IMG/VR virus record: IMGVR_UViG_3300030329_001879
Coordinates: 1-34,483 of that record
Reading direction: 5' to 3' (one strand)
DNA length: 34,483 nucleotides
Origin: a virus
Below the pieces are notes generated by a model. The model made no database searches. It was given only the letters and a program-made list of their open reading frames with translations, and had not been told where the DNA came from. Numbering within the stretch: position 1 is the stretch's first letter; every line of letters starts with the position of its first letter. Shown one piece after another: positions 1-34,483 of this stretch. A program made the position numbers and the translations under genes.

Positions 1-1
1 T

Positions 2-127
2 GAAGGGTGGATATACGCAGGTCACAAAGAGGATGCGAAGCCACCGTATCACTACATATGTGTAAATGATGACTGCCCCATAACAGAAGTGATTATCAAT
101 ACAGAGTACGAAGAGGAGAGTTACTGA
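2..127 (+). CDS. 3' end of a truncated early protein
   Basis: An open frame enters from the left edge without a start and stops at TGA 125-127, giving the last 41 residues of a protein. It contains a CVNDDC pair of cysteines that could be part of a small metal-binding site and an acidic C-terminus (EYEEESY). Its stop overlaps the ATG of the next gene (TGATG), which is the coupling pattern used throughout this arm, so it is very likely a real gene of the same + strand operon. Function is not recognised. It shows that the phage genome continues left of the window. Confidence 0.6.
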   Translation, partial: EGWIYAGHKEDAKPPYHYICVNDDCPITEVIINTEYEEESY

Positions 128-387
128 TGGGAACTTTAATAACAGCTGAAGGTGAAGAGAAAGTAGTAACACCTGAACACGGTAAAGTATTTACATTAGA
201 GGAACTGCAAGCATTAGTAGGAGGTTATATAGAAGTAGTTCCGCAACGAGTACATCCAGACAAGGTGTACCTGTGTGACGAGGAAGGATTACTGAAAAGC
301 AAAGAGATAAATTTCAGTGTCACAGAAACAATTGACTACCCTGTAGTCGGAGATATATTAATCATAAGCCACGAGGAGTGGGAATAA
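127..387 (+). CDS. DUF3846-like small protein
   Basis: This 86-residue protein fits the DUF3846 pattern seen in many phages and plasmids. It has LEELQALVGGYIEVVP near residues 24-39, then a strand and a CDEEGLLKSKEIN segment corresponding to the family's NEEGKLxxLPxN signature, then a GDILII strand near the C-terminus. The family has no established biochemical role. It is usually found among small early or accessory genes, as here. The start ATG overlaps the stop of the gene before it, and a GAGGAGAG ribosome site precedes it. Its own TAA abuts the next ATG directly. The domain call rests on memory of the family signature. Confidence 0.7.
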   Translation: MGTLITAEGEEKVVTPEHGKVFTLEELQALVGGYIEVVPQRVHPDKVYLCDEEGLLKSKEINFSVTETIDYPVVGDILIISHEEWE

Positions 388-720
388 ATGTGCGAAGAAT
401 ATAACGGTTGGAAAAACAGGCAGACATGGCTGGTTAACCTGTGGTTAAATAACGAGCCATCATCTCAACAGGCTCTGTACGACATAGCCAACGCCAATGA
501 TGACGGGCTGGCAGACGGTAGCCCCACGCCAGTACACATGAGGGCTGACACTTTGATGGAGTACATCATGGATAGATTCCACATGGTAGAGGAAATGAAA
601 GGCTTTTTTGAACAGGATTTAAGCGGTATGTTCTTAGACCTGTTAAGTGATGCCATCTGGATGGCAGACTTGGAAGCAATAGTATCAGGAGCAGTTGACA
701 ATTATGTTGAAGCAACTTGA
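388..720 (+). CDS. phage protein with NGW/TW/NLWL motif (DUF7249-like)
   Basis: This 110-residue protein begins with YNGWKNRQTWLVNLWLNN, a signature recognised from a widespread family of phage and plasmid proteins of unknown function (NGWxNxxTWxVxLWLxN, DUF7249-like). The rest is predicted mostly helical and acidic, with several Met/Leu-rich amphipathic stretches. It starts immediately after the stop of the DUF3846-like gene and ends inside a promoter: its TGA stop is part of a TTGACA box at 717-722. No catalytic motif is visible. Function is unknown. The family match is by motif only. Confidence 0.65.
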   Translation: MCEEYNGWKNRQTWLVNLWLNNEPSSQQALYDIANANDDGLADGSPTPVHMRADTLMEYIMDRFHMVEEMKGFFEQDLSGMFLDLLSDAIWMADLEAIVSGAVDNYVEAT

Positions 721-745
721 CAACGGTCTGCTGATTTGCTACAAT
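717..745 (+). promoter_or_regulatory. near-consensus sigma70 promoter
   Basis: TTGACA at 717-722 is followed by exactly 17 bases and TACAAT at 740-745, which is 6/6 and 5/6 to the bacterial housekeeping consensus. It overlaps the stop codon of the upstream gene and would start transcription near 752, giving a leader of about 60 bases before the GTG at 813. The leader carries the GTTAAC palindromes. This would let host RNA polymerase fire the middle part of the left arm independently of the genes upstream. Confidence 0.75.
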
Positions 746-781
746 CTAGTAACGGACTACACAGAAACCAGTATACTGTAT

Positions 782-813
782 ACAGTTAACTGTTAACTGA
801 TAACTATTAACAG
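782..813 (+). repeat. GTTAAC palindrome cluster, left copy
   Basis: Overlapping palindromes centred on GTTAAC: CAGTTAACTG at 783-792, TGTTAAC at 791-797 and TTAACAG at 807-813. Bases 782-797 are identical to 33541-33556. CTGTTAA (790-796) can also pair with TTAACAG (807-813), a 7 bp stem that takes in the first base of the GTG start codon. The cluster lies just downstream of a strong promoter. It could be a repressor operator or a leader hairpin controlling translation. Confidence 0.6.
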
Positions 814-1013
814 TGACTAAAAACAGTAAACTGGAAGCTAATGTACAGCATCTGTTAAACCAGTATGACTTCTTGTCTAACCGTAGCAGGAGACTGGAAC
901 GTAAATGTAACTCACTGGTTTGGCGATTCTCTATAACTGTAGCTATTTTGTGTACTATAAACATAGTGTTATTGGTAATCCTAATAATCAATTTGGAGGT
1001 TAATTTATGGTAA
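813..1013 (+). CDS. small single-pass membrane protein
   Basis: A 66-residue protein with a basic, polar N-terminal half (about residues 1-35, likely helical and rich in Asn/Arg/Lys) and one strong membrane segment, WRFSITVAILCTINIVLLVI, near residues 37-59, followed by a short tail. Topology would be N-in with a nearly C-terminal anchor. It starts with GTG at 813. No good Shine-Dalgarno precedes it, and the start sits in a possible hairpin, so expression may be low or controlled. Its end overlaps the next gene by 7 bases. A holin, a superinfection-exclusion protein or a membrane tether are all possible, and nothing decides between them. Confidence 0.55.
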   Translation: MTKNSKLEANVQHLLNQYDFLSNRSRRLERKCNSLVWRFSITVAILCTINIVLLVILIINLEVNLW

Positions 1014-1678
1014 CTCAATTACCAAACGAAGAACGATGGGAAGCGGTGGAAGTAACAGATATTCAAGGCGAGTATCAGGGCGATGTTATCGCAGACAACA
1101 ACGGTAACCTGCAGTACAGGATACAGTGTAAGTTTTCATGGAGCCTGTACCCCGTAACCGTATACGTTTACAGGGACAACTGTCCTAATCCGTTTAACGT
1201 AGGAAGTTACAACGCTTTGGTTAAGCGTGCCAGCTTACTGCCCAAGCATAACAACGCATCAGACCCTCAGGAATATATGTTCCGACATTACATTACTGAG
1301 TGGGAAAGTATCGGGCAACCTGCTCCTGCTCCTGCTCCTACCCCAGCACCTGCACCTCAGGCTCCCGTTGTAGCACAGGCTCCTGTCGCTCCATCACCAC
1401 AAGTAGAGCCAAAGCCTGTAGCTGATATCTTTGCAGGGATAGACCAGAACCAGATGCGTATCATGCGTCAGTCAACACTCAAGTGTGCGTCTTGGTTAAT
1501 GGTTCCAGTATCTAGAGAAACCCTCGGTGTTTCCACAGATGACTTTGATACCTCATGGGTAGCGAAGTGGACAGAAGAACTGTCCGAGTTGTTCTTGGAA
1601 TACGTGGTAACGGGGAAGGTCTACGAGGATATCCCTGAGGATGCGAAGGACTTACTTAACGAAGACCCGTTTGCATAG
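1007..1678 (+). CDS. two-domain protein with Pro/Ala linker, possible ssDNA-binding protein
   Basis: A 223-residue protein in three parts. Residues 1 to about 103 form a beta-rich N-terminal domain with aromatic and basic strands (YRIQCKFSWSLYPVTVYVYRD). A Pro-Ala linker of about 30 residues (APAPAPTPAPAPQAPVV) follows, encoded by repeated GCTCCT hexamers at 1319-1350. The C-terminal helical domain, about residues 143-223, contains RIMRQSTLKCASWLM. An OB-like front domain, a flexible linker and a small helical module recall phage proteins annotated as single-strand binding, and the position among replication genes agrees. No family signature proves this. A good ribosome site, GGAGG at 995-999, precedes the ATG. 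Confidence 0.55.
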   Translation: MVTQLPNEERWEAVEVTDIQGEYQGDVIADNNGNLQYRIQCKFSWSLYPVTVYVYRDNCPNPFNVGSYNALVKRASLLPKHNNASDPQEYMFRHYITEWESIGQPAPAPAPTPAPAPQAPVVAQAPVAPSPQVEPKPVADIFAGIDQNQMRIMRQSTLKCASWLMVPVSRETLGVSTDDFDTSWVAKWTEELSELFLEYVVTGKVYEDIPEDAKDLLNEDPFA

Positions 1679-1692
1679 GGGGTTAAGTAAAT

Positions 1693-2022
1693 ATGGAACT
1701 GCGTACTGACGATGGAGTCGTAGTGGCTCACGTTGTAGACGAGATTATGATTGCCAACAGGCAGGAGTCCAAGCATAAGTTACGCAGACCAGAGGGTTGG
1801 GCATTCGATTCAACGGTTATAGAACAGGCACAGAACGCAGGAGCAAGACGCATACGTATTACGTGTGCTGACACTGGGACTACGTACCGTGTCCTGTTCT
1901 CTGACTTTATGGACAACGCATTCCCACTTAACCGTGGGTTCAACAACCAACTGGTACTGGTACTAAAGTATTGGAACACTGGTGAACAGGCAGAACAACT
2001 ATCACTATTTGGAGGAAGTTGA
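1693..2022 (+). CDS. small protein ending in a beta-clamp-binding motif
   Basis: A 109-residue mixed alpha/beta protein of unknown family. Two features stand out: a basic central segment (KHKLRRPEGWAF, then GARRIRITC) and a C-terminal EQLSLFGGS. QL(S/D)LF is the canonical bacterial sliding-clamp (DnaN) binding pentapeptide, and a position near the very C-terminus is typical for clamp-dependent proteins. This suggests the product is recruited to the host or phage replication clamp, or blocks it. AGGGGG at 1677-1682 is the likely ribosome site. The stop overlaps the next start (TGATG). The overall fold is not recognised. Confidence 0.6.
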   Translation: MELRTDDGVVVAHVVDEIMIANRQESKHKLRRPEGWAFDSTVIEQAQNAGARRIRITCADTGTTYRVLFSDFMDNAFPLNRGFNNQLVLVLKYWNTGEQAEQLSLFGGS

Positions 2023-2348
2023 TGACTACGTTTAGACGAAGAAAAAACAGGCGACACCCCAAACTACAGGAATTATTAAACCAGTATGCTCAAGATGAAA
2101 ACATCAATGGTCCAGAAGCCTACAGAAAGTATCTTGAAGTAGCGAGTGACCCAAGCTGGAAGCTGGGTGTTCAAAAAAGAAGCTCTTTTTTAGCTAGGTT
2201 CTACGAAATAAGGCGAAACCAATTTGGTGTAAGGGGGATACGAAACCAGTATACCGAGAGTAAGCCAAAGGTATACCAGACTAAAGAGTATGAGTACAAA
2301 ATATTTGGGATACCTATATTTAGTAAGCGAGTAAGGAGCAATGTGTAA
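2022..2348 (+). CDS. basic hypothetical protein
   Basis: A 108-residue protein starting at the ATG that overlaps the previous stop, preceded by GGAGGAAG at 2011-2018. This site fits the ATG better than the TTG three bases upstream. It is strongly basic (FRRRKNRRH at the N-terminus, many Lys/Arg throughout) with an internal helical segment around residues 14-45 and a C-terminal beta-hairpin-like stretch (YEYKIFGIPIFSKRV). The charge suggests nucleic acid binding, but no domain is recognised. The stop TAA shares its last base with the ATG of the zinc-ribbon microprotein downstream. Confidence 0.5.
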   Translation: MTTFRRRKNRRHPKLQELLNQYAQDENINGPEAYRKYLEVASDPSWKLGVQKRSSFLARFYEIRRNQFGVRGIRNQYTESKPKVYQTKEYEYKIFGIPIFSKRVRSNV

Positions 2349-2434
2349 TGTGCCCTGTATGTGAAGGAAAGAATATTATATTTGAAGGCAGATGTTTTAC
2401 CTGCATTGATTGTGGGTGGAGCAAGTGCAACTAG
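2348..2434 (+). CDS. 28-residue zinc-ribbon microprotein
   Basis: A very short frame starting at ATG 2348-2350, which overlaps the previous stop, and ending at TAG 2432-2434. The product is MCPVCEGKNI followed by IFEGRCFTCIDCGWSKCN. It carries C-P-V-C, then C-F-T-C and I-D-C-G-W, so six of 28 residues are cysteine, arranged like a rubredoxin/zinc-ribbon knuckle pair. The exact start/stop overlap and the strong AGGAGG site for the next gene that begins in its own stop codon argue that it is translated. It may be a free zinc knuckle or a partner of the HTH/zinc-finger protein downstream. Confidence 0.6.
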   Translation: MCPVCEGKNIIFEGRCFTCIDCGWSKCN

Positions 2435-2443
2435 GAGGATGAC

Positions 2444-2956
2444 ATGGCTTTAAGGAAAGCACATAAAGCTGTACTGGAAACATGGAAGAACTACCTAGCT
2501 ATCAAGCACATAGTAGACAGGAACCCGTACGCAACCCTGCAGGAAATAGGTACGGCAATCGGTCTAACACGAGAGCGTGTGAGGCAGATAATAGTAGAGT
2601 CCAAGGACAACCCGGATATGGAGACGATTGAAAGGCAATCACGCAGGGGTGGGGGGTTCAGGGCGTACTGCATAGAGTGCGGAAAGAAACTATCAACAGG
2701 TAAGAAAGCCTTTAAGAACAGCACCAAGACGTGCCGTGAATGTCTCAAGGCTAAGCCTATAGTTTTCTTCTGTTCTGGTTGCGGTAAGGAAACCGTGAAG
2801 TCTACTCCCGAAGAGATAGCTAGGTGGAAACAAAATAAGAAACACGTTAAGAACCCCAGTCTAAACTTCTGTTCCCTCAAGTGCAGTGGACACTGGCTTG
2901 GAATGAACAAGGGATTTGGGGCTACTAAAAAAAGAGAGGAAGAAATTGGACGATAA
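2444..2956 (+). CDS. sigma-region-4-like HTH protein with zinc fingers
   Basis: A 170-residue DNA-binding protein. Residues 27-52 (NPYATLQEIGTAIGLTRERVRQII) are a textbook sigma70 region 4.2 helix-turn-helix, the part of sigma that reads the -35 box. The C-terminal half has cysteine pairs YCIECG (about 75-80) with CREC (about 97-100), and FCSGCG (109-114) with FCSLKC (147-152), consistent with two zinc sites. No sigma region 2 is present, so it is not a full sigma factor. It is more likely a transcription regulator, perhaps acting on the GTTAAC sites or competing at -35 elements. GGAGG at 2434-2438 precedes the ATG. Confidence 0.7.
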   Translation: MALRKAHKAVLETWKNYLAIKHIVDRNPYATLQEIGTAIGLTRERVRQIIVESKDNPDMETIERQSRRGGGFRAYCIECGKKLSTGKKAFKNSTKTCRECLKAKPIVFFCSGCGKETVKSTPEEIARWKQNKKHVKNPSLNFCSLKCSGHWLGMNKGFGATKKREEEIGR

Positions 2957-3839
2957 AGAATTAGAAGCAGTAAAGAAAAGATATACCGAGTGGCGAGACT
3001 CAGTAAGGGTAACGCTTAACGAGGATGGTACTGGTTACATAGTCAAAGGTGACGAGCGAGTACCTGAAGAGGTAGTTGACGGGGTAGGTGACGAGCATCC
3101 GTTCGTTTTGCCTAGGGTCACAGGGCTTATAGACCACGTTATACACAAGGGTGATGGATTCTATAACCAACGCCCGTTAAAGCTCGCTATGGGCTTTCTA
3201 GCAGAAGAACACATTAAGGTTCGTAGCAGTACTATCCAAGAGTACGAAGAGATAATGATGCAAGCATCTGGCATAGCAACAGCCCACATGGAAGAGTCTG
3301 CGAACTTTGGGTTAAGAACCCACGCCATACTGGAAGACATACAGAACTCCAGAACCTCTGCTGGTTACCCGTCATACAGGCATGGTGGCGAGCACCAGCC
3401 AGCGATAGATGCGTGGTATGAATGGATGGAAAATTCAGGCTTGGAACCTATAGCATCTGAGCAGGGTTTGTATTACCATGATGAGTCCAGTAGCAACGCA
3501 CCTATCTCGTTTGCAGGTAAGGCAGACCTGATAGCTTTAGATGGTAATGGAGTTCCAGTTATTGTGGACTACAAGACTGGCAAACAACACATGAACCATG
3601 CTCTGCAATTGTCAGCGTACGCATTGGCATTATCCTACTGTGGTATGGGGCACTTCTTAGATGCACCTATGGCACGGGGAGTAAGAGCCGTTGCACTGTA
3701 CCTTCCTAAAGAGGAAGGGGAAAGAGCAAAAGCCAAGGAGGTTAGAGATGTCCTTAGTCAACAACAGGTTTTCCTCTATGCTTGCAAGATTAGACAGTGG
3801 CAATCAGGACGTGACAAGTGGAAAAAGTGGAATGGGTAA
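2946..3839 (+). CDS. RecB/Cas4-type PD-(D/E)XK exonuclease
   Basis: The C-terminal half carries a RecB-family nuclease core. Numbering from a TTG start at 2946: GLRTHAILED with His near 126, GKADLI with the metal-binding Asp near 194, VDYKTGK with Asp208 and Lys210, and the QLSAYALAL helix with Gln221 and Tyr225. This is the order His, Asp, D-x-K, Q-xxx-Y seen in Cas4 and RecB nuclease domains. No Cys cluster for an iron-sulfur site is obvious. The role is probably DNA end processing in phage replication or recombination, alongside the ATPase and RusA resolvase nearby. TTG 2946 has AGAGGA five bases upstream. The frame stays open to a TTG at 2916, which lacks such a site. Confidence 0.82.
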   Translation: MDDKELEAVKKRYTEWRDSVRVTLNEDGTGYIVKGDERVPEEVVDGVGDEHPFVLPRVTGLIDHVIHKGDGFYNQRPLKLAMGFLAEEHIKVRSSTIQEYEEIMMQASGIATAHMEESANFGLRTHAILEDIQNSRTSAGYPSYRHGGEHQPAIDAWYEWMENSGLEPIASEQGLYYHDESSSNAPISFAGKADLIALDGNGVPVIVDYKTGKQHMNHALQLSAYALALSYCGMGHFLDAPMARGVRAVALYLPKEEGERAKAKEVRDVLSQQQVFLYACKIRQWQSGRDKWKKWNG

Positions 3840-4047
3840 GAACAGTGAAGAGAAACGGTTTTACTTTGTACACAACAGCAAGGTTGAGATACTAAGCGAT
3901 GACGCACTGGTGGAAGAGAAGCACGAAGCAGATATCTATGTTGCTATATTCCGTAGGGTAAAGGACAAACTTAACTGTGCTGAACGAAACAGAGTTAACC
4001 AGATAAACAGAGAGATAAAGAAAAGAGGAATAAGACTAAAAAAATAA
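3748..4047 (+). CDS. basic hypothetical protein overlapping the nuclease gene
   Basis: A 99-residue protein in another frame. AAGGAGG at 3735-3741, six bases before ATG 3748, is the best ribosome site in the neighbourhood, which would make the gene start 92 bases inside the nuclease gene. A later ATG at 3832 would reduce the overlap to 8 bases but has only a weak site. The shared C-terminal part (EEKRFYFVHNSKVEILSDD, then ADIYVAIFRRVKDKLN and a Lys/Arg-rich tail ending in RLKK) looks like a folded small alpha/beta domain. No family is recognised. It is the last gene before the structured non-coding block. Confidence 0.55.
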   Translation: MSLVNNRFSSMLARLDSGNQDVTSGKSGMGKNSEEKRFYFVHNSKVEILSDDALVEEKHEADIYVAIFRRVKDKLNCAERNRVNQINREIKKRGIRLKK

Positions 4048-4368
4048 CGGCTACGAGGTAGGAGAAACCGTCCGTTTAACCCAGATTGCAGGGGGTTTTT
4101 ACAAGGAGAATCGCAAACAGTTCTCTGGAATTCGTTCCCTCTGCACCGTCATTTGTTAGTGACGGCTATCGAAATAGGGCACCTTCCTATGGTTGGTACC
4201 AACGCATGTGCCTGTGTTCTGGGGGGTGTAGCTTAGAAGGAATAAGCTGCGTATACCCATCAGGCTCTCCTTAAACTCCGATACTCCTGTGAACTTGACG
4301 GTAGATGTTACAGCAGGTGTAGCTAGTCCTGAGCATGACACGAAACTGCTCTCACTTTGGAGGTGAGT
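4048..4368 (+). ncRNA. candidate structured RNA (about 320 bases)
   Basis: A gene-free stretch between two + strand genes with back-to-back hairpins: GAGAA 4106-4110 with TTCTC 4121-4125; GGAA/TTCC closing a TTCG tetraloop at 4127-4138; CCGTCA 4146-4151 with TGACGG 4160-4165; CTAT/ATAG 4166-4177; GGCAC 4178-4182 with GTGCC 4208-4212 enclosing GTTG/CAAC; and GGGT+GTAGCTTA 4224-4235 with TAAGCTGC..ACCC 4243-4258 over a 7-base GAAGGAA loop. ACCGTCA 4145-4151 can instead pair with TGACGGT 4296-4302. GGCTAC 4049-4054 could close the whole with GTAGCT 4319-4324. It matches no tRNA, tmRNA, RNase P or riboswitch class that I can recognise by eye. Confidence 0.5.
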
Positions 4369-4593
4369 ATGAATATTAATGCTGTTGAACAAACGTGTCA
4401 CAAAGGATGCGGTTGGCGTGAAGCCTATATGAGGCAGACCGAAATTGTAAAAGCAATGATGGAAGAATCTGACCAAGTATTCCTAAAGACACGGGATATG
4501 GTTCGCTTCCTTAACGATATATCTGGACAGGCAACAGAACAGAAGCCTGACTATACAAGCAATACTAGCAGGAGGCGGTATAAGTATGACTGA
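4369..4593 (+). CDS. small helical hypothetical protein
   Basis: A 74-residue protein starting at ATG 4369 with GGAGG at 4359-4363. That ribosome site lies in the loop and 3' arm of a hairpin (CTCAC 4351-4355 with GTGAG 4363-4367), so translation could be gated by the upstream RNA. The product has CHKGCGW near the N-terminus, a helical middle (REAYMRQTEIVKAMMEESDQVFLKTRDMV) and a basic, tyrosine-containing tail (SRRRYKYD). It overlaps the ATPase gene by 8 bases, so the two are probably coupled. No family is recognised. It might be a helicase-loader-like or accessory partner of the ATPase, judging only by position. Confidence 0.55.
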   Translation: MNINAVEQTCHKGCGWREAYMRQTEIVKAMMEESDQVFLKTRDMVRFLNDISGQATEQKPDYTSNTSRRRYKYD

Positions 4594-5920
4594 TTTAGAG
4601 GTAACAAAGAGGGGAACAATTATAGATGTGAATTTCCCCAGCCAACGGGTATACCTCAGGGCAGAAAGATTACGTGATGGAGGAGAGAAGTTTACAACTG
4701 AACTGTCAGTAGACGCTGAACTCTCTATGAATAATGCGTACAACAAGGTACGCCTTAACCGTAGCAACGCAGATATGCTGAACAACAATGTGAAGAAATC
4801 TTTGATAGCTACATTGACTGAAGCCACTATGGACTACCCGTATATTATGTGGGGCAATATTATCAATGAGGGCTTTGAAGCAATTATGGATAAGCACAGG
4901 GAAGGCGTGCCAGCTACGCAGATGTCCGTGCTTGATGAACACTACCCACGTAGCTACGCACTGTTCCCTTTCTTCACGAAGGGTGTAGCCAATCTGGTAT
5001 GGGCACCGGGAGGCTCAGGTAAATCGTACCTAGCTTTACTTACGTCCGTACTCGTTGACCGAGGCATGAGTGCCTTGGGTCTACGGGCACCGAAAGGCAA
5101 CGTCCTGTATCTGGACTGGGAAGAAGAGGAGAATGTATTTAAACAGAGACTCTTTGCAGTACAGAAAGGACTGGGTGTAGGTAATCCCGAAACATCTGGT
5201 ATCTGGTACAAGAGAATGGCAGGTACTCTGGCTAATAACATCGAGGCTATCTCAAGGGTAGTTGTCGATAACAATATCACCTACGTAGTAATAGACAGTG
5301 TTAACCCTGCACTCGGTGGTAAGAGTAACGACTCTGACGCTGTAGAGGATTACTTTGATGCACTGCGAATACTGGAAGTAACCAGCGTCTCGATAGACCA
5401 CGCTAACAAGATGGGAGAGACTACTGGTAAGTACCAGATATATGGTTCGTCATTCAAACAGGCTCGTGCCCGTCAGATGTACGAGGTAACCAAGATGCAG
5501 GAGAGTGACTCTGGTGAGTTGAAAGTTGTCATGCACCACAGGAAGGCAAACGACTTTGGGACTATAGGTCCCAGAGGTTTCACAATTAACTTTGAGATGG
5601 TCGATAAGTACAACAGCTTGGAGGACGATTACGAAAAACAACTAGATGTAGTAAGATTTGACACGTTAGGTCTAGGTGATGACAGTGGCAACTTACTCAG
5701 AGGAGAAGGTGTAACCACTATTTGTTACCAGCTAGTAAAGGCACACGGAACTATGGAGGTAGAAGAACTCAGAAGTAGGGTGTCTACCATCAAGGACAAC
5801 GATGTCACACTAGATGCCATTGAACTGGCTGTACAAAACTCCAATATGCTCAAGCTAAATGAAGAAGCAGGAACTGTTGGATTAGCACAGGAGGAAAAAC
5901 AATGGGAAGTCCAGAAATAA
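4586..5920 (+). CDS. RepA-like RecA-fold ATPase (replicative helicase/recombination ATPase)
   Basis: A 444-residue protein. After an N-terminal region of about 125 residues comes a RecA-fold core: Walker A APGGSGKS at 140-147, an acidic NVLYLDWEEEE strand at 172-182, Walker B TYVVIDS at 232-238, and a VSIDHANK strand-end at 268-275 typical of RepA/RAD55-type (AAA_25) ATPases. The C-terminal 70 residues look like a winged helix (GVTTICYQLVKAHGTMEVEELRS). Such proteins are hexameric helicases or helicase loaders in phage and plasmid replication, and the adjacent nuclease and RusA resolvase support a replication/recombination module. GGAGG 4571-4575 precedes the start with 10-base spacing. Confidence 0.8.
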   Translation: MTDLEVTKRGTIIDVNFPSQRVYLRAERLRDGGEKFTTELSVDAELSMNNAYNKVRLNRSNADMLNNNVKKSLIATLTEATMDYPYIMWGNIINEGFEAIMDKHREGVPATQMSVLDEHYPRSYALFPFFTKGVANLVWAPGGSGKSYLALLTSVLVDRGMSALGLRAPKGNVLYLDWEEEENVFKQRLFAVQKGLGVGNPETSGIWYKRMAGTLANNIEAISRVVVDNNITYVVIDSVNPALGGKSNDSDAVEDYFDALRILEVTSVSIDHANKMGETTGKYQIYGSSFKQARARQMYEVTKMQESDSGELKVVMHHRKANDFGTIGPRGFTINFEMVDKYNSLEDDYEKQLDVVRFDTLGLGDDSGNLLRGEGVTTICYQLVKAHGTMEVEELRSRVSTIKDNDVTLDAIELAVQNSNMLKLNEEAGTVGLAQEEKQWEVQK

Positions 5921-6351
5921 GTGACCGAATAGCCAAACTAATAGAGACTGCACACGATGCAGGACTAACTCTTGTATCAGAAGATGGGAAGCTAAACATA
6001 CGTGGACCTGAATCTGCGGAAGAGATAGTTAAAGAAATTATAGATAACAAGCTAGAGGTAATAGAGGCTCTGAGTAACGTACTCAGTCATATAGACAAAG
6101 AAGTTCATGACCTCAAGGACAGGCTCCGCAAGGGTATTGACTGGTTCTTAGCTGTAGACCCTCACCTCTGGGATACTAACGACAACCCCATAAACCAGAA
6201 TAGTAAGCTGGAACACAAGATGGTTCAGCTACTCCACAAGTGGGGTGAGATGGAAAGACTACTGCGTAACCTGTACGACTACGAGGGTTGCATCTTTGAT
6301 GAAGGTGGTTGTCCTGACGGCTCACCTGTTAAGTGCGGTGGATGCGAATAG
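5902..6351 (+). CDS. TubC-like docking-domain protein with C-terminal Cys cluster
   Basis: A 149-residue protein. Residues about 8-58 resemble the TubC N-terminal docking fold: helix, GLTLVSEDGKLNIRGP hairpin, then helix DNKLEVIEALS. This small module is common at the ends of replication proteins in phages and mobile elements and in synthetase docking. A long helical middle follows, and the C-terminus has GCIFDEGGCPDGSPVKCGGCE, four cysteines spaced like a metal knuckle. It overlaps the ATPase gene by 19 bases, with AGGAGG at 5889-5894 upstream. It probably acts as a partner or adaptor of the replication ATPase. The exact role is not known. Confidence 0.55.
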   Translation: MGSPEISDRIAKLIETAHDAGLTLVSEDGKLNIRGPESAEEIVKEIIDNKLEVIEALSNVLSHIDKEVHDLKDRLRKGIDWFLAVDPHLWDTNDNPINQNSKLEHKMVQLLHKWGEMERLLRNLYDYEGCIFDEGGCPDGSPVKCGGCE

Positions 6352-6707
6352 TATTACCGCACCTGCCACCTCGTGAGGCAAACCCGAATAACAACACACA
6401 TTATTATGCCCGTTCCAAGGTACGTAGAGAGCAACACGAAGAGATGCTTGCCTATGTACTGGAACAGGGCAGACCTGACACCCCAATGGAACGTGCCCAC
6501 ATCACCATAACGTGGAGAGCAAAGGATAAACGTACCAGAGATATAGATAATCTTCTTGGAGCCATGAAAGGAAGTATAGACGGGCTTGTAAAAGCTGGAG
6601 TCCTAGTCGATGATTCAGCCAAGTATTTATCTTACAGCCTATACTATGAATGGGGTGACGAAGTAACAGAGAACGAAACTATAATAGTTATTGAGGAAAT
6701 AACATGA
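6333..6707 (+). CDS. rusA: RusA-family Holliday junction resolvase
   Basis: A 124-residue protein matching RusA in length and motif spacing. IVLPHLPP at residues 6-13 corresponds to the N-terminal LPxPPS strand. RTRDIDN at 67-73 provides the two catalytic aspartates (D70, D72), K79 follows in the AMKGSIDGLVKAGVLVDD helix, and D93/D94 gives the third acidic position. RusA dimers cut four-way DNA junctions symmetrically. In phages they resolve recombination intermediates before packaging. The start overlaps the previous gene by 19 bases. A second ATG at 6342 is possible, but the 6333 start places motifs exactly as in known RusA. The stop overlaps the next ATG (ATGA). Confidence 0.88.
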   Translation: MRWMRIVLPHLPPREANPNNNTHYYARSKVRREQHEEMLAYVLEQGRPDTPMERAHITITWRAKDKRTRDIDNLLGAMKGSIDGLVKAGVLVDDSAKYLSYSLYYEWGDEVTENETIIVIEEIT

Positions 6708-6796
6708 AGATTAAACTAGCTTTATTGGGAATTAGTACAGCACTTGTAGCTATAGGTGCCAGTGTTATCTACAAGGTCAAGAAGAGTCAGACGTAA
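6704..6796 (+). CDS. 30-residue single-pass membrane microprotein
   Basis: A short frame at an ATGA overlap with the resolvase gene. The product is MKIKLALLGISTALVAIGAS followed by VIYKVKKSQT: a basic N-terminus, one hydrophobic helix at residues 5-23, and a basic tail. It resembles a tiny type I membrane peptide or a minimal holin/pinholin. The coupled start suggests it is translated. It is the last + strand gene of the left arm, and its 3' end overlaps the convergent minus-strand membrane protein gene by 20 bases. Confidence 0.5.
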   Translation: MKIKLALLGISTALVAIGASVIYKVKKSQT

Positions 6797-6953
6797 TAAC
6801 ATCCTTACTGAGGGCTATGATGCCAGCTGCACACACGCCTGATATCTCGTTCATGTTCTTAAACACGCCCAGTATAGCTATGACTCCCAGTATTAATATT
6901 GCCACTAAGACCTGAGGTCGTATGTGGATTATTTCCCACCATCGTTTTGGCAT
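6777..6953 (-). CDS. 58-residue membrane protein, last gene of the late arm
   Basis: This frame reads MPKRWWEIIHIRPQVLVAIL then ILGVIAILGVFKNMNEISGV and a polar tail. It has one strong membrane helix (about residues 14-31), a basic and Trp-rich N-terminus, and a second mildly hydrophobic stretch (VCAAGIIAL). A good site, AGGAG, lies six bases before the ATG at 6953. Being the distal gene of the late operon and a small membrane protein makes a holin-like or lysis-regulating role a reasonable guess. No endolysin was recognised to pair with it. It overlaps both the gene upstream (6929-6953) and the convergent + strand microprotein. Confidence 0.55.
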   Translation of the reverse strand: MPKRWWEIIHIRPQVLVAILILGVIAILGVFKNMNEISGVCAAGIIALSKDVITSDSS

Positions 6954-7135
6954 TCTTCACTCCTGTCCTCATCGTTTGCCGGGACTCGTTTAACTTGTCC
7001 GTAATGAAATAATAATTTATGGTTCTGTAGTGTGTAGTTTAACATTACATCTTCCGTGTTCTTAGGCAGGTTATTGTACTGCTTCTCAAGCCAAGAGCAA
7101 GTATCACAGTGTCTTGTTACGCCTTCATTAGCCAT
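6929..7135 (-). CDS. small hypothetical protein with CDTC motif
   Basis: A 68-residue protein from ATG 7135 (a GTG at 7144 is in frame and also possible; neither has a clear ribosome site). The N-terminal part has HCDTCSWLEKQ, and one further cysteine lies near the C-terminus (EECQNDGG), so a metal site is possible but incomplete. The composition is hydrophilic and charged. It sits in the late arm between the membrane-anchored 441-residue protein and the 58-residue membrane protein and overlaps the latter by 25 bases. No family is recognised. Confidence 0.45.
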   Translation of the reverse strand: MANEGVTRHCDTCSWLEKQYNNLPKNTEDVMLNYTLQNHKLLFHYGQVKRVPANDEDRSEECQNDGGK

Positions 7136-7186
7136 GCTGACCACACTATTATGTTAAATAGAATTAGAAATCTAATCACTTAGTAT

Positions 7187-8512
7187 TTATTCGTTACCCT
7201 TATCAAGAGCAGGTTCAGAGAAAACCAATTCAACATTGTCTGTAACTGTCCAGTTAGCACCCGTTACAGTTGAGCCTACTTCAAATTCCTTTGTAACCAA
7301 GTTACCGTCATGACCAACTTCATTCTGTAGAATCTTTAGAACACCGATGTCCATGTTTTTAAAGGTACAGCTTCCACCCTTCGTCCATAAGTTACTTAGA
7401 GTTAGCTTTCCTATCTTTCCATTAACCCCGGAGTTAGGAGCATCAATCCATATACGGTCATACGTACCACCGCTAGTTACCATAGCCTCTGCCTGATGAT
7501 GACCACCACCTATAGCCCTGTTCCTAGCGTTACCACTAGTCTGTGTTATGGATTGTCCATCACTGGCATTATGTTCAATGACTATCGTATGAGCATCTAT
7601 ATCGGAGAAGTCCATAGATTTACAGCGTGACTTCTCAACTATAAATGTACCTATCTGTAACCGTGTTCCAGTAAAAGCATTGTCTCCTGTAACAGTTGGG
7701 TTACCTGAAATTAATACTGCTTCAGTACAGGCTGTGCTTCCATTAGAGCCACAGGTAGAAGGCAATGCAGAAACCTTTTGCCCTGCAGCATCTCCTGAAT
7801 AAACTGTTCCTGCTGATACATTCTCAATAGTAATCTCTCTTACTGGTACAGCACCTAGGTTAATCCTTAACGTGTTGTCTTTATCATCAAAGTAAGAAGG
7901 GGTATCCAGTGGAGCAAGGTATACACCTGAGTCTCCGTTTGAGAATGAACGTTCTGCCAGTACTGTCTCGTTAACTATGACTCCAGTACCTGCAGTAGAG
8001 CCTACTGCGAGTAGACCGATAGCCATCTGTGGATTTAATCCAAGGGCACGAAGTAAGCTGTATGGAGACTTGAGTACATTGAAGGTTCTTTTCCATTTGG
8101 CTGACTCGCCATTAAGATATTCAATCTTGGCAAATAGCCAGTCACGCCACGAGCATACCTTCCTGTATGCAGAGAGAACCTGACGAGGGAAGGACCGTAT
8201 ACCTCTGCGTACCTCAGGCTGTATGAGTGCCATTAGTAACAGTCCGATTGATACGGAAAGAGTTGCAATCCAGTTCTCATTTAACGAGACAACAATACCA
8301 TTAGTGTAAACCAGTGCAGGTTCTAACCAACATCCTGTGTAGATATAGTAATCAATACACGTAGTTACATGAGGTTCAATCCACATAATTGGATTGGTAT
8401 AGGAAATTAGTATTCCAAGGGTACCTGCTACTACTAAAGCAATGATTAATAGTATGCCGAACACTACCCCCAGATTACCCAACGAAACTTTAGGTATCTT
8501 GAAATCGGGCAT
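7187..8512 (-). CDS. membrane-anchored beta-rich protein
   Basis: A 441-residue protein with a hydrophobic, helical first part and a beta-rich remainder. Membrane segments are visible near residues 11-38 (GVVFGILLIIALVVAGTLGI), 75-93 (IATLSVSIGLLLMALI) and 157-178 (MAIGLLAVGSTAGTGVIV). From about residue 180 the sequence is Ser/Thr/Gly/Asn-rich with regular short strands and three or four cysteines, like a beta-helix or beta-sandwich. It could be a late protein inserted in the host envelope, or a virion protein contacting the membrane during DNA entry. GGAG seven bases before ATG 8512 supports the start. No enzyme motif or family is recognised. Confidence 0.55.
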   Translation of the reverse strand: MPDFKIPKVSLGNLGVVFGILLIIALVVAGTLGILISYTNPIMWIEPHVTTCIDYYIYTGCWLEPALVYTNGIVVSLNENWIATLSVSIGLLLMALIQPEVRRGIRSFPRQVLSAYRKVCSWRDWLFAKIEYLNGESAKWKRTFNVLKSPYSLLRALGLNPQMAIGLLAVGSTAGTGVIVNETVLAERSFSNGDSGVYLAPLDTPSYFDDKDNTLRINLGAVPVREITIENVSAGTVYSGDAAGQKVSALPSTCGSNGSTACTEAVLISGNPTVTGDNAFTGTRLQIGTFIVEKSRCKSMDFSDIDAHTIVIEHNASDGQSITQTSGNARNRAIGGGHHQAEAMVTSGGTYDRIWIDAPNSGVNGKIGKLTLSNLWTKGGSCTFKNMDIGVLKILQNEVGHDGNLVTKEFEVGSTVTGANWTVTDNVELVFSEPALDKGNE

Positions 8513-8516
8513 CGCA

Positions 8517-8669
8517 TCACTCCGCTTTTTCTGCCTTGGGTTTTGTTACTCTTGATGTACCCCCCCTACGCTCTCTAATGCGAGTAGAAAATGTGCGAGC
8601 CTCTTCTTCAGTGGTAAATTCTCTACTTCCCTTCTGACCAGATTCTGTAGTATAAGTAACTTTATACAT
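8517..8669 (-). CDS. 50-residue basic protein
   Basis: A short frame reading MYKVTYTTESGQKGSREFTT then EEEARTFSTRIRERRGGTSR and a Lys-rich tail. The pattern is beta-hairpin, then an acidic-to-basic helix, resembling small phage proteins in which a strand pair is followed by an 'EEA..F' helix. It contains a GGGGGGG run (CCCCCCC on the + strand) encoding Gly-Gly. The start lies two bases after the stop of the gene upstream, so it is probably coupled. No function is assigned. Confidence 0.45.
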   Translation of the reverse strand: MYKVTYTTESGQKGSREFTTEEEARTFSTRIRERRGGTSRVTKPKAEKAE

Positions 8670-8671
8670 AT

Positions 8672-8851
8672 CTACCCCACTCTTTCTATGGATTTAACCA
8701 GTTTCCAGAATTTACTCATGCAAGCACTCTGTTCTGTACGGACTATCTTACCGTCTTTCACAGATGATTGTAGAGTTACCAGTAAATCTACAGTCTCATC
8801 CATACAGGAACTGTACTTCCTAGCAAACTTGATTGCCTGTATTAAGTTCAT
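8672..8851 (-). CDS. 59-residue helical protein
   Basis: The frame starts at ATG 8851 with a strong GGAGG six bases upstream and codes for MNLIQAIKFARKYSSCMDET, an all-helical middle (VDLLVTLQSSVKDGK) and a basic end. It is predicted to form two amphipathic helices. It lies between the 102-residue protein and the 50-residue basic protein in the late operon, with a two-base gap to the latter. Family and role are not recognised. The opposite-strand frame over the same bases is a shadow. Confidence 0.5.
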   Translation of the reverse strand: MNLIQAIKFARKYSSCMDETVDLLVTLQSSVKDGKIVRTEQSACMSKFWKLVKSIERVG

Positions 8852-8875
8852 GTTCTGCCTCCATGTCTTATTAGT

Positions 8876-9184
8876 TTACGATATCCCTTTAGCTGTACAC
8901 CAATCATTAGCAATGGTTTCCAACTCAGCGTTTGTGTAGTTTCTGTTTGTTGTTATTGTTGACGGATAACCGGGGGTACTCATTTCTATGAACCGCAAAT
9001 TCGGAAGAGTCTTTACATAAGCAATAAGTTGGTCTTTTGTCAGTTCGGTCTTATATGCTGAGTCGGTTCCTCCTGCATCTCCAATCCCAATTAATGTCTT
9101 ATCTACGGGATGCTTGAAGTAACCGTGGTCGGTTATCCCTGAAGGAAATTGTCCATTTTTAAATGTGTACTTTACGATTGCCAT
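8876..9184 (-). CDS. hypothetical late protein, 102 residues
   Basis: An alpha/beta protein starting MAIVKYTFKNGQFPSGITDH, with several GxxDxxGTD-like turns and a helical C-terminus (NAELETIANDWCTAKGIS). The DxGGTD stretch and the YPSTITTNRNY segment suggest a compact surface protein, perhaps a fibre-associated accessory. Its ATG overlaps the stop of the coiled-coil gene (TAATG), consistent with coupled expression at the tail-fibre end of the operon. No family is recognised. Confidence 0.5.
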   Translation of the reverse strand: MAIVKYTFKNGQFPSGITDHGYFKHPVDKTLIGIGDAGGTDSAYKTELTKDQLIAYVKTLPNLRFIEMSTPGYPSTITTNRNYTNAELETIANDWCTAKGIS

Positions 9185-9978
9185 TACTTATTCACGTTGT
9201 TTTTAAAGAGCCACTCGCTTCTTACAAGTTCTGTAATACCGATATGGTTCATTACCTTTATATATTCCTCACCGAATACTTCTACACAATGGTCTAGAAA
9301 TTCATAGAGATGGTCTATGTTAGGTACTTTACCTTCTTCATTTATCAGGTTCTCAACATCAGCTATATATTTTGCAATCACGTTACGTGCTGTCTGCAAA
9401 TGAATACCGTACTGTTCCAGATACTCAGCATTACCTTGAGTAATAGTGCCTGTAAGAATCATATCCCTGTGTGACTGCCTAAACGCCTGTCTAATGTGAT
9501 GACGTATCTCATCTATTTCAGCGTCTTCCTCGTCCCACAAAAGAGGTATATCGTTATTCTTTCTTATCTCTTCATAAGCATCCTGAAAAACAGCTATCTC
9601 TTTTAATGCACCATCTATGTATACTTTGGTACTTTCCATCCCTGAACGTGCTTCAGCTATATTTATTCTCGAAAGCGGTGTGTCTTCTTTTTCCCACTCC
9701 TTAATCTCCAGTTGTTTTTTCTGGAATCTAAAGAAGTGTTCCCTAAGAGCCTCTTTCTTTCTCTCTATCTGGGAAAGACACTGCCTGAGTCTCCTGTATG
9801 GGCTATCAGTCATCATGGTAAGTGTCATAAGCTGATTGGTAGTCTGAGTATTTCTTCTGCCAAGAGAATTATTGGCACGTTCCATCTCAACCATACGCTC
9901 AGAAATCTTTGCAATTTTTTCTGCCGTCATTGTCGCAAGACCACTTACAGAGTTTCGTATTTCAGCTAGTTCATCCAT
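9184..9978 (-). CDS. coiled-coil late protein
   Basis: A 264-residue, almost fully helical protein. Residues 1-55 and about 68-135 have heptad-like spacing rich in Glu/Lys/Leu (EKIAKISERMVEMERANNSL; IERKKEALREHFFRFQKKQL), and a more globular, His/Asp/Glu-containing half follows. A weak DEEDAEIDEIRHHI acidic-histidine cluster is visible, but no known catalytic motif. Placed directly after the two fibre genes, it may be a fibre-assembly chaperone or a tail component. The neighbouring fibre gene ends one base before its own start region, with close spacing. Confidence 0.55.
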   Translation of the reverse strand: MDELAEIRNSVSGLATMTAEKIAKISERMVEMERANNSLGRRNTQTTNQLMTLTMMTDSPYRRLRQCLSQIERKKEALREHFFRFQKKQLEIKEWEKEDTPLSRINIAEARSGMESTKVYIDGALKEIAVFQDAYEEIRKNNDIPLLWDEEDAEIDEIRHHIRQAFRQSHRDMILTGTITQGNAEYLEQYGIHLQTARNVIAKYIADVENLINEEGKVPNIDHLYEFLDHCVEVFGEEYIKVMNHIGITELVRSEWLFKNNVNK

Positions 9979-9979
9979 G

Positions 9980-11008
9980 TTATCTTCCTGATGTAGAGCC
10001 GTTTACTTGATTATTTTCCAGTAAATTACCGACATCAGTACCGTTACCAGTAGATGCGATAGTGATACTGTCTATTTCATCTGCGGTACTACCATCGTTA
10101 CCACCATAAAATTCTCCTAGGGTGCCGTCAGCAGCTCCGCTTGTCTTGTCCCTGCCTGTATCCAAATCCCCAAAATCAGTTGAATTACCAGTTGAAGCAA
10201 CAGTTACATACTCCAGTACATTTGTAGCCACACCCGGTGCAGCGAATACAGCCCTGACTGTTGAAGCCACTGCACTACCATTTAGTGAAGTACCAGATAA
10301 ATCCCCAAAATCAGTTACGTTGGCTGAAGTTGAAAAGTCGTTATATTCCAAGACGTTTACAGGAGTATCTCCTGTATCACTCCATCCACCGCCTATAATA
10401 TATCTCGTGTCTCCATTACTACCTGAAGTATTGCTTTTTAGAGTAGATAAATTTCCTGCATCTGTGCCATTGCCTGTGGAGGCAATCGTGTAATATTCCA
10501 TTTGGTCTATTTCATTGCTTGGAACACCAGACCATCCCCCTGCTGAGAACAGAAGGGTTCCATTGCTACAACCGCTTTTAATTCCATATCCAGACCGTAA
10601 GTCCATATCGCCAAAATCTGTACCGTTTCCAGTAGAAGCTATAGTTATATAGTCCGTATCGGTTACACCGTAAAGCAACGTCCCTGATGTACCTGATGAT
10701 AACCCCAAGCCACCTCCAAAAATTCCTCTTGTAGTATTAGAACCACCACACTGGTTATCTGCACGGTTTGTTTGTAAGTCTCCAAAATCAACGGTATTTG
10801 CAGAGGCTCCTATAGTTTTATATTGAATTCTGTTAAGGTCAGCATTTGCAAGTGATGTGCCTCCTGCAATTACTCCTCTTGAACCTGCCCAAACAGGACC
10901 AGAAGGAACTTCTACACCCATCATTTTCTCAATGTCAGCTTTTTCTACGCCCATAATCTTTTCAATATCATCGGCACTGACACCCATAACTTTTTCTGCT
11001 TCAGCCAT
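9980..11008 (-). CDS. tail-fibre-like protein with six STGN-TDFGDL repeats
   Basis: A 342-residue protein. The N-terminus carries three imperfect copies of a short helical repeat, (E)KVMGVSADDIEKIMGVEKADIEKMMGVE, about 11-12 residues each. The rest is built from about six repeats ending in ASTGNGTDFGDL (variants SANVTDFGDL, STGNSTDFGDL, STGNGTDVGNL), separated by segments such as RGIFGGG, LLFSAGGWSG and RYIIGGGWSD. The period of roughly 45-50 residues is like the blades of a Kelch-type propeller. Proteins of this kind are common distal fibre or receptor-binding components in aquatic phages. The start ATG overlaps the stop of the large fibre gene, so the two are coupled. Confidence 0.7.
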   Translation of the reverse strand: MAEAEKVMGVSADDIEKIMGVEKADIEKMMGVEVPSGPVWAGSRGVIAGGTSLANADLNRIQYKTIGASANTVDFGDLQTNRADNQCGGSNTTRGIFGGGLGLSSGTSGTLLYGVTDTDYITIASTGNGTDFGDMDLRSGYGIKSGCSNGTLLFSAGGWSGVPSNEIDQMEYYTIASTGNGTDAGNLSTLKSNTSGSNGDTRYIIGGGWSDTGDTPVNVLEYNDFSTSANVTDFGDLSGTSLNGSAVASTVRAVFAAPGVATNVLEYVTVASTGNSTDFGDLDTGRDKTSGAADGTLGEFYGGNDGSTADEIDSITIASTGNGTDVGNLLENNQVNGSTSGR

Positions 11009-12888
11009 TATGCAATCTCTACCATTGGTAACTGAGGATTAAAAAATAGTTTATCACCGTGCATACCTATACCAACAATCTGTACAAATTCTCCATCGTC
11101 TGCTGGAGCAGTAGCATCTAAGGCTCCAGCTGCTGTGTCAGACACGTATGCCTCACCACCTATGGTTAATGAAATAAATGCGGAAGCATCATGTGCAAAT
11201 CCATACATTAAGAAATTACCAGTTGCTCCGTTAGCAACGTCAGCAATAGCCATAGCAACTGCTGGCATAGTGCCTACAGCATTGGCACGAGCAGGGGCTA
11301 CCTGATTGGCTGTCCCTGTCATGTATACAATCTGTCCCTTTGTAATGGTAGAGCCAGTAGCATTCGCAAAGTTGCCATAGATTCCAGTGTAAGCATCATC
11401 AGCAGGTTCGCTTTCTATTATGATTCCCTTACCATCAGTCATAGTTACATCTTGAGCAAACGTAACTCCACCACCATCAGCTACGGTCATGGCATCATCA
11501 CCATCGGTGAAGCTAACCTTTGTGGTCATGACTTCTCCGGGGACATTTATATTATTAACAAAGAGAGCATCACCTTCAGCACTACCATCGAATGTTACAG
11601 CCGTAACTGCTGAACCGTTATCATCAACCTTTATGATTACATCTGCATCAGTAGCCTGTGCGTCAATGGTTATGTTACCAACCGTTGTAACAAGACTGGC
11701 TGCAGCATCACCTGTACCTATATCGTCTAACGCTGTTGCTCCTGTACCACCAATATCAGATAGTACTTGTGTACCTGTTCTGTAATCTACGTTACCGCTA
11801 CTATCCAGTACCAAGAACTTATCTGTATCTGTACCAGCTGCTGCAACTGTACTCAGTGTCAGGGTCTTAGCTATGCTAACAGCCTCTGAACTATCTGTAG
11901 TAACAAATGTCATGTAGGCGTTGTTAGCCTCTTCAATGATTAATGCACTACCTTGGTTATCGGGAATCTTGATGGAGTTCTCACCTGCTGTGGCAAATAC
12001 CAAAGCCCCATCACCCCCGGCAGATAGCGTTAAATCTCCTGATATATCAACAGTACCATCAATGTCTAAGTTAGCTGCCAGCTGTAGTCCAGTAGAGTCA
12101 GTAATAACTCCATCGGTTATTACCGTGTTGCCTATAGTAAAGTCTGTACTAGCATCTATAGTCGTACCAGTTATAGGATTACCACTAAGCTGTACTGTTC
12201 CTGAAAGATTAGGAAATGTAATTGTCCTGTCGGCTGTTGGGTCTGTAATGGCAAAGGTTGTTTCGTAACCGTCAGATGTACCACCTTCAAAAGTTAAAGG
12301 ACTGGCTCCCTGAAGAGTTGCCCCAACTGTCAGTGTATCCGCAGCTGCGTCACCAAGGACTAGGCTTCCATTTAATGTAGTAGTACCAGTAACAGTAAGT
12401 GCGTTACCTACTGTGAGGTTACCAGCTACAGCAAATGTAGAGTTAGCTACTGTTGCGTTAGGTGTAATAGTCACATGAGCAACATAAGTACCTTGGGTAT
12501 TAAGGTCGTTCCCCATAGTAAAGACACCACCAGCTGCAGCGTTGAATAGCCACCTGTCACCAGCATCATCCCCCTCATCTGCAAACCAGTACATGGGTGC
12601 TGGTTGCCCCTCGTTACCTCTTACGTTAAGAACCTCGGTGTCTACTTCAGATAAATGTATCTTGTCGTCAAACTTAATTCTTCTCTTGGAAGAACCACTG
12701 GTTATCTGTACATCAAACTCACCAGCAGTAGTGTGAGCAATACTCCATGCCCCATTAGAATCGGTAGTAGTGCTTGCCCTTGATGTTGTCGAAGTGTTTT
12801 TGTCATAGAGGTTAATAGTGGCACCAGATACGGCATCACCTGAATCATCGTATAAGAACCCGGCAAAATTAATAGCTGGATTTGCCAT
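11008..12888 (-). CDS. tail fibre protein
   Basis: A 626-residue, beta-rich protein in three parts. Residues 1-85 form a Greek-key-like domain (FAGFLYDDSGDAVSGATINL, YDKNTSTTS, SNGAWSI) of the carboxypeptidase-regulatory/CNA-B type. A long shaft follows, with NLTVGNALTVTGTTTLNGSL and ITFPNLSGTVQLSG motifs typical of marine phage fibres. A C-terminal domain from about residue 505 (YTGIYGNFANATGSTITKGQ; YGFAHDASAF; GEAYVSDTAAG) matches a recurrent phage C-terminal module. It probably forms the trimeric fibre that contacts the host surface. AGGAGGAAGG just before the ATG is a strong ribosome site. Confidence 0.82.
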   Translation of the reverse strand: MANPAINFAGFLYDDSGDAVSGATINLYDKNTSTTSRASTTTDSNGAWSIAHTTAGEFDVQITSGSSKRRIKFDDKIHLSEVDTEVLNVRGNEGQPAPMYWFADEGDDAGDRWLFNAAAGGVFTMGNDLNTQGTYVAHVTITPNATVANSTFAVAGNLTVGNALTVTGTTTLNGSLVLGDAAADTLTVGATLQGASPLTFEGGTSDGYETTFAITDPTADRTITFPNLSGTVQLSGNPITGTTIDASTDFTIGNTVITDGVITDSTGLQLAANLDIDGTVDISGDLTLSAGGDGALVFATAGENSIKIPDNQGSALIIEEANNAYMTFVTTDSSEAVSIAKTLTLSTVAAAGTDTDKFLVLDSSGNVDYRTGTQVLSDIGGTGATALDDIGTGDAAASLVTTVGNITIDAQATDADVIIKVDDNGSAVTAVTFDGSAEGDALFVNNINVPGEVMTTKVSFTDGDDAMTVADGGGVTFAQDVTMTDGKGIIIESEPADDAYTGIYGNFANATGSTITKGQIVYMTGTANQVAPARANAVGTMPAVAMAIADVANGATGNFLMYGFAHDASAFISLTIGGEAYVSDTAAGALDATAPADDGEFVQIVGIGMHGDKLFFNPQLPMVEIA

Positions 12889-13287
12889 TTACCTTCCTCC
12901 TAATCTGGAACTATCCTGATAATTTAATGCTTCCCTTGTAGTTCCCAAAGGGTCCTGTTCTAAATAATCCTCATCTACAAACACTAATGTTATCCCCATA
13001 CCTGCCAGAGACTGTCTGGCAAATATGTCTTGTGCCCTAATCTGGGCACCCAGTTCATAGTGATAGTATACACCTTGAACATTTACTGCTAAGTCTGGAG
13101 GATTATTAAACATAAAGTCAATAACAACTCCACCCTTATCTAGTCTTCCTCCCATCAACGGTGACTGGTACGAGAAGTCTTCATCTGGCTGATAACCCAA
13201 CTCAATTAAGGAAGCATAAAACATCCATTCAGGTTTAGAACCTTGCCATCCTTCAGGTGCTTCAGCTAACGATGGTCGTAATGACAT
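12889..13287 (-). CDS. Vsr-like PD-(D/E)XK nuclease-fold protein in the tail gene cluster
   Basis: A 132-residue protein with the outline of a Vsr/very-short-patch-like endonuclease. It has GSKPEWMFYASLIELGY (helix with Glu), then a D in GVVIDFMF (about residues 53-60), then the strand AVNVQGVYYHYE where family members have (E/Q)xDGxxxH, and the GMGITLVFVDED strand with a helix before it. In the third motif an Asn/Gln sits where the catalytic Glu often is, so activity is uncertain. A nuclease-fold protein in the virion operon may be packaged or cut DNA at injection. It could also be purely structural. Confidence 0.55.
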   Translation of the reverse strand: MSLRPSLAEAPEGWQGSKPEWMFYASLIELGYQPDEDFSYQSPLMGGRLDKGGVVIDFMFNNPPDLAVNVQGVYYHYELGAQIRAQDIFARQSLAGMGITLVFVDEDYLEQDPLGTTREALNYQDSSRLGGR

Positions 13288-13580
13288 TATCCGTCCAGTA
13301 TTACTACCCAGCTAACCTTATCTCCACTGGAAGCAACGTCAACATAGAAAGTACTAAAAGCCACAGTACCCCCCTGCTCTCCGAAATTTATCTCAAGTGT
13401 ATTACCTGCAGATAACTCGTATCCATTAGTGGCAGACACATCACTTACTCCGAAGTAAGCTATACCTGAATTAGCAGCCAGTGCCTTTACCTGTATCCAA
13501 CGTACCTTGTTAGTTGTGTTAGATATCTGTACTTCTGTACCAGCTGTACCTACTGTTGTAGTACCTGCATCAAATATCAT
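13287..13580 (-). CDS. small beta-rich structural protein
   Basis: A 97-residue protein made of short beta strands with Val/Thr/Gly/Ser alternation (MIFDAGTTTVGTAGTEVQIS; IQVKALAANSGIAYFGVS; AFSTFYVDVASSGDKVSWVV), typical of compact virion surface or tail-accessory proteins. It overlaps the 653-residue tail gene by 4 bases (ATGA) and the nuclease-fold gene by one base, so the three are translated together. The conserved WIQVKA and YFGVSDV stretches recall small proteins found beside tail fibre genes in aquatic phages. Function is not proven. Confidence 0.6.
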   Translation of the reverse strand: MIFDAGTTTVGTAGTEVQISNTTNKVRWIQVKALAANSGIAYFGVSDVSATNGYELSAGNTLEINFGEQGGTVAFSTFYVDVASSGDKVSWVVILDG

Positions 13581-15538
13581 GGTTCCACCAACGTAATTCT
13601 AGATGAACCTCGTTCATCGTATCCTGTATATTCAATCCCGGTAGCTGATGTTACATCTACGTAGTAGTTACGTGTTCCACCACTATCATCTCTAAATGTA
13701 AATTCCTGTAATGTATTTGATTCTATGGAACTTACTAAATTATTTCTTAATTGCTTGGGGTCGTTACCTTTATAGGTAGTATTAAGGTCTACCTCTACAG
13801 TATGTCCATACTTGGCTTCCAGTTTTTTTCTGTATTCCAGAGTAAGAGACACAACGTCTGGGGATTTAGTTGTATCACTACTTCCACGGGCAAGAGTTAA
13901 CTTAAACTTGATTGACCTAAAACTAACACCAACTGGATTATCAGATGTAGGAAGCAAAAAAGTTTGCGTTCCTTCTGTAGCCCCCAGTGTAGTACTGGTA
14001 ATAGTTGTTAGGTCTGTATAGGAAGTTGAATAATCAGTAGCGTAAGATACTCCTACTGTTTCGTCTGATGAAGCATCCTGCACTTCTACCTTTAACTTTA
14101 TAGCCAGCTTATCTACTTCTGTTTGCTGTGCATCAAACCAAGGGGTTTCATGTGTACCTGATGATTCATACGCATAGTCTGTTCCCTCAACAGCTACTAA
14201 CTGAGATGGATTAGTTACATCAAAAGGAATTAATTGACTGTAAACCTGACCATCCAATCCCCACCATAACCTGTAATCACCCTTGCCAGCATTAGATACA
14301 AGCATTTTATCTACTGCCTTACCAGCCTTTGCAGCTGGAGCAACCCATTTAGTTTCCCATCCTGTATCGTTCCACGCCACTATGGATGACTGTCCACTAC
14401 TTGCAGCAATTACGTTCTGACTACGTGCTGATGAACCAGAAGTAGCACCACCCTGCCACGGTATATCTGTAGCTGCCTGTGCCCCCGGTGCAGTAGTAGC
14501 ATCTATTGCTGCTATCAATTCTGTATGGGTACCTACTAATTGTTTAATGGTTCCCCTATATGTTGCAGGAATACCATCGTCTCTGTCTGGTCCCATAACT
14601 GTAATAACAGCGTTATTGCTACCGTTAATATATTTATATATACCAAGACCGCTTGGGGTGTATATAGAATCACGCCACCTTACTGAACCCGTTCCATTAA
14701 AGTTATGAAAGGGTAACTGAAACTGTGTTTCTACCCATCTTTGATTAGCGTAATCATGAGCATAAAGTCCCGTTTTAGTAGCTGAATAGATAATCTGTTC
14801 ACCAGTGGCATCCCTACCAACAAATAAATCTGTTACGTAGTCATTCTGTACAGGTAGCTTGGCATCATTAACAGGAGTGCCATCTATAGTAAGCGTGTAC
14901 CAAAGTTGCCCTGTGCTATCTATTCCCCATAACCTATCGTCCCAGTATGTAAGAAAGTTAGCATCTGTTGTTTTGTCAGTTACCGTAGTGGCAGAGGAAA
15001 AATAACTATACCCTCCACCATGGGCAACAACTATATAGTCTGTACCGCCCATTCTTACAGTAATAGAATCTGTTGGGTCAGCAGGAAAACTATACGCACT
15101 ACTACTATGAGTTACCCTAGTCCACCTATCGTTAGCTTCACTGTAGTAATAAGGAGCAGTTGAATAACCTGCATACAGTACTGTTCCTAAGTCCTGTATA
15201 AATGTTATTGCTCCCTGTATAGAAGTATCGTCAGCATCCTGTGCGGTAGTTGCCGTAGATAATGCTGGTAATACTAGGTGATGTCTATGCCTAAGGTTAC
15301 AGGTAGAATACCAAGCCCTGTCAGCATCAGATGCTCCCTGCATTCTTTCAACACCAATACCGCCACGCCAATCAGACCAAGAAATAATAGAGGAACGTAG
15401 ATTGCTGTCTCTGGTAGTGTCCCCAATGGTTACTTTAGCTGGATATATAGATGCCAGTACGCTCTGTACGGGGCGATTCAACGGGTAATAAGTACCCCCA
15501 AGATATATCTCGTTATCGTCTACTACCTTGCTTGCCAT
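13577..15538 (-). CDS. beta-propeller-like tail protein (nozzle/tail-tube B candidate)
   Basis: A 653-residue protein. From about residue 100 to 430 are repeated W/Y-rich blades with regular alternation (LGTVLYAGYSTAPYYYS; TYWDDRLWGIDSTGQLWYT; QIIYSATKTGLYAHDYANQR; IYTPSGLGIYKYINGSN; DYRLWWGLDGQVYSQL), characteristic of a propeller. The C-terminal 200 residues are beta-sandwich-like with LTLEYRKKLEAKYGHTVEVD. In podoviruses the nozzle protein (gp12 in T7, gp10 in P22) is of similar size and carries a propeller, and the gene lies directly after the putative adaptor, as here. This is an inference from architecture and order. Confidence 0.6.
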   Translation of the reverse strand: MASKVVDDNEIYLGGTYYPLNRPVQSVLASIYPAKVTIGDTTRDSNLRSSIISWSDWRGGIGVERMQGASDADRAWYSTCNLRHRHHLVLPALSTATTAQDADDTSIQGAITFIQDLGTVLYAGYSTAPYYYSEANDRWTRVTHSSSAYSFPADPTDSITVRMGGTDYIVVAHGGGYSYFSSATTVTDKTTDANFLTYWDDRLWGIDSTGQLWYTLTIDGTPVNDAKLPVQNDYVTDLFVGRDATGEQIIYSATKTGLYAHDYANQRWVETQFQLPFHNFNGTGSVRWRDSIYTPSGLGIYKYINGSNNAVITVMGPDRDDGIPATYRGTIKQLVGTHTELIAAIDATTAPGAQAATDIPWQGGATSGSSARSQNVIAASSGQSSIVAWNDTGWETKWVAPAAKAGKAVDKMLVSNAGKGDYRLWWGLDGQVYSQLIPFDVTNPSQLVAVEGTDYAYESSGTHETPWFDAQQTEVDKLAIKLKVEVQDASSDETVGVSYATDYSTSYTDLTTITSTTLGATEGTQTFLLPTSDNPVGVSFRSIKFKLTLARGSSDTTKSPDVVSLTLEYRKKLEAKYGHTVEVDLNTTYKGNDPKQLRNNLVSSIESNTLQEFTFRDDSGGTRNYYVDVTSATGIEYTGYDERGSSRITLVEP

Positions 15539-16824
15539 TATTCAACGACTCTTCCTGTGATTAGTAAGGGGAACGCCCTCTTAGCCTGTTCAGCTAATCC
15601 TAACCAGAAAGCAGCCTGTTGTCTCTTCTGGTCTGGGTCTGTATTAGCCCCACCAGAAGATGCTGCAAACGCTAATCCTGTTGCCCTTGCGATTATGTAT
15701 GAATCATCTACCTCTGTAGCTGTTGTCTCGGCAGATAGCAGTGCAGGTTTATCTCCACCTACTATCTTTAACATAGAGTAACCAGCTTCAAACTTACCTG
15801 AATCAGTAAGCACTAAGTCCCGTGAACTCCTGTCTATCTTCCATAGATGCTTGGGGAATATCTCCCAGATAGCCGTATCATTCTGAACTACCTTTAAGTC
15901 ATCAAGTCTAACCTGACACGCATTAAGGTCAGCATCATATTCTAATCCAATAGATATAATTGCCGTATCAGTTTCTGGATTAGCAAGTGCTACCCTGAAA
16001 TAAGTCCAAGTATCAGCAGATAACGCTGGAACACTTAAAGTTTCAAGAGGACTAGCACAGCTAGCAGAATCATCTAGTAATATTTTTAGATTACCTGCGG
16101 ATGTAGCTACTGTACTTTTTATCCAGCCTTCAAGGTAATCGTACTTACTTATATCTTTACTGGTTATAGAATCTGTAGCTATATCTCCTGCACTGGCACC
16201 AGATGCAATAACAAATTTGTTACTACCTGTTCCCTGTTTCTTGTCTTCTGTATCTACAGTAACTGTTATGTCTGAATCTACAGTTTCATCAAATGCAGCA
16301 TTACAGGAATGTAATCTGGTAAACGATATGCTGCTTCTGTAATACAGTCTGTTAATGATAGATATATTACTGGGGATATCGAATCGCAATACCTTTCCAT
16401 CTGCAAACAATGCAGTATGCGGTGAACTCGACATATCAGGGTTCTCTACCGGGTCATATGCCTGACCTGTAGCATCTATGATTGCCTGATTAATGAAGTC
16501 GTGTATTACAGCAGGGTCGTATGGTTCATCCCATAATTCATATTCATCAGAGCTGGCTACAGTAAAGCTGGCATTCTGTTGAAACTGAATAGTGTTATTA
16601 CTGGCTGTGTAATCGTTAACATACTGTGTAGTCTGGGTAGTTCCGTCACTCGCATCAGTGACAAGAACCAACTTACCGTTATAGGTATCGTCTCCACCTC
16701 TAAACGTATTAACGTCTATAAGAGTGTTATTAGTACCGCCTGTAGCGTTACCAACCTTTAAAGCCCCTAGGTTGTAACCTATGGACTGCCTTAGTTGTTT
16801 ACGAGTTCTTCCCTGTACAGGCAT
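15538..16824 (-). CDS. head-tail adaptor-like protein with inserted jelly-roll
   Basis: A 428-residue protein. The N-terminal helix RTRKQLRQSIGYNLGALKVG, the helix PAVIHDFINQAIIDATGQAY (about 104-124) and the C-terminal helices KRQQAAFWLGLAEQAKRAFP (about 400-418) resemble the helical core of phage adaptor proteins (gp11/gp4-type). Between them, about residues 172-313 form an extra beta domain (SNKFVIASGASAGDIATDSI; YDYLEGWIKSTVATSAGNLK; DTWTYFRVALANPETDTAI; VRLDDLKVV) that fits a CBM-type jelly-roll. It is followed by the tail propeller gene. GAGG seven bases before ATG 16824 supports the start. Confidence 0.55.
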   Translation of the reverse strand: MPVQGRTRKQLRQSIGYNLGALKVGNATGGTNNTLIDVNTFRGGDDTYNGKLVLVTDASDGTTQTTQYVNDYTASNNTIQFQQNASFTVASSDEYELWDEPYDPAVIHDFINQAIIDATGQAYDPVENPDMSSSPHTALFADGKVLRFDIPSNISIINRLYYRSSISFTRLHSCNAAFDETVDSDITVTVDTEDKKQGTGSNKFVIASGASAGDIATDSITSKDISKYDYLEGWIKSTVATSAGNLKILLDDSASCASPLETLSVPALSADTWTYFRVALANPETDTAIISIGLEYDADLNACQVRLDDLKVVQNDTAIWEIFPKHLWKIDRSSRDLVLTDSGKFEAGYSMLKIVGGDKPALLSAETTATEVDDSYIIARATGLAFAASSGGANTDPDQKRQQAAFWLGLAEQAKRAFPLLITGRVVE

Positions 16825-16841
16825 ATCTAAGCCTCATAATT

Positions 16842-17012
16842 TTACTCGTCAGCAGGTTCGTCTACTACCTCAGGCTCTTTCATCATATCCTCAATCGTTC
16901 TCTTTAACGCTGCCACCTGCAACTCCAGATTAGTTATCTGAGTTGTCTTTGCCTGTAATACCGCTCCTACATCTGCTGAAGTAATGTCTATAGTTCCGTT
17001 CTGTTCGACCAT
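16842..17012 (-). CDS. 56-residue helical protein
   Basis: A short frame beginning at an ATGA overlap with the gene upstream. The product is MVEQNGTIDITSADVGAVLQ, then AKTTQITNLELQVAALKRTI, then an acidic tail (EDMMKEPEVVDEPADE). The middle is an amphipathic helix with coiled-coil spacing (L29, V33, L36, I40). It is likely a small virion or assembly protein from its place between capsid-accessory and adaptor genes. No family is recognised, and it is too short for confident assignment. Confidence 0.5.
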   Translation of the reverse strand: MVEQNGTIDITSADVGAVLQAKTTQITNLELQVAALKRTIEDMMKEPEVVDEPADE

Positions 17013-17374
17013 CAGATACCTCGATAATAAATTCTATTGTTTGTACTCTCTCTACGCTTCTCAGCGTATTCTCTAAACTCTTTTAACTGCTTACCTATTT
17101 CTTTTCTCTGTGCAGCTGTAGGCTTCTTCTTACCATCTGTAACACGACACTCAATCAAGAATGTCTCCAGAGCCTGTGCTGCCATATCTTCTATGTGTGC
17201 CTGAGAAATCGTAGGGTCTGCAGGTATCTTCACAACCTGTGACCTGCCTGTCACGGGGTCATGAAACTGGAAAGTGTGTACAACAATGAACACCCCTGTC
17301 TCACCGTTATAGCCAGTGTCTTCACCGCCTACATACGTGGAGCCTTCGGGTGTCCAAAGTTCTACTGGCTGCAT
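17012..17374 (-). CDS. small structural-cluster protein, 120 residues
   Basis: A beta-rich N-terminal half (YVGGEDTGYNGETGVFIVVH; FQFHDPVTGRSQVVKIPADP) is followed by a helix-rich, Lys/Arg-containing C-terminal half (DMAAQALETFLIECRV; KKPTAAQRKEIGKQLKEFRE). It starts with the TAATG overlap to the decoration-like gene. By position (after capsid genes, before the adaptor) it could be a head-completion or accessory protein, but no family signature is recognised. Confidence 0.5.
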   Translation of the reverse strand: MQPVELWTPEGSTYVGGEDTGYNGETGVFIVVHTFQFHDPVTGRSQVVKIPADPTISQAHIEDMAAQALETFLIECRVTDGKKKPTAAQRKEIGKQLKEFREYAEKRRESTNNRIYYRGI

Positions 17375-18090
17375 TAAATGTTTAGATATACCTCATGGTA
17401 TTCACCGTTAACACCAGCAGTTCTTCCCATTGCTCCTATATCTTGTAAGGAACCATCAGCAAGTTCAACTGCTCCATCAGTACCATTAGACCTCATCAGC
17501 CCTAGTCCTGCACCGGGAGTACCTTGTATAAGCACAACGCCTTGACCTCGTACTTGCAACCATCCATAGCTACCACTGGCAATATCATTCATTGTTACTC
17601 CAACAGCAGCCCCAACAGCAGTTGCATTAGATTGAAGAACGCCCGAAGTAAGAGGTTTAGCACAACCAACTACATCAGTACCGTTTGTCAGTGCGGTTAT
17701 TAAGCCGTCTTCATGGTCTAAAGTAACAGTTACACCTGATGTTCCAGCAGCGTTTCCTTTAATTCTGTATCGGAACCCTGCTCCTGCACCGCCACCTGCA
17801 TTTACATACAGAAATCCATCTGCATATTCATCAAGAGTGACAGCACCACCAAATGTGACAGATACAGTTGTTGACCCTGCAGCGGTAGTTGCAACAGCCA
17901 AGTCATCATTCTCATTAGATTCTATAGCAGCAGATTCCATTAGTTGCCCTGCTAATACAGCTTCACCAGAAGACGCATAGATATACTCTGTATCAGCAAT
18001 CTGCATTCTGGTTCCTAGCTTGTGCTTTTTAGCAGTAGTTACTACCTGCTCCCATCCCCATTTTCCCATTATAGTTTGTGGAAACGACAT
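17374..18090 (-). CDS. capsid decoration-like protein
   Basis: A 238-residue beta-rich protein. The segment ASGSYGWLQVRGQGVVLIQG (about residues 171-190) matches the conserved strand-turn-strand of phage capsid cement/decoration proteins (pattern GxxGWxQVRGxxxVLxxG), followed by GAGLGLMRSNGTDGAVE. Earlier Gly/Ala-rich strands (TTVSVTFGGAVTLDEYADGF; VNAGGGAGAGFRYRIKG) suggest further beta domains. It lies two genes after the major capsid gene in the same operon. AAGGAGG precedes ATG 18090. Two hairpins sit just upstream (18119-18134, 18158-18200). Confidence 0.65.
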   Translation of the reverse strand: MSFPQTIMGKWGWEQVVTTAKKHKLGTRMQIADTEYIYASSGEAVLAGQLMESAAIESNENDDLAVATTAAGSTTVSVTFGGAVTLDEYADGFLYVNAGGGAGAGFRYRIKGNAAGTSGVTVTLDHEDGLITALTNGTDVVGCAKPLTSGVLQSNATAVGAAVGVTMNDIASGSYGWLQVRGQGVVLIQGTPGAGLGLMRSNGTDGAVELADGSLQDIGAMGRTAGVNGEYHEVYLNI

Positions 18091-18118
18091 ATCTAACCTC
18101 CTTAAAGGTTACTTGTTA

Positions 18119-18134
18119 CAGGGTTTACCCCCTG
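18119..18134 (-). other. leader hairpin before the decoration-like gene
   Basis: CAGGG (18119-18123) pairs with CCCTG (18130-18134) around a six-base loop, about 30 bases before the start codon of the decoration-like gene on the minus-strand transcript. With the larger hairpin at 18158-18200 it forms a two-hairpin leader in the only sizeable gap of the capsid block. It may tune translation or mark an RNA processing point. Confidence 0.4.
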
Positions 18135-18157
18135 CGACCAACCGTTATTTATTTAGA

Positions 18158-18200
18158 GAATCCTGAGAGCCACGGTCAATCGTTACAACTCTCAGGACTC
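18158..18200 (-). terminator. 12-bp hairpin between capsid-block genes (possible partial terminator/processing site)
   Basis: GAATCCTGAGAG (18158-18169) and CTCTCAGGACTC (18189-18200) pair over 12 bp with one G-T wobble and a 19-base loop. On the minus-strand transcript it begins two bases after the stop of the Zn-finger gene. It is followed by an A/T-rich TCTAAATAAATAA tract rather than a clean U-run, so it is a weak terminator at best. Such hairpins after capsid genes often lower downstream expression or protect the capsid message. Confidence 0.45.
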
Positions 18201-18202
18201 TA

Positions 18203-18619
18203 TTATACATCTGGGTGAGACTTACGTTTATGGAACGTCAACTTAGACGATGCCCCAGCTAGGTTTGCAGCTTCCGCTATAAACCCACACTCTTCACATG
18301 TCTTAGTAACCATCTCTGAATTAACTTCAGGTTCTGGTGCTGGTTCCACATACGATTCTCTACACCACTGACAATCACAACTTACTCCGGGTTTCCACGG
18401 GAACAATCCGATTTGAGCCTTTCTTAGCACATAGTCTGGATTGCCGGGGACTCCTGTAAGAGCAGTCCCTATATCTCTAACGACTTCACCTTGAACATTT
18501 AAACTGGCTTTATGCCTGTATAAAGTTGTCTTGGCTTGCCACTCGTCTATGTACCTCATGGAGAAGCCACTATTAACTAACTCCATTTTTTGTTGGTTTC
18601 TTTCGGTTATTCCTGCCAT
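18203..18619 (-). CDS. small Zn-finger protein beside the capsid gene
   Basis: A 138-residue protein. The N-terminal half is helical and charged (ITERNQQKMELVNSGFSMRY; RYIDEWQAKTTLYRHKASL). A CDCQWC pair lies near residue 81. The C-terminus carries CEECGFIAEAANLAGASSKLTFHKRKSH, a C2H2-type zinc finger (C-x2-C ... H-x4-H) with the usual hydrophobic spacing. It starts 13 bases after the major capsid stop with AGGGG upstream. A nucleic-acid- or protein-binding finger in the late capsid block is unusual, and its role is unknown. Confidence 0.6.
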   Translation of the reverse strand: MAGITERNQQKMELVNSGFSMRYIDEWQAKTTLYRHKASLNVQGEVVRDIGTALTGVPGNPDYVLRKAQIGLFPWKPGVSCDCQWCRESYVEPAPEPEVNSEMVTKTCEECGFIAEAANLAGASSKLTFHKRKSHPDV

Positions 18620-18632
18620 GAATTACCCCTTA

Positions 18633-19511
18633 TTAAGATGTTGCAAGGTCACCAATTTCAAATGTAACTGGGGCACCACGACTATCATCCAGTTCAAACA
18701 CACCATAGTCAGCAGTCATTACAACCTCAGTAGCCCTGAGGGACGCATCTCTTTGTCGCTCAGTTCTGGTGTCTACGCTAGTCAGAGCAGCCAATGCACT
18801 CTTATCAGCGATAACACCAATTCCAGAGTCAACTCCAGTTACTTTAGAAATATTACCGTCTTCAAATATGGAGATACCATTTATAGGTCGTAGTCCACTA
18901 TAGAAGTTCTGTAGTAAATCTACGCTCCAGCCATTTGTAAGACCAGCTGCTGCTGCAGTGTCTGCTGTAGTAGCAGATTGCTTTGACAGTGTGGCTACAG
19001 CATTTGGGTGGTGAACTATGTAGACCTGAGAACCAAACTTGTTAGCTTTAGCCTGAGAAATAATTGCATGTACGTTTGCAGTGTTCATTTCTCTGCCATC
19101 AGCACCTAGGTCTGTTCCTCCATTAAGAGCAGAATACAGAGCAATTACATCTGTATCTTTCTTTCGTGCCATACCGTCACCCAGTTGTCGTCCAATCATG
19201 GAAAATACGTTAGGTGCAGATTGCCTAACGAGTTTGTCGGTCAGAATAACTTTAGCCCCTACCTCGGATGCGGTAAGGTCTACAGTGGTCATTCCAATCT
19301 CTTCCTCGTCTACTATGTCCTGACCATCTACTAGGTCACTCATGGACATCTGTCCTACTTTAGGGACAGTTACCTGCTTTGCTCCCTTTGGCAGTTTGAA
19401 CTGCTCAATCAGTGCTAAAGCTGGTGCGTTATGCTCCTCTGTATATCGAGCAGCACTAATAATTATTCTTTGGGCATTTTCTAGATTGCCCGTTGTGGCT
19501 GTTTGTGCCAT
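18633..19511 (-). CDS. major capsid protein (HK97-fold candidate)
   Basis: A 292-residue protein directly after the scaffold gene and near the terminase and portal, which is the standard position of a major capsid protein. The N-terminus is helical (GNLENAQRIIISAARYTEEH). A P-like loop and strands follow (KQVTVPKVGQMSMSDLVDGQ, VDLTASEVGAKVILTDKLVR), then the spine-helix-like GRQLGDGMARKKDTDVIALY (about 106-126) and A-domain strands (GSQVYIVHHPNAVATL; GISIFEDGNISKV). The C-terminus is a strand-rich end (EVVMTADYGVFELDD). Order and size support this call. Sequence alone does not show the fold. Confidence 0.82.
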   Translation of the reverse strand: MAQTATTGNLENAQRIIISAARYTEEHNAPALALIEQFKLPKGAKQVTVPKVGQMSMSDLVDGQDIVDEEEIGMTTVDLTASEVGAKVILTDKLVRQSAPNVFSMIGRQLGDGMARKKDTDVIALYSALNGGTDLGADGREMNTANVHAIISQAKANKFGSQVYIVHHPNAVATLSKQSATTADTAAAAGLTNGWSVDLLQNFYSGLRPINGISIFEDGNISKVTGVDSGIGVIADKSALAALTSVDTRTERQRDASLRATEVVMTADYGVFELDDSRGAPVTFEIGDLATS

Positions 19512-19522
19512 TTTATTTCACC

Positions 19523-20347
19523 TTATCCTAGTCCAGCAGCCCTTCTAGCTGCCGATTCTGCTTGAGGTGACCTGTCACCTTGATTGTACCTCTCTAGCCA
19601 CCTGTCCTCGTCATTAGATGCAGCAGGTGTGGACTGATTGTCGTTAAATGACTGATTAGGTACCAGTTGTGCCCTTAACCTAGCAATTTCGGCATCCTTA
19701 TCTCTGTCTGAAGCTATCTGCTTCGCTGCTGCTTCCATGGACTGTGGGTCCCGGTGCTGTCGAAGTTTACTTAAATCATTAAGACCTAAGTTATATTTTT
19801 GGGCAATGACTTCAGCTGCAATAGCCTGACCTTGTACATACTCTACAACTTCCTGCTGTTGCTGCTGCACCCTTGCCTGTTCACTCACTTGATTTAACCA
19901 GTTCCTAGCTACAAACTCTGCTTGGTCTGGCATGTAACCTGCATTCTCTAAATCACTTTTGTACTTTTCATAGTTTTGATTTAATGCAGCTTCATATTGA
20001 GAACGCTGATACTGAGCGTTCTGTTGTTCTAACTGTGCAAGTCTCTGACCTACATCATCCTGAGGCTGTGCCTGTGGAGGAGTATCTACAGGAGGAACAG
20101 GAGTATCCGAATCAGAGGCAGGAGATATAGCTTCTGATTCTGTTGTAGCTGTGGGGCTTGATTCTGCCTGTTCCGCTGTATTTGTATCCTCACTAGTGGG
20201 GTCGTCAACAGAAGGAGTAGGGGTATCCTCAAACGTGTTAACCCCTGCAAACTCCTCAGTAATATCTGTAGTTGTACCTACACTATTATCTATAGGAGTA
20301 TCGACTGCTGGCTCTGTATTTTCTGGTGTATCTGCCTGATTAACCAT
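19523..20347 (-). CDS. scaffolding protein
   Basis: A 274-residue protein with a disordered, acidic Thr/Pro/Ser-rich N-terminal 100 residues (TTTDITEEFAGVNTFEDTPT) and a helical, Gln/Glu/Ala-rich C-terminal part with coiled-coil spacing (VGQRLAQLEQQNAQYQRSQY; EQARVQQQQQEVVEYVQGQA; DRDKDAEIARLRAQL). This acidic-disorder plus coiled-coil layout, immediately before the major capsid gene, is the hallmark of scaffolds that direct procapsid assembly and leave during packaging. The C-terminal basic tail (QAESAARRAAGLG) could dock to the capsid. Start ATG 20347 has AGAGGT upstream. Confidence 0.75.
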   Translation of the reverse strand: MVNQADTPENTEPAVDTPIDNSVGTTTDITEEFAGVNTFEDTPTPSVDDPTSEDTNTAEQAESSPTATTESEAISPASDSDTPVPPVDTPPQAQPQDDVGQRLAQLEQQNAQYQRSQYEAALNQNYEKYKSDLENAGYMPDQAEFVARNWLNQVSEQARVQQQQQEVVEYVQGQAIAAEVIAQKYNLGLNDLSKLRQHRDPQSMEAAAKQIASDRDKDAEIARLRAQLVPNQSFNDNQSTPAASNDEDRWLERYNQGDRSPQAESAARRAAGLG

Positions 20348-20388
20348 ATCTTACCTCTAGCTTAGAATTATTTTAGTATACCCTAAGG

Positions 20389-23300
20389 TTACCGAACAGC
20401 ACTAGGGGTAGGTTGAAACCCTCTAAATGAGTTCATGTCTAACTGGTTTGGATTAAACCCTCCGGGTGTACTTATTCCCATATCTGGTCCAACTGGATTC
20501 TGATACGGGTTAGCTGGAAGCTGGGGTGGTAGCAAGTTAGGCATGGGAGTTCCCCATAACCTTGCTCCATACCCTATTCCATCTGGAGTTACAGGCTTAT
20601 ATCCTCTATCAGGGTTTACATCTCCATACCAGTAAACTAATAAGTTATCTAATAAAGACTGACCTGTAGAAGGGTCTACAGTAGACCTAACATATCTTTC
20701 TCTAACAGAATCCCTGACTCTTTTTAAACCTTGAATCAAAGAATGTTGACCCATGTCGTATTTTTCTCTATCACTCATAGGTGTACCATCTGCCTTCATT
20801 CCTGAAACATAAGTATCCCATAACTGTTTCTGTTGTGGAGGATAATCAGGAATAAACGAATCGGCTGTTCTTCCTATTTCCCAGTATGGATTCATAACAG
20901 TACGTGCCCTGTCATAGCTAACTTCCATATCTGTCATGTTGGCTCTACGTAAATCTGAAAACCTATTGAATACCTCTTCTCCATGATAGCTACGTATTGA
21001 ATTAATAAAATTATCCCGTGCTTCATAGAACTTATCTTCTTCTTCAGGGTCTACTCTACCTGTCTGAGGATTAGCATCTGGGTATTTTATTGAGAAATAC
21101 GATGTCATCAGCATATCCAGTGTTAATTGAATATTTTCAGCTGATGCCTGTCCAATAACCTGATGTACCATATTGAAATATTTCTGTTGCTCTTCTGCAG
21201 GAAAGGTATATATAGAATTAGGAGCATAAATTTCAGGAATTATTTCCCTTGCAAACGAAAACTTCCCAAGTCTTTCCGACCTTCTGTTTTTCCAATCCTG
21301 TGAAGTCATTCCACCCGTTGTCCCCATTGGTTTTTTAGACCACGTATCTAATCCAGCATCATCCTCTTGCTGCTCAACCATCTGTTGCTTACGTAATCTT
21401 CTAAATGTAGTCTGTACCTCTGCTCTTTTAGAAGCATCTACTTCTGGGAACTCGTCTTCACGTAGTGATTCAGTTAACTCCCGTACTCCACCACCGTAAG
21501 GAGGGTTATACCGTCTTACAAGTTGATTAATAACAGGAAGCTGCGACCATTCAGTTCTGGGTTTTCGCAACTCTGTTTCAAATTTCTCAAGTGCATCTAT
21601 ACCTTTCCTTGCAATAGTAGCCCTGTAAGCTGTTCGTTCTGAAGATGTTTTTTTACCTCTATATTCTTCAACCTGTGCTTCAGGAGATTTAGCTAAGGTT
21701 TCTTTATACCCAAGTGTTCTGCGTAATTCATCTATTCCTTTACCAACATAATCTGTCAAACCCATGACTGATTGACCTGAACTCCCAAATAGATTATTTG
21801 AAAGGTGGTCCATTCTTTGTGGGCTGTCATATACCCAGCCTTCTGGAATTATGTTTTCAGATATAAACTTTGCTGTTGGCGAAGTTCTCTGGTCAAACTG
21901 AAGTTCCGGGTCTAAGTGTTGTAACTCTTCAGATACTATAGGTTCATCTCTCCAGAAATCTTTACCCGTTGTTTCCTCTAGAATTTCTGATGCAAACGGT
22001 ATACTGCTTACCAAATTTGTATCTGGTAACGGATTCCAGTTATCCATAATCTGACCATAGAATTTACCTATATCAGTTTTTTCTAATCTTTCACCAGTTT
22101 CTGGGTCTGGTTCCTGAGCCATTTCATGATGCTTTTCCATCAGGTAAACAGGCACACCAGCAAATATAGTCCACTCTCTGGTTCTATGGGGAATAACAAC
22201 ATAGTTAGGAACTACCTTACCTGTAGATGCGTCTATTTCCACGTTGCCGTTTTCATCCTTACGGGGAGGCATTAAGATTAAAAGTCCAGTATATTTAACC
22301 CAGCCCGGAATATCCCAGTATCCCCATTCATCTGCGTGTGCCAAATTCCATGCCATTATTCCTGTTTGAGCAACCATAACTCCACCCAATCTCATAAGAG
22401 ACATTTTAGCCATGCCACGATGTTTGATATTAGGCATTATTTTATCTAAAGAACTAAATACAGAATTTTCGTAGTTTAATTCTGCCATTAAGTCTTCTGG
22501 ATTCTGACCCCTCTCAAAAATATATTCCCCTTTCTCATCTAAATCAGGAAACTCTCTACGTATATCTATATCTTCAAATACTTTTCCTGTAGCCCCTCGT
22601 CTTCTAGGCATTGGAAGTGCATCTTTAAATGTTCCAAACTCCCACCTAGGTCCTCCCTCTATGGGATTCATAACAGGTCTTACGTTTGGATGTAGATTTA
22701 TACCAAGAGTTCTGAAAGGTAATTTAGCACCTTCAGCAGCAGCGTTAATGAAATATGTATACGGGTTAATGTTTCTAACCCATGCCCCACCACGCCAGAA
22801 ATCCAACGTAGCATCCAGTGCAGTAGTTCCTGCCTTTCTCATAGCAGGATGGTCAGCAAGTCCCCTACCCGGAGTTCCCTGATAGTTATTTAATAACTCG
22901 TCTTTCCATTGTGCTTCAGGAAGCTGCTTTAATCTAAGCCATTCCTTACTACCTAGTTCACTACGAATTGTTCTTTCAAATACTTCTAACCTTGGAGACT
23001 GTTCAAGAGACTTTGCTCCACGGGCAATAAAGTTAGTTTCAACTTTTTCATTAAGCCAAAGCCTAGCCTTATCAGAAGTTCCAAAGTCATCTGCCCAGAA
23101 CACTTCATCCCCGTGTCCACCAGCATCATTGATACGCTGTTGTAAATCTTTTGCTTCTTTATATATATTGCTTGTTCTTGATTTATCAGCACCAATTACT
23201 TGGAACGCTTCATATAATCTATCTTCTCCCTCACGCATTATTCCGTTAGGGTCGGTTAATTCTTTTTTCATACGTTTGAGAATAGTAGGAGGTGCAATGC

Positions 23301-26300
23301 CATATCTAACCCATACGGTATACATGTCTATGAATCCGTTTGCAATCATAAACACAGGACTGAATGTAGTTAATGACGCTCTCTTCATACCAGCAGCTGC
23401 AGCAAGCCAACCTTCAAGTTCCTTGGTACTTCTGGTAGCCATGCCACCTTTACCATGAATCATCTCAAAGACATCTTCATCTATATATTTTCCACCTACT
23501 CCACCGAAAACTCTACGCTCTCCGTTTTCCCAGAAAACCAAGTAACCCTGTTTCTTTTTTCTATCAAATGGGATTTCGTGTCTTATTACTGTTCCATCTT
23601 TCTTTTTAGTTGCAAATTCATTTGTAACTTCTTTTAACCAGTTAAGAGGTTTTTTAGTTTCTCCTACAAGCTGCACATTTAACATATGGTGCATAGCTTT
23701 ATTAGCTGTATTCTTTTGAATCCTATACTCATTACTGGCAACAGTTCGTAACATTACTTCTGGGTCTAACGGGTCTAATGCTCCTAATGTTGGAGCATCT
23801 TCTTTTAGTCCCTGAATTACATTTCTTTCTATAGCTGCAAAAGCAGAATTTCCACGACCACTACCTGCTTTCTTCTTAGTCATGTACTCTGCGTAAATTG
23901 TAGGGTTATAGTAAGGATAATCTTTTTTAAGTTCGTCAGCTAACTCCCGTGAAATGTGACCTGTTTTAACAAGTCTTTCTCGTTCCACATTATAGAATTC
24001 AGCTAACTCTTTTGCTCCCTGCTCTACACGGGCAAACTCAGAATCAGTCATTTCATCTCGCATGGAAGTAATCCATTCTTCCATTTCCCTGTAGGTGCCG
24101 TCTGCATTAGTGGTAACAGAATCTTTTATAGCCTTTCCTGTACTAGGGTCATAGGGAACAGGAAGTTCTCTAGCAGCCATGTTCGGAGTACCATCTGGCT
24201 TTACAACAAAGTTTCTCCAGTGCATAGCCTGTACGTATCTACTAATGTGATGGTATTCAACTCCAACATTGTCACCAGCTTTTTTACCAATTAACGGGTC
24301 TATTCTTGAATCTTTAAAGTTTTGTATTCTTTTTACTGCTTTAGGAAGAATAGAACCCGGTGCTAAATTAATATGAGGCAGTATATCTAAATCAGAAAAT
24401 AGATAATCCCTAATCTCCGCTAATTCTCTCCTAGAAAGAATATAGTCAGTTAATATTCTTTCCCTGTTACTGGAATCAAATACCCTATTCATCCACCTAA
24501 CCATTTTTTCAGGTATCCAAGGAAACATATCAGATACAGATTTTTCAAATGCTGTCTGACTGTTGTCATAGTTCTCAAACCTGTTTCCAGTTTTCTTACT
24601 AGATGCTTGTACTGCTTCTTTTACAGCAACATCATGAACAACCTCTTCTGCTTGTTTCTTGCCAGTAGAATCAGTTCGTGCAATATGTTCGTCCCTCGCT
24701 TCCCGTGAAAACTCATCTGGAGCAGGATACTTAGATTCTTCCAGTGCATTTATTTCAACATCATTAAGAGGTTTGTTAACAGGGAACAAACTCTCATCAT
24801 CTATTAATCGTGACTGTAATGCGTTTCTATCCCGTAAGGGTTCGGCAATATTAGTATCTAGTATTCCCTGTGATGCTTGGTCTAAGTAATCGTCAATTTC
24901 CTGAGCAGTAAGGTCTAACCTTCTAGCAAGCAGGTTTCTTAACTTTCCATAGTAAGAACTGAATCCTCTCGTGGTATGTTTACCCTGTCGTCTGAGGTCA
25001 ATTAAATTATTAATTGCGTTTACTGATTCATTAAAAGATTCTTGGAACTCTTTTTTAACACCACCTTCAGGTGTGTATTTACCAGCAGTTGCACGTATTT
25101 GTTCCTCTAAACGTCTTGGAAGTCTGGTAGTTCTAAGTGTTCTTTCTGTCCCTTTAATTGCCTGATATCCTATTTCTGCATTAGAAAACCTTCTTAACGC
25201 AGGAGCAGAAGCTAAAGGTAATCCTTCACTATTCCACCAATCCAAGTCAGATGCCGTAATATCTTCAAAAGACTTACCAATAATAGATTGTATTCTCTGT
25301 GTTCTGTTTAATGCTTGGGCAGGTACATCAGGAACTATAGGTCCTACCTCTTCACCAAGTTGTAACTGCCTTCCGGGTGATTGCCTAAGTCCCATTTGCA
25401 TAGGGGTTATTTCTGAATCTAATCCTGTCAAGAAACTATTTATTTCTTGGTAGTCATTAGTTACTTCACCTTCTGGAATAGTAGACCGACCACGTACCTT
25501 CAAGCTATCTAGGTGTCGTCCTACTGCTTTTAGTTGTTCGTTTCCGTATCTATATAATGGGTGGTCATTCGATAATCGCTCACCATTGATTTTAGCGAAT
25601 CTGTCTTTTACGAACCACGTGTTAGGTAAGTCATCTGCTCCTTTCCCTCCGCTTAATAACAGAGCATCAAAAGGTGCATATTGACCAGCCCTTGCTCCGT
25701 CACCTGTAACGGAACCCCCATCTCCTGTACGCCTATAGAATGGTTGCATTTCACCATCTGGCATACGAACCATTATTATATTTCTGTCTTTATATTTAAG
25801 AGCCTTAGGGGATATTGATATACCCTGACCAGTATCTGTCATGTTCCCAGTATTGAAACGACTCCAATCTCTGTCTGCTACTCTCCTAAACTCCTCCGTA
25901 TTCACATACGCTACATTTTCATCTAATATTTGAGGAGGCTCAGGAACTTCCCCTCTATTAAGTCCCCATACACGTTCTTCTGCTGCACCACCTTTTCTAG
26001 ACTGATAACCGGACAGTATTTCATCAGGGGTAGACGGTGGCTGAGGTACATCACGAACAACTCCATCTACTTCTATTCTAGTTGTCCCTCCTTCAGGTAA
26101 GCTACGTGACAGATTTTCTATAGTTGCATCAATTGAACCAGTTGGTAGTTGTGTAGTGCCAGCAGGTAATCCTTTAGGGAATAGTCTTGGGGCTTTTGCA
26201 ACTTTTCCTGCCAATCCAATACCAACATAGTTAAGTGGGTCTAGTCCCAGTTCTATAATAAATTTTGTAAGACCACTTATTCCTGCTTGATTATATGCAG

Positions 26301-27207
26301 CCTGTGCAGACTCCTGTCTTCCGTAGCCCTGTGCCTCTAGCTGTTTTGCTATAGCTGCAGCTTCTTCATCAAAAAGTGGATTTCGCATACCATATCTAGC
26401 TAGAAATCCTTCAGACGTAGTAACATTTCCACCTATTGGTTGCATTACTGCTTCGTCCCAAACGCCAAACACACGCATTAAATCTGGTTCAGTGTATCCA
26501 CCAAACTGGGATAGCGTATTTAATAGCCTGTCTTTAGTTGGCGTTATGAATTTACCAAAAGATTTTAATGCGTCCCTATCGCTATCTTCCCAGAGATACT
26601 CTGGTTTATAGGAATCTGATGAAGGGTCTAGTTCAGGATTATATGCTTCTTTTGCTCTTTGTTCTGCTTCTTCTGCATAACCTTGAAACGGTACCCAGTC
26701 ACTTATAGTGCCACTACCAGTTGCAGCCTCGGCTAAAACATTAGCGGTTGTTTTTCCTAGGTTACCTAAACCAGTAAAGAACCTACCTGCCCTGTCTCCC
26801 CAGTCAACGGGTTCAGGTGGAGTAATAGACATGGTTTCCCCGGTTTTAGGAGAAACAACATTTACTGGAGGTGGGGGTGGAGCCATAGGAGTAGTCCACT
26901 CCTCACGGAAATCACGCCACGGATTCCCTTTACGTAAATATTCTCCAAAACTTTGATTACTCCCTGTAGAACTGAAAGGATTAAAGAATCCTAGTACATC
27001 TCTATCACCAGTAACATCTACCGAACCCGGAGCATTGCGGTCATATGTGGGGGGTCCAAGTGGGGCAGAGGGCATTATTCCCTTTTCTCTTAAACTGGGA
27101 ATAAGAGTATTAAATATTTCATCTAGACGAGCAGTAGCCTCAGGTGAACGAGTTTCACCCGATTTATCTACGTCAGCCCTATAGTCAGCATATGTTCTTC
27201 GGTTCAT
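20389..27207 (-). CDS. giant virion/polyvalent protein (2272 residues)
   Basis: The largest gene in the window, equal to a fifth of it. The first 130 residues and the last 50 are Pro/Gly-rich. Residues about 900-1500 are charged and helical (SNRERILTDYILSRRELAEI; YYNPTIYAEYMTKKKAG). Membrane-like or amphipathic helices occur near 1270-1300 (LTTFSPVFMIANGFIDMYTV) and 1605-1645 (GGVMVAQTGIMAWNL; VKYTGLLILM). The stretch around 1660-1830 (VIPHRTREWTIFAGVPVYLM; NWNPLPDTNLVSSIPFASEI; QRMDHLSNNLFG) resembles the LPD38 module of phage polyvalent proteins, which are packaged and enter the host with DNA. A role as internal ejection protein is likely. No catalytic motif was identified. Confidence 0.65.
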   Translation of the reverse strand: MNRRTYADYRADVDKSGETRSPEATARLDEIFNTLIPSLREKGIMPSAPLGPPTYDRNAPGSVDVTGDRDVLGFFNPFSSTGSNQSFGEYLRKGNPWRDFREEWTTPMAPPPPPVNVVSPKTGETMSITPPEPVDWGDRAGRFFTGLGNLGKTTANVLAEAATGSGTISDWVPFQGYAEEAEQRAKEAYNPELDPSSDSYKPEYLWEDSDRDALKSFGKFITPTKDRLLNTLSQFGGYTEPDLMRVFGVWDEAVMQPIGGNVTTSEGFLARYGMRNPLFDEEAAAIAKQLEAQGYGRQESAQAAYNQAGISGLTKFIIELGLDPLNYVGIGLAGKVAKAPRLFPKGLPAGTTQLPTGSIDATIENLSRSLPEGGTTRIEVDGVVRDVPQPPSTPDEILSGYQSRKGGAAEERVWGLNRGEVPEPPQILDENVAYVNTEEFRRVADRDWSRFNTGNMTDTGQGISISPKALKYKDRNIIMVRMPDGEMQPFYRRTGDGGSVTGDGARAGQYAPFDALLLSGGKGADDLPNTWFVKDRFAKINGERLSNDHPLYRYGNEQLKAVGRHLDSLKVRGRSTIPEGEVTNDYQEINSFLTGLDSEITPMQMGLRQSPGRQLQLGEEVGPIVPDVPAQALNRTQRIQSIIGKSFEDITASDLDWWNSEGLPLASAPALRRFSNAEIGYQAIKGTERTLRTTRLPRRLEEQIRATAGKYTPEGGVKKEFQESFNESVNAINNLIDLRRQGKHTTRGFSSYYGKLRNLLARRLDLTAQEIDDYLDQASQGILDTNIAEPLRDRNALQSRLIDDESLFPVNKPLNDVEINALEESKYPAPDEFSREARDEHIARTDSTGKKQAEEVVHDVAVKEAVQASSKKTGNRFENYDNSQTAFEKSVSDMFPWIPEKMVRWMNRVFDSSNRERILTDYILSRRELAEIRDYLFSDLDILPHINLAPGSILPKAVKRIQNFKDSRIDPLIGKKAGDNVGVEYHHISRYVQAMHWRNFVVKPDGTPNMAARELPVPYDPSTGKAIKDSVTTNADGTYREMEEWITSMRDEMTDSEFARVEQGAKELAEFYNVERERLVKTGHISRELADELKKDYPYYNPTIYAEYMTKKKAGSGRGNSAFAAIERNVIQGLKEDAPTLGALDPLDPEVMLRTVASNEYRIQKNTANKAMHHMLNVQLVGETKKPLNWLKEVTNEFATKKKDGTVIRHEIPFDRKKKQGYLVFWENGERRVFGGVGGKYIDEDVFEMIHGKGGMATRSTKELEGWLAAAAGMKRASLTTFSPVFMIANGFIDMYTVWVRYGIAPPTILKRMKKELTDPNGIMREGEDRLYEAFQVIGADKSRTSNIYKEAKDLQQRINDAGGHGDEVFWADDFGTSDKARLWLNEKVETNFIARGAKSLEQSPRLEVFERTIRSELGSKEWLRLKQLPEAQWKDELLNNYQGTPGRGLADHPAMRKAGTTALDATLDFWRGGAWVRNINPYTYFINAAAEGAKLPFRTLGINLHPNVRPVMNPIEGGPRWEFGTFKDALPMPRRRGATGKVFEDIDIRREFPDLDEKGEYIFERGQNPEDLMAELNYENSVFSSLDKIMPNIKHRGMAKMSLMRLGGVMVAQTGIMAWNLAHADEWGYWDIPGWVKYTGLLILMPPRKDENGNVEIDASTGKVVPNYVVIPHRTREWTIFAGVPVYLMEKHHEMAQEPDPETGERLEKTDIGKFYGQIMDNWNPLPDTNLVSSIPFASEILEETTGKDFWRDEPIVSEELQHLDPELQFDQRTSPTAKFISENIIPEGWVYDSPQRMDHLSNNLFGSSGQSVMGLTDYVGKGIDELRRTLGYKETLAKSPEAQVEEYRGKKTSSERTAYRATIARKGIDALEKFETELRKPRTEWSQLPVINQLVRRYNPPYGGGVRELTESLREDEFPEVDASKRAEVQTTFRRLRKQQMVEQQEDDAGLDTWSKKPMGTTGGMTSQDWKNRRSERLGKFSFAREIIPEIYAPNSIYTFPAEEQQKYFNMVHQVIGQASAENIQLTLDMLMTSYFSIKYPDANPQTGRVDPEEEDKFYEARDNFINSIRSYHGEEVFNRFSDLRRANMTDMEVSYDRARTVMNPYWEIGRTADSFIPDYPPQQKQLWDTYVSGMKADGTPMSDREKYDMGQHSLIQGLKRVRDSVRERYVRSTVDPSTGQSLLDNLLVYWYGDVNPDRGYKPVTPDGIGYGARLWGTPMPNLLPPQLPANPYQNPVGPDMGISTPGGFNPNQLDMNSFRGFQPTPSAVR

Positions 27208-27566
27208 TAGAAGTAAATGTGCCTAGTTGCTGGAGCAAATCTTCTAGCAGAAGTTCCTTTTTGCTGTGGAGTTAATGCTCCATATCGTTCTGTAAAAGGA
27301 ACCCCCTGTAAAAATTCAGAAAAGGATTGCATACCTTGAGTAGGGGTTCCCCCTCCTGCAAGTTGCTGCATTCCCTGACCCTGTTGCCCAAGATACTCGT
27401 TATATATATTGGAGTACTGGTTAGACCAGTAATCTTTCTGTCTTTCCTGAGGTCTGGTTATATTCCCAAATCCCTGACCTGCAAACGGTATTGCAGCCTG
27501 ATAAGCCATCTGGGGATTATCAGCAAGTAAGTCAGTATAGAAGTTTTCAAAAGGATTTTTTGCCAT
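27207..27566 (-). CDS. small Gln/Gly-rich late protein
   Basis: A 119-residue protein with an N-terminal helical stretch (MAKNPFENFYTDLLADNPQM), a Tyr/Gln/Asn-rich middle (QKDYWSNQYSNIYNEYLGQQ) and a Gly/Gln low-complexity part (GQGMQQLAGGGTPTQGMQS). Its composition matches the C-terminal tails of its neighbours, so it may be a detached, partner-binding piece of the same internal virion complex. The stop overlaps the start of the giant gene by the TAATG pattern, and it follows the 515-residue protein by nine bases. No family is recognised. Confidence 0.55.
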   Translation of the reverse strand: MAKNPFENFYTDLLADNPQMAYQAAIPFAGQGFGNITRPQERQKDYWSNQYSNIYNEYLGQQGQGMQQLAGGGTPTQGMQSFSEFLQGVPFTERYGALTPQQKGTSARRFAPATRHIYF

Positions 27567-27575
27567 TGTTAACTC

Positions 27576-29123
27576 CTAATATATCTGTGCGTTAGGGTCA
27601 TTAAAAGCATTTTTAAAATTTTGCCAACTATTATCAGTAGGTGCAGCTGGTTGAACCGCCATTTCTACACTGGGGTCTGGTGTAACCTGTGCCCCAATGT
27701 TTGGAGCAGTTGGTACAGTAGGTCCAGCCATTGCCTGTCCTGCCATTGGATTTCCATATTGTCCTGATACCCAATCAGCAAACTGTCTTGCAGCACCTAA
27801 CCCTGATTGAGTTGGGTCTGCCATTGCCATTGTCTGGTATCTGTTTGCAAGAGACTGTCTTAATGCTCGATTCCATGCAGATGGACCACCAGCAGAAGCA
27901 AGAGCAGCATTAACTAAATTACTCTGTAACGCATCTCCGCTAACTATATTCGGGTCAAAGAACTGAGTATATCTTGGGTCTAGTCCCTGTGGTGACCTTC
28001 CTGAAAGCTGATTAGCAATATTAATAAAACTTTGCTGTAGTCCCTCTTGTCCAGTAGCTGTCCTAGTAGGGTCAGCCAAGAACTCTGCAAATGTTCCTGT
28101 TCCTGAAACTTGAGGAGCTAGCATATATCTACCTAGTGAAGGTTGATATCCTCTACTAAGAGTCCGTTGGTAATCTCCCATAGTAGCTACACGTGGGTCG
28201 TAAGGAGTTCCAGCTGCTCTCATAGCAGTGTAAACTCCATAAGGGTCATCTCTGTTTGCCAGTGAAGCTGATACTCCAAACTGTGCTGGTCCCATTCCGG
28301 GTATATCCCATCCGATAGGCGTACTTGTTCCTTCTGGCAGTGGCAGTACAGGAATTCCTCCTCCTGTTTCAGGTACGTTTACCCCTGCGTTAGGTCCATA
28401 TGACATTAATGATGCTGTAGGTGGTGGGAATGTATCATCTAATACAGCTGGAGTTACAGTAGGTGGTTGAGTTGCTACAGCCGGGGTTGCTACAGGTGGC
28501 GTTATCGTAGGTGGAGTTGCAGCTGGTGGTTCAGGAACTGCAGCAGGTGGTGGAGTTATAACCTGAGGTTGAATGTCAGGTGTAGCTGCACCGTAGTCTG
28601 GAAGATTTTCTTTTATCTGCCCCTGTGTATCTGTATCAAACTGGGACATCCATCCTTCTAAACCTGCTTTTACAGCAGCTTGGTCTTCTTCTGAAAGACC
28701 TGCCATAACATCACCAGTTAAAGCCTCGCCTCCAGTTGTAGGTGGCGAAACAGCCCCCTCGCCAACATTAGCTGAATACCCTTGGTCCCTAGGGTCAGAA
28801 GATGGACCAGTAGGTGCTGGAGGAACAATCATTCCTCCAACGTCAGCTGAATATCCTTGGTTCCTAGGGTCAGAAGATGGACCAATAGCTGGGGGAGGGG
28901 CAGGAACTACAGGTTCTGGAACTGCAGTTATAGGACCTGAAGCAGGGTCTGTTTCAAAATCTCCTCTTCTTCTAATAGTCATAGGAGCATTAGCAGGAAT
29001 CCCAGCTGCCGAGGCATTCGGGTCACTATCACCCATTTCAAACACAGGATGACCGGGTGGCATTTCCTGTGCTGGTAAATATGCTGGACTACCGCCAGAT
29101 GGATTTCTTCCCCATTTAGCCAT
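27576..29123 (-). CDS. Pro/Ala-rich low-complexity virion protein
   Basis: A 515-residue protein dominated by Pro, Ala, Thr and Gly in its first 270 residues (VPEPVVPAPPPAIGPSSDPR; PEPPAATPPTITPPVATPAV), with two near-identical copies of GPSSDPRxQGYSAxVG about 25 residues apart. The C-terminal half is more folded and helix-forming (AEFLADPTRTATGQEGLQQS; GPSAWNRALRQSLANRYQTM) and ends in another Pro-rich tail. Between portal and the giant protein, it probably belongs to the internal or portal-proximal virion assembly. GGAGG upstream of ATG 29123 overlaps the end of the portal gene. Confidence 0.6.
   Translation of the reverse strand: MAKWGRNPSGGSPAYLPAQEMPPGHPVFEMGDSDPNASAAGIPANAPMTIRRRGDFETDPASGPITAVPEPVVPAPPPAIGPSSDPRNQGYSADVGGMIVPPAPTGPSSDPRDQGYSANVGEGAVSPPTTGGEALTGDVMAGLSEEDQAAVKAGLEGWMSQFDTDTQGQIKENLPDYGAATPDIQPQVITPPPAAVPEPPAATPPTITPPVATPAVATQPPTVTPAVLDDTFPPPTASLMSYGPNAGVNVPETGGGIPVLPLPEGTSTPIGWDIPGMGPAQFGVSASLANRDDPYGVYTAMRAAGTPYDPRVATMGDYQRTLSRGYQPSLGRYMLAPQVSGTGTFAEFLADPTRTATGQEGLQQSFINIANQLSGRSPQGLDPRYTQFFDPNIVSGDALQSNLVNAALASAGGPSAWNRALRQSLANRYQTMAMADPTQSGLGAARQFADWVSGQYGNPMAGQAMAGPTVPTAPNIGAQVTPDPSVEMAVQPAAPTDNSWQNFKNAFNDPNAQIY
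28770..28884 (-). repeat. two in-frame 40-base direct repeats, 75-base period
   Basis: Bases 28770-28809 and 28845-28884 are the same 40 bases with two mismatches, spaced 75 bases (25 codons) apart. They encode the duplicated GPSSDPR(N/D)QGYSA segment of the Pro-rich virion protein. One difference changes a codon (Asn/Asp). The high DNA identity suggests a recent in-frame duplication, a possible site of length variation. Confidence 0.7.
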
Positions 29124-29126
29124 ATC

Positions 29127-30989
29127 TTATCCTCCCGGTGCTGATGGTATTAAACCTAAATCTGCCAGCCTAGATGCTGACGATTGTGCCCCCGGTCTTG
29201 GAGTACCTGCTGGTACTGAAGGACCGACTGGAGCAGTTGGAGCCACTGGTGGGATACCAAGACCAGCATTAGGCATTACCTGTGGAGGTAATCCCGGAGG
29301 TCCCTGTGGTGCCAGTTGTGATGGTGGTGGCATCATCGGCATTCCCTGTGGCATTCCCTGTGGCATCATTCCCTGCGGTGGAGGTGGTTGAGGCTGCTGC
29401 ATTCCTTTCTCCAGCAGGATTCTTCGTATCTCCTGCTCGTAGAATATAGCAACATCCTCCCTTCCTTCCTGTACCGCACTCTTATACATAGTCCATAACG
29501 CTGCTTCTGGCAACATTCTTTCTGCCATTTGAGCATTAATAGAGTCATCAATCTGGTCTGCAGACTGCATTCCCAGTATCTCGTCACGGATAAACCTGTC
29601 AGGCAACAGAGGAGTCTGACCTTCTCTTGCTATCTGAGCCATGCTCATTCGTGACATGTCATCCTGAGGCAACTGACCTATAAGTCTTACCTCGGAATCT
29701 CCTGCATTACGAATAGTATCAGGAGAAATCTCTTCTGAGAAATACATCCTGTTCTTATCCTGACCACTTACCTCTATAGATTTAAAGGCTCCAGTTATGT
29801 ACTGGTCTGAAAGCATCTTGAATATGCACATATATGCACGTTCAAGTGCTGTTAGTCGTGGAACAAGAACAGTTTCAACTCCCTGACGTAGGGTATTTAT
29901 TGCAAAACCTGATAATTGAAATTCTAATTGCCCATAAACGGAGTGTGGAAGACCGCCTCTTTGCATCTCGCCTGAGACCATACTCATAAAGGCTCCAGAT
30001 TCTCTAGCCATTTCCAGCAGACCGAGGGGTTCTATATCCTCTCCCTGCCCAAGTGCTATCTCGGAGCCTTCCTTGTAGGGGTCTTCTTCAAGTGTTTTAG
30101 TACCGTCACGGGACTTTACCTTGATTCCCTGTCTGCGTGAACGTGCTGTAAGTTCCAGCATGACGCTCATCATAAAGTTATGTTTTTCAAATAAGTCACG
30201 GGAAGATTTAAAGACTGATTCTCCGAAATCTTCTACCGTATCCTGATTACCTGTATCGGTAATTGTCTGTATAAATGGCTGGGAACCTACGGGACCAATA
30301 AATACAGGAACCTTTGTTCCCCCATGTTTAGTTCTTTTTTTAAGAACCATCTCATCTGTGCAGACTATATTGTCTTCCCTGTCATAGAAGTCGTATACAT
30401 CTACTGCATCATCGTCATCTAAATCTGCTCCCTCACCGCCAACCTCTACATCGTATGCTGCTTTGATTTCAGAAGGAGTCTTTTTAGACTTGTAACAAGC
30501 CCAGTCTAAATCATTCTTACCCTGTCCCCAGTAGGTGTGCATCGGGTCCCACGGCTGAATATCTACAAAGGTCTCACCGTCATCGTCTTTTACGAGTAGT
30601 GCCCTGCCTGAAAACCATCCTCTAAGTGCAATGAACCAAGCCATCTGCTGTCTAAGACCGGGTTGCATTCGCATAATAAGTCTTTCGTCAGCAGCTTTAA
30701 GAAGACCTATAAGAAATTTTTCCTTGGAATCGTTATTCTCTCTCTGTTCCCTGTCAGAATTACCGTAGGGAATGCGAACAACCATTTCGGCAGATGTCAT
30801 CCAAGCTATAAGTTTGTCTGCATATACCTGTGGTTCGTTTGAAGTGTACGACTGGTATCCTTCACCTGCGTCAAACTCATCTAAGCGATAGAGTTTATGG
30901 TCGTCATCCATGCGTGTACGCAGCGGTTCGGTCAGGTCGTAGTGATTATCTACTAAAGCTATAATCTCTTCTGGTGTATAGTTCGCCAT
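29127..30989 (-). CDS. portal protein
   Basis: A 620-residue protein directly after the large terminase, with portal-type features: a helical N-terminus (IIALVDNHYDLTEPLRTRMD), a long mixed alpha/beta body with FIALRGWFSGRALLVKDDDG (about 115-134) and FVDIQPWDPMHTYWG typical of wing strands, the stem-like helices around 275-300 and 375-400 (SGFAINTLRQGVETVLVPRL), and a Pro/Gln/Met-rich disordered C-terminus (QQPQPPPPQGMMPQGMPQGM). Portals form the dodecameric DNA channel at one capsid vertex and bind the terminase. Its ATG abuts the terminase stop directly. Confidence 0.82.
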   Translation of the reverse strand: MANYTPEEIIALVDNHYDLTEPLRTRMDDDHKLYRLDEFDAGEGYQSYTSNEPQVYADKLIAWMTSAEMVVRIPYGNSDREQRENNDSKEKFLIGLLKAADERLIMRMQPGLRQQMAWFIALRGWFSGRALLVKDDDGETFVDIQPWDPMHTYWGQGKNDLDWACYKSKKTPSEIKAAYDVEVGGEGADLDDDDAVDVYDFYDREDNIVCTDEMVLKKRTKHGGTKVPVFIGPVGSQPFIQTITDTGNQDTVEDFGESVFKSSRDLFEKHNFMMSVMLELTARSRRQGIKVKSRDGTKTLEEDPYKEGSEIALGQGEDIEPLGLLEMARESGAFMSMVSGEMQRGGLPHSVYGQLEFQLSGFAINTLRQGVETVLVPRLTALERAYMCIFKMLSDQYITGAFKSIEVSGQDKNRMYFSEEISPDTIRNAGDSEVRLIGQLPQDDMSRMSMAQIAREGQTPLLPDRFIRDEILGMQSADQIDDSINAQMAERMLPEAALWTMYKSAVQEGREDVAIFYEQEIRRILLEKGMQQPQPPPPQGMMPQGMPQGMPMMPPPSQLAPQGPPGLPPQVMPNAGLGIPPVAPTAPVGPSVPAGTPRPGAQSSASRLADLGLIPSAPGG

Positions 30990-32354
30990 TTACCAACGCC
31001 TTACACTAATTGTCTTATTATCGGCTATATATCCGTAACCATATCTGTTAATTAGACCGTATATTACAGCTTTAACTCCGTGGTTATATCTGTCTTCCGG
31101 GGTCTGCCCTACTATATTACCATCCCGGTCCATTTTCCAGCGATAGGCACGGGTCTGTCCATCGAAAGGGTTTGGCTGTACTCCGAACTCAGATAAAATT
31201 CCCTTACATTTAGGATTAAAAACTATCCTAGGGTCCCTCTGGTCAACGGGGTCTGTCTTCAGAAAAGACTTTAATCTTTCGGTTCCCTCGTTGATTCTTA
31301 TTTTTTCTGAATCAAAAAATATTCCTGTCCTTTCCAGCCACACTTCTGCAGGAGCAGCCATCGCCTGATGCTGATTCCCTGCGATATCTATCACTCCGAA
31401 CTGTGCATCTCTCCACCACGGCTTGGACTGTGCGATATCTATTATCTCGTCAGTAACCAGATTTCTTTCGTATATTTCGTCTATCACACGCACTTGGTCG
31501 CCTACCACCTGAACTATTTCACAGGCATAAGCCTCCGAATAACCGGGGTCAATCCAGATATGGACGGGAACATCGGGTTCATACTCGACATCCTGAACGT
31601 GTATGTCAGGTCTGATTTCGTTAAAGACCATACCCTGTGGAGGTGAGGGTATGCCTTCTATTCTTTCCATAAAGAAATCGTCTGACGCAGCACGTTCCAA
31701 TGCCAGAATTTCAGGGTCCTCTCTGCCACCGGGGTATAAATACTGGTTTGAATAGCTTGGAAGTGAGAAAGATTTTTCGTCCTGCCCAGCCGAGTGTTGC
31801 CACGACTGGTACATCTGTGGATACCAGCCCAGTGAACCTTCAAATGTTCCTGCCAGAAACAACCACCCTCTCTTCGGGGCACATCTTCCTCTAAGCCTGT
31901 TGAAAGTTTCTAGGTCCAGCTGGCTTGCTTCGCAGCCAATTATCCCGTTAGGTGCCCTCATAGCTAGAGTTCGTGGGTCTTTAGCAGATTTAGTCTCTAT
32001 TCTTGTACCGTCTGCGAGGACTATCCTGCCGGGGTCTACTCTTTTAGATGCTTCAGCAAGCAGTCCTAGCTTTGCAAAGTCTTCAACTAGATACTCAAAC
32101 TCTGCTCTGGTTCTCTCGTAGTCAGCTGCGACCAGCCAGTACAGTCCTGCATCGTCATTTTCCAGAAATCTTCCCAGTAAATACTTGGATGCGACCATAG
32201 ATTTGCCAGCTTGCTCACCACCAGCCACCAGAATAAAGCGTTTTCTTGAAGCTAGGATAGGTTGCTGCAGCGGTGTAGGGGAGAAATCTATTTTTTCATA
32301 GATGTAATCGGCAAGTTCATTAATCTGGTAAGGTGAATTCGTAGATTGAGTCAT
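30990..32354 (-). CDS. terL: terminase large subunit
   Basis: A 454-residue packaging motor (counted from ATG 32354). The ATPase domain has Walker A AGGEQAGKS (about residues 44-52), an adenine-motif neighbourhood LQQPILASRKR, a Walker B-like IIGCEASQLDLE (about 137-148) and a coupling LAGTFE (about 169-174). The nuclease domain has HIWIDPGYSE with the first Asp (about 265), FGVIDIAG with the second, and a terminal DRYNHGVKAVIYGL with the third, the RNase H-like acidic triad that cuts concatemer DNA. A GTG two codons earlier (32360) is also possible. The gene overlaps the 89-residue gene by 35 bases. Confidence 0.92.
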   Translation of the reverse strand: MTQSTNSPYQINELADYIYEKIDFSPTPLQQPILASRKRFILVAGGEQAGKSMVASKYLLGRFLENDDAGLYWLVAADYERTRAEFEYLVEDFAKLGLLAEASKRVDPGRIVLADGTRIETKSAKDPRTLAMRAPNGIIGCEASQLDLETFNRLRGRCAPKRGWLFLAGTFEGSLGWYPQMYQSWQHSAGQDEKSFSLPSYSNQYLYPGGREDPEILALERAASDDFFMERIEGIPSPPQGMVFNEIRPDIHVQDVEYEPDVPVHIWIDPGYSEAYACEIVQVVGDQVRVIDEIYERNLVTDEIIDIAQSKPWWRDAQFGVIDIAGNQHQAMAAPAEVWLERTGIFFDSEKIRINEGTERLKSFLKTDPVDQRDPRIVFNPKCKGILSEFGVQPNPFDGQTRAYRWKMDRDGNIVGQTPEDRYNHGVKAVIYGLINRYGYGYIADNKTISVRRW

Positions 32355-32586
32355 GTTCACTTACATATATCGGGGTCATATCCCCCATATACGCTCCCAG
32401 AATGTTGTATTCATAGAACTCTTCTGCCTCTTCGTGTGTCATTTCCTCGGAAAGAATCTCAATTATCTTGTTTGCAGAATAAACAACCCTCAGTGAAGCG
32501 TCATCCTGACCGATAATTGCCTGTTCATACTTCTTAATCTCTGCCTGAGTGCTACCTAGAAGTACAGGTAACTCACCATCAACCAT
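32320..32586 (-). CDS. 88-residue acidic protein between the terminase genes
   Basis: A small acidic helical protein (VDGELPVLLGSTQAEIKKYE; NKIIEILSEEMTHEEAEEFY; YEYNILGAYMGDMTPIYV) placed between small and large terminase genes and overlapping both. ATG 32586 fits AAGGAA five bases upstream, and a second ATG at 32589 is just before it. The middle, IIEILSEEMTHEEAEEFYEYNI, resembles a short acidic helix pair found in small phage proteins around terminase genes. It may assist terminase assembly or act as an inhibitor. No family is proven. Confidence 0.6.
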   Translation of the reverse strand: MVDGELPVLLGSTQAEIKKYEQAIIGQDDASLRVVYSANKIIEILSEEMTHEEAEEFYEYNILGAYMGDMTPIYVSEHDSIYEFTLPD

Positions 32587-33067
32587 CATTTCCTTTTGAA
32601 CCTTTGCCTTTTAATATATCTTCGACCTGTTGCTGTGGGCTAATGTCACTGGTTTCCTCGGTTTCCTCTACCTTTTTAATAACTTTGAAGCGGTCACGCA
32701 GGTCCGACAGTACTTCTTTAGCCGTATCATCGACTGAAGTTGTCTGTGGTCGATACTTTTCTGCCCAGTGAGCGTTAAGTAAAGCTATTAACAGTACAGG
32801 ATTGTCTTTTGAACTCTGCTCTTTTACACGATTAACAGCTATATCCTGCAACATTTCCCTGAAATTGAACTTAGCTTCCTCAAATCTCTCCTTGAAACCC
32901 TGAATATCGTCCTTAATCCAGCGTGTAGGGGTTCTCCTGCTAATATTCATCTCCTTCGCTGCAGCACGTATGCTGCCCAACTCGGAATATAAACTTAGAA
33001 ACAGGTCCTGACGGGCTTTAACATCCTCAGGTTCCTTACCATCTATAGCAGAATTAGTCCAAGACAT
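32579..33067 (-). CDS. terminase small subunit
   Basis: A 162-residue protein upstream of the large terminase. The N-terminal region has a helix-turn-helix (YSELGSIRAAAKEMNISRRT, then PTRWIKDD, about residues 27-54), the DNA-recognising part of small terminases. A helical oligomerisation region follows (EEAKFNFREMLQDIAVNRVK; LLIALLNAHWAEKYRP), then an acidic Lys/Glu-rich tail (KKVEETEETSDISPQQQVE). Small subunits bind the pac or cos site and recruit the large subunit. The stop overlaps the gene downstream, and its ATG sits at the stop of the basic peptide gene. Confidence 0.72.
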   Translation of the reverse strand: MSWTNSAIDGKEPEDVKARQDLFLSLYSELGSIRAAAKEMNISRRTPTRWIKDDIQGFKERFEEAKFNFREMLQDIAVNRVKEQSSKDNPVLLIALLNAHWAEKYRPQTTSVDDTAKEVLSDLRDRFKVIKKVEETEETSDISPQQQVEDILKGKGSKGNDG

Positions 33068-33186
33068 CAGTGTTTCTTCTTCTTTCTTGTATTAGTCATC
33101 TTCTTACCAGTCTTCTTTGCGTAAGCAGCTGCCTTTTTCCTTCCTGCAGCGGAATACTTGAAGTGTCTTTTACCTACTTTTGGCAT
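33067..33186 (-). CDS. 39-residue very basic phage peptide
   Basis: The peptide MPKVGKRHFKYSAAGRKKAA continues with AYAKKTGKKMTNTRKKKKH. Nearly half the residues are Lys/Arg. The MPKVGxxxFxYxxxG start is a pattern known from many aquatic phages, where this peptide lies next to structural or packaging genes. GGAG five bases before ATG 33186 defines the start better than the upstream frame extension, which lacks such a site. Such peptides may bind DNA in the capsid or the packaging complex. It is the first gene of the late minus-strand operon. Confidence 0.7.
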   Translation of the reverse strand: MPKVGKRHFKYSAAGRKKAAAYAKKTGKKMTNTRKKKKH

Positions 33187-33208
33187 ATTCTCTCCTTCAG
33201 AAGTTTTA

Positions 33209-33223
33209 AAACACATGATAGCA
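33209..33223 (-). promoter_or_regulatory. extended -10 promoter candidate for the late operon
   Basis: On the minus strand TGCTATCAT (33223 to 33215) is an extended -10 (TG-n-TATCAT, 5/6 to TATAAT), and transcription would start near 33208, about 20 bases before ATG 33186. The -35 region is poor (TTTACC with a 19-base gap), which extended -10 promoters can tolerate. No other good start is seen close to the first late gene. This is a weak prediction. Confidence 0.35.
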
Positions 33224-33459
33224 TCAAATTGCAGGGAGCGGTAAACAGTGTGTGGTATCTGCCTACCACTTCGACCCCCGTCCAGTATGTCTATCACTGT
33301 ACTAATCTGGGTCCTCCTTGCTAAGCACAGGGCGTATCTGTGTATAATGAATACGGGCTGGGTCACCTCCAAAAGCGTAACCTGCTACTGGTTTTTGTGT
33401 TAGTCCCACAGCCAATATTTCGCTTCATCCAGCCCCCCTGCAGAAAAAGAAAAGAAACT

Positions 33460-33511
33460 CCCCCCTTTAATCCCCCCTCCCTTAACAATCCCTCCCCCCT
33501 ATAGTCCCCCC
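33460..33511 (-). other. G-run tract with G-quadruplex potential
   Basis: The + strand carries C6, C6, C3, C3, C6, C6 blocks in a near-mirror layout (spacers TTTAAT, T, TTAACAAT, T, TATAGT), so the minus strand has six G-runs of 3-6 bases with loops of 1-8 bases. This exceeds the usual four-run criterion for G-quadruplexes. The transcript of the late operon, if it starts upstream, would also carry these G-runs. Two further C6 runs lie at about 33433 and 33804. Confidence 0.6.
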
Positions 33512-33527
33512 AAAGAAAAGAAAAAGA

Positions 33528-33558
33528 CTGTTAACAGTAAACAGTTAACTGTTAACAG
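33528..33558 (+). repeat. GTTAAC palindrome cluster, right copy
   Basis: CTGTTAACAG at 33528-33537, CAGTTAACTG at 33542-33551 and CTGTTAACAG at 33549-33558 overlap in one block. The 16 bases 33541-33556 are identical to 782-797. The block directly precedes, and partly covers, the -35 region of the extended -10 promoter at 33563-33571, the geometry of a repressor operator. GTTAACTG/CAGTTAAC appears again in the terminator stem downstream. Confidence 0.65.
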
Positions 33559-33562
33559 AATC

Positions 33563-33571
33563 TGTTATACT
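33563..33571 (+). promoter_or_regulatory. extended -10 promoter of the candidate small RNA
   Basis: TGT-TATACT is an extended -10 box (TG-n-TATACT, 5/6 to consensus). The -35 region falls on the GTTAAC palindromes and has only partial matches (TTAACT with a 15-base gap). A start near 33578 gives an RNA of about 113 bases ending at the terminator 33623-33691. Confidence 0.4.
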
Positions 33572-33577
33572 GCAATC

Positions 33578-33691
33578 TGTAGTTCAGTTATCTTTATCTC
33601 CTGATAACTGTTACTGGGCTTAGACTCCTGTATCGTTAACTGTTTTTTATGAGGATTCCAGTTAACCTCCCTGATACAGGGGTCTTTTTTT
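33578..33691 (+). ncRNA. candidate small RNA with own promoter and terminator
   Basis: Between the extended -10 and the terminator there is no credible open frame, but there is strong pairing: CAGTTATC (33585-33592) with GATAACTG (33603-33610), an 8 bp hairpin with a 10-base loop; and the terminator, GACTCCTGTATC (33623-33634) with GATACAGGGGTC (33673-33684) around GTTAACTG/CAGTTAAC. A small hairpin ACTGCA/TGTAGT lies at about 33570-33584. The compact promoter-hairpin-terminator layout is that of a regulatory RNA gene or a truncated leader. Targets are not evident. Confidence 0.45.
33623..33691 (+). terminator. strong intrinsic terminator (+ strand)
   Basis: A 12-bp lower stem (33623-33634 with 33673-33684, one T-G wobble), an internal 8-bp stem (GTTAACTG 33635-33642 with CAGTTAAC 33659-33666), a 16-base apical loop and a six-base 3' bulge are followed by seven consecutive T (33685-33691). 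This is the clearest intrinsic terminator in the window. It points into the + strand, so a + strand transcript must end here. Confidence 0.8.
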
Positions 33692-34483
33692 ATTTACAGG
33701 AATAACCTGATAACCGACACCCACGTTTTTTTTAGAAACAGGTACCCCCTTTTAGAGAATCTAAATGTATATGGGTATACTCCTGCTAACCCCCAAAGAC
33801 ACAAGACACACCCCCCGTCAACAACACCACCCCCTCCCCTGCCATCTGCACCCAACAGCAAGCTGTTAGGCTAGATGGAGGGGACTTGTATCCATGCTTC
33901 TAGTTCCCTGTCCCTTTTTCCTCTGGGACTTGTAAGAAAGTAGCCTCCCCTAGTCACTAGGTAGCCTATAGGGGTAGCCAGTAGCCAGATACAGAGGCAC
34001 AAATACCCCCTGCCAACCCTACCCCTTCCCTGACTGGGAGGCTGTCAAATATAGCTCTCCATTTGTGACTGAGGAACTGGGTTAAATTCACCACTCCAGT
34101 GGTCAATTCTGGCTCAGATTTTCAGTCTTCAATTTCTCAGATTCATGAAACAGCTTTCACCTATCAGTCAATTTATTTGTAGCTAATCGTGACTGGCTAA
34201 CTTGGAAAAAGATTTCATAGTAAAAGGGGTATTTTAGGGGTTGACTGATATTCCAGCCCCATTGTACAAATGGTGGACAACTTAATTTTCCTATGTCCCG
34301 ATGGAGGGGGACGGCTGACATCAGACCTGACGAGGTCGGCACATTAACAACTAAATAGTCCAGTCCCGAAGGGGAGGAGCCAAGGAGTACCGAGCTACTG
34401 CTTAGCTGAGAAGCTACAGAAGAACCCATTAATGACTGATTCAGCTTTATGAGAGCAAATCAGGTCTTAATGGAACGGGGAGC
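33692..34483. other. gene-free right end
   Basis: About 790 bases without a convincing gene. It is rich in C-runs at 33740-34030 (G-runs on the minus strand) and then becomes mixed. From 34291 there are close-set hairpins. A Ser-rich minus frame at 34157-34429 is open but has no ribosome site or recognisable protein. The region may hold the late-operon control area, the packaging site, or part of a larger RNA running off the right edge. Confidence 0.4.
34291..34416. ncRNA. hairpin-rich segment, possible structured RNA or packaging site
   Basis: Hairpins in order: GTCCC/GGGAC (34295-34299, 34308-34312); GACCT/AGGTC with a GACG loop (34324-34337), or alternatively GCTGAC with GTCGGC (34314-34319, 34335-34340); CCCGAAGGG around 34367; and TAGCT-GAGA-AGCTA (34403-34416), a 5-bp stem closed by a GNRA tetraloop. 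The strand is not decided. No known RNA family is recognised, and the element may continue beyond the window. Confidence 0.35.

Follow-up and report, generated by a model that had tools for sequence, protein, structure and literature searches.

Among the features of the phi29 pRNA are a closing helix, a three-way junction, and a pair of loops whose sequences, of the AACC/GGUU type, are complementary. In purine-class riboswitches, P1 closes two arms that have their loops in contact. Few phage noncoding RNAs are well defined, and the prominent GOLLD and ROOL RNAs are still without a function. These two phage RNAs can multimerize through such loop contacts (PMC12286853). The put RNA of phage HK022 is approximately 70 nt long, has two stem-loops, and lies close to early promoters (PMC9378689).

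We analyzed a 34,483-nt stretch of viral DNA (the window), in which a structured RNA had been predicted at positions 4048 to 4368. Judged by comparison with its relatives, this gap encodes a genuine structured RNA that evolution has kept, its sequence changing while the core fold stays. By Rfam, it matches no known RNA family.

Locus, relatives, and database searches

The original prediction of a gene-free gap was borne out: in the open reading frame (ORF) list, nothing is encoded from the end of the upstream ORF (stop codon at 4045-4047) to the ATG at 4369. The gap had also been placed directly before a replication ATPase. There is an AAA ATPase (RepA-like, with a PF13481 match) at 4586-5920 on the plus strand, but the next gene is a small one of 74 amino acids on the same strand (4369-4593), which opens at the ATG at 4369, 3' of the RNA, and had no match in a Pfam search. 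A conserved protein frame across 4086-4274 had been named as the competing explanation. However, this 62-amino-acid ORF is not kept in the relatives when the upstream region is aligned, because most of it is an insertion of approximately 100 nt that is missing from them.

Other parts of the window were also annotated. A small early-operon protein (2444-2956), which may regulate transcription, matches sigma-70 region 4 (PF04545; E value, 1e-5). At 6708-7186/7187-8512, the replication and structural operons converge. A homologue of the 7187-8512 protein was found in 10 of 15 records searched, and the convergence region (6708-8512) is without a strong terminator-like hairpin. The closest cultured-phage relatives of the terminase large subunit (30990-32360) are from Microbacterium, Gordonia, and Mycobacterium phages (approximately 25% identity), a weak hint about the host.

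Relatives were collected with the ATPase as the query. One search returned six close contigs (86 to 87% identical), and a search with an ATPase sub-alignment returned 52 distant loci (27 to 58% identical). Among the distant loci, an RNA profile matched L026/L027 and L042. A degenerate DNA pattern (GGTNGANGTTNCANCAGGTGT) added L085; its other matches were without the rest of the motif and were taken as chance. Another pattern (CTCCGATACTCCTGTG) found the known six contigs only, plus chance matches. The sample is five lineages only, some from short contigs: the window and the four lineages with homologues (L002-L011, L026/L027, L042, and L085), whose ATPases are 30 to 87% identical to that of the window. 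With a P5-region covariance model (CM R1), the window scored 61 bits and the other copies 55 to 64 bits, and the next best of 49 records scored 19. Structural descriptors run over all loci recovered the true copies and nothing else above reversed or shuffled controls. Two sites considered as further copies (L038:11301 and G041:7906) turned out on inspection to be chance matches.

An Rfam search and a test of covariation had been named as checks of the original prediction. With Rfam 15, the window had no match at the gathering score, and nothing was found up to an E value of 10 at 3900-4600 or in L009. L042, L085, and L026 gave sub-threshold chance matches only, and L038 gave none. A tRNA/tmRNA scan found none, and BLAST searches of phages and plasmids with the RNA as the query gave short chance matches only. 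The ATPase and the RNA pattern were absent from 84,980 bacterial and archaeal genomes; therefore, no host was assigned. The phage, plasmid, and bacterial/archaeal searches found no cultured phage or bacterial genome that carries the RNA.

Core fold and covariation

The core, module A, is a pseudoknotted RNA on the plus strand, as are all of its parts, and runs from P1 to P1' (4048-4325), with homologues in the four other lineages. In all five, its order is P1, P2, a free AACCnnn, the variable domain, the P2 3' strand, a 4- to 6-nt joint, P5, one U, and P1'. Its size is approximately 125 to 280 nt across the lineages.

The predicted closing helix is real and covaries. It is P1, in which GGCUAC (4049-4054) pairs with GUAGCU (4319-4324), and the relatives have GGCUAC/GUAGCC (L9), UAGCUAC/GUAGCUA (L026), AUGUCAC/GUGACAU (L042), and UGUCAC/GUGACG (L085). 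In all five lineages, the P1 3' strand starts exactly 16 nt past the pseudoknot GGU. P2 pairs GGAG (4061-4064) with CUCC (4276-4279), and GAGG at 4055-4058 is an equal alternative for its 5' strand. Its counterparts are GGGU/GCCC (L026), GGCC/GGCC (L042), and GGGC/GCCC (L085). The P5 hairpin (4286-4317), supported by covariation, has two segments, P5a (4286-4290/4313-4317; CUUAC/GUAAG in L026 and CCUGU/ACAGG in L042) and P5b (4292-4294/4307-4309; AUU/AAU in L026), and carries nnnGGU in its apical loop in every lineage. Earlier versions of P5 (4287-4292/4308-4313) and P2 (4059-4064/4266-4271) were replaced after more lineages were added.

Inside the P5 apical loop, GACGGU (4297-4302) pairs with ACCGUC (4067-4072). 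This loop pairing (6 to 7 bp) is ACCGUU/AACGGU in L9, ACCACU/AGUGGU in L042, ACCAAA/UUUGGU in L085, and ACCAUC/GUUGGU, with one U-U, in L026. Three of its six pairs are altered on both sides, and the kept loop nucleotides are AAC...GGU[UA]GA..GUU.CA. Two mutually exclusive pairings had been predicted for ACCGTCA (4145-4151), with 4160-4165 or with 4296-4302. The latter segment does pair, but its kept partner is ACCGTC at 4067-4072 and not 4145-4151, and the 4145-4165 pairing is absent from the nearest relatives.

The P3 stem (CCCAGA/UCUGGG; 4080-4085/4218-4223) encloses a variable peripheral domain (4080-4223), which is approximately 100 nt longer in the window than in L002-L011. In the alignment of the upstream region, two well-kept blocks (4048-4100 and about 4205-4370) flank this window-only stretch of approximately 100 nt, which contains the ACCGTCA hairpin (4145-4165) and a UUCG hairpin. 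The predicted GGAAUUCGUUCC is present, yet it is located in the variable insertion. The predicted stem with a purine GAAGGAA loop is also present, as P4 (4226-4235/4243-4252), and one-sided changes in L002-L011 (U-G to U-A and G-C to G-U) retain its pairing. However, it has 10 bp, including three G-U pairs, and not 12 bp.

The core pairs covary across the five lineages. In a composite core alignment (A7), for which the linkers were removed and the registers set by the analyst with the structure in view, 96.8% of 125 cells were paired, and 13 of 25 pairs were altered on both sides. On four of five measures, none of 500 shuffles reached the observed value, and slid partners were 31 to 52% paired. 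Alignment A6 (MAFFT, with the variable domain alone excised) was less subject to such choices; it was 99.0% paired, with both-side changes in 10 of 20 pairs. Unconstrained minimum free energy folds of L042 and L085 recovered P1, P2, and P5 and left the AACC strand of the loop pairing free. On the plus strand, the core has six G-U pairs versus two A-C pairs. Therefore, the plus strand is the RNA strand. The lineages also differ by indels within the RNA region. Together, the covariation and the G-U excess mean that DNA-only and protein-frame readings are disfavored. A phage structural RNA of no recognized class, as originally predicted, is what the covariation and the Rfam result support.

The window itself has a folding z score of -1.3 to -1.5 (7 of 100 shuffles were equally good in one run, with z = -1.5), versus -4.2 for L042 and -2.7 for L085. 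Its folding energy by itself would not have revealed the structure, and the evidence is comparative. Such an RNA would be missed by an Rfam search or a folding z score on the window alone. Between the window and L009, the 3' part of the RNA is 92% identical, the ATPase 85%, the exonuclease 77%, and the small neighboring genes 67 to 73%. The 74-amino-acid gene has 67% nucleotide identity, far under that of the RNA.

Genomic positions and downstream hairpins

Comparison of the lineages establishes the conservation, fold, and strand of the RNA and also its two genomic positions. Its place is 5' of a small gene and the ATPase in the window, L002-L011, and L026/L027. The L042 and L085 copies instead start at the stop codon that ends the final gene of the replication operon, which has an exonuclease, the ATPase, and small genes that include a TubC_N-like one. 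A 12- to 14-bp hairpin and convergent genes come next, with no gene of that operon 3' of the RNA. Therefore, the function that the lineages share is not regulation of a downstream gene. RNA carriers fall into two separate groups of the ATPase tree, with at least two changes of label. The lack of the RNA in L043, the sister to L042/L085, is uninformative because its contig stops before the operon end. The hairpin directly after the RNA, AAGCCCC(A)...GGGGCUAUUU, is terminator-like (4730-4775 in L042 and 573-610 on the minus strand in L085), with compensatory changes between the two phages.

Exactly at the L042/L085 position, the end of the replication operon, L038 (in a third ATPase group) has an RNA of the same topology and unrelated sequence (13588-13728). 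Its P1 has 8 bp, its loop pairing 10 bp, and its P5 7 bp, and none of 3000 shuffles was as good. A terminator-like hairpin is 3' of it (13737-13770). No RNA of this topology was seen at the other junctions tested. The L038 RNA is therefore a lead rather than a result.

In the window, two hairpins follow the core. Module B (GAGCA-NGA(C)NNNAAAC-UGCUC; 4331-4351, plus strand) has its stem changed to GAGUA/UACUC in L026. Further copies are in L027 (four, at 456, 808, 1281, and 8774) and L043 (two, at 2249 and 2288), where the hairpin stands without module A at the other sites, and in L045 (8790). The consensus over the copies is (C)CUGAGCA-NG[AU]NNNN..AAAC-UGCUC, with compensatory stem changes. 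The L027 hairpins are located between genes, three of the four preceding other operon genes, and the tandem pair in the L043 leader lies between a promoter-like TTGACC-17-TATACT and a terminator-like hairpin. From this distribution, module B looks like a separable regulatory or processing element. A boxA/NusB type of recognition for module B was dropped, since L045 keeps the stem and not a boxA-like sequence.

The last hairpin (CUCAC/GUGAG; 4351-4367, plus strand) contains the ribosome site of the next gene, as predicted, with GGAGG (4359-4363) just 5' of the ATG at 4369. It is invariant in the window and L002-L011 and was not found in L026, L042, or L085.

Function of the RNA and comparison with known systems

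The RNA is probably an undescribed noncoding RNA of (marine) phages that is transcribed with the replication genes and is trans-acting or a scaffold, not a switch for the next gene. Its core is a three-helix junction (P1, the P2 arm, and the P5 hairpin), locked by pairing of AACCnnn, next to P2, with nnnGGU in the P5 apical loop, and the P2 arm bears the size-variable peripheral domain. The RNA shares the strand of the replication/recombination operon, with which it is transcribed, and may persist in its folded form after processing or termination. It would then act in trans or as a scaffold, and its probable partner during replication is a protein of the phage or the host. We infer the trans function from position alone. 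For the 74-amino-acid gene, the window hairpins at 4331-4367 would form an element of their own that serves processing or the start of translation. The replication-operon position gives a direct hypothesis about the site of action, and a compact RNA (approximately 125 nt at minimum) with a covariation-backed fold lends itself to in vitro synthesis, probing, and structure determination.

The original prediction also offered a switching leader. As a riboswitch or a protein-operated switch, such a cis leader would control translation of the 74-amino-acid gene and the ATPase via the 4351-4367 hairpin. We consider this unlikely, although three lineages (the window, L002-L011, and L026/L027) have the RNA directly 5' of these genes. 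Around the ribosome site, 30 nt do not vary among the window and L002-L011 despite the divergence of the gene 3' of it, and a cis role in that lineage would also be compatible with this invariant P6-P7/ribosome-site stretch. GGAGG is a possible pairing partner for the unpaired invariant CUCC segments, as is 4365-4370 for 4281-4286. However, a position upstream of a regulated gene is inconsistent, since the L042 and L085 cores come last in the operon, with a terminator-like hairpin and convergent genes beyond them. Furthermore, L026 has not kept the ribosome-site hairpin, and there is no conserved alternative pairing with an expression platform; the one predicted at 4145-4165 is in the nonconserved insertion.

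Quite unlikely is a 3' untranslated or intercistronic element that keeps exonuclease off the mRNA or marks where it is processed. The compact, loop-locked core always lies inside a single transcription unit or at its end, and further hairpins or a terminator-like hairpin are 3' of it, all of which would suit this role. Even so, the kept loop nucleotides and the size-variable domain exceed the needs of a block.

The covariation indicates that the two loop strands pair, which is compatible with pairing within or between molecules. If AACCnnn/nnnGGU pairs between molecules, then the RNA would form a defined multimer or scaffold in phage replication and be a kind of its own, and the L038 RNA would be a fast-evolving version of it. 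We give this a small chance.

It is very improbable that the RNA is a nascent-RNA element that makes polymerase ignore terminators, as HK022 put does. The RNA is in an apparent early operon and precedes a terminator-like hairpin in L042 and L085, and the two module B hairpins of L043 are flanked by a promoter-like site and a terminator-like hairpin. However, put has approximately 70 nt and two stem-loops by early promoters (PMC9378689), whereas the core is a pseudoknotted three-helix RNA in the middle or at the end of an operon. Conservation at the DNA level, as a replication origin or a protein-binding site, is hardly credible: replication genes are on both flanks and GTGTAGC occurs twice, with a near complement once, but both strands of four helices and of the loop pairing have compensatory changes, G-U pairs occur with few A-C, and the position in the operon shifts.

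As a noncoding RNA that probably acts in trans or as a scaffold, the RNA can be set beside the known systems. HK022 put is likewise a phage RNA within an early transcription unit but is without a three-helix core or loop pairing, both features of the RNA here. Three-helix riboswitches (e.g., the purine class) share the general topology, whereas the RNA here has no Rfam match, is not consistently 5' of a gene, and has a long variable domain on one arm. The phi29 pRNA has the same closing helix, three-helix junction, and complementary AACC/GGUU-type loops, a likeness compared by Rfam only, where its model had no match in the window or at 3900-4600. It is encoded by a gene of its own and works in a phi29-type packaging motor, whereas this phage has a terminase large subunit and its RNA lies in the replication operon. 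GOLLD and ROOL likewise had no family match (Rfam, window and 3900-4600), and they are 659 to over 800 nt long and often near tRNA islands, whereas the RNA here has approximately 125 to 280 nt and a place in the replication operon. What they have in common with it is that they are orphan structured RNAs of phages and prophages, noncoding, with loop pairings, variable regions, and a function that is unknown (PMC12286853).
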